Origin: Ignavibacteriota bacterium
GTDB taxonomy: Bacteria; Bacteroidota; Ignavibacteria; Tepidaquicellales; Tepidaquicellaceae
Direction of reading: 5' to 3'
Assembly (NCBI GenBank): GCA_026390735.1
Contig: JAPLFJ010000034.1
Span: 1-64,000, forward strand
Length of the DNA stretch: 64,000 nt
Position numbers and translations under genes: made by a program. The notes under the pieces were generated by a model, which saw only the letters and a program-made list of their open reading frames with translations, was not told the origin of the DNA and did not search any database. This document shows positions 1-64,000 of the stretch, piece by piece. The stretch's first letter is position 1. Each line of letters opens with the position of its first letter.

Positions 1-66
1 TTGGCTGTTTTCAACGTGTCCCCGTGTCCCCAATACACTATTCAAAAACACTTTAAACTATTAATT

Positions 67-387
67 ATGAAGCTATTTACAAAAGAAATCGAAGCCAAGG
101 CACAGGCTCAGTTCCATTTTGGTGCTGATATGGAGAAACAAGTTATAGTTGCCAAATTTTTCAATCCATCTGGTGCTGGCACTTGGTGGGTTATGAACCA
201 GGATCCAAATGACATCGACTATCTCTGGGGAGTCGTTGATCTGTTCGAAGTAGAGGTTGGAAGTTTTTCTAAATCTGAATTAGAAAACTACGTAGGAGCT
301 TATGGTTTGGGTATCGAGAGGGATTTATACTTTGAGGAGGTGAATGCGAAGGTGTTGTTTCAACAATTAGTAAAAAGAAGAGCTTGA
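67..387 (+). CDS. DUF2958 domain protein
   Basis: A 106-residue protein, starting at the ATG at 67; an upstream TTG at 1 is in frame but would add an unconserved tail. The run LFTKEIEAKAQAQ, then KQVIVAKFFNP, WWVMNQDPNDIDYLWGVVDL and GLGIERDLYF match the DUF2958 family nearly end to end. Members are small cytoplasmic proteins of unknown function, often carried on plasmids and integrative elements. The gene is followed by a headless T9SS sorting-domain fragment and a tRNA-Thr 3' fragment, which fits the edge of a mobile element. No function can be assigned. Confidence 0.8.
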   Translation: MKLFTKEIEAKAQAQFHFGADMEKQVIVAKFFNPSGAGTWWVMNQDPNDIDYLWGVVDLFEVEVGSFSKSELENYVGAYGLGIERDLYFEEVNAKVLFQQLVKRRA

Positions 388-390
388 TAA

Positions 391-561
391 CTCTTTTTTA
401 AATGTTCAGGAAGAGAAGTCCGGACACTCGTAAACGAATCACTCAAGCCCGGCACGTACAAAGCCGCGTTCGACGCCTCCGCCCTCACCACCGGCGTCTA
501 TTTCTACAAACTCATTACAGAGGGCTTTACAGAAACAAAGAAGATGTTACTAATAAAATAA
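391..561 (+). pseudogene. Orphan T9SS C-terminal sorting domain fragment
   Basis: The frame is open from just after a TAA at 388-390 to the TAA at 559-561 and has no start codon. It reads GREVRTLVNESLKPGTY, then FDASALTTGVYFYKLI and ETKKMLLIK. This is the second half of a type IX secretion type A sorting domain, as at the ends of the proteins at 992, 10571 and 12824. The passenger domain and the NYPNPFNP start of the sorting domain are missing, so this is a remnant of a deleted secreted-protein gene. Its middle (about 440-510) is markedly richer in G+C than the surroundings. Confidence 0.8.
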
Positions 562-776
562 CTCCCAGCAAAACAATTTTCACAAAGCTGCATTAGGTTT
601 TTCTGGTGCGGCTTTTTTGATGGTTGTGAATAATATTTTAAAATAAAAAAGTGAAAGATATATCTTTGTACCCTGTCAGCGATTCCGTCAGCGATATTGA
701 AAATATGTGGGTGATTTTGGTTGATAATGGTGGTGGGAAACCTCATAAATGCATGGTTTTAAGGGGTTTTATTTTT

Positions 777-830
777 AGCGTCTTTTTTGTAATCAGCAGG
801 TCGGGGGTTCAAGTCCCTCTGCCAGCTCCA
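777..830 (+). tRNA. tRNA-Thr(TGT) 3' fragment (possible att site)
   Basis: From the anticodon loop on, this reads as the 3' two thirds of a threonine tRNA: TTTTGTAATCA around a TGT anticodon, a T arm with stem GGGGG/CCCTC around TTCAAGT, the acceptor strand TGCCAGC, discriminator T and an encoded CCA. No matching 5' acceptor strand (GCTGGCA) or D arm is present upstream, so it is not a complete tRNA. Such fragments are typically left as the att duplicate of an element that integrated at a tRNA 3' end. A terminator follows, so this is probably the original 3' end of the locus and the element lies to its left. Confidence 0.75.
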
Positions 831-837
831 TACAAAA

Positions 838-868
838 GCCCTGGATTCGAAAGAGTTCAGGGTTTTTT
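838..868 (+). terminator. Rho-independent terminator after tRNA-Thr fragment
   Basis: A CCCTG stem pairs with CAGGG across a loop of about 13 nt and is followed by a T run. It lies 8 bases after the encoded CCA, as expected for a tRNA transcript. Confidence 0.6.
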
Positions 869-991
869 GTTTACTCCTTTAAAAACCTTTATTTCTTATC
901 TGAAATTTACGATACTGATATTTAGTATTGACAGTATAAACTAATAATTCTACATTTCAGCAAATTTCATTAATTTTTAAAGGAGAATACA

Positions 992-2419
992 ATGAAACGT
1001 CTTTTTTTTCTACTTACCATGTTATTCATTTCATACAATTTTATATCTGCACAGGACGGTGTAGGTTTATGGACATTGAATTACAATAACGGTGGACGCA
1101 TCTGGGCAATGGTAATTGACCCGGTAAATCAAAACAATATGTATATCGGAGGGATTGACTCCGGAGTATACAAGACAACTAACAGCGGTACAAACTGGTT
1201 TGCTGTCAACGGTGGTCTTACTTACACGAAAGTGAATTGTATGGCAATCAGCAAATCAAGTCCGAATATTTTATATGTAGGCACAGATTCGATGGGAGGT
1301 GCAAACAGCGGGATTTACAAAACTACTAACGGCGGGACTAACTGGACTTTAACTATGAACGGAATAACAGGTGAGAAATCCATACAATGGATTCTTATAC
1401 ATCCTACAAATCCGAACATAGCATACTGCGCAATATTTAATGCACTTGCAGCTTCAACGGTGGGGGTATTTAAGACCACAGACGGCGGAGCAAACTGGCT
1501 GCCTTCAAGCACGGGTATGACGAATAAAAACATTTTATGTATGGCCATGAATCCGCTTAACCCGAACGTATTGTATGCAGGTTCATCTTTGATTATGCCC
1601 GGAAGTACTGGACCAACGACTGTTTACAGGTCTAATGATGCAGGTGCGAGTTGGATTCCTATAGTTAACGGTATACCTCAGACAGCAACCGATAATAATC
1701 CGTTCAGGTGTTTAAGCATAAGTACATCGGATACATCGGTTGTACTGGCAGGTTTATTTATGAATGCTGCTGCTTTAACAGGCGGAATGTATGTCACAAC
1801 AAACGGTGGGCAACTTTGGAATGCACGGAATACAGGGATTCCTGCAACGGCAGGTACACTTATTAGATGCTGTTTGATTAAACCAGGGTCTTCTACAGAA
1901 ATGTACGCAGGACTTGACAGAGCTACGGCTACAGATATCGGGATTAAACGAACAACCGATGCAGGACTTACATGGACTGACTTCAGCGGTGGTTCAGTAC
2001 TAAATACTTATTCGTTCCGTACACTTGCTTTCAAAACAGTTCCGGGTATGGCAACAATGTATGCTGGAGAGTCTTCAACTGCATTGCTTATTGGACGTGG
2101 TCTGTTTGAATATTCATGGAATGTTACAGGTATTGCAGGTATTGAAGGGATACCTAAGGATTTTAAATTATCGCAGAACTATCCGAATCCGTTTAACCCT
2201 GTTACGAAAATATCGTATCAGTTACCGCAAGCCGGGAATGTTAAACTTACAGTTTTTGATTTCCTCGGAAGAGAAGTAAGTACACTCGTAAACGAGAACA
2301 AGCAGGCAGGATATTATGATGTAAACTTTAATGCATCCGCACTTTCAAGCGGAACTTACTTTTACAGGCTTGAAATAAATAATTTTGTAACAACCAAAAA
2401 AATGCTGTTAATTAAATAA
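992..2419 (+). CDS. T9SS-secreted BNR/propeller-like protein
   Basis: A 475-residue secreted protein with a good ribosome binding site (AAGGAG, 9 nt before the ATG). Residues 1-21 form a signal peptide ending at FISAQ. The body repeats units such as GVYKTTNSGTNW, GIYKTTNGGTNW and GVFKTTDGGANW, the BNR/sortilin-type beta-propeller pattern also seen in Ycf48-like proteins. The last 80 or so residues are a type A T9SS sorting domain, from NYPNPFNPVTKISY to TTKKMLLIK. It should cross the outer membrane through the T9SS and be surface-attached or released. No catalytic residues are evident, and the ligand is unknown. Confidence 0.85.
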   Translation: MKRLFFLLTMLFISYNFISAQDGVGLWTLNYNNGGRIWAMVIDPVNQNNMYIGGIDSGVYKTTNSGTNWFAVNGGLTYTKVNCMAISKSSPNILYVGTDSMGGANSGIYKTTNGGTNWTLTMNGITGEKSIQWILIHPTNPNIAYCAIFNALAASTVGVFKTTDGGANWLPSSTGMTNKNILCMAMNPLNPNVLYAGSSLIMPGSTGPTTVYRSNDAGASWIPIVNGIPQTATDNNPFRCLSISTSDTSVVLAGLFMNAAALTGGMYVTTNGGQLWNARNTGIPATAGTLIRCCLIKPGSSTEMYAGLDRATATDIGIKRTTDAGLTWTDFSGGSVLNTYSFRTLAFKTVPGMATMYAGESSTALLIGRGLFEYSWNVTGIAGIEGIPKDFKLSQNYPNPFNPVTKISYQLPQAGNVKLTVFDFLGREVSTLVNENKQAGYYDVNFNASALSSGTYFYRLEINNFVTTKKMLLIK

Positions 2420-2446
2420 CATTCTATAAATACCTTATAAACGGCA

Positions 2447-2468
2447 AAGCCCTTCATTGAAGGGCTTT
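2447..2468. terminator. Bidirectional terminator hairpin
   Basis: AAGCCCTT pairs perfectly with AAGGGCTT, with A and T runs outside the arms. It lies between the convergent genes ending at 2419 and 2495 and can serve both. Confidence 0.75.
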
Positions 2469-2494
2469 TGCTTTAATATCTTTGATTGTATGTC

Positions 2495-3076
2495 TTATGC
2501 GTTTTCAGGACCGACGAAATATATTGCTTTGGTCTTTCCTGATTCAATTATCAATACCTTCATTTTGTTTTCTTTCCAGCCTTTAACTTTCATATCAACT
2601 GAACGAAGTTTGCCGTATATGACAGTTTCTTTGCCGTCTTTTGTGAAGGTGATAGTAAGTCCGTTTCCTTCTGCTTCAATCTTTGAGATTTCTATTGCAG
2701 CACCATAGAATACAGAACCTGAAAGTTTACCTGCTTTAAGTTCAAAGTTTATTTTATCGGGAGTTCCTGTTAAATCAGAGAGAATCTTTTCAGTGCCTTT
2801 TTCATATCCTGTTTCACAACGGCGGTATGCACCTGCAAAATCATCAGTCTTGCAATCCTTGACTTCAATGCACTGGTTTAAAAGAACGGTCTGCTTGTCT
2901 GCACCGTTTACTGCTTCGAAAACTTTAATCTCACCGATAGATTTTACTTCAGCGGTCTTTGTTTCTGTCTTTACAGGCTCTTTCTTGTCTGCTACATTGG
3001 TTTCTGTTTTCTTGCCGCAGGAAGAGATACTTACCATAAATACGATAACGAGGAAAATGTACAATAAGTTTTTCAT
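2495..3076 (-). CDS. Putative lipoprotein, unknown function
   Basis: A 193-residue protein with a lipoprotein signal peptide; the lipobox SISSC puts the lipidated cysteine at residue 20. A short linker rich in K, E and T (about 22-45) is followed by one globular domain of about 145 residues with no motif I recognise. The text alternates strands and turns (IKVFEAVNGADKQTV, FYGAAIEISKI, ITFTKDGKETVIYGKL), which suggests a beta-rich periplasmic domain. It stands alone between a shared terminator and a 310-bp A/T-rich spacer. Confidence 0.75.
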   Translation of the reverse strand: MKNLLYIFLVIVFMVSISSCGKKTETNVADKKEPVKTETKTAEVKSIGEIKVFEAVNGADKQTVLLNQCIEVKDCKTDDFAGAYRRCETGYEKGTEKILSDLTGTPDKINFELKAGKLSGSVFYGAAIEISKIEAEGNGLTITFTKDGKETVIYGKLRSVDMKVKGWKENKMKVLIIESGKTKAIYFVGPENA

Positions 3077-3386
3077 TGTTTTATGTTTAGTTTAGAAAAT
3101 GAATACATTAATTAATGATTTCAAATAAGTTTTTAAAATAATTAAATAATAATTAACATAAAAATTAAATATTCGGATACACTGCTTATCTGTTATCGTT
3201 TATCGCAGGACACACATTATGGAGGGGTAGCCGCGTGGTTTCTTGTAACGAATTTGTCGTCCCTAAGGGACTTTGTATGCTTAAGGAAGTATTAATATCG
3301 ACGAGTGTCGGGAAATTAGCTAACGTGTTTAAACAACAAAACCCTTCGGGGAAGGGTTTTGAAGTAATGCACTTATTATTAATTAA
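3077..3386. other. Non-coding spacer with palindrome and terminator
   Basis: This 310-bp spacer is very A/T-rich in its first 100 bases, where the promoter of the lipoprotein at 2495-3076 should lie. I see no gene. The palindrome GTCCCTAAGGGAC lies near 3260, and a terminator hairpin closes the stretch. Confidence 0.5.
3338..3361 (-). terminator. Terminator of the coiled-coil membrane protein gene
   Basis: AAAACCCTTC pairs with GAAGGGTTTT across a short GGG loop. It lies 26 bp past the stop codon of the minus-strand gene 3387-4217. Confidence 0.75.
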
Positions 3387-4217
3387 TCAACTTTCTATGA
3401 TTTCAATCTTCTTAATGAACTTCTTTGTTTTTGTGGAGTCGAGGTCTTTAAGGTTCTTCTTCAGTTCTTTCATGCTTTCCTTAAAGTCCTTCATTGAATC
3501 CTTAAATTCTTTCATGTCATAATTAAACTCTTTCATGTTCTCGTCAAACTCATTCATTGATTCTTTTATTGTTTCCTTTAAATCATCCATATCTATTTCA
3601 ACCTCAATATCATTCATATCAATTTCTGGTACGTTATTAAGGAAGTCCTCGCTCCGTAATTGTTCAGTAAGTTTGCTCAGCGATTCGTTAAGTTTCATCA
3701 TCGAATTATCCAGGTAGAAGTTAAGTGAATCGAGATTACGGATTTTTATGCGGACTTTCAAATCATTAGTATCGAGCGGCATATCCATTTCGTCATAATT
3801 AGCCAGTGCCATCATTCCTTCGCCGAATTCTGTATTAAATCCGAAGTCCTGAATATCTTCAAGTTCTTTCAGTTTTTCCTCGTTTATATATACATGTCCG
3901 CCAAAATCGCCAATTCTTATATAGTTTGATAAGTCAGGAATATGGGCAAATATTCCGTCTTCAAAAGCCACACTACTGGCCGTTGATTTTACAGAAACAA
4001 TATCTGTTTGTCCTTCATTTTGCTCACCGGTTATATTATTTCCTGTAATTTCAGATTTGGCATCTTCTGACGGTGTGTTAACTACGGCAGATTTAATGGT
4101 TTCATACGCAAGCTGCGGGATTCTGATAAAGTTATCGTAATCAGCAAACGCGTAGTAAATAAAGCCTGCAACAAATGCTATCAGGAGCGATGATAATATT
4201 TTGTCTTTTTGTTTCAT
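3387..4217 (-). CDS. Membrane-anchored protein with C-terminal heptad coil
   Basis: A 276-residue protein. Residues 8-27 form one membrane anchor near the N terminus, and the rest is predicted to be outside the cytoplasm. The middle is acidic and not recognised. Residues 221-262 are six consecutive seven-residue units (MNEFDEN, MKEFNYD, MKEFKDS, MKDFKES, MKELKKN, LKDLDST), so a strong coiled coil is expected. It ends in a basic stretch. No enzyme motif is visible; a structural or oligomerising role at the envelope is an inference. Confidence 0.75.
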   Translation of the reverse strand: MKQKDKILSSLLIAFVAGFIYYAFADYDNFIRIPQLAYETIKSAVVNTPSEDAKSEITGNNITGEQNEGQTDIVSVKSTASSVAFEDGIFAHIPDLSNYIRIGDFGGHVYINEEKLKELEDIQDFGFNTEFGEGMMALANYDEMDMPLDTNDLKVRIKIRNLDSLNFYLDNSMMKLNESLSKLTEQLRSEDFLNNVPEIDMNDIEVEIDMDDLKETIKESMNEFDENMKEFNYDMKEFKDSMKDFKESMKELKKNLKDLDSTKTKKFIKKIEIIES

Positions 4218-4282
4218 AGCGGTTTAAATAAATTAAATAATCCTTTTGAAGATAATACGTCTTCCTGCTTTATAAAGTTTCG

Positions 4283-5095
4283 TTATCTTTTCAGAATATC
4301 GTTCCTGCAGACAACCACGAAATCTTTAGATACATTTGTTATACTTCCCTCTTCAAAATCACCGTATATATTGATTAATCTTAGGTTTGATAACCTGATA
4401 AGATTCTCGAGTTCATACCTGAAGAAATACCTTAAGAGTGAATCCCATTCACTTCTTTTGATTTTATTATTCTCATCCCATTCAAACACAAACTTCGAGT
4501 TTATGAGCTGATGAGCAAAATCAGTATCCATTGAAACAATCCGCTTAACCATTTTACCTGCTTCATATTCGCCCTCAAAATCCGTGAAGTTATCAAGTCC
4601 TTCTGCCATAAGCGACAAATCAGGATTAAACACATCGAAGATAAGTTTTCCGTCGGGATTCAGATGATGGTGTATATTATTAAGTACTTTAAGCTGGTCG
4701 TCGGTATCAGTGAAATGGGAGAATGTCCTGAATGGCATTACGATTAAATCGAACTTTACGCCAAGGTTAAAATCGCGTGCATCCTTAACAAAGACGCGGT
4801 TATGGCTTTCCTCCGGGAGGTTTGACCTCAGCACATCAATCATCGATCTGCTAACGTCAATACCGTAGATGTCGGCGCCCTTTTTAAGTGCTTCTTTGAA
4901 GATACGTCCTGTACCAACACCAACTTCAAGCACAGGTCCTTTGCATTCAAGAATTTTATTCAGATAATAGTTAAAGTCGACTGAAGTACGGAGTTTATCA
5001 TAAATTACATCGTAGAATTTTGCGAAGGTTTCGGGGTACTCAACCGAGTCCTGTGTCTTAACGTTTGAAATATCATAGAAACATTTTTCTGCCAT
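4283..5095 (-). CDS. Class I SAM-dependent methyltransferase
   Basis: A 270-residue cytoplasmic protein with the Rossmann methyltransferase signature. Motif I is VLEVGVGTGRIF (about residues 55-66), followed by the acidic end of strand 2 in IYGIDVSRSMI. FDLIVMPFRTFSHF fits motif IV, and LNPDGKLIFDVFNP the later motif. The fold is the type used for small-molecule methylation, but the substrate cannot be read from the sequence. The gene is single, transcribed in the same direction as the coiled-coil gene downstream, with 65 bp between them. Confidence 0.85.
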   Translation of the reverse strand: MAEKCFYDISNVKTQDSVEYPETFAKFYDVIYDKLRTSVDFNYYLNKILECKGPVLEVGVGTGRIFKEALKKGADIYGIDVSRSMIDVLRSNLPEESHNRVFVKDARDFNLGVKFDLIVMPFRTFSHFTDTDDQLKVLNNIHHHLNPDGKLIFDVFNPDLSLMAEGLDNFTDFEGEYEAGKMVKRIVSMDTDFAHQLINSKFVFEWDENNKIKRSEWDSLLRYFFRYELENLIRLSNLRLINIYGDFEEGSITNVSKDFVVVCRNDILKR

Positions 5096-5184
5096 AAGAG
5101 GAATAATAATTTAGTGATTGAAATATTTTGTATTAAACGTTAATTTAAAATAACAATAATTAGCGACAGATTAAATAATAACTC

Positions 5185-6228
5185 TTGGCCCTTACAGAAC
5201 ACATAAAACAGGGAATAGTACAGTTCAAAAAAGTATTCATTATACTATTGATGTCCATAATTGCAATAATTATAGGAACTGCAGGTTATATGGTGATTGA
5301 AGGATACAGCCTGATTGAGGCTTACTATATGACGATGATAACCATCACGACTGTTGGGTTTCTGGAAGTTCATCCGTTATCAGATGCAGGAAGAATATTT
5401 ACCACTATATTACTTGTATCAAACATCGGAATATTTTTCTACGGAGCAACTACCATAGTAGGGCTTGTCATTGAAGGAGAATTCAGAAATTTTTATAAAA
5501 ACTACAACGTGAAAAAGAAAATTGGCGAACTCAGCAACCACGTAATTGTCTGCGGTTACGGCAGGAACGGAAAGCAGGTGTGTCTTGAACTTAAGGACGA
5601 CAAATATCCGTACCTTATTATAGAAAAACGTGAGAATATTGTTGAAGAGTTAAAACAGAATCAGAGTATTCTTTTCATCGACGGAGATGCGACTGAGGAG
5701 GAAGTCCTAATCGAGGCAGGGATTAAAAATGCAAAGGCAATAATTACCACTTTGCCCGAAGACCCTGACAACGTATACGTAGTACTGACAGCAAGAGAAC
5801 TTAACCCTGAGATAACAATAATCAGCCGTGCATCGAACGAGGCATCTGTGAACAAACTCAAGCGTGCTGGTGCGAATAACGTTATCATGCCTGAAAAGAT
5901 TGGCGGAGCGCATATGGCAGCCCTCGTTATGAAACCGGACATCATGGAGTTCATTGCAGAACTAACGGGACAGGGTTCAGATATATCACTTACATTTGAA
6001 GAGTTATCTTTGCAGGATATATCTAAGGAATTTGTAGGAAGAACTATAAGAGATTTAGACATCAGGAATAAAACAGGTGCAAATATTATCGGCCTCAGAA
6101 TGCCTGACGGTGAATTTGTTATTAATCCTCTTCCCGAGACAGAACTAAACCAGAATACTAAACTTATAGCTCTTGGAAACAGTGTTCAGATTGTTGCTAT
6201 GAGAAGACTTATATCTGAGTTAAGATAA
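5185..6228 (+). CDS. Potassium channel with RCK (TrkA-N/TrkA-C) domains
   Basis: A 347-residue channel subunit. A membrane segment (about 17-38) is followed by a pore helix and the filter TTVGFLEVHP, then a second membrane segment (about 68-92). The cytoplasmic part starts with VIVCGYGRNGKQV, a nucleotide-binding Rossmann turn of the RCK/TrkA-N domain, and ends in a TrkA-C domain (about 260-347). The family forms tetrameric K+ channels gated by bound ligand. The usual TVGYGD filter is replaced by TVGFLEV. The start is a TTG at 5185, chosen because later ATGs would cut into the first membrane segment. Confidence 0.85.
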   Translation: MALTEHIKQGIVQFKKVFIILLMSIIAIIIGTAGYMVIEGYSLIEAYYMTMITITTVGFLEVHPLSDAGRIFTTILLVSNIGIFFYGATTIVGLVIEGEFRNFYKNYNVKKKIGELSNHVIVCGYGRNGKQVCLELKDDKYPYLIIEKRENIVEELKQNQSILFIDGDATEEEVLIEAGIKNAKAIITTLPEDPDNVYVVLTARELNPEITIISRASNEASVNKLKRAGANNVIMPEKIGGAHMAALVMKPDIMEFIAELTGQGSDISLTFEELSLQDISKEFVGRTIRDLDIRNKTGANIIGLRMPDGEFVINPLPETELNQNTKLIALGNSVQIVAMRRLISELR

Positions 6229-6252
6229 AGATTCAAAGCGATAGGGTTTTTA

Positions 6253-6294
6253 TTTCCCCTCTCTGCCACGGCGGATCTGCGACCGGAGGGGAAT
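6253..6294. terminator. Hairpin between convergent genes
   Basis: TTCCCCTC pairs with GAGGGGAA across a loop of about 24 nt, with T-rich and A-rich flanks. It lies between the channel gene and the convergent E1 gene and may terminate both. The large loop, with its CGGCGG and TCTGC content, also resembles other palindromic repeats in this window. Confidence 0.45.
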
Positions 6295-6324
6295 TTTAAA
6301 ACTCTTATACTGCTCTTTTATATT

Positions 6325-8376
6325 CTAATACGCTGCCAGTTCTACACACGCTTCAAGTATCCAGGAATCCTGCGGTAATGCTGTTTTCTCAAGCACAGGA
6401 TGGAACGGAACGTGTACATTCAGACCTGCTACCCTTTTTACAGGAGCATCAAGATACTCAAAACATTTTTCCGATATCTCAGCCGCTACTTCTGCACCGA
6501 ATCCCATAAACTTTGAGTCTTCGTGGAAGACGATCACCTTACCGGTTTTCTTAACAGAATTAATAACTGTTTCTATATCAAGTGGAACTATTGTCCTCAG
6601 GTCAACTACTTCAACACCTACTCCCTTCTTTTCCATTTCTTTCGATGCCCTTATTGCTTTTTCTACCATAGCACCGTATGTTATAATTGTCATATCCTCA
6701 CCTTCCCTTTTTACAGATGCCTTGCCAAACGGTATATAATAATCTGCATCCGGTTCGGGAGATTTAGCAAATCCCTGTCTGTATAGAAATTTATGTTCAA
6801 GAAAAAGCACGGGGTCATTCAACTGACACGCAGTCTTTAATAATCCTTTTGCATCCGCTGAGTTCGAAGGATACGCAATGTACATTCCGGGACACTTTGC
6901 AAAAAGTGCTTCTATATTCTGTGAATGATAATGTCCGCCTCCGATGTAACCACCGCATGCCGCACGTATGACAACAGGACAGCTGAATTCATTGTTCGAA
7001 CGGTAACGGTACATCACAAGTTCTTCGCGTATCTGCATCATCGCAGGAAATATGTAATCAGCAAACTGTATTTCCACAACAGGCTTTAATCCTGTTATTG
7101 CAGCACCTATTGCAGTGCCGATGATTGATGCCTCGGCTAATGGTGAATTAAAGACTCTGTGGTCACCATACTTTGTTGAAAGTCCTTTTGTTGCAGTAAA
7201 AACTCCGCCTTTTCCGTCAGCAATGTCCTCACCGTATATTATCATATTATGGTTCTTTTCCATTTCTTCGTGTAACGCATGATTCACTGCATCCACCATC
7301 ACAACAGGTTCACCGGGAGAAACATTCTTTTCGTATTCAATAACATTCTGCTCTTCTTCGGGGCAGTATAAATAATCAATAACCGTTGAAGCATCAGGTA
7401 CCGGCTGTTTAAGTACTTCGTCTGCAATGTTCATCACTTCCTCGAATACCTGTTTCTTCAGTTCCTCAATCTTTTCAGCAGTAGTAATATTTCTTTCAAC
7501 CATAACTTTCTCAAGCGAAACAAGGGGGTCTTTCTTTAAATCTTCCTCGAGCGATTCTTTGCTTCTGTATTTTTCCTGTGCGTCGGAAGCAGAGTGTGAG
7601 CGAAGTCTTACAACATCGGCATAAATCAAAGCAGGGCCCTTACCTTCGCGTGCAAGTCTGACAGCTTCTTTTGCCGTTCCATAACTTTCAAGAAAATCAG
7701 TACCGTCTATTCGGTATTTATTCAAACCTATAAAACCGGAACATGCTTCAAATATAGAACCTCCCGCCGCCTGGTCTTCCACAGGAACGGATATAGCAAA
7801 CTTATTATTCTGTATTAAAAATATTACGGGTAATTGTTTTCTGGTAGCCCAGTTAACCGCTTCAAAATATTCTCCCTGAGATGTTGAACCTTCGCCTCCT
7901 GATACATAAACTACTTCGTCTGAATTCCTCAAGTATGAACTCAGCGCTGAACCTACTGCCTGCAGATACTGTGAGCCCGTCGGTGATGAAGCCGTTGGCA
8001 TACGTAACCTCTTACTTCCGAGATGCGTAGGCATTTGTCTTCCGGCTGTAAAAGGGTCAGTTGCCTTGCCGAGTCGGTGCTGGAATATTTCTTCAACAGT
8101 CAGACCGAGTGTCAACCCGAGAGCGTCATCCCTGTAATAAGTATAAAACCAGTCCTTTCCTGGTTTCATTGCCATAGCAGTTGCAACCTGCACTGCTTCG
8201 TGTCCAGCTCCCGATATTAAGAACGTTGCTTTGCCTTGTTTAATCAGACTATCAGTCCTGTCGTCAAGATATCTTGTAGTAAGAATGTATTTGTATGCAT
8301 CGAGCATCTGTGTCTCCGAAAGACCAAAGAAGTTTTCCTTCTCTTTTAAAAACTTCGGACTTTGTTTTTTAGCCAT
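6325..8376 (-). CDS. Fused 2-oxoacid dehydrogenase E1 alpha/beta
   Basis: A 683-residue fusion of the two E1 subunits of a 2-oxoacid dehydrogenase complex. Residues of about 20-340 are the alpha part, with the thiamine-diphosphate motif GGEGSTSQGE and a later QNN. Residues of about 355-683 are the beta part (MIIYGEDIADGKGGVF, FNSPLAEASIIGTAIGAA). The enzyme decarboxylates a 2-oxoacid and transfers the acyl group to the lipoyl E2. Branched-chain oxoacids are the likelier substrates for this fused form, but pyruvate cannot be excluded. No E2 or E3 gene lies beside it. Confidence 0.9.
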   Translation of the reverse strand: MAKKQSPKFLKEKENFFGLSETQMLDAYKYILTTRYLDDRTDSLIKQGKATFLISGAGHEAVQVATAMAMKPGKDWFYTYYRDDALGLTLGLTVEEIFQHRLGKATDPFTAGRQMPTHLGSKRLRMPTASSPTGSQYLQAVGSALSSYLRNSDEVVYVSGGEGSTSQGEYFEAVNWATRKQLPVIFLIQNNKFAISVPVEDQAAGGSIFEACSGFIGLNKYRIDGTDFLESYGTAKEAVRLAREGKGPALIYADVVRLRSHSASDAQEKYRSKESLEEDLKKDPLVSLEKVMVERNITTAEKIEELKKQVFEEVMNIADEVLKQPVPDASTVIDYLYCPEEEQNVIEYEKNVSPGEPVVMVDAVNHALHEEMEKNHNMIIYGEDIADGKGGVFTATKGLSTKYGDHRVFNSPLAEASIIGTAIGAAITGLKPVVEIQFADYIFPAMMQIREELVMYRYRSNNEFSCPVVIRAACGGYIGGGHYHSQNIEALFAKCPGMYIAYPSNSADAKGLLKTACQLNDPVLFLEHKFLYRQGFAKSPEPDADYYIPFGKASVKREGEDMTIITYGAMVEKAIRASKEMEKKGVGVEVVDLRTIVPLDIETVINSVKKTGKVIVFHEDSKFMGFGAEVAAEISEKCFEYLDAPVKRVAGLNVHVPFHPVLEKTALPQDSWILEACVELAAY

Positions 8377-8538
8377 CTATATAATTTGTTTTATCTTCTA
8401 AAATAATACTATCTTTGATTTATTATAAGTTAATTATCCTGCGCAATACGGAATATTTCTGTCCTTTATTGATTTTATGTATAGAATAAATCAGAGATTA
8501 ATAATATTTTAAACATATTAAGTATAGAAATAATTTCG
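8377..8538. promoter_or_regulatory. Divergent promoter region
   Basis: An A/T-rich 162-bp spacer between the divergent E1 and solute-binding genes. A plus-strand TATCTTTG at 8410-8417 fits the Bacteroidota -7 consensus TAnnTTTG, about 120 nt before the TTG start of the solute-binding protein. Confidence 0.35.
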
Positions 8539-10230
8539 TTGAACAGAACCTTATTAAAAATATTTTCGGTATTCGTTATACTGCTTGTCCTGCAGAGTCT
8601 TTCCTGCAAAAAAGCAGAGATTAACAATCCAAAACTTTTCAGGCTGAACTTTCCGCTCGGACTTGAAACGCTCGAACCTGTTATGTCAAATTCGCCGCAG
8701 ACGATATGGGTTCTTATGAACGTTATGGAAGGTCTGGTTTCCTACAACAAAGCAAACGAAATCGTCCCGCAGATTGCAAAGAACTGGACTATTTCAGACG
8801 ACGGGCTTAAATATACTTTCACAATAAACACAAAAGTTAAGTTTCATAACGACCCCTGCTTTCCAAACTCTGCAGGAAGAAACATAACTGCAAATGACTT
8901 CAAATACAGTCTTGAAAGAGTAAACGACCCAACAACAAAGACACGCGGGCTCTGGGTTTTCAGGGACAAGATAAAGGGCGCTAATGAGTTTTATGAATAT
9001 AAGGCAAAGAAATCGGATAAGGCAGTAAACGGAATATCAGGGATTACGGTACCAAACGATTCAACTCTAGTGATTGAACTTACGGATGCATTCGCACCAT
9101 TTCTTTCATTGCTTACGATGACTTACGGATTTGTTTATCCGAAGGAAGCAGTTGATTTCTACGGAAGCACTTTTTCTTCGCATCCAGTAGGCACAGGTCC
9201 TTTTATGTTCAAAGAATGGATGCACGACAAGCATTTATCATTAGTCAGAAATAACAATTACTACGAATCCGATTCAACAGGGAATAAACTCCCCTACCTG
9301 AATGACGTTGAAATCACTTTCACAAAATCACAGGAGACGGAATTTCTCGACTTCCTTAACGGCAAGTACGACTACCACGAACCTTCATCAGAAATAGTGG
9401 ATGCAATCACAGATGAAGACGGAAAAATGATTGATGCAGAGAAAAAGGATTATAAACTTGTGAAACAACCGTGGCTTAATACTGTATATCTGATAATGGT
9501 ACAGAATGAGAATCTGCCCGCAGGAAAATCTTCGCCATTCGTGAATAACAAGAAACTACGTCAGGCAATAAACTTCGCAATAGATAAAGAAAGAATCGTA
9601 AAGTTCGTTTTAAAGAATCGCGGACACGCGGCATATAACGGACCGCTTCCTGTCGGAATGCCTGGCTTCGATTCAAGTGTAAAAGGATACACTTACAATC
9701 TGCCGAAAGCAAAAGAACTATTATCAGAAGCAGGATATCCAAACGGCAAAGGACTCGTACTAACGCTTTACATCTCAAACGACGAACTTCAGAAGAACAT
9801 TGCAATCGCCATACAGGAACAGTTAAAAGAAATAGGAATTGAGATAAAACTTGAACAGACATTACAGTCATCGCTTAACACTCAGCAGCAGCAGGGCGAA
9901 ATTGCATTCACACGCGGCAACTGGGGTGCCGACTACTTCGACCCCGAGAATTTTATGTCACTCTTTTATTCAAAGAACATAATCCCTTTCGGTCCGAACA
10001 AAACAGGTTACTCAAATCCCGAAATAGATAAGATGTATGAGAAATCAATACGTATCACCGACTTCGAGGCGCGCAAAAAGATTTACAACGAGATGGAAAG
10101 AATCGTTATAGAAGATGCTGCCTGGATATACTTATACTACAATCAGAAAATCTATCTTCTGCAGAAAGGTGTAAACGGATTCTTCCTCGACGGATTGAAC
10201 AACCTGATTCTGAAATACACACGGAAATAA
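8539..10230 (+). CDS. Family 5 (oligopeptide-type) solute-binding lipoprotein
   Basis: A 563-residue ABC-transporter substrate-binding lipoprotein. The lipobox SLSC puts the lipidated cysteine at residue 23. The sequence follows the family 5 extracellular solute-binding fold from LNFPLGLETLEP through TAKDF-like ITANDFKYSLERV, HPVGTGPFMFKEW and LRQAINFAIDKERIV. These proteins bind oligopeptides, or sometimes nickel or sugars, outside the inner membrane. No permease or ATPase gene is adjacent, so it must work with a transporter encoded elsewhere. The start is a TTG at 8539, needed to keep the signal peptide. Confidence 0.85.
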   Translation: MNRTLLKIFSVFVILLVLQSLSCKKAEINNPKLFRLNFPLGLETLEPVMSNSPQTIWVLMNVMEGLVSYNKANEIVPQIAKNWTISDDGLKYTFTINTKVKFHNDPCFPNSAGRNITANDFKYSLERVNDPTTKTRGLWVFRDKIKGANEFYEYKAKKSDKAVNGISGITVPNDSTLVIELTDAFAPFLSLLTMTYGFVYPKEAVDFYGSTFSSHPVGTGPFMFKEWMHDKHLSLVRNNNYYESDSTGNKLPYLNDVEITFTKSQETEFLDFLNGKYDYHEPSSEIVDAITDEDGKMIDAEKKDYKLVKQPWLNTVYLIMVQNENLPAGKSSPFVNNKKLRQAINFAIDKERIVKFVLKNRGHAAYNGPLPVGMPGFDSSVKGYTYNLPKAKELLSEAGYPNGKGLVLTLYISNDELQKNIAIAIQEQLKEIGIEIKLEQTLQSSLNTQQQQGEIAFTRGNWGADYFDPENFMSLFYSKNIIPFGPNKTGYSNPEIDKMYEKSIRITDFEARKKIYNEMERIVIEDAAWIYLYYNQKIYLLQKGVNGFFLDGLNNLILKYTRK

Positions 10231-10570
10231 TATTCTTCATATCTTTACGGCAAAATTCCCTAAAAAAATAGTATTACATATAGAAGCGCTGACCATAAAA
10301 TCTGTTATTCTGTAATTGGCCTATGATTGGTCTCTCCTTAGTCTCTGATTGGTCTCTAAATTTTCATACTTATAATTATATTATTCAGAAAAAAAATAAG
10401 AGCAATGAAAAATGATTTGTTATTTTAATAATTATCCGATAAATTAGTAGTGTAAATACTTTACGATATGAGTGACCTGTATTCATATGATAAGTAATAG
10501 TTAATACTTTAGTCCAGATTAAGTTCAGAAATCGTGATAGCAAATAATTAAATAATTTTATTAAAAGATT
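10231..10570. other. A/T-rich spacer with short direct repeats
   Basis: No gene is visible in these 340 bases. TGATTGGTCTCT occurs twice around 10324-10358, with a related ATTGGCC beside it. The rest is A/T-rich and should hold the promoter of the gene at 10571. Confidence 0.5.
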
Positions 10571-12808
10571 ATGAGAAAGCTTATCCTGGCGATCATAATA
10601 ATGACACTGAATTCTTCAATGTCTTTATCTCAATATGGTTGGTTCTGGCAATACCCAAGACCTGTTGGTAGTCATTTGGAAGATTGCTTTTTTACGTCTG
10701 AAAATACCGGATATGCAGTTGGCTGGGATGGTACAATTATAAAAACTACAAATGCTGGAAGTGAGTGGATGCAATTAAATTCAGGCTCTAATAGATTCTT
10801 GTATTCAGTATTTTTTACTAATCAAACAACTGGATTTGTAATTTCAGGGGACGAATCTTTTCCTACCAATAATATTTTACTAAAAACAACAAACGAGGGG
10901 GTTTCCTGGGAACAAAAATACTCATTCACAAATACACACTTGAGTTGTGTATATTTCATCAATGAATCTGTTGGATTTATAGTAGGGGGCAGATATTGGT
11001 CCGGTGGAAGAATATTTAAGACTACTGATTCCGGAAATAATTGGAGTCAATTTAGTCCAGACCCAACAACTAACTTTATTAATTCAGTTTTTTTTACAAG
11101 CGATTCTGTTGGATATGTAGCTGGTGATGATGGAAGAGTACTTAAAACAACAAACCAAGGGAACAACTGGATTTCAATTATTAATTCTGGTGTAATTTAT
11201 AATCAGTTTAGTTCAATTTATTTTATAAATTCAAATACTGGATTTGTTGCAGGCGAAAGTGGATCACTATATAAAACTACAAATGGAGGTGCAAATTGGT
11301 TATTTGATTCTACGAGAGTCACTGAGCATTTATGGGATATTAAATTCAAAGATAATAATACTGGTTTTATAACAGTAGGAGGTTATTATGTTTCTGTAAC
11401 GGGTAAGGTATTAAAAACTACTAATTCAGGTAGTACCTGGGATATTATGCAAACAAATAATACTCAAAATTTCAGAGGTATTTCTATCGTGAATGATAAT
11501 ATTTTTGCAGTAGGATATTGGGGCACAGTAGTTAATTCAACTAATAGCGGATTAAATTGGGTTGATTTGAGTAATTCTACGGCAAATAATTATTTATTTG
11601 ATTCATACGTTTTTGATTCATTGAATTGTATTGTCATAGGTGATAGTAGTAAAATATTGAAGACTTTTGATGGAGGCAAAACCTGGTTATCCACAAATCT
11701 AGGCAATAATTACAGTTTAAATTCTATTTATTTTGTTGATCAAAATACTGGCTATATTGCCGGAGGTTATTCAGTTACAACACCTCCATATCCATATTAT
11801 ACTTACTATTATTCTAAAATATTTAAAAGTACTAATGCAGGATTAAGTTGGAATTTGATTTTCGGAATGAATAATGAATATAGTATATTAAAATCAATTA
11901 CCTTTACTTCGGGCAATACTGGTTACTGTGTTGGTAGCGGAGGATATCTTAGAAAAACTACAAATGGTGGTATGAATTGGGCAACTCAAAATCTAGGAAC
12001 TGGTTGGCTCTATTCTGTCAATTTTATTAATCCAAATACCGGATTTATATGTGGTAGTAGTGGTAATCTTTATAAAACGACAGATTCAGGAAACACATGG
12101 ATTACAATAAATACAGGAATTTCTTCATCTTTGTACTCAATTACATTTCCATCAGAGAATACAGGTTATACATGTAGTAGTAATAGTCAGGTACGAAAAA
12201 CAACAAATAGTGGTTTAAATTGGATATCTAGTAATACAAATATACCATATGAATTTGATATTAATAGCATCTATTTTATAAATGATAATACAGGATTAGC
12301 TGCGGGTGTATCTTTTCCTGATTATGGTAGAGCCGGGGATATCGTTAATACAACGGATGGAGGATTAAACTGGCAGCGATTGTCTGTTTTTTCATCTTAT
12401 CCTACTTATCAAAGAAGGGGGTTAAACTCGATTCATTTCTTAAATAATAAAACAGGATATATCGTTGGAGAGCATTCAACTATTTTAAAAACAATCAATG
12501 GTGGTAATTCTGTTGATGTAAAACATATTACAACGGGAATTCCCTCTTCATATTCGTTATCTCAAAACTATCCAAACCCGTTTAACCCGATTACAAAGAT
12601 AAAGTTTGATGTCTCAAAATCAAACTATGTGAGAATTGTAGTGTACGACATCACTGGCCGCGAAATTCAGACACTGGTTAATGAAAAGTTACAACCTGGA
12701 ACATATGAGACAACATTCGACGGTTCGCAACTTACAAGTGGAGTTTATTTTTACAAGATGATAACGGATAGCTATTCTGAGACTAAAAAAATGATTTTAA
12801 TAAAATAA
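10571..12808 (+). CDS. T9SS-secreted repeat protein (Ycf48/BNR-like)
   Basis: A 745-residue protein with a signal peptide (residues 1-20, ending SLSQ). Over ten units of about 45-50 residues follow, each with a FTSxNTGYxxG strand and a KTTNxGxNW motif. This is the pattern of Ycf48/photosystem II stability-like and BNR propellers. A type A T9SS sorting domain (from about residue 665, NYPNPFNPITKIKF to ETKKMILIK) ends the protein. The number of repeats suggests two propellers. It is probably cell-surface or released and involved in binding; no catalytic residues are apparent. It is followed after 15 bp by a related gene. Confidence 0.85.
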   Translation: MRKLILAIIIMTLNSSMSLSQYGWFWQYPRPVGSHLEDCFFTSENTGYAVGWDGTIIKTTNAGSEWMQLNSGSNRFLYSVFFTNQTTGFVISGDESFPTNNILLKTTNEGVSWEQKYSFTNTHLSCVYFINESVGFIVGGRYWSGGRIFKTTDSGNNWSQFSPDPTTNFINSVFFTSDSVGYVAGDDGRVLKTTNQGNNWISIINSGVIYNQFSSIYFINSNTGFVAGESGSLYKTTNGGANWLFDSTRVTEHLWDIKFKDNNTGFITVGGYYVSVTGKVLKTTNSGSTWDIMQTNNTQNFRGISIVNDNIFAVGYWGTVVNSTNSGLNWVDLSNSTANNYLFDSYVFDSLNCIVIGDSSKILKTFDGGKTWLSTNLGNNYSLNSIYFVDQNTGYIAGGYSVTTPPYPYYTYYYSKIFKSTNAGLSWNLIFGMNNEYSILKSITFTSGNTGYCVGSGGYLRKTTNGGMNWATQNLGTGWLYSVNFINPNTGFICGSSGNLYKTTDSGNTWITINTGISSSLYSITFPSENTGYTCSSNSQVRKTTNSGLNWISSNTNIPYEFDINSIYFINDNTGLAAGVSFPDYGRAGDIVNTTDGGLNWQRLSVFSSYPTYQRRGLNSIHFLNNKTGYIVGEHSTILKTINGGNSVDVKHITTGIPSSYSLSQNYPNPFNPITKIKFDVSKSNYVRIVVYDITGREIQTLVNEKLQPGTYETTFDGSQLTSGVYFYKMITDSYSETKKMILIK

Positions 12809-12823
12809 TCGAAAGCACCTATT

Positions 12824-14971
12824 ATGAAAAGATATATTCTTTCAATTATATTAGTTTTAGTTTTAAATGTGGTTTGTTTTTCACAATGGCAACCGATTGG
12901 TCCATATGGTGGAAAAATTATGACAATTGCCAGTTCAGGTAATAATGTTGCGGTATCAACTTATGGTTCTGGTATTTTTACATCATCAAATAACGGTAAT
13001 ACGTGGATATTTGCAGTCAATGGTTTAACATCTTTATATACATTTTCTCTCTGCTATTCGTCAAACACATTATATGCCGGAACAAGCCGGGGAATATTTC
13101 AATCATCTAATAATGGTTTAAACTGGGTTCAAAATTCATTAAATAGTAAATCTGTAAATTCAATTCTTATAAATGGCAATTATTTCTATGCCGGAACTTA
13201 CGATTCTGGAGTTTATATTTCATCTAATAGCGGTATAAATTGGTTACAAAGTAACACAGGGATGACTTATAAGAACGTAAATGCTTTATTGTTAAGCGGT
13301 TCATATATTTTTGCTGCAACAAATGGTGGAGTTTATATATCTCTGGATAATGGTAGCAGTTGGACACCCAAAATTTGGGGATTAGGTGGTAATCCAGTTG
13401 AAATGTCCTTTTTAGCAGTTGTTGGCACAAATATTTTCACTGCACAGAATGGTGGTGGTGCTGTTATGCGTTCTACAAATTATGGTAACAATTGGTATCC
13501 TGTAAGTAATGGCCTTCCAAGTTCATATTCTGTTTCAATTCTTTGTGCAAATGGTAATAATTTATATGCGGGTACTTGTTACAGTTGGGGTTATTACAAC
13601 GAAGGATTGTATATGTCAACAAATAGCGGAAATTCATGGAATAATTTTGATAATGGTCAACTTTCCGGGATTTCTTCCGGAATTTGCTTTTCAGGACAAA
13701 ATATATTTGTTAGTTCTGAGAATGAATATTTAAATCCATCAGTTGCCGGCAAAATTTTCCGTTCCACAAATAATGGTTTAAACTGGATGAATATAAGCGA
13801 TGGAGTTTATAATCTGTCCGTAAGTTCCATAGTTAATATCGGCTCATATATATTTACTGGGTACGATGGCATTTATGTGTCATCTAATTCAGGAGGAAAT
13901 TGGAATCAACTTAACTCACCTTCAATTAAAAGAAGAATTAAAGTGCTAACTGCATCTGGTACAAATTTATATGCTGGTACAGAAGACAGTTGCATTTATG
14001 TATCCAGTAATTATGGAGCAACGTGGACTCACATTACTTCTAATAGTTATCCTTATTTTTCTGATGTTAGTGCATTAGGTGTTTCAGGGAGAAACATTTT
14101 TGCAGGAATTCACTTTGATTATTTAAACATTTCATCAAATAATGGTAATTCATGGAGAAGAGATACCGCTATACACGCTACTGATGCCATGGACATTCTT
14201 GTTTCGGGAATAAATATTTTTGCTGGTTTTTATTCGGGAGGGATTTATCGTTCTACTAATAATGGATTAAACTGGACAAAAGTAATTAATGGTATAAATC
14301 CTTCTGCTTATTGTATGGGCTTAGCAAAAGATGGAGAAAATATTTATGCCTGTTTCTATTGGGGAAACGGTATATATATGTCAACTAATAATGGTGATAA
14401 TTGGGTAAAAATTAGTAATGAAATTTCGAATCTTAAATTTAGCACTATTGCAGCTTATGAGTCTAAAATATTTGTGGGTGCTGATAGTGTAATATACTAT
14501 TCCTCAAATTTCGGAGCTAACTGGATTAAAATTTATCAAGGATTAGCATCTTCTATTAATTTATATCCTTTAATTAACAAATTGTACATAACAAATGGTT
14601 ATATTTATGCAACGACAAATCAAAGATCTGTTTGGAGAAGACCATTGTCAGATTTTGTTGGAATTCAAAATATAAGTATAGAGATTCCGAATAATTATTC
14701 ACTTGGACAGAACTATCCTAATCCGTTTAATCCAACAACAAAAATAAAGTTTGATGTAATTCTGGATTCCCACTTTCGCGGGAATGACAAAGTGGTGTTA
14801 AAAGTTTATGACGTCATGGGTCGCGAAGTACAAACACTTGTGAACGAATCACTAAAGTCAGGTACGTATGAAGTGTCGTTCGACGGTTCGCAACTTACAA
14901 GCGGAGTTTATTTTTACAAATTGATAACTGGCGGCTTCACTGAAACAAAGAAGATGCTTCTTCTTAAGTGA
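12824..14971 (+). CDS. T9SS-secreted repeat protein with repeat-interrupted sorting domain
   Basis: A 715-residue protein with a signal peptide (1-20, ending VCFSQ) and many GIFTSSNNGNTW-type units, a beta-propeller repeat family related to its upstream neighbour. The T9SS sorting domain starts at NYPNPFNPTTKIKFDV and ends ETKKMLLLK. Between its first and second strands sits an extra peptide, LDSHFRGNDK, absent from the other sorting domains here. At the DNA level this is a small palindromic repeat (14760-14792) inserted without breaking the frame. It starts 15 bp after the upstream gene, so the two are probably co-transcribed. Confidence 0.85.
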   Translation: MKRYILSIILVLVLNVVCFSQWQPIGPYGGKIMTIASSGNNVAVSTYGSGIFTSSNNGNTWIFAVNGLTSLYTFSLCYSSNTLYAGTSRGIFQSSNNGLNWVQNSLNSKSVNSILINGNYFYAGTYDSGVYISSNSGINWLQSNTGMTYKNVNALLLSGSYIFAATNGGVYISLDNGSSWTPKIWGLGGNPVEMSFLAVVGTNIFTAQNGGGAVMRSTNYGNNWYPVSNGLPSSYSVSILCANGNNLYAGTCYSWGYYNEGLYMSTNSGNSWNNFDNGQLSGISSGICFSGQNIFVSSENEYLNPSVAGKIFRSTNNGLNWMNISDGVYNLSVSSIVNIGSYIFTGYDGIYVSSNSGGNWNQLNSPSIKRRIKVLTASGTNLYAGTEDSCIYVSSNYGATWTHITSNSYPYFSDVSALGVSGRNIFAGIHFDYLNISSNNGNSWRRDTAIHATDAMDILVSGINIFAGFYSGGIYRSTNNGLNWTKVINGINPSAYCMGLAKDGENIYACFYWGNGIYMSTNNGDNWVKISNEISNLKFSTIAAYESKIFVGADSVIYYSSNFGANWIKIYQGLASSINLYPLINKLYITNGYIYATTNQRSVWRRPLSDFVGIQNISIEIPNNYSLGQNYPNPFNPTTKIKFDVILDSHFRGNDKVVLKVYDVMGREVQTLVNESLKSGTYEVSFDGSQLTSGVYFYKLITGGFTETKKMLLLK
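14760..14792 (+). repeat. In-frame palindromic mini-repeat within coding sequence
   Basis: ATTCCC and GGGAAT flank ACTTTCGC, giving a near-perfect hairpin with TTCTGG before it and TGACAAAG after it. The pattern resembles the dispersed ATTCCC-N8-GGGAAT repeats known in many genomes (dRS3-like). It encodes LDSHFRGNDK in frame. Confidence 0.7.
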
Positions 14972-14977
14972 CAATGT

Positions 14978-15001
14978 GATCCGCCCAAAAAGACGGCGGA
15001 C
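14978..15001. repeat. Dispersed hairpin repeat (copy 1)
   Basis: GATCCGCCC, a short A-rich loop and ACGGCGGAC form an imperfect hairpin. A near-identical element is at 60621-60643. Confidence 0.55.
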
Positions 15002-15052
15002 CTACGGCAAAGTGACAAAGTTACAATGTGACATGGTTACAAATTTAAATAA

Positions 15053-15077
15053 AAAACCCGGCCATTAGCCGGGTTTT
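15053..15077. terminator. Bidirectional terminator
   Basis: AAAACCCGGC pairs with GCCGGGTTTT across a short loop, with an A run before and a T run after. It sits between the convergent genes ending at 14971 and 15102. Confidence 0.85.
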
Positions 15078-15101
15078 TGTTATTTACCTCAAATCTTTAT
15101 T

Positions 15102-17207
15102 TTAATATATAGGTGTGACACCCATGTTGTAGAACATGAATGACCATTTGTCTGTGATTGCGTCGATTACCATCTTTGTAGGACGGCCTGCGCCGTGTCC
15201 TGCGTTTACTTCTATTCTTATCAGTACAGGGTTATCGCCTTTGTATAGTTCCTGAAGTCGTGCTGCGTACTTGAATGAGTGTGCAGGAACGACTCTGTCG
15301 TCGTGGTCTGATGTTGTTACCATCGTTGCAGGATAGTTGATTCCTGATTTTATGTTGTGGTACGGTGAGTATCCGAGTAAATATTTAAACTGAGTTTCGT
15401 TGTCATCACTCGAACCGTAATCCGTTACCCACGCCCAACCAATTGTGAACTTCTGGAAGCGCAGCATATCCATAACACCAACCGCAGGAAACGCAACTCT
15501 GAACAGGTCCGGTCTTTGATTGATTACAGCTCCGATTAAAAGTCCGCCGTTCGAACCGCCTTCAACTGCAAGCTTTTGCGAAGAGGTGTAACCGTTGCTG
15601 ACTAAGTATTCCCCTGCCGCAATAAAATCATCGAACACGTTCTGCTTGTTCAGCTTCGTTCCGCCCTGATGCCAGTCTTCACCGTATTCGCCGCCTCCTC
15701 TTAAGTTTGCAAGTGCATAGACTCCGCCGTTTTCGAGCAATATAATGTTTGAAGTACTGAACGTTGGTTTTAAACTTATGTTGAATCCGCCGTATGCATA
15801 AAGCAGTGTAGGATTGTTACCGTCGAGCTTAAGTCCCTTTTTGTGAACTATGAACATTGGAATCTTCTTGCCGTCTTTGCTTGAATAGAATACCTGCTTT
15901 GTTTCGTATTTATCAGCATCAAACTTTACTTCAGATTTTCTGTACATAGAAAGTTTGTTGTTAACAATGTCATACTTCAATATCACTGCAGGATAAAGGA
16001 ACGATGTGAATGCAAAGTAAATTTCTTTTTCCGATAAGTCTGCGTTGAACCCTGATACAGTTCCGAATGTAGGAAGCTGTACTTCTGTTATCAGTTTTCC
16101 GTTTAAATCATAAGTGTAAATCCTGTCAGATGCGTCTTTCATGTACTGTACAAGAAACCTTCCCTGTGAAATTGATGCTCCTGAAAGAACTTCACTCTTT
16201 TCGGAAATAACTTCCGTAATGGAATTATCTTTCGTGCTAAACTTTATAACTTTATTCTTAGGTGCGTCTTTATTCGTGAATAAATAAATCACATCGTCTA
16301 TATTATTAATAACAGAGTAATCTGTTTCAAAACCTTTTACTATCGGCTTGAATTCTTTATCGCCCTTCGAAAGGTCTTTGTAGTAAAGTTCGTTTCCGTT
16401 TTCGCCCTTCTTACCGACTGACATATAAAGGAATCTCTGGTCTTCGGAAGTGTAAATCCCTGCAGAAAGTTCAGGATGTTCTTTATCTTCGTATATAAGT
16501 TTGTCTTCCGACTGGTCTGTGCCAACAACGTGGTAATATACCTTCGGGCTTTCGTTCTTCGATGTTAATTCTTTTCCTGTTTCGGGTGCATCGTACCTGT
16601 TGTAATAAAATCCGTTTCCGTACCACGATGCACCTGAGAACTTAACCCATTGCAAATGGTCGCTCAACTTTGTCTTTGTTGCGATGTCTATAACAAAAAA
16701 CTCATTCCAGTCTGAACCTGCTTTCGAAACTCCGTAAACAAAGTACTTCGCATCTTTTGAGATTGAAGTAGTTGAAATAGAAGAAGTGCCGTCATCAGAT
16801 AATTTATTCGGGTCAAGGAAAAGCTCGGGAGTTCCGTCAATTCCCTTCTGAATGTATAGCATGCTCTGGTTCTGAAGTCCGTCGTTCTTGTAGAAGAAGT
16901 AATACTCCCCTGCTTTGTTTGGCGCAGTGTACTTCGGATAATTCCATACTTCATTTAGTCTTGCCCTGATTTTATCCCTGTACGGAATCTTATCAAGGTA
17001 TGCAAACGTAACTTCGTTTTCTTTCTTCACCCAGTCTTTAATCTCATCACTCTTATCATCTTCCATCCATCTGTACGGGTCGGCAACTTTCGTTCCGAAA
17101 TACTCGTCAGTATGGTCAACTTTTCTTGCTTCGGGATAAACCAGTTTTTGTGCATAACCGCTCACTGCAAATGAAGCGATAATAAGCACCAGTAATAATT
17201 TTTTCAT
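15102..17207 (-). CDS. Prolyl oligopeptidase (S9A), exported
   Basis: A 701-residue serine peptidase with a signal peptide (residues 1-19, ending GYAQ), so periplasmic. The N-terminal part is the seven-bladed propeller that gates the active site (YPEARKVDHTDEYFG, VADPYRWMED). The C-terminal alpha/beta-hydrolase carries the triad: Ser in EGGSNGGLL (about residue 550), Asp in SDHDDRV (about 635) and His in NAGHGAGRP (about 670). The family cleaves short peptides after proline. It starts 3 bp after the stop of the 2-oxoglutarate dehydrogenase gene, so the two share a transcript although no functional link is obvious. Confidence 0.93.
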   Translation of the reverse strand: MKKLLLVLIIASFAVSGYAQKLVYPEARKVDHTDEYFGTKVADPYRWMEDDKSDEIKDWVKKENEVTFAYLDKIPYRDKIRARLNEVWNYPKYTAPNKAGEYYFFYKNDGLQNQSMLYIQKGIDGTPELFLDPNKLSDDGTSSISTTSISKDAKYFVYGVSKAGSDWNEFFVIDIATKTKLSDHLQWVKFSGASWYGNGFYYNRYDAPETGKELTSKNESPKVYYHVVGTDQSEDKLIYEDKEHPELSAGIYTSEDQRFLYMSVGKKGENGNELYYKDLSKGDKEFKPIVKGFETDYSVINNIDDVIYLFTNKDAPKNKVIKFSTKDNSITEVISEKSEVLSGASISQGRFLVQYMKDASDRIYTYDLNGKLITEVQLPTFGTVSGFNADLSEKEIYFAFTSFLYPAVILKYDIVNNKLSMYRKSEVKFDADKYETKQVFYSSKDGKKIPMFIVHKKGLKLDGNNPTLLYAYGGFNISLKPTFSTSNIILLENGGVYALANLRGGGEYGEDWHQGGTKLNKQNVFDDFIAAGEYLVSNGYTSSQKLAVEGGSNGGLLIGAVINQRPDLFRVAFPAVGVMDMLRFQKFTIGWAWVTDYGSSDDNETQFKYLLGYSPYHNIKSGINYPATMVTTSDHDDRVVPAHSFKYAARLQELYKGDNPVLIRIEVNAGHGAGRPTKMVIDAITDKWSFMFYNMGVTPIY

Positions 17208-17210
17208 ACT

Positions 17211-20200
17211 TTATTTAAATGAGTTTTCAATTAATAGTTTTTGTGTCTCATCGTATTTCTTATGCGAACCCGGTGCAGGGCTTGCACTTTCTTTACGTGA
17301 AACGAAGCTTAAAGTTTTACCGGTAAAATTATTTCCATCAAGCCTTACTTTAAGGAAATTAAGCGCTCCCATATTCTCAGGTTCTTCCTGTACCCAAACT
17401 ACTGACTTTGCCTTTGAAAATCCATTAACTATATCAACAAGTTCCTTTTCAGGCAGAGGATAGTACTGCTCAAGTCTTACAATCGCAACGTCATCAATCT
17501 TATTCTCTTTTCTGTGTTTAAGCAAATCGTAATATACTTTTCCGCTCGTCACAATCACTTTGCGTACTTTATCTTTATTAATTGTATTGTCATCCAGTAC
17601 TTCGCTGAACTTGCCGCTCGTAAAATCTTCGAGCCCTGACTTTACATCAGGATGCCTCAGCAGACTTTTTGGCGTAAAAATAATAAGAGGTCTTCTGTTC
17701 TTTGCCTTCGCCTGATTCCTGAGCAGATGAAAATACTGTGCAGAAGTCGTAAGATTGCAAACGCGCATATTATTCTCGGCACAAAGCGTAAGGAATCTTT
17801 CTATACGTGCACTCGAGTGTTCCGAGCCCTGACCTTCCTGCCCGTGAGGCAGAAGCATAACCAGATGATTCGGAAGTTTCCACTTAGTGTAAGACGTAAC
17901 AATAAAATTATCTATCAGCGGCTGTGCAGAATTCGCAAAATCACCGAACTGTGCTTCCCAGATCACGAGCGAAATCGGGTCTGATGTTGTGTAGCCGTAT
18001 TCAAAACCGACGACCGCTGCTTCAGAAAGCAAACTGTCGTAAGGTTCAATCACTGCCTGACCTTCAGCAATATGATTAAGTGGTGTATAATTTTTCCCGA
18101 GTAATGCGTCAGTAAGTACAACGTGCCTCTGCGAGAATGTTCCGCGGGAAACATCCTGACCGCTAAGCCTTACAGGAATTCCTTCCGTAAGAAGCGAACC
18201 GAATGCCAGTGACTCTCCGAGTGCCCAGTCAGCACCTGACTTGCCTTCTATAAAATCTTTTCTTCCTTCTATAAACTTCTTAAGTTTCGGATGAAGGTGA
18301 AAGTCTGCAGGCAGTTCCGTCAGTCCTTTTACTACTTCAACGAGATTATCTTTTTCTGCGTATGAATCTCCGTCGTTCCTTACGGCATCAATCTCTTCCT
18401 GTGTAGCAGAAAGAGGAATGTCTGTAAATGGTTTTATATAAACTTCCTGACCAATCTTTACGTGTTCGTAGTTTGCATCCATCTTTTCGAATATATGCTT
18501 TTCCATTCCGGCAACTTCATCAGCGTTTAAAACTTTGTCTTCAAGCAGTCTCTTCTGATATATTTCCTTAACTGAAGGATGCTGTCTGATTAAGTTATAA
18601 AGCACTGGCTGTGTGAACGCAGGTTCATCTGTTTCGTTATGTCCGAGTCTTCTGTATGAAAATATATCTATCACAACATCTTTGTTGTACTTCATTCTGT
18701 ACTCGTACGCAAGTTTCGTAACCCACATACACGCTTCGGGGTCATCTCCGTTTACGTGGAAGATAGGCGCCTGAACCATCTTTGCAACGTCTGACGCATA
18801 AACTGTCGAGCGTGCATCGACTGGTGCAGTTGTAAAACCAATCTGATTGTTAATGATTAAGTGAATCGTTCCGCCCGTTCTGTAGCCGTGAAGCTGCGAA
18901 AGGTTCAGCGTTTCAGCAACAATTCCCTCTCCTGCAAAAGCAGCATCGCCGTGAAGCAGAACGGGAATGATTTTATTCTTTTCCGTATCGTTCATTCGTG
19001 ATTGCTTTGCGCGGACAATTCCTTCCACAACAGGGTTCACGTATTCAAGGTGCGAAGGATTCGATGCAATCGAAACCTTAATCTTTTTTCCACCGAGAGT
19101 TTCGTAATCGCCCGATGCGCCGAGGTGATACTTCACGTCGCCCGAGCCCTGCGCAGAGTCGAGGTCAACAATATCCTCGAACTCCGAGAATATTGCGTGC
19201 ATCGGTTTGCCGATTATGTTCGCAAGAACGTTCAGCCTTCCGCGATGAGCCATTCCGAGCACGAGTTCTGCCACATCGTCATTAGCGGCATCGTTCATCA
19301 GGTAATCGAGGACGGGAATAATTGTTTCCGAACCTTCAAGTGAAAATCTTTTATGGCCGAGATACTTTTTATCTATGTACTTTTCAAAGTTCTCTGCCTG
19401 TATAAGTTTGTAAAGAATATTCTTTTTAAAATCGTTGTTGTAATGCGGCTGATTTCTTACCGACTCCATATTGTTCTGAAGCCACTGCTTTTCGTTTGGG
19501 TCCTGAATGTGTCTGTATTCAACGCCGATGTTCTCGCAGTAAGTCTGGTGAAGCATATCGAGAATATCGCGGAGCGTGGCAACTTTGTATCCGCCGAGAC
19601 CGTCGCAGAAAAACTTCCTGTCGAAATCCCAGACCGTGAAACCGTAGTTCAGCGGGTCGAGCTCGGGATGGTATTGCGCCTTCGGATGAATCGGGTCGAG
19701 ATTTGAAAGAAGATGTCCGCGGACACGGAACATATTCATCATCTGCGTAACGCGTGTGATTTTTTCTATCTCTTTAATGTTCAGCGATGATTCAAACTCT
19801 TCTGTGTTATTATCAGGCTTCCAAACGAGCGGCTTCACGAGCAGACCGAGGTCTTCAAACATTTCATCGTAGAACCCGTCTTCGCCGGCAACCAGTTCGG
19901 AAAGTTTCTTCAGGAAAAGTCCTGACTCTGCGCCCTGAATAATTCTGTGGTCGTAAGTGCTTGTGATGTTCATCACCTTCGAAAGTCCGAGCGACGAAAT
20001 AACGTCACTGCTCGATGCTTCAAAGCCCGCGGGATAGTCTATGCTTCCCGTTGCGATGATTGCACCCTGCCCAACCATAAGTCTCGGGTTTGAGGAAGAC
20101 GTGCCGATTGTACCGGGATTCGTCAGCGAGATTGTAGTCCCGATGAAATCCGATACTTCAATTTTATTCTGTCGTGCACGGCTGATAATATCGTTGTAAG

Positions 20201-20846
20201 AATCGAAGAATTGCCTGAAGTTCATAAGGTTTGCCTTCTTAATGTTAGGCACAACCAGTGAACGCGTTCCGTCTTTCTTCACAAGGTCAATAGCAAGACC
20301 GATGTTCACATCATTCCTTTTAATCACCATAGGGTTACCGTCGATGATAGTGAATGCATTGTTAAGCACGGGAATGGTTTTGAGAGCTTTCACTATTGCC
20401 CAGCCGATGATATGCGTGAAAGAAATCTTTCCCTGTTTAGTTTTCCTGAAATGGTTGTTGATGTACTTTCTGTTTTCCTCTAGTACTTTCACGGGAATCG
20501 AGCGCAGAGAAGTAGCAATCGGAATGGAAAGACTGCTGTCCATATTTTCGATTATCTTCACACCCGCACCGCGAATCTGCACCACATCCTCGCCTGCGAC
20601 AGGCTTCGGAAGGTTCACGTTTGCGGCTTTCTTCTTATCGCTTACTTCGTTATCGTCGTCTTTCTTAATTTTTGTTACAGTTTTCTTAACATCTATTTCA
20701 ATCGAATTGAAAAACTCTTTCCAGTAATCGCTCACCGAATCAGGGGTTCTTTCAAACTCATTCAGCATTTCCATCACGTACCAGGTATTGACACCAAATT
20801 CCGAAATCTTCTCTCTTTGCTTCCTGTTTAAATCATCAATGTTCAA
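17211..20846 (-). CDS. kgd: Multifunctional 2-oxoglutarate dehydrogenase (E2 catalytic domain + E1)
   Basis: A 1211-residue TCA-cycle enzyme. An E1o N-terminal helix (NTWYVMEMLNEFERTP) is followed by an acyltransferase catalytic domain (about 75-330) with YDHRIIQGAESG, and then the thiamine-diphosphate E1 (about 370-1211) with HGDAAFAGEGIV and NNQIGFT. No lipoyl domain is present. Order and length match mycobacterial KGD (about 1230 residues) rather than the usual separate SucA and SucB. It decarboxylates 2-oxoglutarate and passes the succinyl group to a lipoyl carrier encoded elsewhere. It lies in an apparent operon with the downstream prolyl oligopeptidase. Confidence 0.92.
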   Translation of the reverse strand: MNIDDLNRKQREKISEFGVNTWYVMEMLNEFERTPDSVSDYWKEFFNSIEIDVKKTVTKIKKDDDNEVSDKKKAANVNLPKPVAGEDVVQIRGAGVKIIENMDSSLSIPIATSLRSIPVKVLEENRKYINNHFRKTKQGKISFTHIIGWAIVKALKTIPVLNNAFTIIDGNPMVIKRNDVNIGLAIDLVKKDGTRSLVVPNIKKANLMNFRQFFDSYNDIISRARQNKIEVSDFIGTTISLTNPGTIGTSSSNPRLMVGQGAIIATGSIDYPAGFEASSSDVISSLGLSKVMNITSTYDHRIIQGAESGLFLKKLSELVAGEDGFYDEMFEDLGLLVKPLVWKPDNNTEEFESSLNIKEIEKITRVTQMMNMFRVRGHLLSNLDPIHPKAQYHPELDPLNYGFTVWDFDRKFFCDGLGGYKVATLRDILDMLHQTYCENIGVEYRHIQDPNEKQWLQNNMESVRNQPHYNNDFKKNILYKLIQAENFEKYIDKKYLGHKRFSLEGSETIIPVLDYLMNDAANDDVAELVLGMAHRGRLNVLANIIGKPMHAIFSEFEDIVDLDSAQGSGDVKYHLGASGDYETLGGKKIKVSIASNPSHLEYVNPVVEGIVRAKQSRMNDTEKNKIIPVLLHGDAAFAGEGIVAETLNLSQLHGYRTGGTIHLIINNQIGFTTAPVDARSTVYASDVAKMVQAPIFHVNGDDPEACMWVTKLAYEYRMKYNKDVVIDIFSYRRLGHNETDEPAFTQPVLYNLIRQHPSVKEIYQKRLLEDKVLNADEVAGMEKHIFEKMDANYEHVKIGQEVYIKPFTDIPLSATQEEIDAVRNDGDSYAEKDNLVEVVKGLTELPADFHLHPKLKKFIEGRKDFIEGKSGADWALGESLAFGSLLTEGIPVRLSGQDVSRGTFSQRHVVLTDALLGKNYTPLNHIAEGQAVIEPYDSLLSEAAVVGFEYGYTTSDPISLVIWEAQFGDFANSAQPLIDNFIVTSYTKWKLPNHLVMLLPHGQEGQGSEHSSARIERFLTLCAENNMRVCNLTTSAQYFHLLRNQAKAKNRRPLIIFTPKSLLRHPDVKSGLEDFTSGKFSEVLDDNTINKDKVRKVIVTSGKVYYDLLKHRKENKIDDVAIVRLEQYYPLPEKELVDIVNGFSKAKSVVWVQEEPENMGALNFLKVRLDGNNFTGKTLSFVSRKESASPAPGSHKKYDETQKLLIENSFK

Positions 20847-21124
20847 TTTTTCTTATTCCTTTTAGTTTTTGTTATCTTATTTGTTTTCCTATGTTGTATT
20901 AATTATTGTACTATTACTGACTTAACTCTTAAAATTTACAATTTAAAATGTAATTTTGAAGTTTATAATTTACAATTTAAAATTCTTTCAGAAACTTAGT
21001 ATATAGTAAATGATTAGTCATTAACCTACAATAACACAACACAGAAAGTAAAACAAATTATTCCTATAAAAATTCTTTTAAATTCGCTATTTTACACTTC
21101 TATTAAACCTAAACGATACACATT
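20847..21124. promoter_or_regulatory. Divergent intergenic region
   Basis: A very A/T-rich spacer holding the promoters of kgd (leftward) and the P-loop gene (rightward). TTACAATTTAAAAT-like words recur three times between 20935 and 20985. No gene is seen. Confidence 0.4.
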
Positions 21125-21844
21125 ATGAAACAATTATTTGAGAAAATCATTCTACTCGGAAGACCGGCATCAGGAAAATCGGAAGTTATTAACTATATTA
21201 AAAAAACATCTGACGAAGAAAGAAGAAACAGATTTCACATTGGCAAGTTTGTTGAAATAGACGACTTCCCTATGCTCTGGACCTGGTTTGAAGAAGACGA
21301 CATACTGGAAAAGAAGTTCGGAAAGCCAAGACTGCATTCAGATTCAGAAGGTTACTTTTTACACGAATACTTCTGGCATTTATTAATAGAAAGAATATCG
21401 TTCGACTATTCAAAAAGCAAACGCGACCTTGGCGACAAGACAAAGGAAGTGACACACCTGATTGAATTCTCGCGCGGCACAGAGCATGGCGGATACAAAG
21501 AAGCATTCAAGCACCTTTCGAATGAACTGCTTGAAAACGCTGCGATAGTTTACGTGAACGTACCTTTTGAAGAATCATTAAGAAAGAACCGCAAGCGCTT
21601 CAATCCAGATAAGCCCGATTCGATACTCGAGCACGGATTACCTGATTCAAAGCTCACAAAGATGTACAAGGAAGTTGACTTCCACGAAGTGATTGCCGGC
21701 GACGACACATTCATAGACATCAACGGCGTGAAAGTGCCGTACGTAATATTCGAAAACATGCCTTCGAAGACAGACGACCCTGCACTGCTCGGTCCTGCAC
21801 TAGATGAAGTGATTGGAAGACTCTGGAACACATACAACAAATAG
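21125..21844 (+). CDS. P-loop NTPase, unknown family
   Basis: A 239-residue cytoplasmic protein with a Walker A motif, LLGRPASGKSE, near residues 11-20. Later segments include YVNVPFEESLRKNRKRF (a basic, kinase-lid-like helix) and PDSILEHGLPDSKL. The layout resembles small nucleoside- or adenylate-kinase-like P-loop proteins, but I do not recognise the family or a substrate. It is a single gene, transcribed away from kgd, with a strong terminator after it. Confidence 0.7.
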   Translation: MKQLFEKIILLGRPASGKSEVINYIKKTSDEERRNRFHIGKFVEIDDFPMLWTWFEEDDILEKKFGKPRLHSDSEGYFLHEYFWHLLIERISFDYSKSKRDLGDKTKEVTHLIEFSRGTEHGGYKEAFKHLSNELLENAAIVYVNVPFEESLRKNRKRFNPDKPDSILEHGLPDSKLTKMYKEVDFHEVIAGDDTFIDINGVKVPYVIFENMPSKTDDPALLGPALDEVIGRLWNTYNK

Positions 21845-21871
21845 AACTTTAGTAAGTAAGTATAAAAATGG

Positions 21872-21903
21872 AAAAGCCTGTGAAGTAATTCACGGGCTTT
21901 TTT
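21872..21903. terminator. Bidirectional terminator
   Basis: AAGCCTGTGAA pairs with TTCACGGGCTT (one wobble) and a T run follows. It lies between the convergent genes ending at 21844 and 21923. Confidence 0.85.
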
Positions 21904-21922
21904 GCATCCCGGAATTATTTAT

Positions 21923-22498
21923 TTATTGCCCGATTTCGACGTCGTATTTATCGAGAAGACCTGCGGCGCCTGACATTGAGAACATTGCTTTCTTAACGCG
22001 GTTTTTCTCTGGATCGATTGAAAAGTTGTACGAGGTACGGAAGTCAGCTTTTTCGAGAATAGTCTTTTCGAACGTTGCGCGTGTGAAATCGCATATATCA
22101 AAGACTGAAGCTGTTAAATCGCAGTCGGTGAAGTCGGCTTCGTGGAGGATGGAGTTTTTGAACGTTGTCTTTTTGAGCTTTGCCTTGAAGAAAGACGAAT
22201 GTTTGAGGTTACAGTTATCGAAACTGAATGACAGTCCGAATTCGTTGCAGTGCTCGAAGTGAAGTCCGAGCATTTTGCAACCGATGAATCGGATGTCGCG
22301 CAAGGTTGTTTTGTTCAGCTTTGCCATACTGAGGTTGCATCCTTTGAACTCGCATTCTATGAATTTAATTTCGGAAAGGTTTGTGCTTGCGAAATCGCAG
22401 TTTACAAACCTGCAGTTTTCGTAGTCACCTTTTTCAAGTGGGTTTAACGTAAAATCGATTTTCTCGAATGTTTTATCTGTAAAATATACTTCTTCCAT
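21923..22498 (-). CDS. Pentapeptide-repeat protein
   Basis: A 191-residue protein built almost wholly of pentapeptide repeats of the A(D/N)LxX type, for example CRFVNCDFAST, CEFKGCNLSMAKL and ADFTDCDLTAS. These fold as a right-handed quadrilateral beta-helix. A C-terminal helix (KNRVKKAMFSMSG) resembles that of Qnr/McbG-like proteins that shield DNA gyrase. Whether this one protects gyrase cannot be told from sequence. It starts directly at the stop codon of the upstream gene, with no intergenic base, so the pair is translationally coupled. Confidence 0.85.
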   Translation of the reverse strand: MEEVYFTDKTFEKIDFTLNPLEKGDYENCRFVNCDFASTNLSEIKFIECEFKGCNLSMAKLNKTTLRDIRFIGCKMLGLHFEHCNEFGLSFSFDNCNLKHSSFFKAKLKKTTFKNSILHEADFTDCDLTASVFDICDFTRATFEKTILEKADFRTSYNFSIDPEKNRVKKAMFSMSGAAGLLDKYDVEIGQ

Positions 22499-22981
22499 TT
22501 AATTATCAGATTTCAGTGTTACATCTTTATTTGCCATTTCTTTCATTACTGAAGTACATTTTCTGCCTGCATCATCATTTCCCAGAGCGATATACCAGGT
22601 ACCGCGGTGGCTGGCACGGAATAGAAATCCGAACATTTCCACTCCGCTCTCTTCAATCAGTTTGCCGAGTTCTGAATCTTTCCATTCGCGGACTTCAATC
22701 ATATCTTTCCATTCAGCCGCTCCGATGCCATCTTCTGCTTTATCAGTAAAAGTGCCCCAGAACAGATATCCTTTAGTGATGCATATTTCTGTATAGTCTG
22801 TCTTTATTCTTCCCAGAAAACCTTTCTTACGGTTTGTTGTTTCAAAGCAATTAATTATTTCGTTTTCCACATCGCCGAGTTTGTATTCTTCGGCAAAGGC
22901 TCTGACGTTATTCCTGAACGACGGTTTCATTTCGTCGAATCTGCATTCAAGGGTAGAACGTATGTATTCGCTTTTTTTCAT
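22499..22981 (-). CDS. Hypothetical cytoplasmic protein
   Basis: A 160-residue protein without signal peptide or membrane segment. I do not recognise it. It has a run of tryptophan- and glycine-rich strands (GYLFWGTFTDKAEDGIG, AEWKDMIEVREWKDSE, FLFRASHRGTWYIALG), suggesting a compact beta-rich domain. It is the first gene of a two-gene unit with the pentapeptide-repeat protein, to which it is joined without any spacer. Confidence 0.65.
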   Translation of the reverse strand: MKKSEYIRSTLECRFDEMKPSFRNNVRAFAEEYKLGDVENEIINCFETTNRKKGFLGRIKTDYTEICITKGYLFWGTFTDKAEDGIGAAEWKDMIEVREWKDSELGKLIEESGVEMFGFLFRASHRGTWYIALGNDDAGRKCTSVMKEMANKDVTLKSDN

Positions 22982-23003
22982 AGTTTCGTGAGAGTAATAT
23001 AAT

Positions 23004-23504
23004 TTATTTTACAACGTTATCCTTCAGTTTCACGTAAAGTGTTTTACAGGCATTATCGTTACATCTGGTAATCTGGAGCTGACCGCCAGTAATCGCAGTT
23101 TTGATTTTATGCATGGTAAGCGCTTCCCCGTCAACTATGAGAGTAACCCTCTTCATAAGATGCTTTGTAGTAAAAGATTCCAGACGTTGCGATGCTTCCT
23201 TCGTTAACGACAAAAGCAGTTTCTTTTTATCCTCTGTCTGTTGTTCTGTCTTTGGAGCAGCTTCCAGTTCAAGCGGAACGTATTGAGTAGTGTCGATTAC
23301 TATTCTTGCATATTCATCAGTATTATACTCTTCAAACATCTTGCTGAAATACACGTCCATCTCGTTTACGGATAACTCTGATGGCTGTCCTGCAATAGTA
23401 TCTATTCTGTTCACAAGGTATAAACCATCTTTAAGTTTATTTTGCGAATATGCAATAGCAGTAAAAGAGATGGTAAATATTATAAGTATAAGTAGTTTTT
23501 TCAT
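23004..23504 (-). CDS. Exported hypothetical protein
   Basis: A 166-residue protein with a signal peptide (1-20, ending AIAYSQ) and a periplasmic domain of unknown family. Features include VNEMDVYFSKMF, a lysine-rich helical segment (TKEASQRLESF) and a C-terminal QITRCNDNACKTLYV with two cysteines that could form a disulfide. The gene is 22 bp upstream of the 22499-22981 gene and in the same direction, so it may lead a three-gene transcript. Confidence 0.65.
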   Translation of the reverse strand: MKKLLILIIFTISFTAIAYSQNKLKDGLYLVNRIDTIAGQPSELSVNEMDVYFSKMFEEYNTDEYARIVIDTTQYVPLELEAAPKTEQQTEDKKKLLLSLTKEASQRLESFTTKHLMKRVTLIVDGEALTMHKIKTAITGGQLQITRCNDNACKTLYVKLKDNVVK

Positions 23505-23602
23505 AGCGTTTAATTACACAAAGTTACAAATAATCTTTTTCACATAAAAGTCTTCAGTTTTTGTAAATCAAATAATAAAAGGCAGGTTTGAAATGCTGGT
23601 AG

Positions 23603-24373
23603 TCAGAATCTTAAGGACAAACAACTGAGTCCGCCGTCGAGTTTTTGAAACTCTGAGACATCTACTTCGATTGTTGTGTAACCTGCATTCTCTATTTGAA
23701 CCTTTGTATTCGAATGTCCTTTAGGGACAATAACCTTTCCGTTCACCCACAAAGAGTTTGCTGAATATGCTTCATTTTCATCAACAACTATCTGATTAAA
23801 CTTATCGAATGCGGGATTGTTTATAAATTCACCACTGACTAAGAGATTGTTATTCTCAAGGTATGACAAACCTGTTTTAAGATGGAGCATAGTACTCAGA
23901 GGAATTTTTGTTCCAATCATTCCATACTTCCTAAGTATGTTAATCAAATGTTCTGCACCTTTGTGATTTGTACGTTCGGAAATTCCTATATAGAAATCAT
24001 TACCAGCCATCATCACGTCTCCTGCATCAAGCGTGCCCGGAGAATTTATTTCTTCGATGACGCTGAAGAATTTCTGAAGCGGCTCGCGGATAAATGATAT
24101 TTCCAGGTTTCTTTCAGGTGCACCGGGATTTGTGATAAGTGCAAATTTCGATGTGCAAAGGGCAACATCTTCTATGAAAGTGGAATCAGGGAAGTCGTTT
24201 AATGCTTCGAGCACGGTTACGTTTAAACCGCATTCCTTTAATGCGCTGACGTAATTTGTGTGCTGTTCAAGTGCTAAAGCATAATCAGGTTTGCCTAAAT
24301 CTGCAGAAGTTATTCCGTGAACCATAGCGGGGCACGGTTTCCTTACGATAGCATTCGTAAATTTTGTGTTCAT
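23603..24373 (-). CDS. ddaH: Dimethylarginine dimethylaminohydrolase family protein
   Basis: A 256-residue guanidino-modifying enzyme of the amidinotransferase fold. FIEDVAL supplies substrate-binding Glu/Asp, LDAGDVMMAGNDFYIG is the family core, the catalytic His lies in STMLHLKTGLSY (about residue 163), and the catalytic Cys is C251 in LSCLSLRF at the extreme C terminus. DDAH converts methylated arginine to citrulline and dimethylamine; relatives act on other guanidines. It follows the ChaN-like gene with a 1-bp gap, so they form an operon. The substrate is inferred from the family. Confidence 0.85.
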   Translation of the reverse strand: MNTKFTNAIVRKPCPAMVHGITSADLGKPDYALALEQHTNYVSALKECGLNVTVLEALNDFPDSTFIEDVALCTSKFALITNPGAPERNLEISFIREPLQKFFSVIEEINSPGTLDAGDVMMAGNDFYIGISERTNHKGAEHLINILRKYGMIGTKIPLSTMLHLKTGLSYLENNNLLVSGEFINNPAFDKFNQIVVDENEAYSANSLWVNGKVIVPKGHSNTKVQIENAGYTTIEVDVSEFQKLDGGLSCLSLRF

Positions 24374-24374
24374 A

Positions 24375-25301
24375 TTAATCTTTATACGACTTTGGTACTT
24401 TTGGGTCTGTTATAATAATGTAATCACCGAGGTGTTTAAACTTTTCCCAGTCTATTTTCGGGAATGAAGCATCTTCACCAGATGAAATTACAAGCACCTT
24501 TGCATCGGGACTGTACTTCTTTAACTGCTCTACGATTGCAAACTTCTCGTCGCTGTGAAAACGTCCGTTCACCTGATATATTTTCTGACCCGGGTTCTTT
24601 TTAAGATATTCAGAGATTGAATATGCCATAGTTGCATCCCAGAGTGACTGTCCCATTATGAAACTGTATCCCGGAGGCATTGGCGGCATTTTCGTTTTTG
24701 ATGTATCCAGAACTGAAGAAGTATCGTGCATAGTTGACATCAGTTTTTCATAATACTTCCCTGTTGCAGTATCGTATGGCAGCGGTGCAAAGAATTTTTT
24801 TGCGTCATCTGACAATTGCATAAGTGCTGACTGCCCTTTTCTGCTTGCAAGACTTGTGTAACGGCCTGGTGCGTTTGCACAAACGACATCGAGATTACTC
24901 GTCTTTGCAAATTCAACCATTGGTCTGTAGTCTTTGTAGTTGCCCCAGACGCGAGCATCTTTTTTGAAATTCTTTTCGCGAACAAAATCTTTCAGGTATT
25001 CATTCATAACCGTCTGGACATCCCTTTCGAACATTTCCATAGAAAGTGTAACACTGCTGTTGTATTTATAGTATAATTCTTCGAGCATTTTGTTTTCAAG
25101 GTAGTGAGTCACGGAATCGTTGTGCTCTTCGCCGTAGAAAAGTACATCGTAGTCTTTCATATCTTCGGCAATCTGTGTAAGAGTAACTTCCTTACCATCC
25201 TTGACAGAGTATATTTTATAATTCTTTTCAGTAACCTGTGCAAATGACTGAATACTGACTGCAAAAAGAATACAGATAAAGAGTGTTTTGATTGTTTTCA
25301 T
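24375..25301 (-). CDS. ChaN-like haem/iron-uptake family protein
   Basis: A 308-residue exported protein with a signal peptide ending QSFAQ. The run DVLFYGEEHNDSVTH matches the start of the ChaN fold (EREaP/ChaN, Tiki-like superfamily), followed by LSMEMFERDVQ and VCANAPGRY. ChaN-type proteins bind haem or act as metal-dependent hydrolases at the outer membrane or in the periplasm. C-terminal QVNGRFHSDEKFAIVEQL fits the family's terminal His. It is co-transcribed with ddaH. No haem transport genes are next to it, so a haem role is weakly supported. Confidence 0.8.
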   Translation of the reverse strand: MKTIKTLFICILFAVSIQSFAQVTEKNYKIYSVKDGKEVTLTQIAEDMKDYDVLFYGEEHNDSVTHYLENKMLEELYYKYNSSVTLSMEMFERDVQTVMNEYLKDFVREKNFKKDARVWGNYKDYRPMVEFAKTSNLDVVCANAPGRYTSLASRKGQSALMQLSDDAKKFFAPLPYDTATGKYYEKLMSTMHDTSSVLDTSKTKMPPMPPGYSFIMGQSLWDATMAYSISEYLKKNPGQKIYQVNGRFHSDEKFAIVEQLKKYSPDAKVLVISSGEDASFPKIDWEKFKHLGDYIIITDPKVPKSYKD

Positions 25302-25323
25302 TATGTTAGGTTTGATTTTAATA

Positions 25324-25797
25324 TTATTCTGATTTATAACTTGAACCGTTGAACAATCTCCATTTCCATAAATCGCCTTTTTTAATCATGATTCCTGTAA
25401 AGCGGTAAGGTGCTTTTCTTATTTTACCTGATTTACTTTCGATTACCATTTTCCCATCTATAAAAACCCAGGCAGTGTTTTCGTTGTAGTCGATATCAAC
25501 CCTGTTCATTTCCCAGGAGAAACTTGCAAACCCAAAGAGCTGACTTAGCCAGCCTCTTATCTCTTCCTTGCCTTTGAATACTTCACCGCTGTCTGAACCT
25601 ACCATTAAAGTGTTTTCAGAGTCATCGAAGAACGTCATGAATTTCTCAAGGTCAGAATTCTTTGCTGTAGAGTTCCAGAGTTCAAGAGTTTTGGTGATTT
25701 CTCCTTTAACGTTATCGGATAGCACCTGCGCACTTAAAGAGCCGGATAAAACCGACACCACAAATACCAACAGAAGCAGAAATTGTTTTTTTGACAT
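25324..25797 (-). CDS. Exported SnoaL/NTF2-like protein (DUF4440-like)
   Basis: A 157-residue protein with a signal peptide ending LSAQ, then one SnoaL/NTF2-like cone fold: a long helix (ITKTLELWNSTAKNSDLEKFMTFF), DSENTLMVGSDSGEVFKGKEEI and strand pairs ending KKGDLWKWRLFNGSS. Members bind small ligands or serve as scaffolds; many have no known activity. It is 22 bp upstream of the ChaN-like gene, so a SnoaL-ChaN-DDAH transcript is likely. Confidence 0.8.
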   Translation of the reverse strand: MSKKQFLLLLVFVVSVLSGSLSAQVLSDNVKGEITKTLELWNSTAKNSDLEKFMTFFDDSENTLMVGSDSGEVFKGKEEIRGWLSQLFGFASFSWEMNRVDIDYNENTAWVFIDGKMVIESKSGKIRKAPYRFTGIMIKKGDLWKWRLFNGSSYKSE

Positions 25798-25869
25798 ACT
25801 TTGATTATTATAATTGTAATTAAAATAATATAAATAAGTTATTAAACAAAGGAGTTTATGTGTAAAACG

Positions 25870-25899
25870 AAGAAGGGCTGAATTTCTTCAGCCCTTCTT
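25870..25899. terminator. Terminator of EF-G-like gene
   Basis: AGAAGGGCTGAA pairs with TTCAGCCCTTCT across a four-base loop, a 12-bp perfect stem. On the minus strand it follows the EF-G stop codon and is succeeded by TCGTTTT. Confidence 0.8.
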
Positions 25900-25923
25900 A
25901 TATATTTCTTACATATCAATTTA

Positions 25924-28035
25924 TTATTTCTGATCTTCTGCTCTCTTCTTTTCGTAGTCGCCAATGATTTTTGTTTCGACTTCTTTAGGAACGTCCTCGT
26001 AGTGTGAGAACTTTCTTGTGTAAGTTCCGCGTCCCTGCGTGAATGAACGAAGTTTAGAAGAATAACCGCCCATTTCCGAAAGAGGAATATTACACTTGAT
26101 AACCTGAAGTCTTCCTTCAGATTCCATACCAAGAATTTTACCTCTGCGTGAAGAAACGTCGCCAGATACGGCACCCATGAATTCTTCAGGAAAGTAAATT
26201 TCGACTTCGTATACAGGTTCGAGAATTACAGGACTTGCATCCTTGAAACCTTTACGGAATGCCTGTGATGCAGCGAGTTTGAATGAAAGTTCGTCTGAAT
26301 CAACGTTATGGTATGAACCGAATGTTAACGATGCTCTAATGTCTATAACTTTGCATCCGATTAAAACACCTGACTGCATAGTTTCGATGATACCTTTTTC
26401 AACTGCAGGAATGAATCTTCCGGGAACGACACCGCCGACGATACCGTTTACAAACTCAAAGCCTTCACCTCTTGTGCGCGGTTCCAGACTGATAACGACG
26501 TGTCCATACTGGCCTCTGCCACCTGTTTGTTTCTTATGCTTGAATTCTATTTCGCTTACTTTCTTTCGGATAGTTTCCTTGTAAGGAATTTTCGGTTCGG
26601 AAAGAACAACTTCCAGACCGTATTTATTCTTCATCCTGTTGATGATTGTGTTGATGTGAATTTCTCCCTGACCGTGGATAATAGTCTGACTGATTTCAGG
26701 GTCGTAATTCATTATGAATGTAGGGTCTTCTTCGTGGAACGAATGTAGTGCTGTTCCGAGTTTATCTTCCTCGCCTTTTCTTGAAGGAGCAATTGCCATA
26801 CTCATATTAGGAGTCGGGAATTTTATCGGTTCAAGAACTACAGGATATGATTTCGAACAAAGAGTATTATTTGTGTGTGAATCTTTTAATTTAACTACGC
26901 CTGCAAAGTCACCCGTAATAACTTCGGGAAGTTCTTTTCTGTCCTTGCCGTTCATTGTGTATGTCTGTGCAAGACGCTCGGATTTGCCTGTTGCTTCGTT
27001 TATTAAGTCCATACCTGGATTGACTTTACCCGAATAAACCCTGAAGAACGAAAGTTCACCGATATTCTTTTCAGAGATTGTCTTGAATATAAATATTACA
27101 GGATCGCCTGTCGGGTCAGGATTAACGACAACTACTTCATCACTGTGCGGTCTGTGTCCTTTTTCAGGATGTCTGTCCATTGGTGATTCAGTATAATCGG
27201 CAATAAAGTCCATCAAAGGTTTTATACCGACGTTTGTCGAAGCCGAAATACAGAATACAGGGAAGAGTTGTCTTTCTTTCATACCGAGTCTCAGACCTGC
27301 GGCAATTTCATCTTCTGTCAAGGAACCTGTTTCGAAGAACTTTTCCATAAGTGCATCGTCTTCTGATGCAACTGCTTCGATAAGTTTCTGATGGTATTCA
27401 TCAGCTTTATCTTTTAAGTTTGCAGGAATATCTTCTATAGTATAATCACCTTTACCGTCTGTCGAGAACTTGTACAACTTCATCTTAATAACATCAACTA
27501 CCTGATTAAATCCGATACCATGGTTTACAGGGAACATTGCGACTGCTACCTGTGCACCAAAACTCACAACCAACTGTTCAACTGTTCCTTCGAAAGTTGC
27601 GTTTTCAGTATCGAGTTTATTGATTACAAATGCTATGTTGTTATTGTATTCTTTAGTATGTTTAAAGCAAGCTTCAGTTCCTACTTCAATCCCTTTGAAA
27701 GAATCAACCACCATCAATGCTGTTTCGGTAACTCTTAACGATGATTTAACTTCACCGACGAAGTCCATGAATCCTGGAGTGTCGATAATGTTAAACTTAA
27801 TCTTGTCACCGTTTGCATTTTTCCAGAAACAGTTTAAGAGTGAGGAATTGATAGACATCTGTTTTTCAATCTCATCTTTGTGGTAATCGCTTACGGTGTT
27901 TCCTTCTTCAATTTTTCCGAATCTGTTTGTAACACCTGCCGAGTGTAAAATACCTTCTGCCAAAATGGTCTTACCGCATCCGCCGTGACCGATGATAGTG
28001 ATATTTCTAATTTGTTCCGATTTATAATCAGGCAT
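25924..28035 (-). CDS. EF-G paralogue (translational GTPase)
   Basis: A 703-residue GTPase with the full EF-G domain order. G1 is GHGGCGKT near residues 15-22 (instead of the usual AHIDAGKT), G3 is DTPGF and G4 is NKLD. Domains II-V end with the fold seen in PVYEVEIYFPEEFMGAVSGDVSSRRGKILGM. The altered G1 and short insert identify the EF-G-2/fusA2-type paralogue, not the main elongation factor. Such paralogues act in ribosome recycling or under stress; which applies here is unknown. It is a single gene with its own terminator. Confidence 0.85.
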   Translation of the reverse strand: MPDYKSEQIRNITIIGHGGCGKTILAEGILHSAGVTNRFGKIEEGNTVSDYHKDEIEKQMSINSSLLNCFWKNANGDKIKFNIIDTPGFMDFVGEVKSSLRVTETALMVVDSFKGIEVGTEACFKHTKEYNNNIAFVINKLDTENATFEGTVEQLVVSFGAQVAVAMFPVNHGIGFNQVVDVIKMKLYKFSTDGKGDYTIEDIPANLKDKADEYHQKLIEAVASEDDALMEKFFETGSLTEDEIAAGLRLGMKERQLFPVFCISASTNVGIKPLMDFIADYTESPMDRHPEKGHRPHSDEVVVVNPDPTGDPVIFIFKTISEKNIGELSFFRVYSGKVNPGMDLINEATGKSERLAQTYTMNGKDRKELPEVITGDFAGVVKLKDSHTNNTLCSKSYPVVLEPIKFPTPNMSMAIAPSRKGEEDKLGTALHSFHEEDPTFIMNYDPEISQTIIHGQGEIHINTIINRMKNKYGLEVVLSEPKIPYKETIRKKVSEIEFKHKKQTGGRGQYGHVVISLEPRTRGEGFEFVNGIVGGVVPGRFIPAVEKGIIETMQSGVLIGCKVIDIRASLTFGSYHNVDSDELSFKLAASQAFRKGFKDASPVILEPVYEVEIYFPEEFMGAVSGDVSSRRGKILGMESEGRLQVIKCNIPLSEMGGYSSKLRSFTQGRGTYTRKFSHYEDVPKEVETKIIGDYEKKRAEDQK

Positions 28036-28185
28036 AAGACTTAGCTCCTTGCTTGCTTATTTTTTAAAGTTATTTAAAAATTCTTAAAAAGATATAAACA
28101 ATTAAAATAATAATTGGAATATTGATATTAAAGACTCTTTTTAATATCATTCGTTATTCGTAAATTTGTATAAACTTACAAAAAG

Positions 28186-29715
28186 ATGAAAAAGTCATTA
28201 TTTATAGCATTATTCGTATTTATTCCTTTACAGGTATTCTCGCAAATCACTTTGCAGGGAAAAAGTATTGACAAATATGTTGAGGAAGCAATGCTCAGAT
28301 GGAAAATTCCCGGAATGTCTGTTGCAGTAATTGAAGACGGTAAAGTTACTTTTATGAAGGGGTATGGAGTAAAGGAACTTGGTAAATCAGATAAAGTGGA
28401 TGAGAATACTTTATTTGCAGTTGCATCGAACAGCAAAGCGTTTACAGGTTTATCGGTTGCGATGCTCGAAAGCGAAGGGCTGCTGAATCTTAACGATAAA
28501 GTTAGCAAGTATATTCCTGAGATAAAATTTTACGACGCAAATACAACCGAACTTCTTACTATAAAAGATGTGATGACTCATCGCGTAGGGCTGGGTACGT
28601 TTCAGGGAGACTTTATAACCTGGGGAACGAACTTCTCAGCGATGGAACTGATTGATAAGCTTCAGTACGTAAAACCTGTTTACGGATTCAGGAGCGGATA
28701 CGGATATTTTAATTCAGGGTATACAATTGCGGGAGAAATAATAAAAAGAGTTTCAGGAAAAGAATGGGGTGCATACGTAAAGGAAAATATTCTTGACCAG
28801 CTTAATATGAACAGAACACTTACGAGCGTGTCACAACTGAATGGCGTGGAGAATGTAGCAACACCTCACACGTTTAACTATGATTATAAAATGGTTCCTA
28901 TTCCGTGGCGCAATGTTGACAACCTTGCACCTGCGGGAGGGATGATTTCATCAGTGAAGGATATGGCGAATTGGGTAACGATGCAGATAAATATGGGTGA
29001 ATTCGAGAGCAGGCATGTATTTTCGAAAAAAGTAATACTGAACACACATACTCCATACAACTTAATACCATCGCCGTCGCACGGAATGGACAGGCCCACG
29101 AACAGGCACTTCAACACATACGGTTTGGGCTGGGGAATCGGTGATTATAAGAATGAACTTTATATAGAACATTCAGGCGGATACGATGGAATGTTATCAA
29201 GAACGGCTTTTCTTCCAGACAGGAAATTCGGGCTTGTGATACTAACGAATAACGACCAGAACAATGTAATCACAACACTGATGTATCAGTTGTTTGATTA
29301 TGCACTTAACAAGGATGCGTTTAACTGGGACAGTTTAGCATACGTTAACAGTACAAAGGACGGAAAATCGTACGATGAGATAGAATGGAATGAGATACGT
29401 GACAAGAAAGACCCTGAACTTAAACCGGGATTCCAGATGAGTGACTTACAAGGCACGTATTTTAACGAACAGGCAGGGACTTTAGTAATTTTGAAAACTG
29501 AAAGTGAATTAACTTTTAAACTTTCTTCTAGACCTGAAACAGGCGGAGTTTTCAGACACTGGAGAAACGATACATTGATTTGCAAGTTTAATGACTTAGT
29601 TATCGGAAGATGTCTTGCACCGGTGAATACTGAGAATGGGAAGATTAAGAGTTTAAAGATTAAGGCGGCAGATTTTGTTGACCCGCTTTATTATGAGTTT
29701 TACAGGAAAGATTAA
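28186..29715 (+). CDS. Beta-lactamase-family serine hydrolase, exported
   Basis: A 509-residue protein with a signal peptide ending FSQ and a class C beta-lactamase/esterase domain. The SxxK motif is SNSK (about 82-85), the YxN motif is YFN (about 174), and the HxG-like motif is HSGGYDG (about 329). A C-terminal domain (about 400-509) matches the DUF3471-like tail of such hydrolases (LQGTYFNEQAGTLVILK). The family hydrolyses peptides, D-amino-acid peptides or esters; true beta-lactam resistance is not implied. It is a lone gene with a strongly repetitive region after it. Confidence 0.88.
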   Translation: MKKSLFIALFVFIPLQVFSQITLQGKSIDKYVEEAMLRWKIPGMSVAVIEDGKVTFMKGYGVKELGKSDKVDENTLFAVASNSKAFTGLSVAMLESEGLLNLNDKVSKYIPEIKFYDANTTELLTIKDVMTHRVGLGTFQGDFITWGTNFSAMELIDKLQYVKPVYGFRSGYGYFNSGYTIAGEIIKRVSGKEWGAYVKENILDQLNMNRTLTSVSQLNGVENVATPHTFNYDYKMVPIPWRNVDNLAPAGGMISSVKDMANWVTMQINMGEFESRHVFSKKVILNTHTPYNLIPSPSHGMDRPTNRHFNTYGLGWGIGDYKNELYIEHSGGYDGMLSRTAFLPDRKFGLVILTNNDQNNVITTLMYQLFDYALNKDAFNWDSLAYVNSTKDGKSYDEIEWNEIRDKKDPELKPGFQMSDLQGTYFNEQAGTLVILKTESELTFKLSSRPETGGVFRHWRNDTLICKFNDLVIGRCLAPVNTENGKIKSLKIKAADFVDPLYYEFYRKD

Positions 29716-30233
29716 GAAGAGATAAGAGAGAGAATAGAACGCGGATTAACACGGATTGAACGGATTTACGCGGATTGTTTTTCAGGGAAAGAGATAAGAA
29801 CAGCACACTGAAAAAGAATGGAAGAGACTTATTACCACTGATTATTTTTTAGGGTTAAAGATGAGAAAGAGAATAGAACGCGGATTAACACGGATTGAAC
29901 GGATTTACACGGATTGTTTTTCAGGGAAAGAGATAAGAACAGCACACTGATAGAGAATGCAAGAGACTTATTGCCACTGATTATTTTTTAGGGTTAAAGA
30001 TGAGAAAGAGAATAGAACGCAGATTTACACGGATTGTTTTTCAGGGAAAGAGATAAGAACAGCACACTGAAAAAGAATGGAAGAGACTGATTGTCACTGA
30101 TTGAGAGAAGGAATGGTCGGAGTAGAGATGACCCAGAGGGTACCCCCTGCTAAGAGCATGCAGGAATGACAAAATGGGAAAAGATTAAACGATAATAGAA
30201 ATAAATTGTTAGGAATAATATAAAATATCAGAT
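29716..30233. repeat. 139-bp tandem repeat array and spacer
   Basis: Three copies of a 139-bp unit start at 29736, 29875 and 30014, recognised by AGAACGCGGATTAACACGG (the third shortened near its start). Each carries ACGGATT-rich blocks, GATAAGAACAGCACACTGA and ATTATTTTTTAGGGTTAAAG. Blocks of the same vocabulary recur near 32770, 39670, 58100 and 60360. The right end has a GAATGACAAAATGGG motif like other palindromic repeats. No gene is seen. Confidence 0.8.
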
Positions 30234-30782
30234 ATGCCGGATCAATTGCCAATAACAACATACGGAATGGAGATACTTCGGAAAGAAGTGAAACCAATAA
30301 AAGAAGTTGACACAAAGTTAATAAAACTTGTGCAGGACATGTATTATACTATGGATAATGCTGAAGGTGTGGGACTTGCTGCGCCTCAGGTGAATAAGAA
30401 TATTTCGCTATGTATAGTTGATATTTCCTGTATAGACGAACATAAGCACGTAAAGCCATTAACTTTAATCAATCCTGTTATAGTTGATAAACACGGTGAA
30501 GTTGTACTGGAAGAAGGATGTCTGAGTATACCTGAAGTAAGAGGCAAGGTAACAAGACCTGAGAAGATATTCCTGAAGTACAATGATTTCGACATGAATG
30601 AAGTGACTCTGGAAGCAGAAGGATTTTTTGCCCGTGTGATTCAGCACGAAATTGACCATCTGCACGGCAAACTGTTTGTTGATTACCTCGATGAAGACGA
30701 ACTGAAGAAAGTTAAGAGCATGCTGAACAAAATTAAGAAGTATAAAGTACAGACAGACTACCTTTTATTCAGTGACAAATAA
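30234..30782 (+). CDS. def: Peptide deformylase
   Basis: A 182-residue metalloenzyme that removes the formyl group from nascent N-terminal methionine. All three motifs are present: GVGLAAPQ (about 43-50), EEGCLSIPE (about 92-100) and QHEIDHLHG (about 136-144), which supply the Cys and two His that bind Fe2+. It is the first gene of a pair with fmt, 12 bp apart. Together they form the formyl-Met cycle, a common pairing. Confidence 0.97.
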   Translation: MPDQLPITTYGMEILRKEVKPIKEVDTKLIKLVQDMYYTMDNAEGVGLAAPQVNKNISLCIVDISCIDEHKHVKPLTLINPVIVDKHGEVVLEEGCLSIPEVRGKVTRPEKIFLKYNDFDMNEVTLEAEGFFARVIQHEIDHLHGKLFVDYLDEDELKKVKSMLNKIKKYKVQTDYLLFSDK

Positions 30783-30794
30783 ATAAATACGAAA

Positions 30795-31718
30795 ATGAGA
30801 ATAGTATTAATGGGTTCACCGGACTTTGGGATTCCTTCGTTCAAAGCGATACTGGAATCGGGTTATGATGTACCTGCAGTAGTTACTGTTCCTGATAAAC
30901 AAAAAGGCAGAGGACTGAAAGTTCAGCAATCCGACGTTAAGAAATTTGCTTTAGAAAATAAAATAGAAGTTTTACAACCTGAAAGTTTAAAAGAAACATC
31001 ATTCATCGAGTCCTTAAAATCACTTAACCCTGACTTATTCATAATCATAGCATTCAGAATATTACCTCCTGAAATATTTAAGATACCAAGACTCGGCTCA
31101 ATAAACCTTCACGCATCACTGCTACCAAAATACAGAGGTGCAGCACCAATCAACTGGGCAATCATAAATGGAGAAAGAGTTTCGGGTATAACAACATTCT
31201 TTCTTGATGACAAAGTTGATACAGGAAACATAATATTACAGAAAGTAATCCCGATAGATTTAAACAATACCTTCGGAGAAGTATATTACAGAATGTCAGA
31301 AGCGGGCTCCCCTCTTCTGATAGAAACCATAGAAAAGATTAAGGAAGGGAATGTAAACCTTCTTAATCAGGACAACTCACAGGCAACAAAAGCACCAAAG
31401 ATATTCCGAAAGGACTGTCTGATAAACTGGAACGACAATGCTGTTAATGTACATAATTTCATTCGCGGGCTTTCTCCTGTCCCTGCGGCATACACAACAC
31501 ATAGTGGTAAAATGTATAAGATATTAAAATCAGTATTAACTGAACAGATATCTTCGGAAACGGGGAAATTGCTTGTTGAAGGTAAGAAACTATTGGTCGG
31601 TACATCCGACTTCGACGTCGAGATCCTTCATTTACAACCCGAAGGGAAGAAACCGATGCAGGCATCAGACTTCATCAACGGGATGAATAAATCTGAAACC
31701 ATAATCTTTGGCACATAG
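30795..31718 (+). CDS. fmt: Methionyl-tRNA formyltransferase
   Basis: A 307-residue enzyme that formylates initiator Met-tRNA from 10-formyl-THF. It starts VLMGSPDFGIPSF and has INLHASLLPKYRGAAPINWAI (about 102-120), including the catalytic Asn-His, with DDKVDTGNII following. A C-terminal tRNA-binding domain (about 205-300) is intact. It lies directly after def and is probably co-transcribed with it. Confidence 0.97.
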   Translation: MRIVLMGSPDFGIPSFKAILESGYDVPAVVTVPDKQKGRGLKVQQSDVKKFALENKIEVLQPESLKETSFIESLKSLNPDLFIIIAFRILPPEIFKIPRLGSINLHASLLPKYRGAAPINWAIINGERVSGITTFFLDDKVDTGNIILQKVIPIDLNNTFGEVYYRMSEAGSPLLIETIEKIKEGNVNLLNQDNSQATKAPKIFRKDCLINWNDNAVNVHNFIRGLSPVPAAYTTHSGKMYKILKSVLTEQISSETGKLLVEGKKLLVGTSDFDVEILHLQPEGKKPMQASDFINGMNKSETIIFGT

Positions 31719-31727
31719 TTATTTATG

Positions 31728-31753
31728 CGTTCCCACGCTGGAGCATGGGAACG
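31728..31753. repeat. GTTCCCACGC palindromic repeat after fmt
   Basis: GTTCCCACGCT and AGCATGGGAAC pair almost perfectly around a short loop. The core resembles a widely dispersed bacterial repeat, and here it may also terminate the def-fmt transcript, although no T run follows. Confidence 0.55.
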
Positions 31754-31889
31754 AGAGATAAGAATAACAGTAAAGAGTTACGATTATGAACTCCTTACAA
31801 AATTCAGCATATCAAATATTAACATTTCTTTTTATATTAAGTATATATCATCGTAATATTATTTTTTAATTTACTTAAATTATTAAATT

Positions 31890-32750
31890 ATGCCGAACGA
31901 AATCTCTAAAGAATTAATCAGACAGATAGATATTATTTCCATGGTGCTCGATAAATCAGGTCACTACTCAGAGGATGAAATAGCAGATCTATTCTCCGAA
32001 AGCCTTCCAACAGTCAGAAGAGATTTTGCCAAAATCCGGGAGATGGGTATTGCGCTGCATTCAACAAAGAGATGTTTGTTCATTGAACAGAAAATCCCCA
32101 CTAAACTTTTAAACAAACTCATCAACACATACCTTGCCTTAAACGATACAGAAGCAATCAAGAACCTTCAGGGAATAAGCAAAATATTCAAAGACCACAC
32201 GTTAAGTTACTTTGTACAGATTGTAAAATCTATTAATCAGAAGACGATAATAGAATTTGATTATGAAAAGGACAGTTACGGAACGTTTGTGCAAAGAAGA
32301 GTAACTCCGATAGGGTTCTTCAAAACAAACAGGTCATTTATTTTTGTGGGACTGGAAGATGAGGACCTTGATAAAGTAAGGTTTTACCTTATAGAAAAAA
32401 TTCGCGATATAAAGTTTACAAACCGGAAGACGAAAATAAGAACTCTGCCGACTATGTACGAATTCCTGAAAGACTCGTGGGGGATTTATCAGGCGGGTGA
32501 AGTTGTAAACGTAGTGCTTCTATTCGACAAGAAATGCACTCACATTAAAAACCGCATATTCATAAACAATCAGGAGATTGAAGAAACGGACGAAGGAATA
32601 TATTTTAAAGCAAAGCTGAAAGTCTCAAATGAATTTATATCGTGGGTACTCGGCTGGGGAAAGAAGTGCAGGGTGGTGGAACCTGTTTCATTGAAGAATG
32701 ATGTGAAAAGAATAGCAGCTGAGATACTGGAGAATTATAAGGGGAAATAA
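31890..32750 (+). CDS. WYL-domain transcriptional regulator (first copy)
   Basis: A 286-residue regulator. The N-terminal winged helix-turn-helix (about 1-65) includes SEDEIADLFSESLPTVRRDF. The WYL domain spans about 105-200: IIEFDYEKDSYGTFVQRRVTPIGFF and FVGLEDEDLDKVRFYLIEKI. A WCX-like C-terminal part follows. WYL domains sense small molecules or nucleic acids. The upstream 170 bases contain no copy of the GGGACA-N5-TGTCCC operator seen near the second WYL gene (46475-47464), so the two control different targets. Confidence 0.85.
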   Translation: MPNEISKELIRQIDIISMVLDKSGHYSEDEIADLFSESLPTVRRDFAKIREMGIALHSTKRCLFIEQKIPTKLLNKLINTYLALNDTEAIKNLQGISKIFKDHTLSYFVQIVKSINQKTIIEFDYEKDSYGTFVQRRVTPIGFFKTNRSFIFVGLEDEDLDKVRFYLIEKIRDIKFTNRKTKIRTLPTMYEFLKDSWGIYQAGEVVNVVLLFDKKCTHIKNRIFINNQEIEETDEGIYFKAKLKVSNEFISWVLGWGKKCRVVEPVSLKNDVKRIAAEILENYKGK

Positions 32751-32814
32751 GAATCGCACAACATTTAGATGATTAGGACTGATTTACACTGATTAAGAAA
32801 TTTTATGAGTCGAG

Positions 32815-32839
32815 ATCCCCGCCAAAAACGAACGGGGAT
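32815..32839. repeat. ATCCCCG hairpin element
   Basis: ATCCCCG and CGGGGAT flank an 11-nt A-rich loop, followed by GACAA, as in the dispersed GGGAATGACAA repeats elsewhere in the window. The spacer also holds ACTGATTTACACTGATTAAG, a word of the dispersed family. It may terminate either flanking gene. Confidence 0.5.
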
Positions 32840-32881
32840 GACAATATGAGCAGTCTGACTTTTTAATGTTAATGACACTCT

Positions 32882-33667
32882 TTATTTGCTCTTCATTTTA
32901 ATATCTATGATGACTGACCTGTATGGCTCATCGGGTTTAGGCGTTTCCACTTTGGGAACTGCTACTATCTTTTCACTCTCCCCTTTCAGGTATTCGCTTA
33001 CACTTTGAACCCAGACAAGTTTACCCTTTTTATTTTTGGCAATAATTCCGGGGAAGGCGAGCACTTTTTGAAAGTCATTCATAATTTGAAAGAAGCCCTT
33101 CTCAACTTTGAAATCGAAATGATTCAATTGGTTTGGCAACGAAACAAAGTCTCTTGATTCTTCTTCGAGCAGGATTAGAACTTCTTTACGCTCGGAATTT
33201 TCGTCGACGGGAGTATGCATATAGATAAAAGCAATAAAATAGTAAGGCAGTATTAGATTTTCAGTTATTACATCTTTAGGGTCAAATTCATATGAGAAAG
33301 AATTCTCGTCAATATGAAAATTCCAGAAGTCAAAGGAGAGATTATCAGGCAGAATCTGAACATCATAACCAATCTTCTCGTTTGAGATGTAAAGGTGATT
33401 GTATTTAAAGATTTTGTGGTACGGATATTTTCCCGGAACCTTTGCGGTATTCCACGCAAGTTTTAGAAGGGGTGATTGCAGAATGAACCTGCAAAAAGCA
33501 ACACGTTTGGAAAACCTGTTTCTACTGCTAATCAGGTTTGGAGATTTTGTTTTCTTATACTTTTTAGGTCTGATAGAAGTATAGTTAGTCCCGCGATTTT
33601 GTTTATATACAACATCACCGATAACTCCGCTTAAAGAACCAAGAATCTGCCTTTTGACGATTGCCAT
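32882..33667 (-). CDS. Hypothetical protein, DUF6266-like N-terminus
   Basis: A 261-residue protein with a very strong ribosome binding site (AGGAGG, 6 nt before the ATG). It begins MAIVKRQILGSLSGVIGDVVYK, a pattern like the GxxGxxSGxxGxxV start of DUF6266-type proteins in Bacteroidota; the match is loose. The middle is beta-rich (YYFIAFIYMHTP, KEVLILLEEESRD) and the tail is basic. There is no signal peptide or membrane segment. Function unknown. It marks the left edge of the accessory island. Confidence 0.6.
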   Translation of the reverse strand: MAIVKRQILGSLSGVIGDVVYKQNRGTNYTSIRPKKYKKTKSPNLISSRNRFSKRVAFCRFILQSPLLKLAWNTAKVPGKYPYHKIFKYNHLYISNEKIGYDVQILPDNLSFDFWNFHIDENSFSYEFDPKDVITENLILPYYFIAFIYMHTPVDENSERKEVLILLEEESRDFVSLPNQLNHFDFKVEKGFFQIMNDFQKVLAFPGIIAKNKKGKLVWVQSVSEYLKGESEKIVAVPKVETPKPDEPYRSVIIDIKMKSK

Positions 33668-33709
33668 AATTTATCCTCCTGAATAAATAAAATTCAATAA
33701 GCCTCTACC

Positions 33710-33729
33710 CTCAAATACGTTGATTTGAG
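33710..33729. promoter_or_regulatory. Inverted repeat upstream of hypothetical gene
   Basis: CTCAAAT and ATTTGAG with a 6-bp spacer, about 45 bp before the start of the minus-strand gene at 33667. It could be an operator. Confidence 0.35.
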
Positions 33730-34155
33730 CAAGTTTTGAGGCAAGTATGAGTAAGGTAACAGAAAGAATGCTGTTTTTCAAGTGGATTAGTTGTGGGTTA
33801 GTGGTGGATTAGTAGTGTATTGGGTCAACGTAAGAAGCTGTAATAACAGCAGTTGAGTGTTTTCATTCCCTCATAATGAAAACTGATGATTATGGAATCA
33901 CCTGATATGTATAATTGATTATACATTGTAATTGTTAAACATCAGAACAGTGAAAAAGTTCCCTAAAAATGAAATTTAATTTAAGAATTTTGAAAGTGCT
34001 GATTTCTCTTTTTCGAGCGTAGTTAAAGCTACATTGATAAATTATTTTTCCCCTGCTTTCCTCGGCAAACCATCAATAAAACTCATTGCATTTTCTCCCT
34101 TCCCTAGCAGATCTTGGGAAGGAGGGTAAAAGCTTGTTTTGGCTTAATTAGTATT
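33730..34155. other. Non-coding spacer
   Basis: No gene is seen in this 425-bp stretch. It contains GGATTAGT/GGTTAGTGG microrepeats near 33785-33815 and, at 34095-34130, a CTCCCTTCCC...GGGAAGGAGGG hairpin followed by GTAAAAG. That hairpin is the first of four similar hairpins between 34.1 and 36.8 kb. Confidence 0.5.
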
Positions 34156-34332
34156 TCATTTCAAAATTATTTTGTTGTAGCAGTCATCACACCAACCAAG
34201 TTCAGCGTCTTTCATCGGTTTGGTTACATAGTTAATCTTGAATTTTTCCCCACAATGTGGACATGTTTTTGTTACCCAATTTTTTGGGTCTTCATGTTGT
34301 TGTTTTAGCCACTCTTCTTTTACTTGCCCCAT
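34156..34332 (-). CDS. Small zinc-ribbon protein
   Basis: A 58-residue ORF, ATG at 34332-34330 and stop TGA at 34158-34156. It has two CxxC knuckles: CPHC (residues 24-27) and CDDC (48-51), spaced 20 apart, as in small zinc-ribbon proteins. The N terminus is charged and helical (VKEEWLKQQHEDPKNW). It probably binds one Zn2+ and could be an adaptor or nucleic-acid-binding protein. It sits between two hairpin elements and downstream of the HEPN-like gene. Confidence 0.7.
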   Translation of the reverse strand: MGQVKEEWLKQQHEDPKNWVTKTCPHCGEKFKINYVTKPMKDAELGWCDDCYNKIILK

Positions 34333-34414
34333 AATAATAATGTTTTTATTTTAAATACTTATTTCTTTCTACATCCCAAGCTACGCTTAGGGGAAAGAGA
34401 AGAAAATTAATATG

Positions 34415-35032
34415 TCATAATTTAATTTTCAACTCATTTATTAAGTTTTCAATTTTTTTAGAATCAATTCCTAACGTCTTTTCTATGTCATTAAAATACT
34501 CTTTGTTTTGCATCGATTTTAGAATTTCTAAATATATTTCGTCAAATATTTTGAATATTTCATCGAATATGGTTTTTGCCATTTTACACTTAACTAAGGT
34601 CGAATTAACTGAGTTAACCTTCATCAATCTATGCACTGTGATATTTCTCAACTCGTTAAATTCATAACATTTATTTATAAATAATTCTATTTTGGGATTT
34701 AATATTAAACTACTTAATTCTTCAAGCATATTTCTCGTCAATTTTCCATTTGTCTTGCGTTTATTAATTTTATAAGGAAACAAACGCAATTGTACATAAT
34801 AACGAAAACAACTAATTAGTATTTTAATCAGTTCGTCTATTAATTGATGATATATAATCATAGAAGAAATATAGCCTTCAACGGTTTTTGTATTAAACAT
34901 TCTCTCAGCTTCAATTTCTATTTTGTCAAGTTTTTGGGCAAATCCTACATCAGGAAAATTACATCGCTTACTTAAATCATTTAATATTTCTGTTCTAAAT
35001 TCTTCGTTTTTATTTATTGTTTTCAATGGCAT
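34415..35032 (-). CDS. HEPN-like protein
   Basis: A 205-residue all-helical protein. FNELRNITVHRLM contains the R-x4-H pattern (RNITVH) that marks many HEPN ribonucleases and relatives such as the DUF4145/AbiU2-type families. The surrounding helices (YISSMIIYHQLIDELIKILI and EIFKIFDEIYLEIL) suit a HEPN four-helix bundle. HEPN proteins act as RNases in toxin-antitoxin and phage-defence systems, but some are inactive dimer modules. The adjacent DUF262-HNH gene fits a defence setting; the catalytic claim rests only on this motif. Confidence 0.55.
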   Translation of the reverse strand: MPLKTINKNEEFRTEILNDLSKRCNFPDVGFAQKLDKIEIEAERMFNTKTVEGYISSMIIYHQLIDELIKILISCFRYYVQLRLFPYKINKRKTNGKLTRNMLEELSSLILNPKIELFINKCYEFNELRNITVHRLMKVNSVNSTLVKCKMAKTIFDEIFKIFDEIYLEILKSMQNKEYFNDIEKTLGIDSKKIENLINELKIKL

Positions 35033-35213
35033 ATTATTTTGATAACATATTTATATTTTTCTCTCCTTTTCTCACTTCCTAATCAGAACTTTGGAAGTAG
35101 GGTAAAAAGATTAAAGTTTGTAGAATGCAAATAGAGACTATAAATACTCAACCGAGAAGAAAAATACACTGATTAAAAGCCAATTTTTGTGGTTTCTATC
35201 AATTAATATTTTT

Positions 35214-36617
35214 TTAATCCGCCATAATTTTAGCTCCTTTTGATTGGTTGTGATAACTGCATAAAAGTTCACCATTTTCAAGAATTGATTTTCCTCCTTT
35301 TGAATGCGGTGTAACGTGGTCTGCCTGATATTTTGACCAACTAACTTTTGCTTCGTTGTCTGGTTTGCCTTCCCTCAAACATTGTTGGCAAAGACCTTTA
35401 CCTTTTCGATAAATAATTATTCTTTCTAGTTCTGAAAATGCCCTTTTTTTATCTTTTTCTATAAGTTCAATATTTTTTGAATTTAAATATTCAAATAATA
35501 TTTGACGCATTATCCTATCTCTAACTTCTAAGTCACTTTCGCCTTGTTGTCTGCTGTTACTAAAAGCTAACATATCATGGTCAGAAGATTCATCAAATGT
35601 TTTCCATCGCTTATGAAAATAATATATAAACTCTCTTATATGTAAACGAGTTTTTTCATCAATTACATAATATTGCCGAATATGCCTGATCAGCATATAA
35701 GCTGAAATGATAAAGTATTCAACTGAAAGTTCCTTGATACCTGACTTTTCATCAAGCATAGGGTCATCTTTAAATATTTCATAAAAAGTTTTTAAATTTT
35801 GTAAAACTGCAACAGCAACTATATCTTGTTCAAATGAAAGATTCCCAATTCCATCATCTTGCTTAGCACTGTTTATATATTCTTCTATTTTCCTATCACT
35901 TAAATCACCATAACCACCTGCTTGTTCAATTAATAAGAACCTAGCCATGAATTGCAAATGCTTCATTCTTGTATTATCCACATCGAGAAGATAAAAGAAT
36001 TTCATCTTGTCAGGATTGCTATCTATGGGGTCATATTTTTCGTAATCAAATGTTTGGTCATCAGCGTATTTTACAATGAAGTTTCTTGTTAAGCTTGATA
36101 ATTGAGCATGCGCTACTTCCATATAGTTTAAAGATTCACCTTGTTGTAATCTCCTAAATATTTCAGTTGCAATAATCTGATGTTTTACACTTTGAGGATC
36201 TTCAATGTTTTTAATAATATCCGCCTGATATTTTAAAGATTTATCAATAAATTTTCTTATGTCAGCAGTTAAATCCCTATAGTATGCACCTACTAAATTA
36301 TTATCTATATCCGCCAATGATTTTGGAAGTGGGTATTGGTTATCAAAAAAATTCTGTACCGTGGTAATTCTTTGTTGACCATCAATTATCTCGTTAACTG
36401 TTCTATCGGATGAAAGCCTCACTTCTCTAATTACTAATTTAGGAATGTAATATCTCCTAAATAAACTATCCATTAAAGATTGCTTTTTTGCTTTTGACCA
36501 AACGGCTTTGCGTTGATAAGGTGGTCTAGTAACATAATCTTCCCTATATTCAAAAAAGTCTTTAATGCTTACTTCTGAAGGTACAATTGTATACTCTGAT
36601 TTAGGATTAAATGCCAT
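35214..36617 (-). CDS. DUF262 protein with C-terminal HNH nuclease
   Basis: A 467-residue protein. The N-terminal DUF262 (GmrS/ParB-like) domain has PPYQRKAVWSKAKKQSLMDSL (about 33-53) and IDGQQRITTVQNF (about 77-89). The last 60 residues are an HNH endonuclease: CQQC, then SKYQADHVTPHSKGG with the DH pair, NGELLCSYHN and a final H/N. DUF262 proteins bind or hydrolyse nucleotides in the ParB-like site and, with an HNH or DUF1524 nuclease, form GmrSD-type modified-DNA restriction systems. The single-chain DUF262-HNH layout suggests a stand-alone restriction enzyme. Confidence 0.85.
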   Translation of the reverse strand: MAFNPKSEYTIVPSEVSIKDFFEYREDYVTRPPYQRKAVWSKAKKQSLMDSLFRRYYIPKLVIREVRLSSDRTVNEIIDGQQRITTVQNFFDNQYPLPKSLADIDNNLVGAYYRDLTADIRKFIDKSLKYQADIIKNIEDPQSVKHQIIATEIFRRLQQGESLNYMEVAHAQLSSLTRNFIVKYADDQTFDYEKYDPIDSNPDKMKFFYLLDVDNTRMKHLQFMARFLLIEQAGGYGDLSDRKIEEYINSAKQDDGIGNLSFEQDIVAVAVLQNLKTFYEIFKDDPMLDEKSGIKELSVEYFIISAYMLIRHIRQYYVIDEKTRLHIREFIYYFHKRWKTFDESSDHDMLAFSNSRQQGESDLEVRDRIMRQILFEYLNSKNIELIEKDKKRAFSELERIIIYRKGKGLCQQCLREGKPDNEAKVSWSKYQADHVTPHSKGGKSILENGELLCSYHNQSKGAKIMAD

Positions 36618-36829
36618 TTTTTGTTATGTTTAATTTGTTCTTAATGTTTAGTGTTATAAAGTTGCCACCAACTTGTATATAGGTCTGATAAAATGAGCCC
36701 TGTACGTCTAAAATTGGTGTATAAGTCTGCCATATTCAGATTTCATTTTTTCTCCTCTTTCCCAATCTCCGCTTTGGAAAGAAAGTAAAATGTAACAATG
36801 AGGTCACTTAGTTGTTAGCGGTAGAACAT

Positions 36830-37202
36830 TTATTTATAACTATTGTAAGTTTCATCGTTGATACAAAAGTTAAAACAATCTCCACTTTGTATAGCATCAA
36901 ACCCTCTCTCTTTTAACATTTGCAATTTTCCAAAACCCAATTCTTCCGCTAATTTAAAAAACCATCGCCTACATATTTATCACCAGCACGGACAACTAAT
37001 GCGCTCAATAATGGACGATTACCATTATTATGTTCATATATAGATATCTCGCCGAGAATACTCAAAGAATTTTTCTATCATTAGGATTATCTTGCATATT
37101 TAAACCAAATCCACAATCATCAGAAAGTTTTTGGTAAGGAACTAATTGTTTAACTTTTTGTCTTGCTAATTCAATCAAATAATTTCGAACTATTGCATTC
37201 AT
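36830..37202 (-). pseudogene. Small gene broken by two single-base homopolymer shifts
   Basis: Read with two +1 corrections, the minus strand from the ATG at 37202 encodes a 124-residue protein: MNAIVRNYLIELARQKVKQL, then LGEISIYEHNNGNRPLLSAL, RAGDKYVGDGFFKLAEELG and CINDETYN. Frame breaks lie near 37064-37075 (a run of five T on the plus strand) and 36955-36961 (a run of six A); adding one base to each restores the frame. It may therefore be a real pseudogene or an intact gene with two sequencing errors. The SILGEISIYE-to-GDGFF block resembles a small hypothetical family found near restriction genes, but I cannot name it. Confidence 0.65.
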
Positions 37203-37400
37203 AATAGTAGTTTTACATTTTGCAAACTTTATATTCACCACTCTCTTCAAAAATAACCTTACGCGCCTGTATATGCAATATACTTTTATACGTTACCAAA
37301 TAAAGGGGGGTTGGTTTTCGAAATTCTCGTTTTAAAAAACAAAACTGTACAGAATAAACAGTTTAGGCTATTTTATTTGAGTTCTATATTTGTTTTAGAC

Positions 37401-37572
37401 AGCTGTGAATAGGCTGCTTTAAAGTGCTGCAAAGATCAATATTCCAAATACTCCAAGTAGTAAAAAAAACACAAGTCCATAAAGAGATCCCTTTAATTTG
37501 TTTATCACTTAATAGTTTGTCAATATTAATGATAGCAGCAAAAGTCCGAATAACATTGCATTTATAAATTCG
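37401..37572 (-). pseudogene. Decayed second copy of the PQ-loop membrane gene
   Basis: This stretch resembles the gene at 38464-38730 closely at the DNA level: matching words include AACATTGCATTTATAAA, TCCCTTTAATTTGTTTATC, CACAAGTCCATA and TACTCCAAGTAGTAAAAAA. The reading frame is interrupted several times. It lies 3' of the DUF4349 gene and overlaps its stop codon, so a duplicate unit has been truncated and worn down. Confidence 0.75.
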
Positions 37573-38467
37573 ATTTTGATGATTTTCTTTTCTTTAAATA
37601 TTTTCTAACAAACAACAAAATTATTAAAATAATCACGATGTATGGAAAAGTCGCAATTATCATAGATATAGAAGCAGACATATTATTTGTTAATCCCCAT
37701 AAACCATGTTCAATCGCCTGTCCAATTTCATAAAAGAATCCTCTCCTCGATGTTGTTGCTTCTATTATAGGTTCATTTATATTTAGAGTAAGAGTTGACA
37801 AATCGGATTGTGATCTTAACAATTTCATCTTTCCCTCTATACTTTCTATCTTTTGCCTTACAGATGAAAGTTTTTCCTCCACTTCAATAACCTCTGTCAA
37901 TTTTCCCGCTTTTTCATTCAACAGCTTAGTGATTCTTTGCTCAAGATCTCTTTGTGTTTTTATTCTTGCTTCTAAATCTACAAACTCTGCTGTGACATCA
38001 TTTGCCTGAACGCTTTGACTTATAACTTTACCGATTTTGCCTGCATCCGAAATCACAGCATCGAATTTATCGGCAGGTACTTTCATAGTAATAACACCTG
38101 ATTTACTGCCATTCGAACTTTGATTTGATTTTCCGTTTGCAATATAACCATTGTACTTTTTCACAATATCATTAATTTTAGCCTCGGTCTCATCATACTT
38201 CTCAACTTCAATTGTTAATGAACCTGTTTTTATAATCATCCTTTGATCTTTAATATCCGGAATCTTCTCGTCCTTTTTTCTATCATTATTGATAGGTTGG
38301 TCACTGATATAGTCAGGGCTCCTATTAACAGGCTCTTGGGAATTTACCGATAAATCGCTTGTGATTACTCTTGTGGATGTTAAGTCATTTTCTTTTTCTT
38401 TGCCACATCCCAACACTACGAATACCAAGATAAGTTGTAATGCACAATAAATGATTCTTGTTTTCAT
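37562..38467 (-). CDS. DUF4349 lipoprotein
   Basis: A 301-residue lipoprotein (lipobox VLGC, Cys21). The DUF4349 domain covers about residues 75-300: MIIKTGSLTIEVEKYDE, GVITMKVPADKFDAVI, EYVDLEARI-type segments, a coiled coil (KLTEVIEVEEKLSSVRQKIESIEGKM, split across 190-215) and a C-terminal membrane segment followed by a basic tail (VRKYLKKRKSS). The family is membrane-anchored and of unknown function. Its ATG overlaps the stop of the PQ-loop gene by 4 bp, so they are translationally coupled. An operator shared with other genes of the island lies upstream of the pair. Confidence 0.85.
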   Translation of the reverse strand: MKTRIIYCALQLILVFVVLGCGKEKENDLTSTRVITSDLSVNSQEPVNRSPDYISDQPINNDRKKDEKIPDIKDQRMIIKTGSLTIEVEKYDETEAKINDIVKKYNGYIANGKSNQSSNGSKSGVITMKVPADKFDAVISDAGKIGKVISQSVQANDVTAEFVDLEARIKTQRDLEQRITKLLNEKAGKLTEVIEVEEKLSSVRQKIESIEGKMKLLRSQSDLSTLTLNINEPIIEATTSRRGFFYEIGQAIEHGLWGLTNNMSASISMIIATFPYIVIILIILLFVRKYLKKRKSSKSNL

Positions 38468-38730
38468 ATTATTTCTCTTAAATTTTTATAATAAAACGCT
38501 AATACTAGCCAGACTAGATTTAGAATACACATTAAAACAGAAAAGATAAGACTAACAGGTTGTTGTAATGTGCTGTAAAATCCTATATTCCATATACTCC
38601 AAGTAGTAAAAAACACACAAGTCCATAGCGATATCCCTTTAATTTGTTTATCGCTTATTATTTTGACAATATTAACGATAGTAGCAAAACTTCCGAATAA
38701 CTCAAACATTGCATTTATAAAATCAATCAT
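38464..38730 (-). CDS. Small PQ-loop/SemiSWEET-like membrane protein
   Basis: An 88-residue protein of three membrane segments, with the recognisable KGISLWTCVFFTTWSIWN and FSVLMCILNLVWLVLAFYY segments, in the style of SemiSWEET/PQ-loop half-transporters and related small phage or chromosomal membrane proteins. Transport activity is an inference. It leads an operon with DUF4349 (4-bp overlap) driven by the minus-strand promoter at the 38776 operator: GGGACA-N5-TGTCCC, 11 nt, then TATATTTA. A decayed duplicate lies at 37401-37572. Confidence 0.7.
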   Translation of the reverse strand: MIDFINAMFELFGSFATIVNIVKIISDKQIKGISLWTCVFFTTWSIWNIGFYSTLQQPVSLIFSVLMCILNLVWLVLAFYYKNLREII

Positions 38731-38756
38731 ATAGAAGTTGTTTAATAAATATTAAA

Positions 38757-38811
38757 TAAATATAAGGAAAACATAGGGACAGAATATGTCCCCGTAGAAG
38801 AATTACATTTA
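38757..38811. promoter_or_regulatory. Operator with two divergent promoters
   Basis: A perfect inverted repeat GGGACA-GAATA-TGTCCC at 38776-38792. Rightward, an 11-nt gap leads to TACATTTA (38804-38811). Leftward, an 11-nt gap leads to TATATTTA (minus strand, 38764-38757). Both boxes fit the Bacteroidota -7 consensus TAnnTTTG except for the last base. It serves the DIP1984 gene and the PQ-loop/DUF4349 operon. Confidence 0.75.
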
Positions 38812-38840
38812 AGGATTATGTTGATATATACAAATGCTAT

Positions 38841-38863
38841 TTATTATCATTGGATGATAATAA
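38841..38863 (+). promoter_or_regulatory. Leader hairpin upstream of DIP1984 gene
   Basis: TTATTATCAT and ATGATAATAA pair perfectly around TGG in the leader of about 110 nt between the promoter and the start codon at 38931. Confidence 0.4.
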
Positions 38864-38930
38864 ATGAAAAGATAGAAACATTATATTGCAGTATAAATAT
38901 TTGAATAAAATTTAAAAGGAGTATAGATTT

Positions 38931-39386
38931 ATGAAACTGGCAGAAGCTTTAATAAAAAGAGGTAATTCGCAGAAAAGGATTGAAGTTCTTAGGGAGAAAT
39001 TGCTCAGGTATGCGAAAGTGCAGGAGGGTGATAAACCTGCTGAGAGTCCTGATGATATTTATAAGGAGTTGAATGATAGTTTTAATGAGCTTACTGAGTT
39101 TATTCAGAGGATTAATAAGACAAATGCTGAGGTTTTGTTTGATGATAAAAGAACTATTGCGGATGTTTTGGCATACAGGGATGTGTTGATACAAAAGTAT
39201 AATTTAACAACAAAGTTGATAACTTCGGCAACTGATATTGGCGACAGGTATTCAAAGAAGGAGATTAAGATATTGAGTACTATAGACGTAAAGGAATATC
39301 AGAAAGAAGCGGATAAACTGGCAAAGGAATATAGAGAACTTGATTTGAAGATACAGGAAAAGAACTGGAGTGTCGATCTGTTATAA
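38931..39386 (+). CDS. DIP1984 (septicolysin-like) family protein
   Basis: A 151-residue protein that matches the DIP1984 family along its whole length: MKLAEALIKRGNSQKRIEVL, AKVQEGDKPAES, RINKTNAEVLFDDKRTIADVLA and a C-terminal LDLKIQEKNWSVDL. It is largely helical and cytoplasmic; some members have been called septicolysin, but no activity is established. A clear AAGGAG site precedes the ATG. It is driven rightward from the operator at 38776, which places it in the proposed WYL regulon. Confidence 0.88.
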   Translation: MKLAEALIKRGNSQKRIEVLREKLLRYAKVQEGDKPAESPDDIYKELNDSFNELTEFIQRINKTNAEVLFDDKRTIADVLAYRDVLIQKYNLTTKLITSATDIGDRYSKKEIKILSTIDVKEYQKEADKLAKEYRELDLKIQEKNWSVDLL

Positions 39387-39884
39387 ATAATATCGTTAAC
39401 GGAAAATCGGGAGGCGAATGTCCAAGATTATAAGTCTCGCTTATAGCCGAGAGCAGGAGCAACTCGTAGATAACAATTTAGCTCATGTATTGTTACAGGC
39501 GTAAATTGTACACATTAGGTTTATTACCCGGATGTTGATCCCGATTTTAAGAGCAGTGAGGAAGTGAGTGAGTGAATGAGTAAGTCCCGATACAGAACAT
39601 CGGGATTTCGCAAAGAACGCTCAAAAAGTGAGTGAGTGAATGAGTTAGAAGTGAAAAGATTTGCACACTGATAATATTGATGATGACTGATTTGCACTGA
39701 TAAAGATATTCTTAACCGCTAAGGTCGCAAAGTATTTCAGGCAAAAAGATTTTGGACACAAATTAACACTAATGTCACGAATTAAGAGCAAGAGCTTTTT
39801 AACGCAGAGTTCGCAAAGTTTGCAAAGAGATTTTTAAGCGAGACAACAAATATATAAAATATTAAAAAATAAAACATATTAATT
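39387..39884. repeat. Repeat-rich spacer
   Basis: No gene is seen in 498 bases. The palindrome CCCGAT-ACAGAAC-ATCGGG lies near 39578-39600, and the same 19 bases recur near 58400. GTGAGTGAGTGAATGAGT microrepeats occur at about 39555-39575 and 39625-39645 and again near 41640. ACACTGATAA, ACTGATTTGCACTGATAAAG and CGCAAAGT words of the dispersed family follow. Confidence 0.6.
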
Positions 39885-41633
39885 ATGTCATACACAAGTA
39901 TTTCGGTTAAAGAAGCAATAATCAGGATTAACGGAGCAGTAAATGGGTGGTTTCTTCCTGCAATTCAAAGACCTTACGTTTGGGGAAGCAGGTATGAAAA
40001 CGAAGTTTATATTTGCAAACTATTTGATAGTATACTCAGAGGATATCCTATCGGAGGGTTAATATTATGGAATACTGAAGAAGAAATTCCATATCGAGAG
40101 TTTATTACAGATTATAACCAATTAGACAGCGGAGCAAAAATAGTTGAACAGGGACAATTTGGACGAATAGACAAGAACCTTGTGTACGACGGGCAACAAA
40201 GATTACAGACTTTGTATTCTTGTTTAAGGTACACCTTTAACGATAAAATACTGGTTTACAATTTATTGTATAATAGAACGGAAGAAACAGAGCATGATGA
40301 AACCGGATTTTCATTTGCTGAAAAGAATTCACAATTATCTTGGAACTTTGTAAGATTAAATACTTTATTTATAAAACAATCAAAAGAAAAAACAAAATAT
40401 GGAGACGAGGTAATAAAAAATGCGGGTGAATTAAAGGATGCCGACAGATACCTTGCTTTAGAAAATCTAGATCAACTATGGAAGGTATTTGTAGATACGG
40501 ATAAGAAATCACTGGCTTATTTTCATATTTCAACGAATGACGAATCCGAAGTTAATGAAATATTTGAGCGATTAAATTCAGGTGGTATCCCACTTTCATT
40601 ATCCGATTTGTTATTTTCCTACATCAAGGAAAAATATATATACTTTGAAGAAGATTTACAAAATGCTTCAAAAGAAATCTATAATAAAACAGGGAAAGGG
40701 TTCTTATACAGTGCATACAATATTTTACAGCTGATAAATCTAATACTAAAAGGACAAGTGAGGGTTGACCCTAAAAAAGTGAAACAAAACGAAAGAATTC
40801 TCTTTGCTGAAACAATGGCAAAATTAGAGAAACCTTTGGAAGCTTTCTTTACTGACTTTCTATGGGGACAATTTAGGATTAATAATAAAGCCATAATATC
40901 GAGATTAATTGCATTACTTCCATTAATCGTTTACTTCTATGAGATATACAACAAAGGATTAGATTTTAAAAAAGACATAACTCCTTATAATCTAAGCATA
41001 ATGAAACAATATTTCATAAAATCACAAATAAACGATTGGAGTTTACAGAGCTTTATAAACAATTTTTCTGCAATAATAAGAGAAGAATCAGAGACTGCCG
41101 GAAAGAACATTTTTGATTTCCCGTTGAAAAGAATTGAAGAAAAGGTTAATGAACAGAGGAAACGACCATCTGATATATTTGAGGAAGCTTTTGTTGGCGA
41201 AAAATGGTTTGCTTTAAAGATTTTAACGCCAAACAGGGTTTATCAATTTGAACCTGATATGCGTGGAAGGTTTAATCCAGAACTTGACCATATATTTCCA
41301 ATAAAATTATGTCCACGAACAGAGGAATATGATAAAGCAGTGGACATTGTTTGGAATATGCAACCAACTAAGGGTGAAATAAACGGGTATAAAACAAATC
41401 ATCATCCAAAGATATTCTTCACGGATAAAGCAATAAACTCATACGGGAAAGTAATTTCAGGGAGTAAATATATTAACGAATATGATTTTCTCTTCCCAAA
41501 GGATTCAAAGGATACTGTAATATTTGATGATTCTATTTGGGAAGCACCTATCGAGTTTATAAAGCATAGAAGAAGATTAATGATAAACTTTTTGAAAGAA
41601 TATTACGGGATTGAATTGATAGAGAAGGAGTGA
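39885..41633 (+). CDS. DUF262 protein with C-terminal HNH-like domain
   Basis: A 582-residue protein. DUF262 motifs include FLPAIQRPYVWG (about 25-36), YDGQQRLQTLYS (about 104-115) and the ERLNSGGIPLSLSDLLFS block typical of the family. The C-terminal part (about 455-510) has FNPELDHIFPIKLCPR, VWNMQPTKGEINGYK and NHHP, an HNH/DUF1524-like nuclease core with DH and N. It has an A/T-rich leader without the shared operator. It probably acts as a DUF262-nuclease restriction protein. The truncated DUF262 gene follows 57 bp later. Confidence 0.85.
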   Translation: MSYTSISVKEAIIRINGAVNGWFLPAIQRPYVWGSRYENEVYICKLFDSILRGYPIGGLILWNTEEEIPYREFITDYNQLDSGAKIVEQGQFGRIDKNLVYDGQQRLQTLYSCLRYTFNDKILVYNLLYNRTEETEHDETGFSFAEKNSQLSWNFVRLNTLFIKQSKEKTKYGDEVIKNAGELKDADRYLALENLDQLWKVFVDTDKKSLAYFHISTNDESEVNEIFERLNSGGIPLSLSDLLFSYIKEKYIYFEEDLQNASKEIYNKTGKGFLYSAYNILQLINLILKGQVRVDPKKVKQNERILFAETMAKLEKPLEAFFTDFLWGQFRINNKAIISRLIALLPLIVYFYEIYNKGLDFKKDITPYNLSIMKQYFIKSQINDWSLQSFINNFSAIIREESETAGKNIFDFPLKRIEEKVNEQRKRPSDIFEEAFVGEKWFALKILTPNRVYQFEPDMRGRFNPELDHIFPIKLCPRTEEYDKAVDIVWNMQPTKGEINGYKTNHHPKIFFTDKAINSYGKVISGSKYINEYDFLFPKDSKDTVIFDDSIWEAPIEFIKHRRRLMINFLKEYYGIELIEKE

Positions 41634-41690
41634 GAAAGTGAATGAGTGAATAAGTGAGTGAGCATTTTATAATTATTAAATATTAGCAAT

Positions 41691-42266
41691 ATGAATGCAA
41701 GCATAAAAACGATTCTGGACATTTTTAATTACAACAGAATAATAGAGATACCATTTTTTCAACGTGCTTACGTTTGGGATGAACCACAATGGAAAAGGTT
41801 TTTAAGCGACATGGAATTTATTTCAAAATGCAATACGACTTTTTATCTTGGTTCAGTAATAATGAGACAAGAACGCGACTATATTCCGGGTTTTATAAAC
41901 GATAAACGAACATTAATTGATGGACAGCAAAGACTAACGACATTAAATATATTTTTAAAGGTATTAAGTTTAAAATTACGCGACCTATATCTAAAAGACC
42001 TATTTAGACTTCCAATGCAGAAGAATGAATTGGCTTTACTCATTAATAATAAAAGTGTTATTACGTTCAATAGAGTTATGAATTTAAACACTGAAGAAAA
42101 GTTAGAAGAAATGGATAATATGACAAGAGCATATACTTATTTTAGTAATAACATTGATATAAGTAAATTGAGCTACCCAACTATACTTACAAATGTAATG
42201 TTCGCTGTGATTGATTTAGGGTTAAATGATGATGAGTTTACAAGAAATAATATTGGAGGCGAATAA
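41691..42266 (+). pseudogene. Truncated DUF262 protein
   Basis: A 191-residue remnant of a DUF262 protein. The N-terminal motifs are good: EIPFFQRAYVWDEPQWKRFL (about 19-38) and IDGQQRLTTLNIFLKV (about 76-91). The family continues with a FxVIDLGxNDDEQxIFExLN block, but here the frame runs FAVIDLGLNDDE and stops nine residues later at GGE. Full members are 500-600 residues long, so about two thirds, including any nuclease part, is missing. The ADP-ribosylglycohydrolase gene begins 18 bp on, which suggests that a deletion joined the two. Confidence 0.75.
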
Positions 42267-42284
42267 AAATGAAATGAATGGATA

Positions 42285-43076
42285 ATGGAATATAAGACAA
42301 ATATTTTAACTCCCCTTTTCGGAGCGGTGATTGGTGATGTGATTGGTTCGGTGTTTGAATGGAACAATGTTAAGTCGACTGAGTTTGATTTGTTTTGTGA
42401 TAAGACGGATTTCACTGATGATACGGTTATGTCGATTGCTGTGGCTGATTGTTTGTTAAACGGAAAAGATTATACAAAGACATATCAAGAATACGGCAGG
42501 AAATATCCTTACAGAGGTTACGGAGGATATTTTAATCAGTGGATTAATTTAGAAGAACCAAAACCATATAATAGTTGGGGGAATGGTTCTGCAATGAGAG
42601 TTAGTGCATGCGGATGTTATCACGATACGCTTGAAGAAACCCTTGCTGAAGCCAATAAGAGTGCTATGCCAACTCATAATCACCCCGAAGGAATAAAAGG
42701 TGCTCAGGCAACGGCTGCTGCGATTTTTCTTGCTAGAACCGGTTCGAGTAAAGAAGATATTAAGGATTATATACAGGATAAATTCCGATATAATTTGGAA
42801 AGAAAGATTAATGATATAAGAGAAGTATATGTATTCGATGAAAGTTGCCAGGGAACAGTCCCTGAAGCTATAATTGCGTTTCTTGAAAGCACAGATTTTG
42901 AGAATGCAATAAGACTGGCTATATCCATTGGCGGAGACAGTGATACAATTGCCTGCATAACAGGCGGAATAGCCCTCGCTTACTACAAAGAACTACCTTC
43001 GGAAATATGCAACAAATTATGGGACATATTGCCAGAAGAATTCAAGGAAATAATTGCAAAGTTTAATTTTTTATAA
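42285..43076 (+). CDS. ADP-ribosylglycohydrolase (DraG-like)
   Basis: A 263-residue enzyme of the ADP-ribosylhydrolase fold that removes ADP-ribose from proteins or nucleic acids with two metal ions. FGAVIGDVIGSVFEW starts the fold, FTDDTVMSIAVAD carries the first metal ligands, NGSAMRVSACG follows, and GGDSDTIACITGGIALAYY carries the second set. The target is unknown. It lies in the DUF262 cluster and 18 bp after a truncated DUF262 gene, which hints at use in a defence-type module or as an antidote. Confidence 0.9.
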   Translation: MEYKTNILTPLFGAVIGDVIGSVFEWNNVKSTEFDLFCDKTDFTDDTVMSIAVADCLLNGKDYTKTYQEYGRKYPYRGYGGYFNQWINLEEPKPYNSWGNGSAMRVSACGCYHDTLEETLAEANKSAMPTHNHPEGIKGAQATAAAIFLARTGSSKEDIKDYIQDKFRYNLERKINDIREVYVFDESCQGTVPEAIIAFLESTDFENAIRLAISIGGDSDTIACITGGIALAYYKELPSEICNKLWDILPEEFKEIIAKFNFL

Positions 43077-43157
43077 TGATCCTTATGAATAAATGATAAT
43101 ATCTTTTAAATATTAGATTTTATATTTTATAATAATAACAATATAAACTTACCATAC

Positions 43158-43730
43158 ATGAAAAAGCATAATGAAAGATGTAAAGAATGCAAAACAAAAG
43201 TATTTGAATTACTTACAAATATTTATGGCGAAGTACATCAGAATTATAATCTCAATTTACCAAGCGGACCTGATGATTTAGAAGTAAATGAATTCAGCAA
43301 ATCCTTAAATGATATATTTACAGAAATTCAAAATTATCGCGGGTTTAATAAGTTTATTAGAGCAAAGAAATTACCTAATGTCGATTTCTTTATTAAAAAT
43401 CCAGGTTTCATATTAGAATTTGACGAAACTCAACACTTTACTAAACCGAGGGAGATTTCATTAGCTAATTACCCTAATACTTTAAAAGTAAGTTTTGCAA
43501 CCACTAAGTGGAGGAATTTGTGCGATAAAATAGACAAGAAAGATAATGACCCGCCATTTAGAGACGAACAAAGAGCTTGGTATGATACATTGAGAGATTT
43601 TGCACCAATCTTTCTTGACTTAAAACCGACAAAAAGACTGTTTGCAAGAGACTTTATTTGGTGTTCATTTGACCCTAACAATGGTAAAGATTTAGATTCT
43701 TTCAAATCAATAATAGAAGAAAATGAGTGA
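43158..43730 (+). CDS. Putative PD-(D/E)xK-like nuclease
   Basis: A 190-residue protein beginning with a CKECK knuckle. The centre, VDFFIKNPGFILEFDETQHFT, has D then ExDExQH, consistent with the acidic core of a restriction-endonuclease-like fold; this is a pattern call, not a family match I can name. A basic region (KVSFATTKWRNLCDKIDKK) follows. It overlaps the next gene by 8 bp, so the two are made together. A two-protein nuclease system is the likeliest reading, of unknown target. Confidence 0.5.
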   Translation: MKKHNERCKECKTKVFELLTNIYGEVHQNYNLNLPSGPDDLEVNEFSKSLNDIFTEIQNYRGFNKFIRAKKLPNVDFFIKNPGFILEFDETQHFTKPREISLANYPNTLKVSFATTKWRNLCDKIDKKDNDPPFRDEQRAWYDTLRDFAPIFLDLKPTKRLFARDFIWCSFDPNNGKDLDSFKSIIEENE

Positions 43731-44721
43731 TTACAAAATTAGTGTGATAGTCAAGCATCCAGAATATGAAGGGATAAAACTACTGTTAGCAAATATATGC
43801 AGGGATGGATTGTATAAAATAAATAATGAAATTGTTGAATTAGAATTTGACAAAAATGGAACACTAAGTTGTAATTTTATTAATGGAAAACAAAAAATAC
43901 CGAAAAAGTACTCCTTAATAGAAGTTGGGGAAATACTTTTAAATTTGGAAAATTCAACGGTCGATAAAGTATTGAAGTATCTTATAACTCCAGCGATGGA
44001 AATTGAAAGAATATTTAATACTACGCGATACAAATATCTGCAAAGTATTTATGATTCAGAAATCGAAGAACCTTCAAAACTTATAAGTAGTGATTGCAAT
44101 AATGCATTTCAGGCATTAGCAGGGATAAAAGTATATCAAGGGAATACTAAAACCAGAAAAGCAAATGATGAATTTTGGGAAGAGAAGGGATTTACATCTG
44201 AGGCAAAGAATAGTTTTGAAACCGAAATAAATGATTTAGATTTTATTATATTATATTTGAGAAATTTGAAATTACATAATTTCAATAATATTTATGCTGA
44301 GTTAATTGCCATTAAACCCGGATTTCACGAGATTTATATTCATACTAATTATTTTGATGAAAATGATAAATTCAAGACAAAACCCAAAGCGGATGATAAT
44401 CCAAGGGATAAAGTTTTTAAATTACTAAGAGGTTATGGGGAAATATCAGATATTACACTTGAAAAGTTAAAGCCACACGAAATTAATAGGAAGAACTACC
44501 TCACTTATTCATCATGCAGTATTACAGAAGGTCCATTTGTGTTTAGAAAAAAACTGGGAATATCTTATTACGATGAAATTAGGAAGATCAATGATGTAAA
44601 GGATAAACAATCATTAGAAGATAATTTTGATATTTATAATTATAAAAAACCCTTTACGCTTGAGGAACTAGAGAATATTCTAAAAGAGACGGAGCGATTT
44701 AAAAAATATTGTCATAAATAA
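43723..44721 (+). CDS. Hypothetical partner of the nuclease-like gene
   Basis: A 332-residue cytoplasmic protein that I do not recognise. It has no signal or membrane segment and mixes helices with strands (YKISVIVKHPEYEGIKLLLA, NNIYAELIAIKPGFHEIYIH, FVFRKKLGISYYDEIRKIN). It starts 8 bp inside the upstream nuclease-like gene, so it is translated with it. A terminator hairpin follows. Its role as a regulator, sensor or second subunit is open. Confidence 0.6.
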   Translation: MSDYKISVIVKHPEYEGIKLLLANICRDGLYKINNEIVELEFDKNGTLSCNFINGKQKIPKKYSLIEVGEILLNLENSTVDKVLKYLITPAMEIERIFNTTRYKYLQSIYDSEIEEPSKLISSDCNNAFQALAGIKVYQGNTKTRKANDEFWEEKGFTSEAKNSFETEINDLDFIILYLRNLKLHNFNNIYAELIAIKPGFHEIYIHTNYFDENDKFKTKPKADDNPRDKVFKLLRGYGEISDITLEKLKPHEINRKNYLTYSSCSITEGPFVFRKKLGISYYDEIRKINDVKDKQSLEDNFDIYNYKKPFTLEELENILKETERFKKYCHK

Positions 44722-44763
44722 TTACTATAGGATATTTTATTATTATATCTATTATTACAATTG

Positions 44764-44791
44764 AAAAGGTGGATTGGAGGATCCACCTTTT
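44764..44791 (+). terminator. Terminator of the two-gene nuclease unit
   Basis: AAAAGGTGGAT pairs perfectly with ATCCACCTTTT across a six-base loop and is followed by GTCTTTTT. Confidence 0.85.
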
Positions 44792-44863
44792 GTCTTTTTG
44801 AGAGATTGTATTATAAGTTTTTCAACTTTAATACAAAGCGTTGCTTAGAATTTTATTAAGGAG

Positions 44864-44911
44864 AATAATGGAGCCTTTTTAAGGAAACCTTAAGTATGCT
44901 CCCCTTCTCAA
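44864..44911. other. Nested imperfect hairpin element
   Basis: Three nested pairings are visible: GAGAA with TTCTC, GGAGC with GCTCC and TTAAGG with CCTTAA around AAA. It lies between the convergent nuclease unit and the ATPase/small membrane protein operon. It could be a minus-strand 3' structure, a small RNA or a palindromic repeat. Confidence 0.35.
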
Positions 44912-44923
44912 AAATTAAATGTA

Positions 44924-45061
44924 CTATTTAAAGATACTGCACATGAATGCTAAGCCTATGAGTAATAACAGTGCAAGTGCTAATCCACAGCCCATTCCCA
45001 TGTTTGAGCCGAAGTACATTCTCTTCGCCATTTTCTCAGTGTATTTGTCTCTATTATCCAT
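44924..45061 (-). CDS. 45-residue membrane protein next to the AAA+ ATPase
   Basis: ATG at 45061-45059 and stop TAG at 44926-44924 give 45 residues. A charged, basic N-terminal third (DNRDKYTEKMAKRM) is followed by one hydrophobic helix (CGLALALLLLIGLAFM, about residues 25-40). It starts 14 bp after the stop of the AAA+ ATPase gene in the same direction, so it is in its operon. A small single-pass membrane protein with an ATPase partner could be its effector, anchor or regulator; this is inference. Confidence 0.65.
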   Translation of the reverse strand: MDNRDKYTEKMAKRMYFGSNMGMGCGLALALLLLIGLAFMCSIFK

Positions 45062-45075
45062 AATTATTTGTTTAA

Positions 45076-46341
45076 TTATTTACCGAAACCAAAACCGCGA
45101 TCGGTTTCTATCTGTGATTTATAAAACCCCTTATAGTTTCTGTTAAGATACTTCATCAAATCGTCGAATGAAAAGTTCGGGTTCATTTCTGACATTATCT
45201 TTATCTGTTTTATTAGATTAACTATGTATGCACCTGATACTTTCTTACCTTCCATGAAATTCAATACTTCATCAGTGAAGAGGTTTAAGATTTTCTCTTC
45301 CTTTGTATGGTTTAGGATTAAATCCATATAGTATTTTCTTTCAAAGTCGCCGAAGTCGATTATTTCATCGAACCTTCCCGGTCGAGATGCTGCCATATCA
45401 ACAAGTTTCTTATCGTTGGTGGTTGCTATCAGGAAGAACTTATTCTGCATTATGCCGTCCAACATTGTAAGAAACTTATTGAGGTTTCTTTTTCCATAGC
45501 CTTCATCCCTTTTACCGAATATTAAATCAATATCATCAATACAAACAAGTACCGGTGAGAATAACTTTGCAAATTCAAAGACGAGCCAGTCTGCACCGCT
45601 CATATCTTTTGGTATTACTACACACCCATTAGGTGAGCAACTGCTGATTATAGAACGGATGATTTCTGTTTTGCCAAGACCAGGTTTACCAGATAACAAG
45701 TAGCGTAAAGGGGTATTGTGCTTTTCAAAGTTATTAAAAGTATAAATGAATCTTTCAATATCAGCTTTAATATCATCTTTAATAAAAACATTATTGATAT
45801 TGCTCTCAGGTGGTTTTATAAAATTGACACTAAGGTTACTTACTACTTCACGTTCGTTATTGTGTAATCCGATTTCACAACATCCTTTTCTGAAAACAGA
45901 AGTATAATGAAACGCAAGACGCAGAAGTTCGTGACCAATTCTTTCTTCAGGTTCCTGGTTTTTAGGGTATGAGAAATTCAAGTAATAGTGCGTAAGTCTG
46001 GATCTATCGACCTCGATATACATATTAAGTAAGTAGTGAACACCCATACATTCGAACTCACAAGTAGTGTTGTCTACACAAGCCTCGAGGGTAGTATTAT
46101 ACTCTACAAATGTGATGGGATTCATATACCCATCTGCACTATGAGAGAACATTCTTTTAACATTAAAATCTGGGATAGCAATTTTATCTTCATATACATT
46201 TACAAGAAGCTTAAATATTTCTTTGAAGTAGAATTTGTTAAATTCATAGTTTATTCTTTTTTTAGCATAATCAACCTTGTTTCCGAAGTGAACTTTCCCG
46301 TTTCCGTTCACGTACGCCTCGCTATTTGCTTTGTTATCCAT
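45076..46341 (-). CDS. AAA+ ATPase in the WYL-operator regulon
   Basis: The start is the ATG at 46341, giving 421 residues; a TTG start at 46362 lies inside the -7 box and is rejected. Residues of about 1-200 are a unique N-terminal region. The AAA+ domain follows, with Walker A SGKPGLGKT, Walker B VLVCIDDID, sensor 1 in FFLIATTNDK and the SRPGRFDE arginine-finger region. A C-terminal lid holds EKILNLFTDEVLNF. The fold remodels proteins or nucleic acids. The operator at 46379 with TATATTTG 11 nt downstream controls it, together with the 45-residue membrane protein. Confidence 0.85.
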   Translation of the reverse strand: MDNKANSEAYVNGNGKVHFGNKVDYAKKRINYEFNKFYFKEIFKLLVNVYEDKIAIPDFNVKRMFSHSADGYMNPITFVEYNTTLEACVDNTTCEFECMGVHYLLNMYIEVDRSRLTHYYLNFSYPKNQEPEERIGHELLRLAFHYTSVFRKGCCEIGLHNNEREVVSNLSVNFIKPPESNINNVFIKDDIKADIERFIYTFNNFEKHNTPLRYLLSGKPGLGKTEIIRSIISSCSPNGCVVIPKDMSGADWLVFEFAKLFSPVLVCIDDIDLIFGKRDEGYGKRNLNKFLTMLDGIMQNKFFLIATTNDKKLVDMAASRPGRFDEIIDFGDFERKYYMDLILNHTKEEKILNLFTDEVLNFMEGKKVSGAYIVNLIKQIKIMSEMNPNFSFDDLMKYLNRNYKGFYKSQIETDRGFGFGK

Positions 46342-46359
46342 ATGATAATTTAATTTATA

Positions 46360-46395
46360 CAAATATACGGATAAGAGGTGGACAGATGGTGTCCT
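46360..46395 (-). promoter_or_regulatory. Operator and -7 box of the AAA+ operon
   Basis: AGGACA-CCATC-TGTCCA (46395 to 46379, minus strand), an 11-nt gap and TATATTTG (46367-46360), a full match to TAnnTTTG. The start codon at 46341 follows about 18 nt after the box. Confidence 0.75.
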
Positions 46396-46474
46396 GGTAG
46401 AAATAAATTATCGGAAGTATTTATTATTATCTAAATATTCTGGAAATCTTAAATCTTTTTGAATATTTATGTTA

Positions 46475-47464
46475 CTATTTATAATTCGTAATTGCATCTT
46501 TTAACTCTTTAATAATAAGCTCTCTAAATTCCTTCGGCTGGATTACTTCACAATCTTTACCAAGAGAAAGTGCCCACATAAACAGTTCAGTTAAATCATT
46601 TACCTTATATTCAAGAATTACTGAGCCGTCTTTCTGTTCTGTCATCTTCTCAGAACTATGCCTTTTCTTTTCCTTAATATACCTTACTGAGTCATTCATT
46701 ATTTTCATCTTCACATTGTAAGTCTGCTTACTCTCAAAAATACCAAAACTGTCGGCAAAGTAATTTTCAATATTGAAAGAATCAGGTACCTCGAAATGCT
46801 GATTTGTTAATTTAATCTCTTTAATACGGCTCATCGCAAAGACTTTTACCTGATTAGCTTTATGGCAATGACCGATAATGTACCAGTCGCCGTAATGGTT
46901 CTTCATGTGGTATACATCAATAAGTCTTTCGGATACCGTACCGCTCCAGCCTGTTGTGTATATCATTTTACAGCGGATATTTTCCCTAAGCCCACGTTCC
47001 GTTGTCTCCATTACTTCTTCTGATACATATCTGACAGGCCCGATATAAAAGCTAAGGATTTTATCTATATCAGCTATGCTTACGGAAAGTTTGCCTTCGT
47101 AAATGTTCGCTATTTTCTTGTAGAAGGACTTAAAATACTTGGAATATGGGCTGTTCTTATATTGTTCAAGGACTTTTTCGGTAACGGCAATTGCCAGGAA
47201 ATCACTTGCATCAACCGTAAGGGGATTCATTCTGAATCGTTCGTCTGTGTAATAGAAGCCAAGATGTTTTTTGTCGAATTCAATAGGAGCATCATATTCA
47301 AACTTCATAAACTCAATATCCCGCTGAATAGTTTTTTCTGATACATCAAGATGATTTGCGAGTCTTTCTTTGTTAGGGAAACGCTTCTGACCGATTTCTC
47401 TATCTATAACGGCAATTCTTTTAAGCAGTGATTTGCTGACCGTTGTATTCTTTTGTTTTGACAT
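46475..47464 (-). CDS. WYL-domain regulator, likely master of the shared operator
   Basis: A 329-residue regulator. The N-terminal winged helix (about 8-60) includes FPNKERLANHLDVSEKTIQRDIEFM. A WYL domain (about 145-240) contains MIYTTGWSGTVSERLIDVYHMKNHYGDWYIIGH, split as KMIYTTGWSG and YHMKNHYGDWYIIGHCHKAN. A C-terminal WCX-like part ends in FRELIIKELKDAI. The shared operator lies between it and the divergent gene at 47584, with a minus-strand box TATTTTTG 11 nt from the operator, so autoregulation is expected. PafBC and DriD are known WYL activators of DNA-damage responses; kinship in mode of action is an inference. Confidence 0.85.
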   Translation of the reverse strand: MSKQKNTTVSKSLLKRIAVIDREIGQKRFPNKERLANHLDVSEKTIQRDIEFMKFEYDAPIEFDKKHLGFYYTDERFRMNPLTVDASDFLAIAVTEKVLEQYKNSPYSKYFKSFYKKIANIYEGKLSVSIADIDKILSFYIGPVRYVSEEVMETTERGLRENIRCKMIYTTGWSGTVSERLIDVYHMKNHYGDWYIIGHCHKANQVKVFAMSRIKEIKLTNQHFEVPDSFNIENYFADSFGIFESKQTYNVKMKIMNDSVRYIKEKKRHSSEKMTEQKDGSVILEYKVNDLTELFMWALSLGKDCEVIQPKEFRELIIKELKDAITNYK

Positions 47465-47510
47465 AATAAATGAGTTTACTGAATCTATTTGAATTTATTA
47501 ATTAATACTA

Positions 47511-47565
47511 CAAAAATAAACACAATACAGGGACATATCCTGTCTCGAAGAAATAATTATATTTA
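47511..47565. promoter_or_regulatory. WYL-gene divergent operator and promoters
   Basis: GGGACA-TATCC-TGTCTC at 47530-47546. Rightward, 11 nt then TATATTTA (47558-47565) serves the gene at 47584. Leftward, 11 nt then TATTTTTG (minus strand, 47518-47511) serves the WYL gene. Confidence 0.78.
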
Positions 47566-47583
47566 GAATAAACAAATAATAAT

Positions 47584-48363
47584 ATGGATAATAAAATAAT
47601 TCATACGTTTCCTTTAGAGGAATTAAATCTGATACTTGGCGGGATTAAAGAAAGAACGATAAATTACTTCAATCTAATAATAAGAAAAGTTGACGGTGAG
47701 GATGAATCTTTTGAGTTAATAAAGAATCAGCAATTGAGAGAGACTGACCCTGTTATTGTCCTTAGGGAAGTGTTTAACAACTTTGCTAAGTCATTTGATA
47801 TTACGAAAAATGATGAATCACTTCTCATTATTAATTATTTGAAGATTGCGAAAGAAGTGAGAAGATATTTTCAGAATATAGAAGTTGATATTGAAAGCAT
47901 TTATGAAGACCATAAAGATATATATGATTTTATGGAGTATCTCAACGATAATCCGATAATTAAAGACCTTGAGAAAAAAGTGGCTGAAGTAACTGAAAAA
48001 AATGGAAGTTTAATAATATTTAATGTGACAGATGGGATTAGTTTTGATGAGCTAATTTATGTAGATACTCCAAAAGATTTTGCGGAGAACAATATTATGG
48101 TAAATGCGGACAAAGTTCTGTTTGATAATGTGATTGTAAAGATTGATAATGGATTTCACCAATACCCATATCCATTTACTGGATTAAAGGAGAAGAACTA
48201 CAATGAAATATTATGTACAAAGACGCTTAGATTGTATAAGACTCTCAGTTTTGATGTGGAACTGGATGATGATAACCCGGAATTCGGAAAGAATGGGATT
48301 TATCATTATTACTCATTTATGAGAAGGGCAAATATTCTATGCGGAGAAATTGAAAAGAAATGA
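47584..48363 (+). CDS. Hypothetical cytoplasmic protein in WYL regulon
   Basis: A 259-residue, acidic, mostly helical protein with no signal or membrane segment. I do not recognise it. The first half is helical (VFNNFAKSFDITKND, INYLKIAKEVRRYFQNI), the second half mixed (LIIFNVTDGISFDELIYVD, NADKVLFDNVIVKIDNG). It is divergent from the WYL gene and is driven by the rightward promoter of the shared operator. The next gene, 73 bp downstream, has its own operator copy. Confidence 0.6.
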   Translation: MDNKIIHTFPLEELNLILGGIKERTINYFNLIIRKVDGEDESFELIKNQQLRETDPVIVLREVFNNFAKSFDITKNDESLLIINYLKIAKEVRRYFQNIEVDIESIYEDHKDIYDFMEYLNDNPIIKDLEKKVAEVTEKNGSLIIFNVTDGISFDELIYVDTPKDFAENNIMVNADKVLFDNVIVKIDNGFHQYPYPFTGLKEKNYNEILCTKTLRLYKTLSFDVELDDDNPEFGKNGIYHYYSFMRRANILCGEIEKK

Positions 48364-48378
48364 ATTTGATTAAATACC

Positions 48379-48414
48379 AGGACAGGTTTTGTCTTACAAC
48401 AACTCATATATTTA
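48379..48414 (+). promoter_or_regulatory. Operator and -7 box of the envelope operon
   Basis: AGGACA-GGTTT-TGTCTT at 48379-48395, an 11-nt gap and TATATTTA at 48407-48414, 22 nt before the ATG at 48437. Confidence 0.72.
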
Positions 48415-48436
48415 TTAAAATTAAATAATAAACATT

Positions 48437-49330
48437 ATGAAACAGAGTAAAGATGTTAAATTCATCATATATCAGGTTCTCTATATATTCATCATTGTTG
48501 TCATGACTTTGAAGGGAGCTGATATAGACCTCAATTTGGTAAAAAATGCAGATGATGTTGTTCTTAAATCCTCGTCTGATTCATTGAAGTTGAAAATTGA
48601 TTCATTACTTGCTCTTGGTGTAAAGCCGGAAGATATACTTCGTGAAAGACAGGACAACATTGCGAGTTCAGATCCAATAATTGTTATTAAAGGAGGTTTT
48701 GGTTCTGATGGAAGTGATGGTGCAGGTAAGGATATCATAACTACTGATGATGGAAAGAAGAAAGAAGATATAACTCAGCCTACAAAGGATATTCAGCTTG
48801 AGATTCAGAAACCTGTGCAGTACAGAGTTAATCAGGTTTCGGTTAACAGGAACAGCGAGCCGCTATATATTTACGGGGACGGGAAGCTTCTTACTACTGT
48901 AGCACCGAACCAAAGCGGAAGTTTTCTTTTAAAGGGTGAAAGCGTAGTGGTTTATAAATGCGGTAATACAGAGAAACAGACAGGAACGAAGGAAAATGAG
49001 ACACAATCGCTAACCTTTCAGTCAATCAATGCAGGGAATTCAGAAAAGAGTCTTAGAGAGCTTCAGGCAACCGTTGGATGGAGGGTAACAGTGAAGGATG
49101 ATTATTACGACCAGATTGAAGTGAAGATAACAGGACCTGTAAAGATTGAGGAAAAAGGAAAAGGCACGTATGATTTAAAACTTTATCTATGTGGAAGCAA
49201 GGATCAGTTCGATAGGATGTTCGGGGATAAGGAAGCACCTTATAGGGCAAATTTTACAGTAACAGCAACAGATAAAATTTCAGGTAAGAAGGTAAGCCAA
49301 ATGAGGGAGTTTATTTTTGGTGAATGGTAA
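48437..49330 (+). CDS. Membrane-anchored hypothetical protein
   Basis: A 297-residue protein with one N-terminal membrane anchor (about 9-26, FIIYQVLYIFIIVVMTL) and an extracytoplasmic body. A helical DSLKLKIDSLLALGVKPEDI stretch is followed by a glycine-rich linker, then beta-rich domains (PLYIYGDGKLLTTVAPNQSG; ANFTVTATDKISGKKVSQM). The anchor-plus-beta layout faintly recalls GldM-like envelope proteins, but this is not a family match. It leads an operon of three genes with exported and unknown proteins, under its own operator copy. Confidence 0.6.
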   Translation: MKQSKDVKFIIYQVLYIFIIVVMTLKGADIDLNLVKNADDVVLKSSSDSLKLKIDSLLALGVKPEDILRERQDNIASSDPIIVIKGGFGSDGSDGAGKDIITTDDGKKKEDITQPTKDIQLEIQKPVQYRVNQVSVNRNSEPLYIYGDGKLLTTVAPNQSGSFLLKGESVVVYKCGNTEKQTGTKENETQSLTFQSINAGNSEKSLRELQATVGWRVTVKDDYYDQIEVKITGPVKIEEKGKGTYDLKLYLCGSKDQFDRMFGDKEAPYRANFTVTATDKISGKKVSQMREFIFGEW

Positions 49331-49358
49331 ACAATAGAATATATAATTATATTTAGGA

Positions 49359-50639
49359 GTGAAAACAGTCACATACATAATTACATTCATTTTAATGTGC
49401 TCATTTATATTGAGTGCAAGTGATGCATATTGTTTAACATTTAAATACAATAATATTTCAGAAGTCAATATCGAAACACCCAAGAAACCAAAGCTAACGT
49501 TTATTGATAAAGTATATTTTGGACATTCAAAAAGGAAACAAGAACTGGGCGGAGTAAACTGCATATTTAATGATGGGAATTACTTATTGCTGGGAACTGA
49601 GACAGGACTTGTGAGATTTAATAAAAGGAATTATAGATCTGAAAGAATAAGTTCAAAAAGATATAACATTCAGAAAGTTGTAAAGGATAAAGGCGTTTAC
49701 TGGATGGTTGTTGAAGACAATATTTTAGAGAAGGGAAAGCTAGTTAAATACAGAAATGGAATATTTAGTACGATATATAAAGCTAAAGAGAGTGTGCTAA
49801 GTTTTGATGTGCTGAAATCCGGGAAGAATGAAGGTGTATGGATTATAAAGGAAGAAAATGGAGCTGGATACAAGGATAAGTTTGGTAATTTTTGTTCAAC
49901 CAAAAAGTTCATTGTGAAAAATACTCTTTCAGGTCTGAAAAAGAGTTCTTTTATGCTGGATGCAGGAATATTTGATTACAGGACGGACAACAAAGGTACG
50001 CTTTGGATAGCAAGCAGTAAAGGGATATATGAAATAAGCCTTGGAAAAAAGAATAAGCTTATATCAAACAGGTTTGAATACATTACAAAAAAACTTCAAA
50101 TATTAAATAACAGTAACACTGTTCATTTTATAAGTGGTGATACTTTATACAGCATCGATGATAGTAAATTGAATATTAAGGAATACAGATTAGGAATTAG
50201 TGGCACTATTTATGTTAATAATTCTTATTTAAAGCACATAGAGAATATCGGCGTTGATGATAATGCTTGTACAAGTGGAATAATTGAAATAAAGGAAAGT
50301 ACTATGAAGATATTTAATGAAAGTGGTTTGGTTAACGATACAGGAAAAGTGTTAAACTTATTAAAAGAACACCTCAATGAAGATTACATGGATTATGTAA
50401 AGACTTATAATATTTTACCTAACGGCAACTTTATCTTCCTTGTATCAGGACACGGGCGAGCAGTACACTGTTTTGATGGGGTTTATATGTTTGATGGAGA
50501 GAAAGCAGTCCAGATAGGTTATTTAACCAGCAGTGAGCAAATGATAATTGACAGGAATAGAGTATGGATTCCCGATGGTGCTGACTGGCATATGGTTCCA
50601 AAAGGAATTGGCGGCGGACTTTATCTTTATGAATATTAA
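49359..50639 (+). CDS. Exported two-component-propeller-like protein
   Basis: A 426-residue protein starting with GTG at 49359, 28 bp after the upstream gene, and a signal peptide (1-26). The body has propeller-like blades: GVNCIFNDGNYLLLGTETGL, DNKGTLWIASSKGIYEIS and GRAVHCFDGVYMFDGEKAV. The DxxGxLWIAxxxGI pattern is typical of the regulator-propeller repeat in Bacteroidota sensors and exported relatives. No T9SS sorting domain is present. It probably senses or binds a ligand outside the inner membrane. Confidence 0.6.
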   Translation: MKTVTYIITFILMCSFILSASDAYCLTFKYNNISEVNIETPKKPKLTFIDKVYFGHSKRKQELGGVNCIFNDGNYLLLGTETGLVRFNKRNYRSERISSKRYNIQKVVKDKGVYWMVVEDNILEKGKLVKYRNGIFSTIYKAKESVLSFDVLKSGKNEGVWIIKEENGAGYKDKFGNFCSTKKFIVKNTLSGLKKSSFMLDAGIFDYRTDNKGTLWIASSKGIYEISLGKKNKLISNRFEYITKKLQILNNSNTVHFISGDTLYSIDDSKLNIKEYRLGISGTIYVNNSYLKHIENIGVDDNACTSGIIEIKESTMKIFNESGLVNDTGKVLNLLKEHLNEDYMDYVKTYNILPNGNFIFLVSGHGRAVHCFDGVYMFDGEKAVQIGYLTSSEQMIIDRNRVWIPDGADWHMVPKGIGGGLYLYEY

Positions 50640-50656
50640 AATTGTTGACGTAAATT

Positions 50657-51439
50657 ATGAAACATCGTAAAAGTTTAGTTTTCAAGAGAAATAATCACGA
50701 TAGGGATATGTGGAAGAGATGGACAGTAGAAAGCGATAATAAGTTAGAGTTAAGGAATATATTTTTCCGTTCATTCTTTTATGCAGCGGAACAGTTTGAA
50801 GTAAGAATAATGTCAATTTTTGTAAAAATAACAAGGAGCTTAGTATTCTGTGGTTCTAAAATGACAGAAGAAATGTTTTTAAGTCAAATGGACACTGCCC
50901 CAGATTACAAAGTAATCGGATACAGAAAAGTTGAGTTGGATGAAATCATATCTAAAGAATGGTTTCCCACTTTTATGGAAGGATTCAATAATCCTATTTT
51001 TAATAAAGAGCAATTAAATCAAGATATAAAACAACCATTCGCATATTACGTTGTCTATGACTTAAGGAAACAATTACCGGAAGAATATACTTACAATAGG
51101 TTTAGAATTCTTTACGTCTGTGGAGAACCAGTAAGTACATATCATGCATTGTATTATTCGAATAAGGGCTATCCAGAGTTTGTTGCAAGAATTTATAATA
51201 AATTTCATAGCAAAAATGAACTGCTAACAGAGGAAGGGGAACAACTTCATAGTGCTGTGATAAATAATCCTTATGGGAAACCCAAAGCTATTCTTATAGG
51301 AGGAGGTGACAACGTAAGGAACAACCATGATATTCCTATTTGGAAAGAATACAAACTCGATTCAAAGTTTATGATGCAATACGGAATACATGTTGAGGAT
51401 AATATTGTGATATGGAGTAGGAAGATCCCATTAAATTAA
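50657..51439 (+). CDS. Hypothetical protein in WYL regulon operon
   Basis: A 260-residue protein that I do not recognise, 17 bp after the propeller-like gene in the same direction. The start is basic (KHRKSLVFKRNNHDRDMWKRW). A central block mixes strands and helices (PDYKVIGYRKVELDEIISKEW; QPFAYYVVYDLRKQLPEEYTY), and the last third has KPKAILIGGGDNVRNNHDIPIW. The gene closes the operon; the deiminase gene that follows has its own operator. No signal or catalytic signature is evident. Confidence 0.6.
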   Translation: MKHRKSLVFKRNNHDRDMWKRWTVESDNKLELRNIFFRSFFYAAEQFEVRIMSIFVKITRSLVFCGSKMTEEMFLSQMDTAPDYKVIGYRKVELDEIISKEWFPTFMEGFNNPIFNKEQLNQDIKQPFAYYVVYDLRKQLPEEYTYNRFRILYVCGEPVSTYHALYYSNKGYPEFVARIYNKFHSKNELLTEEGEQLHSAVINNPYGKPKAILIGGGDNVRNNHDIPIWKEYKLDSKFMMQYGIHVEDNIVIWSRKIPLN

Positions 51440-51482
51440 TATCAAATGAAATATTCTCAGACTTTTAATAATTCGCAATTCC

Positions 51483-51518
51483 AGGACACACTTTGTCCCC
51501 AATCACTTAATACATTCA
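51483..51518 (+). promoter_or_regulatory. Operator of the deiminase gene (decides its start)
   Basis: AGGACA-CACTT-TGTCCC at 51483-51499, an 11-nt gap and TACATTCA at 51511-51518. It lies inside the longest open frame (from 51446), which shows that translation begins downstream, at the ATG at 51533. Confidence 0.65.
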
Positions 51519-51532
51519 AAGAAAACATAAGA

Positions 51533-52501
51533 ATGAAAAACAAAGAAATACTCGCAATGGTATTCCCATATGGACTGTTCAACAAATACTTGAAATTCTA
51601 TGATGAGTTTTTGAAAGATTATATATTCGAAATTCAGGATGAAATTAGAATAATATTAATCGTTACCAACCTTCAGGCAAAACAAGTATTAGAAGACAAG
51701 TTTGCAGGTAATAAATTTGAAATATTGCTTATACCAGAAGCAGTTGACATCTGGATAAGAGACTGGGCTCCTATACCAGTTAAATTTGGCAAAGGAAAGA
51801 TAATTTATCTAAAACCTAATTTCACGACTGGTTATTATAAAGGATATTATCAAAGTTATATACCAAAGTTAAAAATAGCAAGCGATAAGTTATCAGAATA
51901 TCTTGGGATTAAGGTTATTGAGTTGCCTCTGAATACAGATGGTGGCAATTTTGCTTTCAATGGCAAGGATACCATTATATTAACGAACAGAATAATATCG
52001 AATAATGAAACCTTGTCTATTGATGAAATTAGAAATATTTACAAAAGAACATTGGGGATTAAAAACGTAATATTCGTCCCTGTTGAACCTGGTGATATAA
52101 CAGGACACACAGACGGGACATTAAGGTTTATTGATTATAAGACTATTATTATTGGTAAATATCCTAAAAAGTACAAAGAAGAGAATATGTTCGCTGAAGA
52201 ACTTACAAAAGAATTAGGCACACAACTTGGGAATAATTGTAAGATTATACGAATTGAGAATGAAATTTTAGATGATGGAAACGGAAAGTCGGATATTTTA
52301 TCAGCGTCAGGAAATTATATAAATTTTCTGAAAATCAACAATAAGATATTTCTGCCAATTTATGGAACTCAATCAGATGAAAAGGCATATTACTCACTAA
52401 AAACTAGTGTTTCTAGATATGATATCTTAAAAGTGAAGGCGAAGGAGTTAATTAAGATTTCAAAAGCTGGTGGGGTTTTAAATTGTATTACTTGGGGTTA
52501 A
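51533..52501 (+). CDS. Agmatine deiminase-family enzyme
   Basis: A 322-residue enzyme of the guanidino-group-modifying fold. Motifs are VDIWIRDWAPIPV, LNTDGGNFAFNG, DITGHTDGTLRF and GGVLNCITWG with the catalytic Cys318. These fit agmatine deiminase and Porphyromonas-type arginine deiminase; the substrate cannot be chosen from sequence alone. No signal peptide is visible, so it is cytoplasmic. The start at 51533 replaces a 29-residue longer frame that would overlap the operator. It is the last gene in the rightward run under the shared operator. Confidence 0.8.
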   Translation: MKNKEILAMVFPYGLFNKYLKFYDEFLKDYIFEIQDEIRIILIVTNLQAKQVLEDKFAGNKFEILLIPEAVDIWIRDWAPIPVKFGKGKIIYLKPNFTTGYYKGYYQSYIPKLKIASDKLSEYLGIKVIELPLNTDGGNFAFNGKDTIILTNRIISNNETLSIDEIRNIYKRTLGIKNVIFVPVEPGDITGHTDGTLRFIDYKTIIIGKYPKKYKEENMFAEELTKELGTQLGNNCKIIRIENEILDDGNGKSDILSASGNYINFLKINNKIFLPIYGTQSDEKAYYSLKTSVSRYDILKVKAKELIKISKAGGVLNCITWG

Positions 52502-52571
52502 GCATCGTGATAATAATTCTAAAATATTAAACATCTGAATGTTATTCTTAAAATCAAAGTTCTTTGGTTAC

Positions 52572-52598
52572 AAGTTTATAGTTAGTAACTATAAACTT
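52572..52598. promoter_or_regulatory. Perfect 27-base palindrome before the large DUF262 gene
   Basis: AAGTTTATAGTTA and TAACTATAAACTT are exact reverse complements around one G. It lies 69 bp before the ATG of the DUF262 gene at 52667 and 71 bp after the deiminase stop. It may be an operator or a weak terminator (TATTTATT follows). Confidence 0.45.
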
Positions 52599-52666
52599 TA
52601 TTTATTAATTTAATATAATTTAAAACAAATCCTTCATAATCTTTACAAAATATAATTAAGAATCTT

Positions 52667-54841
52667 ATGAGTATAAATTTCAAGCACACAAGTCAATCAC
52701 TGGACCAGACAATTAAGAATGCCTCTGATAATAATGCATCTTACGTTATACCTGATTTACAACGGCCCTATGTTTGGAATCCACAACAAGTAATATTATT
52801 GGTAGACTCTGTTTTCAAGGGTTGGCCATTTGGTACACTACTTCTGTGGGAGGTTAAACCAGATTGTTTTAATTACAGTAATGACGAAGGAATCCCACAC
52901 CGTCCATTTTGGCAAATAGTTGATAGGACTAAGGACGATAAAAGTACACAAGCATCTACAATTGGACAACCTGCAACTTATTTTATGGTTCTCGATGGTC
53001 AACAACGTATACAAAGTTTGGTTTTAGCATTAGGCGGTGATAAATGGGGATTTAAGCTTTATGATTGGGAATGGGCGCTTACTATGCAAGATAGGAGAGT
53101 GAAACTAAGCGAACATTGGTCAAATGCGGTATTATGTCTTGATTTGAATAAATTTGCTGAAGAATTAAAAGAGAAGCACAATGTGGTTAGAAAAATTGAA
53201 GTTAGGAAAATTCTTGATTGGGCAATCTTGGATGTGAATGGAAGATCTCAAGGTAAACGCCAAGTTAATTATGAATATCCAATAATGACCTCATTAGAGA
53301 ATCCTGGAAGATTTATTCGATTGTCACGATTTTGGGATTTAGCCCAAACATCTCTAAGCGAGAATGAGTACAGAGGGTTATTAAAACCTTTTTTAGAAGA
53401 ACATTCTTTAAGTGAACAATTAATTAATGATTTAATATTTCCATTATCGGAGTTTATGCAAATAATTGAAAAAATAAAAAACTATTCAAAGGTTGACTCA
53501 CTTCAAATTGATTCATTTCAATTAACCCCGCAGTGGAATAAAGATGATTATAGTGATGCAATTGTTAATATTTTCACACGATTAAATACAGCTGGAAGAA
53601 CTTTAACAAGAGAAGAAATAACCCTTGCTTGGCTAAAAGTCGGTTGGGATAGTAGTTTTACTAACGGGAAAACAGCCAGAGAATGTTTAGATGATTTAAA
53701 AGAAATATTAGAAGATAATGACTTTAAGATCGAAATTGATGAGATTGTTCGACTAATTTCATTCGTATGGTCAATTGAAGATAGGGGAGGAAACTTACTA
53801 GATTCAAAGGACTTATTAAAAGGCGAAGTCATTCGACCAATGGCAAAAACAGTATCCAGTAAATGGCTAGTATTAATTTCGAATCTTAAAATAGGAATAG
53901 AAATAATAAAAGCAAGAAATCTAGTAAAGGTTCAAGGTTCATTTAATTCGATAATAGTTTTCTTGACCTGGCATCATTTAGTTTTGGAGCAGAATGTAAG
54001 AATTAGTAATGATCTCAAACTTCTTAAAAAAGATAGCTTAGAAAAACAAATAAATAAAATCGCAAAATTGTTTCTTGATAGATGGGTGTTTAGTTCTCAA
54101 TGGGCTAATGTTTGGGGAGAAGGTGCAGTATTAAATTTTAGTAATTTTGCAAAAGATTTAAATGATATCAAAAACGACTTATTAAATTGTACACATGAAA
54201 ATATAATCGAAATAGTAAATAGCAGTGTTGATAAATTAATGGGGCGATTAACAATAAAAGCTATAGATTATATTAATAATACAATAGTAAGGAATAGATC
54301 TAGAGTTAGAGCCTATTATAATATGCTTTGGATTTGGCATCGTATTGATTTAAACAGATGGAATTATTCTTCGAAGCATTTGAGAATTGGTAAAACGAGT
54401 TTATCTTTAGATGTTGATCATACTATAGCAAATGCATGGTGGGAAAGAAAAATCAAAGAGATTATTGATACGAAGCTACTTACTTTTAATGGAACGGAAG
54501 AAGAGAAAGAGCTAGTATCACCAAGTGAGTTTGCTACAAAACAAGAGGCATATGAGTTTATTAATTTATTAGGCAATTGTTCTTTATTAGAAAAATCTTT
54601 TAATATTTCTAAAAGTGACAAATCAATGAAGTCGTTTTTGGAAGAAGTACATGAATTTAAGGAAAAGACTTTAACAATTGATAAATGGGAAGGGGCATTA
54701 AGTATTAATAGAAATATGACCGACCCAAATGGGGTAGAATTAAATGATTTAATTGACACTGTTAGATTAAGAGATTTACTTATTAGAAGAGAATTAATAG
54801 AATTTATAAATGGTACAAAAACAAGAATCGATATTGACTGA
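52667..54841 (+). CDS. Large DUF262 protein with DUF1524/HNH-like C terminus
   Basis: A 724-residue protein. DUF262 motifs are VIPDLQRPYVWNPQQVILLVDS (split over 27-48), VLDGQQRIQSLVLAL (about 108-122) and FTRLNTAGRTLTREEITLAW (about 302-321). The C-terminal nuclease part has LDVDHTIANAWWERK (about 583-597), then INLLGNCSLLEKSFNISKSD, matching the DH...GN.xLL...N.SxS layout of DUF1524. Both GmrS- and GmrD-type parts are therefore on one chain. Such proteins restrict glucosylated or otherwise modified phage DNA. The gene is separate from the WYL-operator genes and has a perfect palindrome upstream. Confidence 0.88.
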   Translation: MSINFKHTSQSLDQTIKNASDNNASYVIPDLQRPYVWNPQQVILLVDSVFKGWPFGTLLLWEVKPDCFNYSNDEGIPHRPFWQIVDRTKDDKSTQASTIGQPATYFMVLDGQQRIQSLVLALGGDKWGFKLYDWEWALTMQDRRVKLSEHWSNAVLCLDLNKFAEELKEKHNVVRKIEVRKILDWAILDVNGRSQGKRQVNYEYPIMTSLENPGRFIRLSRFWDLAQTSLSENEYRGLLKPFLEEHSLSEQLINDLIFPLSEFMQIIEKIKNYSKVDSLQIDSFQLTPQWNKDDYSDAIVNIFTRLNTAGRTLTREEITLAWLKVGWDSSFTNGKTARECLDDLKEILEDNDFKIEIDEIVRLISFVWSIEDRGGNLLDSKDLLKGEVIRPMAKTVSSKWLVLISNLKIGIEIIKARNLVKVQGSFNSIIVFLTWHHLVLEQNVRISNDLKLLKKDSLEKQINKIAKLFLDRWVFSSQWANVWGEGAVLNFSNFAKDLNDIKNDLLNCTHENIIEIVNSSVDKLMGRLTIKAIDYINNTIVRNRSRVRAYYNMLWIWHRIDLNRWNYSSKHLRIGKTSLSLDVDHTIANAWWERKIKEIIDTKLLTFNGTEEEKELVSPSEFATKQEAYEFINLLGNCSLLEKSFNISKSDKSMKSFLEEVHEFKEKTLTIDKWEGALSINRNMTDPNGVELNDLIDTVRLRDLLIRRELIEFINGTKTRIDID

Positions 54842-54987
54842 TATATGTTCCTGGAATTATAACTTATGCTTAAGTGATTAATAACAATTATATTAATTGT
54901 TATTAATTTTAGGACTCGTAATTTGATAATTCAATTATGAGTATCTTGTTTCATCCAAAACACGGACTATTTATAAAATATTAATCC

Positions 54988-55979
54988 TTATTGATCAATC
55001 TCTATTTTTGTTTTTCTATTCTTTATATATTTTTTCCAAATCTAGAATACTATTAAAGCTAAGAGTGCTATCGGAATTACTGCAATTATGATTGTTATAC
55101 AAACAGAAATAATTTTTGTAAAGGAAGAAAATCCATTTTAAACGCTTGTTTAAGTTCAAAAAAGAATCCATCGTCTGACTGGATAGGAATAATAATAATA
55201 GGTGGTTCGGTGACGTTTAAAGTGAGAGTTGACAAACTCGATTGAGATTTCAATAATTTCATTCTCCCTTCGGTCTTTTCAATCTTTTCTCTTACAGAAG
55301 CAAGTTTCTCTTCAATTTCAAAAATATCTGCCAATTTTGACACTTTTTCATTAAGGAGTTTAACAATTCTTTTCTCCAGTTCTTTTTGCGTTTTCAGTCT
55401 TGCCTCTAAATCAACGTACTCTTCCGTAACATCGTTTGCCTGAATATTTTGATTCAATACTTTACCTATTTTATTTACATCCGAGATTAATTCGTCAAAC
55501 TTAACAGCAGGTACTTTTACGATAAAAGTCCCTGATTTATTTGAAATTGAACTTTGATTTGATTTGTTGTTAACAATGTATCCGTTGTACTTTGTTATAA
55601 CCTCATTAATTTTAACCTCTGCATCACCATATTTATCTAGCTCAATGGTTATATTACCTGCTTTGATTATCATCCTATGGTCTTTAACATCGGGAATATC
55701 TTTATCAATTTTTCTATTTACATCAGTGGTGGGGTCGTTCTTTTCAATAACATGTGTTCTATTGTTAAGTTCGGGTGACTCTTGAATTTGAGAATTAGAA
55801 GGATTTATGTATTCAGAATATTTTTTAGTGTTTGAAGGATATTCAGGTTCAAGAGATTTATTAAGTTAGACGTTTGATTGATTAACAGGGACTTTCTTCC
55901 TTTCTGTATTATCATCACAACCGAATACTGAATAAGCCAGAAGCAGGGATAATGTGTAACAAATAATTTTTATTTTCAT
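54988..55979 (-). pseudogene. Second DUF4349 gene, inactivated
   Basis: From an ATG at 55979 the minus strand reads a lipoprotein start (lipobox FGC), then an in-frame TAA at 55868-55866 (codon 38), a linker and a DUF4349 domain like that at 37562-38467 (MIIKAGNITIELDKYGDAEV, EYVDLEARLKTQKELEKRI). Near 55125-55140 a frameshift leads into FSSFTKIISVCITIIIAVIP, the membrane segment, which is interrupted by one TAG before IWKKYIKN. So there are two stops and a frameshift. An open part remains at 55095-55673. It keeps an operator-like promoter at 56044. Confidence 0.78.
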
Positions 55980-56530
55980 GATATTTGGTTTTATTTTAAA
56001 TATCTAGAATATTCATTCTACAGTACAAATATATAAAAGCAGAGAGACAAAGTGAGTCCCTGTATTTTTAATGTTGTTCGACCCACCCGCCAAAGAACAT
56101 AGCAAACGTTCTCCACGATGAATCTGCGACACAAAACGCGAGAGTCGGGTTTTCGACATCGAGGTTGAGGGTTTAGATATTGTTTCTGATAGGAATTTAT
56201 AAAGCGAGCCGCACGCTGCGGCGGGTCTTTGACTTCGAGGGTTCGGAACTACAGATATGGAATATGTTTTGTTTCCGTCAAGAATGACGGAAGTACAGAT
56301 ATGGAATCTTTACTGGATTTGGAATTGTTTCCGTCAAGAATGACGGGACTACAGATATGGAATCTTTACTGGATTTGGAATTGTTTCTGACAAGAATGAT
56401 GGAACTACAGATATGGAATCTTTACTGGATTTAGAATTGTTTCTGACAAGAATGATGGAACTATGGGAATAAAATCCCGACTAGATGTTTTTTAGAGTTC
56501 AATCATCTATCTTATATTTTGATGGCGAGA
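55980..56530. repeat. Spacer with 56-bp tandem repeat
   Basis: The left part holds the operator at 56044. At about 56230-56470 a 56-bp unit repeats: ACAGATATGGAATC at 56295, 56351 and 56407, each with GTTTCCGTCAAGAATGACGG or a worn version. GACGG and CCGTC in the unit pair as a small hairpin. One more copy is near 57810. No gene is seen. Confidence 0.7.
56026..56060 (-). promoter_or_regulatory. Operator of the DUF4349 pseudogene
   Basis: Minus strand: GGGACT-CACTT-TGTCTC (56060-56044), a 10-nt gap and TATATTTG (56033-56026). The spacer word CACTTTGTC is identical to that of the 51483 site. Confidence 0.62.
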
Positions 56531-57655
56531 TTACATCAAATATTCAGAGAAGTTTTCTGAATTTATTAAGCAGGTTTTATCTACAGCGTAATTGTTTGTG
56601 AAAGTTTTTGGGATTTTAAGATTTACATTCTTATTCCATTTAATTTCAATAGCAGTAAGTCTCCCGCTATGCTCTTCAATTAAATCAATTTCCTGCTGTT
56701 GTTTTGTTCTCCAGAAATAATATTTTGTATCTCTGCAATTATAGTGATTGTATTTGATTCTTTCACTTATAATAAAGTTTTCCCATATAGCTCCCAAATC
56801 CGTTCTTAATGAAAGAGGTGTAAAGTTTCCTATGACAGCATTTCTTAATCCGTTATCATAGAAATAATATTTTTTGGATTTTCTGATTTCGTTTCTCACA
56901 TTATTGCTGAAAGAAGAAAGTTTGTGTATTACGTATGTTTGTTCAAGGATTGTCAAATATTTTTCTATGGTCTGGTGGTTTGCTCCCAGATGCCGTGAAA
57001 GTTCATTTATTGAAACTTCACTGCCTATTTGCAAGGCTATAGCTTTGATGAGTTTTTCGAGCAAAGAATGGTTCTTAACTCCTTCGAGAGAAAATATGTC
57101 TTTGAATAAATAACTGCTTGTCAGGTTTTTTATTAAGTCCAGACTTTCCTCTTTCTTCATAACAACTTCAGGATAATAACCGTAAATCAACCTCTGTTCG
57201 AGATTTTTTTGTTCTTCAAAAAGACTTGTGTGATTTACCATTTCGGAAAAAGCAAAAGGAAGGATTAAGAATTCGTATTTTCTTCCGGTTAAAGGTTCAT
57301 TTAACTTATTTGCCAGTTCAAAGGAAGAAGAACCAGTAGCAACAACCTGAACGGAAGAAATATGGTCTGTAATAATTTTTATTGCGTTTCCGATTTCAGC
57401 AATCTTTTGTGCTTCATCGATGAAAAGAATTTCATTTTTCCCAATTAATGATTTAAGTTTATCAGCATTCGGCTGAGAGAATGCTTCTCTATCACTAAAT
57501 TCATCACCATTTATGTACAGCACTTTCTTGGGAATATGGCTTAGCATAGACTTAACAAGAGTTGTTTTCCCGCTTTGTCGAGGACCAAAGATTAAAATTG
57601 CCTTATCTTTGAATAGTTTTTCTGAAATCCTGTTTGCTAAAGTTCGATTTACCAT
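56531..57655 (-). CDS. AAA_14/DUF4143 ATPase (first copy)
   Basis: A 374-residue ATPase. Walker A is FGPRQSGKTTLV (about 23-34), Walker B is ILFIDEAQKI (about 77-86), and the sensor is VVATGSSSFELANKL. A DUF4143 nuclease-like or DNA-binding C terminus follows (about 200-374), with a winged helix in INELSRHLGANHQTIEKYL and the last domain in QQEIDLIEEHSGRLTAIEIKW. These proteins are abundant in uncultured genomes and have no firm function; many autoregulate. A 26-bp near-palindrome lies upstream. Confidence 0.88.
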   Translation of the reverse strand: MVNRTLANRISEKLFKDKAILIFGPRQSGKTTLVKSMLSHIPKKVLYINGDEFSDREAFSQPNADKLKSLIGKNEILFIDEAQKIAEIGNAIKIITDHISSVQVVATGSSSFELANKLNEPLTGRKYEFLILPFAFSEMVNHTSLFEEQKNLEQRLIYGYYPEVVMKKEESLDLIKNLTSSYLFKDIFSLEGVKNHSLLEKLIKAIALQIGSEVSINELSRHLGANHQTIEKYLTILEQTYVIHKLSSFSNNVRNEIRKSKKYYFYDNGLRNAVIGNFTPLSLRTDLGAIWENFIISERIKYNHYNCRDTKYYFWRTKQQQEIDLIEEHSGRLTAIEIKWNKNVNLKIPKTFTNNYAVDKTCLINSENFSEYLM

Positions 57656-57688
57656 TTTTAGATAAATATAACTATTTTAAGGTATAAA

Positions 57689-57714
57689 GGCAATATAGTT
57701 ATAACTATTTTGCC
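57689..57714. promoter_or_regulatory. Near-palindrome upstream of AAA_14 gene
   Basis: GGCAATATAGTTA and its partner TAACTATTTTGCC match at all but one position, 34 bp before the start of the gene at 57655. ATAACTATTTT words recur around it (57666, 57701) as further possible half-sites. Confidence 0.45.
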
Positions 57715-58582
57715 TATTATTAGTATAATAGTTATGTATTTGGTTTGGAGAGTGTGAGAAAAACTCATGTTACAAATATGAAATCTCTAAGAGATTTGGG
57801 ATTAAATATAGTTTCCGTCAAGAATGACGGAAGACAGGTATGGAATCTATACGGGGTTTGGAATGAGGAAGTGAGGAAGTAAGTACGTTAGAAGCAAAAA
57901 TACCGATGAATCGGAATTAGAAAAGTAAGAAACTTAAAAATGGAACGCGGATGACGCTGAAAGAACGGATTTTCGCAGATAAAGATTTTTTAGGGTTAAA
58001 GATAAGCATAAATACCGATGAATTGGAATTAGAAAAGTAAGAAACTTAAAAATTGGAACGCGGATGACGCGGAAAGAACGGATTAGAAGAAGAGATGGCA
58101 CACTGATTTTAATGATGAAAAGCTGATTTGCACTGATACAAAATACTTAGGAATGGAACGCAGATTTACACGGATTGAACTGATTTTCACGGATTTTAAA
58201 ATATTGAATAATTATAGATTTATTTTAAGTTACATAGGAGTGAATAGCGGTTGGCATTTGAATACAGAGTGAAGAGTCAATATTATTTCAAATTCCGATA
58301 AATCGGAATCTTCAACAAGCTTGAACTACAGGAATATATTGTTTCAAGCAGGAATGCATGAACTAAAAGAATATTTAGTTTTTATTTTCAAGCTGGAATG
58401 TCCCGATACAGAACATCGGGATTCAAAGAACGAACTTGAGTTACTCTATTTTAGGGAATAGAAAATTGGAAAGAGGAAATAGGCATTCTAACGGATATTA
58501 TTTAAAGATTTAATTTTATTAACAGGAACATTAACTTTGCAAAAGCAAGAACTACTTTTAAAAACAAATAAATATTGTAACA
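57715..58582. repeat. Repeat-rich spacer left of SWIM gene
   Basis: No gene is seen in about 870 bases. One GTTTCCGTCAAGAATGACGG copy is at about 57810. A 112-bp unit recognised by TACCGATGAATCGGAATTAG occurs at 57901 and again (slightly changed) at 58013; a third copy is at 60447, beyond the SWIM gene. ACACTGAT and ACGGATT words and a CCCGATACAGAACATCGGG palindrome near 58400 belong to dispersed families. Confidence 0.65.
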
Positions 58583-60283
58583 ATGCAAATACCGTTAAAT
58601 GGATTTGAGGATTTTATAGGCGAGATTATTTTAGAGCGAGGTTTTAATTATTTTTCAAAAGGAAGGGTTGCGGAGCCAATTGAAATTGATAAGGGGAAAT
58701 ATGAGTTTGATGTGAGAGGCAGCGATGATTATCTTGTAAGGCTTACTGTGAAAGACAATGTTGTAGTTGATTATACGTGCGACTGTCCGTATGATATGGG
58801 TTCTGTGTGTAAGCACGTTGCAGCGGCTATATTTTTTCTGCAGAAAGATGTTCTGGACTTAGGCAACAAACAAATTAAAGAGAAGAAAGAGAAAAAAATA
58901 GGTGTGAGAAATCCAAATGACCCGAAGAATGTTACTGAACAGGTTAATATTATTCTCGGCAAATTAACTTTAGAAGATTTAAAACAGTTTATTCGCGAAA
59001 AATCAAAAGAACATGTATCATTTCGTGAAACGTTTTTAACATCATTTGCTCATTTGAACGATGATTACTCAAAGGAATATTACGTTAAACATATTAAAAC
59101 AATACTCAGGAAAGGAATGGGTAAAAGCGGATTCATTGACAGTTCTTCAACACATTATGTTACAATTTCAGTTAATGAGCTTTTGAATGCAGCCAGAATA
59201 TTTCTGGAAAAGAAGCGGTACAAAAGTTGTTTTAGTGTATGTACTGCTGTAATGGAGGAGATGGTGGATGCATTGCAGTATGCGGATGACAGTTACGGGA
59301 ATGTAAGCGGGTGTGTTTCAGAAGCACTGGAAATATTAGAAGAAATTATTTCGAGTGATATGGAAGAAGAAATCAGATTGATGCTTCTAAATTATTTTGT
59401 TTCAGCTTATGTAAATGATGTTTTTGAGGATTGGGACTGGCATACGGAGATTCTCGTTTTATCGGCAATGCTTGTAAAGAATGCGGAAGAGGGGCAAAGA
59501 ATAATTTCGTTTGCACAGAATGAAGAAAAAGACGGGTATATGGAAAATTTTACGAGAGACATTACTTTGCAGGTTTATAAAAATACTAAGAATGATGAAG
59601 AAATAAATAAATTTTTAGAGGAAAACATTTCCAATCCCGATTTCAGAAGACAACTTATAAATAAGGCAATCGATAATAAGGATTTCGACAAAGCGGTTAA
59701 ACTTGCTAAGGAAGGACTGAAACTGTGTAAAAGAAACAGTATTTATGATTCTGATTTATGGAACAATATGCTTTTTAGAATAGCAGAATTGCAGGACGAT
59801 AAGGAAAAGGTGGTTGAATATGCGAGGATACTTTTTCTTGATGAATACAGCCGTGACAAAAATTACTATGATATATTGAGAAAGAATGTCGAGGCTGATA
59901 AATGGAAAGAATTTGTAGAGGGTTTAATTGTTGATTTAAAGAAACGCAAAAGAAATGATGAAGTAAAAAGTGTGTACATTAAGGAAGAATGGTGGGACAG
60001 ACTATACGAAGCTCTTAAAAAAGATCCTTCGCTAAGTGAGGTTCAGTATTACGAGAAATATCTTAAGACGGATTTTAAAGACGAGATTGTAAGTTTTTAT
60101 GAAGCAGGGATATTCAAGTATTTGAAGGGGAATGCGGAAAGGAGTCATTACAGGGAAGCCTGCCGGTTTATGAGAAGGATGGTGAAACTTGGTGCAAGGG
60201 AAAAGGTGGATTTAATGATTGAGAAATTACGAAAAGAATATGCAAGAAGGCCTGCATTATTGGATGAGTTGAATAAGGTTTGA
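58583..60283 (+). CDS. SWIM zinc-finger protein
   Basis: A 566-residue cytoplasmic protein. A SWIM finger near residues 64-80, CDCPYDMGSVCKH, has the CxC...CxH zinc ligands; SWIM domains bind DNA or proteins. The rest is a long array of helices (ARIFLEKKRYKSCFSVCTA; KEFVEGLIVDLKKRKRND), TPR-like without a clear repeat unit. Such proteins are sometimes linked with Snf2 helicases, but none is here. It is flanked on both sides by copies of the same 112-bp repeat. Confidence 0.8.
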   Translation: MQIPLNGFEDFIGEIILERGFNYFSKGRVAEPIEIDKGKYEFDVRGSDDYLVRLTVKDNVVVDYTCDCPYDMGSVCKHVAAAIFFLQKDVLDLGNKQIKEKKEKKIGVRNPNDPKNVTEQVNIILGKLTLEDLKQFIREKSKEHVSFRETFLTSFAHLNDDYSKEYYVKHIKTILRKGMGKSGFIDSSSTHYVTISVNELLNAARIFLEKKRYKSCFSVCTAVMEEMVDALQYADDSYGNVSGCVSEALEILEEIISSDMEEEIRLMLLNYFVSAYVNDVFEDWDWHTEILVLSAMLVKNAEEGQRIISFAQNEEKDGYMENFTRDITLQVYKNTKNDEEINKFLEENISNPDFRRQLINKAIDNKDFDKAVKLAKEGLKLCKRNSIYDSDLWNNMLFRIAELQDDKEKVVEYARILFLDEYSRDKNYYDILRKNVEADKWKEFVEGLIVDLKKRKRNDEVKSVYIKEEWWDRLYEALKKDPSLSEVQYYEKYLKTDFKDEIVSFYEAGIFKYLKGNAERSHYREACRFMRRMVKLGAREKVDLMIEKLRKEYARRPALLDELNKV

Positions 60284-60684
60284 TTTTCAGAGCAGTTAGA
60301 CAGTTACGAGTGAAAACGTGCATCCGCGGCAGCGGAGCAAAGAACTTGAAAAGAAAATTGGCACACTGATTTACACTGAAAGAGACTGATTTACACTGAT
60401 AAAGAGATTTTTTAGGGTTAAAGATAGGGTTAAAGATAAGCAAAAATACCAATGAATCGGAATTAGAAAAGTAAGAAACTTAAAAATGGAACGCGGATGA
60501 CGCTGAAAGAACGGATTTTAAAGAGCGATTAGCAAGCTAATTCGCAGATAGAGATTTTTTAGGGGTTGAAGATAAGAAAAGATAATTCTGGTTTACCAGT
60601 TTAGGAAGTGAGAAAGTGATGATCCGCCCAACAAAACGGCGGACACAAAGAACGCGGGTGATGAAGTGATGAAGTAGATTTATT
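60284..60684. repeat. Repeat-rich spacer right of SWIM gene
   Basis: It holds the third copy of the TACC-ATGAATCGGAATTAG unit at 60447 (interrupted near 60515 by an AAAGAGCGATTAGCAAGCTAA insert), ACACTGATTTACACTGA blocks (60362-60400) and the hairpin GATCCGCCC-loop-GGCGGAC at 60621-60643, also seen at 14978. No gene is seen. Confidence 0.65.
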
Positions 60685-61830
60685 TTAAAATAATTCGCGA
60701 GGGTCAATTTTTATGAAGTCGTTCCATTGCAAACCATCTTTTTCGATTATTAAGGATTTATGAGGGTTGTACTTTTTCCTGAATTCATACAATCCATTTG
60801 AAGATTTATTCACAGAACTTTTAACTTCGATGCTGATTATTTTATTGTCGTATTCGATGATGTAGTCAACTTCCTTATCTCCTTCGCGCCAGTAGTAGAG
60901 ATTTATTTTGTTTTCCTTTTTAGAATTAAGCAAATGTGTACCGATTGCAGATTCCACAAACCTTCCGAATATAGCAGGGTCATTCTTTACCTGGTCAAAT
61001 GTTTTGCCAGACATTACTGACAGAAGTGCATTATCCCTTACCTGCCATTTGGGCGAGGAAGCACGCTGACGGATTTTTTCTTTTGAATATTTTTCTATAC
61101 CTGATAATAGTCCTCCCAAGTCAAGTAAAGATAAATAATGTGATAAGGTTGTAGTGTTACCAGCGTCATCCAACTGACCTAAGATTTTTTGAAACGTAAC
61201 GATTTGTCCTGAATATGAGCATCCGAGTTCAAATAATTTTCTGAGCAGTGCGGGTTTATCAATCCTTGTGGTTAATAAAATGTCTTTATAGAGTGTTGGT
61301 TCGATGAGTGAGTTTAATATGTATTCCTTCCACCTTGCTTCATCATTTTTTAATACTGCTCCGCCCGGATATCCTCCAAACCATAAATATTCCAACTCAG
61401 TGAATCCGAATGCTTCGTTCATTTCCGAAAAAGACCATTGTGCCATTGGAATTAATTCAAACCGTCCTGCTAAAGATTCAGATATACCTTTTTGTAATAG
61501 CATTTGCGATGAGCCAAGCAATATGAGTTTGATATTTCTGTTTTCAAAAGTATCTTTACCCCATTGCTTTTTAATTGCTTCACTCCAGTTTGATATTTTT
61601 TGTATTTCATCAAATACCAATATATATTCTTTTACCCCTGAAGTCTGAAATTTAGTTCTTTGAATATCCCATTGCAAATCAATCCAGCCGCTGTCAGGGT
61701 TTGAAACATTGTCTGCTGAGAAATACGTAACAGGCAGAGAAATCTCTTCCTTTAATTGTTTAATAAGAGTAGTTTTACCAACCTGCCTTGGACCTGTGAT
61801 TATTTGAATAAAATGCCTTTGTTCAAGCAT
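60685..61830 (-). CDS. AAA_14/DUF4143 ATPase (second copy)
   Basis: A 381-residue ATPase of the same family as 56531-57655. Walker A is TGPRQVGKTTLI (about 12-23), Walker B is ILVFDEIQKI, and the sensor is ILLGSSQMLLQK. The C-terminal DUF4143 part has a winged helix near IVTFQKILGQLDDAGNTTTL and a terminal strand run ending IISIEVKSS, the PD-(D/E)xK-like core typical of the family. Function unknown. Upstream is an ATTGAG-N8-CTCAAT inverted repeat. Confidence 0.88.
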   Translation of the reverse strand: MLEQRHFIQIITGPRQVGKTTLIKQLKEEISLPVTYFSADNVSNPDSGWIDLQWDIQRTKFQTSGVKEYILVFDEIQKISNWSEAIKKQWGKDTFENRNIKLILLGSSQMLLQKGISESLAGRFELIPMAQWSFSEMNEAFGFTELEYLWFGGYPGGAVLKNDEARWKEYILNSLIEPTLYKDILLTTRIDKPALLRKLFELGCSYSGQIVTFQKILGQLDDAGNTTTLSHYLSLLDLGGLLSGIEKYSKEKIRQRASSPKWQVRDNALLSVMSGKTFDQVKNDPAIFGRFVESAIGTHLLNSKKENKINLYYWREGDKEVDYIIEYDNKIISIEVKSSVNKSSNGLYEFRKKYNPHKSLIIEKDGLQWNDFIKIDPRELF

Positions 61831-61887
61831 TCTATTTATAAGTATATTTAGCTGTTATTTCCTGTACATAGTTAGGTTACTTAATGT

Positions 61888-61907
61888 ATTGAGTTAATTA
61901 TCTCAAT
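61888..61907. promoter_or_regulatory. Inverted repeat upstream of second AAA_14 gene
   Basis: ATTGAG-TTAATTAT-CTCAAT, 58 bp before the start at 61830. A second GAGTTAATT follows at 61912. Possible autoregulatory operator. Confidence 0.4.
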
Positions 61908-62088
61908 GACATGAGTTAATTTAAAATATATGAAATTAAAATGCATTATAGAAGCAAAATAACTCTATTGGAAGTTGAACATCTGATTTTAAGGGTTGGG
62001 TTGCAAACCGAAGAAATTTATAGCCTTTAATGAGTTTATACTTTTAAGTGTTTGATATGATTTGTATTTTATTGAAAATAGAATTTGT

Positions 62089-63993
62089 ATGAAAAAATTA
62101 TTCTTGTTGTTTGTTTTATTGAATGCTGTGAGTCTTTTTTCACAGGATTTGTTTGTTCCGAAGGAGATTGTGAAGTCTGTGAGGAATGGAGTGAGGACGG
62201 AAAACGGATTGCCCGGAAGCAAGTACTGGCAGAATTCGTCTGATTATAAGATAGATGTAAAGGTTGATTCTTATACGAAGATACTGAGCGGGAAAGAGGA
62301 TATTGTATATTACAATAACAGTCCTGATGAACTGGATAAGCTCGTTCTGAGGACTTATCAGGATTTTTCCGTAGCGGGGAAATCGAGGGACTGGGAGATT
62401 GGTAATGAAAATTTTTCGGATGGGATGATGATTTCTTCTTTAAAAATCAACGGAGAGATTGTTGATTTGAAGTCGAAGAGTGTTTCACGTGCAGGAACTA
62501 ACCTTACGATAAAGCTGAATAATAAAATCGGAGCGGGTGCTACAACAAGTATATCTGTTGAATGGTCGTTTAAGTTGTTGAAAGATTTTCCGAGAATGGG
62601 TATTTATGATTCAACTTCTTATATGGTAGGTTACTGGTATCCGCAGATGGCCGTTTATGACGATGTTGACGGATGGGATTTAACTGATTACAAAGGTACG
62701 GTAGAGTTTTACAATGACTTCAGTAATTTTGATGTGAGTATTACGACTGACAGGCAGAATATGTGTGTATGGGCTACGGGTTTATTGCAGAATGCTGAGA
62801 ATGTTTTTACGGCAAAGTATTTTGATGAATACAAATCGGGCATTGAAGGGAAAGCTTATTTTCAGGTTGACTGTTCGAAACTGAATAAGGAAAATCAGTT
62901 AACAAAGAATGAAGGAAAGGTTATCTGGAATTTTAAGGCAACGGCTGTACCCGACTTTGCTTTTGCTATGAGCGACCATTACGTATGGAAGATGAAGAGT
63001 GTTGATGCAGGCGGCGGGAAGAAAACTAATTTGAACATAGCATTCAGACCAGGGGCAAATGCATTAAAGTATGATGTCTTTAATGTGGCTGATAAATTAC
63101 TGGATTATTTTGCGAACACGCTTCCCGGAGTCCCCTACCCGTATCCTTCTATGACAGTTTTTAACGGTGAAGGCGGTATGGAATTTCCGATGATGGTGAA
63201 TGACAGCGATACAGAAACGTGGGAATCCACTGTTTATCTTACATCTCACGAAATGTCGCATACATTCTTCCCGTTTTATATGGGAATTAACGAAAGGAAA
63301 TATGCCTGGATGGATGAAGGATGGGCTGTTTATCTTCCACAGGAATTTCAGACTAAGATGGGAAGGTTTGCACCTGATAATGCAGTAAGAGATACAAGCA
63401 GGAGTGATTCACGGGCAGCAAACGTTAAAGCTTATTTAAGAAATGCAGGGACGATAAATGATATTCCTATGCTTGCACCTTCAAATCAATTGAGGTCACT
63501 TTCTTACAGGCACAGTGCTTACAATAAATCGGCAATGGTTTATGATATATTAAGAGAAATGCTGGGTAGAGAAAAGTTTGGGAATGTACTAAAAGAATAC
63601 ATTAACAGATGGAACGGAAAACATCCGACGCCTTATGATTTCTTTAATACGTTCAGTGATGTATCTGGAGAGAATCTTGACTGGTTCTGGGGGAAGTTGT
63701 TTATGAAATACGGGTATGCTGATTTGAGGTTAAGCAGTGTAATACAGAATGATAATGGGATTGAGATAACGGTTGTAAATGCGGGAGGGATGCCTGTGCC
63801 GGTGGAATTATCGCTGTATGATAATGATAATAATGTGACGGTGATAAACAGAAATGTTTCTGAATGGAAATCAGGTGATACTATGGTTATTAAAGAAAGT
63901 GTTAAAGGAAAGATTAAGAAGGTTGTGCTGGGGAGTAAGTATGTGCCTGATGTGAATACGGGGGATAATGAATTGAATATTGAGTGGAAGTAG
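62089..63993 (+). CDS. M1-family metallopeptidase, exported
   Basis: The start is taken at the ATG at 62089 (634 residues); an in-frame TTG at 62062 would add nine residues before the signal peptide MKKLFLLFVLLNAVSLFSQ. The catalytic zinc site is SHEMSH (about residue 385, HExxH) with the second Glu in WMDEGWAVY 18 residues on. GGMEFPMM fits the exopeptidase GxMEN-type motif in altered form. These gluzincin aminopeptidases digest peptides in the periplasm or outside the cell. The C terminus lacks a T9SS sorting domain. It ends 8 bases before the window does. Confidence 0.88.
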   Translation: MKKLFLLFVLLNAVSLFSQDLFVPKEIVKSVRNGVRTENGLPGSKYWQNSSDYKIDVKVDSYTKILSGKEDIVYYNNSPDELDKLVLRTYQDFSVAGKSRDWEIGNENFSDGMMISSLKINGEIVDLKSKSVSRAGTNLTIKLNNKIGAGATTSISVEWSFKLLKDFPRMGIYDSTSYMVGYWYPQMAVYDDVDGWDLTDYKGTVEFYNDFSNFDVSITTDRQNMCVWATGLLQNAENVFTAKYFDEYKSGIEGKAYFQVDCSKLNKENQLTKNEGKVIWNFKATAVPDFAFAMSDHYVWKMKSVDAGGGKKTNLNIAFRPGANALKYDVFNVADKLLDYFANTLPGVPYPYPSMTVFNGEGGMEFPMMVNDSDTETWESTVYLTSHEMSHTFFPFYMGINERKYAWMDEGWAVYLPQEFQTKMGRFAPDNAVRDTSRSDSRAANVKAYLRNAGTINDIPMLAPSNQLRSLSYRHSAYNKSAMVYDILREMLGREKFGNVLKEYINRWNGKHPTPYDFFNTFSDVSGENLDWFWGKLFMKYGYADLRLSSVIQNDNGIEITVVNAGGMPVPVELSLYDNDNNVTVINRNVSEWKSGDTMVIKESVKGKIKKVVLGSKYVPDVNTGDNELNIEWK

Positions 63994-64000
63994 AGATTTT

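Follow-up and report, generated by a model that had tools for sequence, protein, structure and literature searches.

A DriD-like WYL regulon with a putative guanidinium deiminase in an Ignavibacteriota bacterium and its possible role in ADP-ribose conflict

Introduction

What does a WYL regulator control when its neighbours are proteins without a family and a relative of the agmatine deiminases? The question was raised by contig JAPLFJ010000034.1 of an Ignavibacteriota bacterium (GCA_026390735.1). Positions 1 to 64,000 of its forward strand, a stretch of 64,000 nucleotides, were analysed and are called the window here; operators were counted in the genome of 4.02 Mb. An earlier note had read five ORFs at 47584-52501 as a single operon of a WYL regulon, in which a ligand-sensing envelope part joined a guanidine-modifying enzyme. 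Here we examined the operator, the protein families and the related genomes.

Results

Genes and transcription units

The five ORFs are open as claimed. They encode, all on the + strand, protein A (47584..48363), protein B (48437..49330), protein C (49359..50639), protein D (50657..51439) and a deiminase of the PAD_porph family (PAD; 51533..52501). The adjoining WYL regulator (46475..47464, -) was borne out by Pfam (WYL 7e-13, WCX 2e-16). On its opposite side lies an AAA ATPase gene (45076..46362, -; Pfam AAA 1e-16), for which an ATG just inside the ORF is a plausible start. The island also contains an ADP-ribosylglycohydrolase (ARG; 42285..43076, +) with the metal motifs TDDT and GDSDT, a DIP1984/DUF6847 protein (38931..39386, +), an 88-aa membrane ORF (38464..38730, -) and several GmrSD/DUF262 genes. 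The 88-aa ORF is 46% identical to an ORF beside an AAA paralogue on contig C14; a partial second copy at 37408-37545 (-) suggests a local duplication. Rfam had no match in the window or in the gaps driven by operators.

One operator type is common to this gene set, as the earlier note had proposed. The palindrome GGACA-N5-TGTCC occurs five times within 12.7 kb (38.8-51.5 kb), three times perfectly and twice, before A/WYL and before B, with one mismatch. GGACAGAATATGTCC (38777..38791) has promoter boxes on both sides, one towards the DIP1984 gene (+), 140 bp downstream, the other towards the divergent 88-aa ORF (-). GGACACCATCTGTCC, read on the - strand (46380..46394), lies upstream of the AAA gene. 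GGACATATCCTGTCT (47531..47545) separates the WYL gene from A; a TAnnTTTG-type box flanks it at 12 bp on either side, i.e. it is bidirectional. GGACAGGTTTTGTCT (48380..48394, +) precedes B, and GGACACACTTTGTCC (51484..51498, +) lies 35 bp upstream of the deiminase start at 51533. The operators at 47531, 48380 and 51484 split the genes into at least three transcription units, A, B-C-D and the deiminase. Because these internal operators divide the genes, the one-operon reading was ruled out and dropped. A degenerate operator-like site at 56045 lies upstream of a second DUF4349 copy (55095-55990, -), which is interrupted by an in-frame stop close to the start.

The operator and a promoter box in fixed register

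With at most one mismatch the operator occurs 48 times in 4.02 Mb; five sites in 12.7 kb compare with 0.15 expected (Poisson P about 6e-7). Only four sites genome-wide are perfect, three in the island and one on contig C18, 145 bp upstream of a paralogue 76% identical to B.

TAnnTTTG is the -7 box of Bacteroidota promoters, the lineage of this bacterium. A similar box was found 12 bp downstream of the operator (11 in G009, one of the two related genomes described below). The register was tested with 16 operator-promoter directions from three genomes and 5000 shuffles. The mean box match was 4.5, whereas the shuffles had a maximum of 3.1 and none of the 5000 reached the observed value (permutation P <= 2e-4). 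The 12-bp register was rigid in 12 of the 16 promoters. As a composite, operator plus box matched nine times genome-wide compared with a single control match, and all nine were either the five regulon sites or upstream of a B paralogue, nowhere else.

The regulator has the architecture HTH + WYL + WCX, as in DriD-like WYL activators. A search of the PDB returned 7tzv/7u02/8tp8 first (E 9e-10 to 3.5e-9), with PafBC (4e-5) and BrxR (9e-4) behind. In keeping with the description in PMC12340889, the top entries, 7tzv, 7u02, 9cu3, 9pfq and 8tp8/8tpk, are regarded here as DriD. The DNA site of DriD is ATACGACAGTAACTGTCGTAT (GACA-GTAAC-TGTC); its sites overlap the -35 element and include one bidirectional example (PMC12340889). 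The GACA-N5-TGTC half-sites and spacer of the present operator are those of DriD, and it sits over the -35/-33 region. As read from the sequences, the fixed register favours an activator without proving activation.

Conservation in other Ignavibacteria

WYL, AAA and PAD occur together in three genomes, the present one and two others, G008 (an Ignavibacteriae MAG, locus L004) and G009 (L047). Both have the same regulator type (64% and 41% identical, respectively) and operator with the AAA gene and a deiminase carrying the GGVLNC motif, and operators are conserved at homologous promoters. The suggested combination of WYL control and a guanidine-modifying enzyme thus recurs under the same operator. 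In G008 the order is AAA-PAD2 (frame of PAD2 broken), two unknowns, WYL, operator, PAD, A, operator, unknown, ARG. In G009 AAA and PAD, which overlap in both genomes, form an operon under operators, and a second AAA and WYL are nearby. The expected conservation of the neighbourhood therefore held for the linkage of A, PAD, WYL and AAA and failed for gene order. Protein A is kept in one of the two other genomes. ARG is present in two of the three and was not found on the G009 contig read; neither locus contains B, C or D.

WYL relatives also adjoin a ribonucleotide reductase gene and have the operator at their 3' side. In four such loci (L071, L072, L074 and L075) operator and promoter box lie between the WYL gene and the reductase gene, and no long ORF precedes the latter. 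A small RNA or a tiny ORF is possible there.

The deiminase is a distinct subfamily

For the deiminase, 51533 is a more probable start than 51446: the longer ORF would enclose operator and promoter, and homology sets in only at Met30. The PAD_porph profile matched with E = 3e-34. In an alignment with 1xkn, Asp, His, Asp and Cys of the catalytic site are retained; EGG is changed to DGG (Glu to Asp) and HC to NC (His to Asn before the Cys). All members with an intact C-terminus end with GGVLNC followed by [IMC][ST], and most have WIRDWAP, DGGN and GHxDG. Judged by these sequence motifs, the GGVLNC proteins are a distinct subfamily of PAD/agmatine-deiminase-like enzymes. The earlier label of an agmatine-deiminase-like enzyme was too specific: the protein missed the curated AguA cut-offs (69.8 vs 381.8; 64.3 vs 483), and agmatine metabolism was dropped on these grounds.

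Relatives were found in Flavobacteriales, Cloacimonadota (one ORF with an HNH-like stretch), viral contigs and Bacteroides phages. One of them is located beside ARPP-1 and an HNH-like gene (L056). A distant relative, annotated as hypothetical, is present in Bacteroides phages DAC19 and others (L113 4719-5771) with an HNH gene close by; the DAC19 copy reads GGCFNC. A PAD near an AAA gene in L228 was set aside as a canonical deiminase paired with a carbon-nitrogen hydrolase gene; the window deiminase has no such hydrolase alongside.

The AAA ATPase family is linked to WYL genes

The AAA family was found at 27 places in a class-wide search. In 12 of 25 loci a WYL gene lies within about 5 kb, which has a probability of about 2e-12 under a generous assumed chance rate of 3%. 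One locus has a WYL-HAD_SAK-AAA-X-ARG run (L227). The neighbours, among which are RNA-repair HAD genes, also include ARPP-1 (L238) and cRec (L232, L234, L235, L049). Previous studies describe BCS1 orthologues of jumbo phages as assembly factors and link cRec to NAD+/ADP-ribose (PMC7824862). For a predicted model (pLDDT 76) Foldseek returned Bcs1 and B. subtilis YjoB as best matches, with TM-scores of about 0.4, at which only the AAA part is secure. The N-domain as a known chaperone fold was dropped because Foldseek gave no separation from the AAA core.

Large viral contigs (L114-L129) contain a conserved YqeY-phosphatase-AAA-NMNAT/Nudix-NAMPT cassette. It carries the AAA family in most of 12 non-duplicate contigs, and nine of the 12 have both NMNAT and NAMPT; the NMNAT label is based on a Nudix match and a reading of the sequence. 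Proteins with a weak or no match to the uracil-DNA-glycosylase family recur near the related loci (L004 4828-5706, L047 5708-6310, L230 7893-8636).

Proteins A to D

Pfam gave nothing firm for A, B, C or D. A relative of A, 36% identical, lies behind the deiminase in G008, and A was not found in plasmids; its predicted fold was not used (mean pLDDT 41). Protein B belongs to a family of single-pass membrane proteins which is multicopy in this genome. In L087, L088, L089 and L097 a gene of about 400 aa that encodes membrane segments precedes the B-family gene, and the two may form a GldL/GldM- or ExbBD-like pair. As neither Pfam nor the PDB gave a match, the idea that B is a GldM-like motor subunit was nevertheless rejected. 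Of the exported propeller proposed for C, an N-terminal signal-like segment stood, whereas the propeller itself had a weak match (Reg_prop E = 0.52). C had no full-length relative in 99 genomes, and D had none in 148 genomes or in viral contigs. The proposed unit of a ligand-sensing envelope part and a deiminase was not supported: the loci of G008 and G009 are without B, C and D, B is multicopy, and C and D have no relatives in these searches. A, B, C and D rather appear as variable accessory parts of the regulon.

Discussion

The operator, its 12-bp register, its restriction to one gene set, its conservation and the linkage of AAA and deiminase to WYL genes were computed directly. Together they strongly support that a DriD-like WYL regulon is real. 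That its role is in NAD+/ADP-ribose conflict, as read from gene neighbourhoods, has about even odds. The same balance applies to the reading as a whole, an inducible DriD-like regulon which is a variant of the WYL/ARG systems proposed to act against ADP-ribosylation and in which a guanidinium deiminase is the new component.

How might such a regulon operate? The WYL protein would occupy GGACA-N5-TGTCC sites at the -33 region of several promoters, in some cases bidirectional ones, and probably activates rather than represses. Its trigger may be a nucleic acid or nucleotide that signals damage or infection, conceivably ssDNA or an ADP-ribose-type nucleotide. The dispersed regulon would then be switched on and its products would answer an NAD+/ADP-ribose-based attack or damage: the Bcs1-like AAA ATPase may remodel modified proteins, ARG may strip ADP-ribose from arginine, and the deiminase may act on guanidinium groups. 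The link between deiminase, ARG and arginine is chemical and suggestive only. We consider it improbable, though worth stating, that in the WYL-induced response the deiminase converts target or ADP-ribosylated arginines to citrulline and so removes or pre-empts the attacker's arginine ADP-ribosylation. Several points speak against the preferred reading. No operator stands immediately before the window ARG (in G008 one is found 426 bp ahead of U13550-ARG), the G009 contig read is without ARG, DriD itself serves the response to DNA damage, the Foldseek scores of the ATPase secure its AAA part only, and PADLOC matched A, B, C, D and the deiminase to no named anti-phage model.

The most serious competitor, to which we give a minor though real chance, is a DNA-damage regulon independent of SOS. 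Here the WYL activator senses ssDNA like DriD and PafBC, and repair and recovery follow without any link to ADP-ribose. Operator, position and PDB ranking fit DriD, and relatives have UDG-like and HNH-like genes nearby; the linked ARG, ARPP-1, cRec, HAD_SAK and NMNAT/NAMPT, however, are of NAD+/ADP-ribose or RNA-repair types. Somewhat less likely is a phage-defence island kept silent by a repressor of the BrxR/CapW type and relieved upon infection. WYL regulators do guard BREX and CBASS (PMC9122588, PMC9122589), GmrSD/DUF262 genes crowd the island, and an operator over -33 is equally compatible with repression. Yet the register kept by 12 of 16 promoters, together with the DriD-type site, favours activation, BrxR was the weakest PDB match, and PADLOC named no defence system. 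We regard a regulon for arginine/polyamine metabolism, with the deiminase acting on agmatine, as very unlikely: the family is PAD_porph with the catalytic residues kept, but the scores are far under the AguA cut-offs, the hydrolase of the canonical L228 pair is not adjoining, and the EGG motif and the residue before the Cys are altered. Chance clustering of a short palindrome beside unrelated genes is hardly credible, since, although reversed control patterns of the operator are at least as common across the genome, clustering, fixed register, the composite count and conserved sites at homologous G008 and G009 promoters all oppose it.

Through a regulon against ADP-ribosylation, with a well-defined operator of DriD-like mode, the NAD+/ADP-ribose conflict network would gain a guanidinium deiminase and an AAA ATPase of the Bcs1-like kind. 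The deiminase subfamily (GGVLNC) and the AAA family singled out here also occur in phage or viral contigs. If the arginine to citrulline reading were true, citrullination would be a part of bacterial immunity.

Comparison with known systems

Like Bcs1 and B. subtilis YjoB, its best Foldseek matches, the window ATPase has an AAA domain; unlike these it lacks an obvious N-terminal membrane helix, and the N-domain match is unproven. The deiminase shares the RD..P, GH.D and C-terminal Cys motifs with PAD_porph/agmatine deiminases (1xkn, 6b10) and differs by DGGN for EGG, NC for HC, and the linkage to WYL and AAA. With the DriD regulon of Caulobacter crescentus (PMC12340889) the locus has in common an HTH-WYL-WCX protein, a GACA-N5-TGTC operator overlapping -35 and a bidirectional promoter; the target genes are others and the promoter box is of the Bacteroidota type. 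The response controlled by DriD is to DNA damage and not to ADP-ribose.

ARG-centric systems regulated by WYL/Nudix proteins, described as negative regulators, were proposed to counter or reverse viral ADP-ribosylation (PMC9503650). As in these, WYL regulator, ARG and a presumed chaperone are present in the locus, phosphatase (in L047 and L050; none among the window genes scanned) and ARPP-1 in relatives, and no ADP-ribosyltransferase was among the genes scanned. Unlike these, the locus has a Bcs1-like AAA ATPase and a GGVLNC deiminase, and several operators in place of one operon, at sites which look activator-type.
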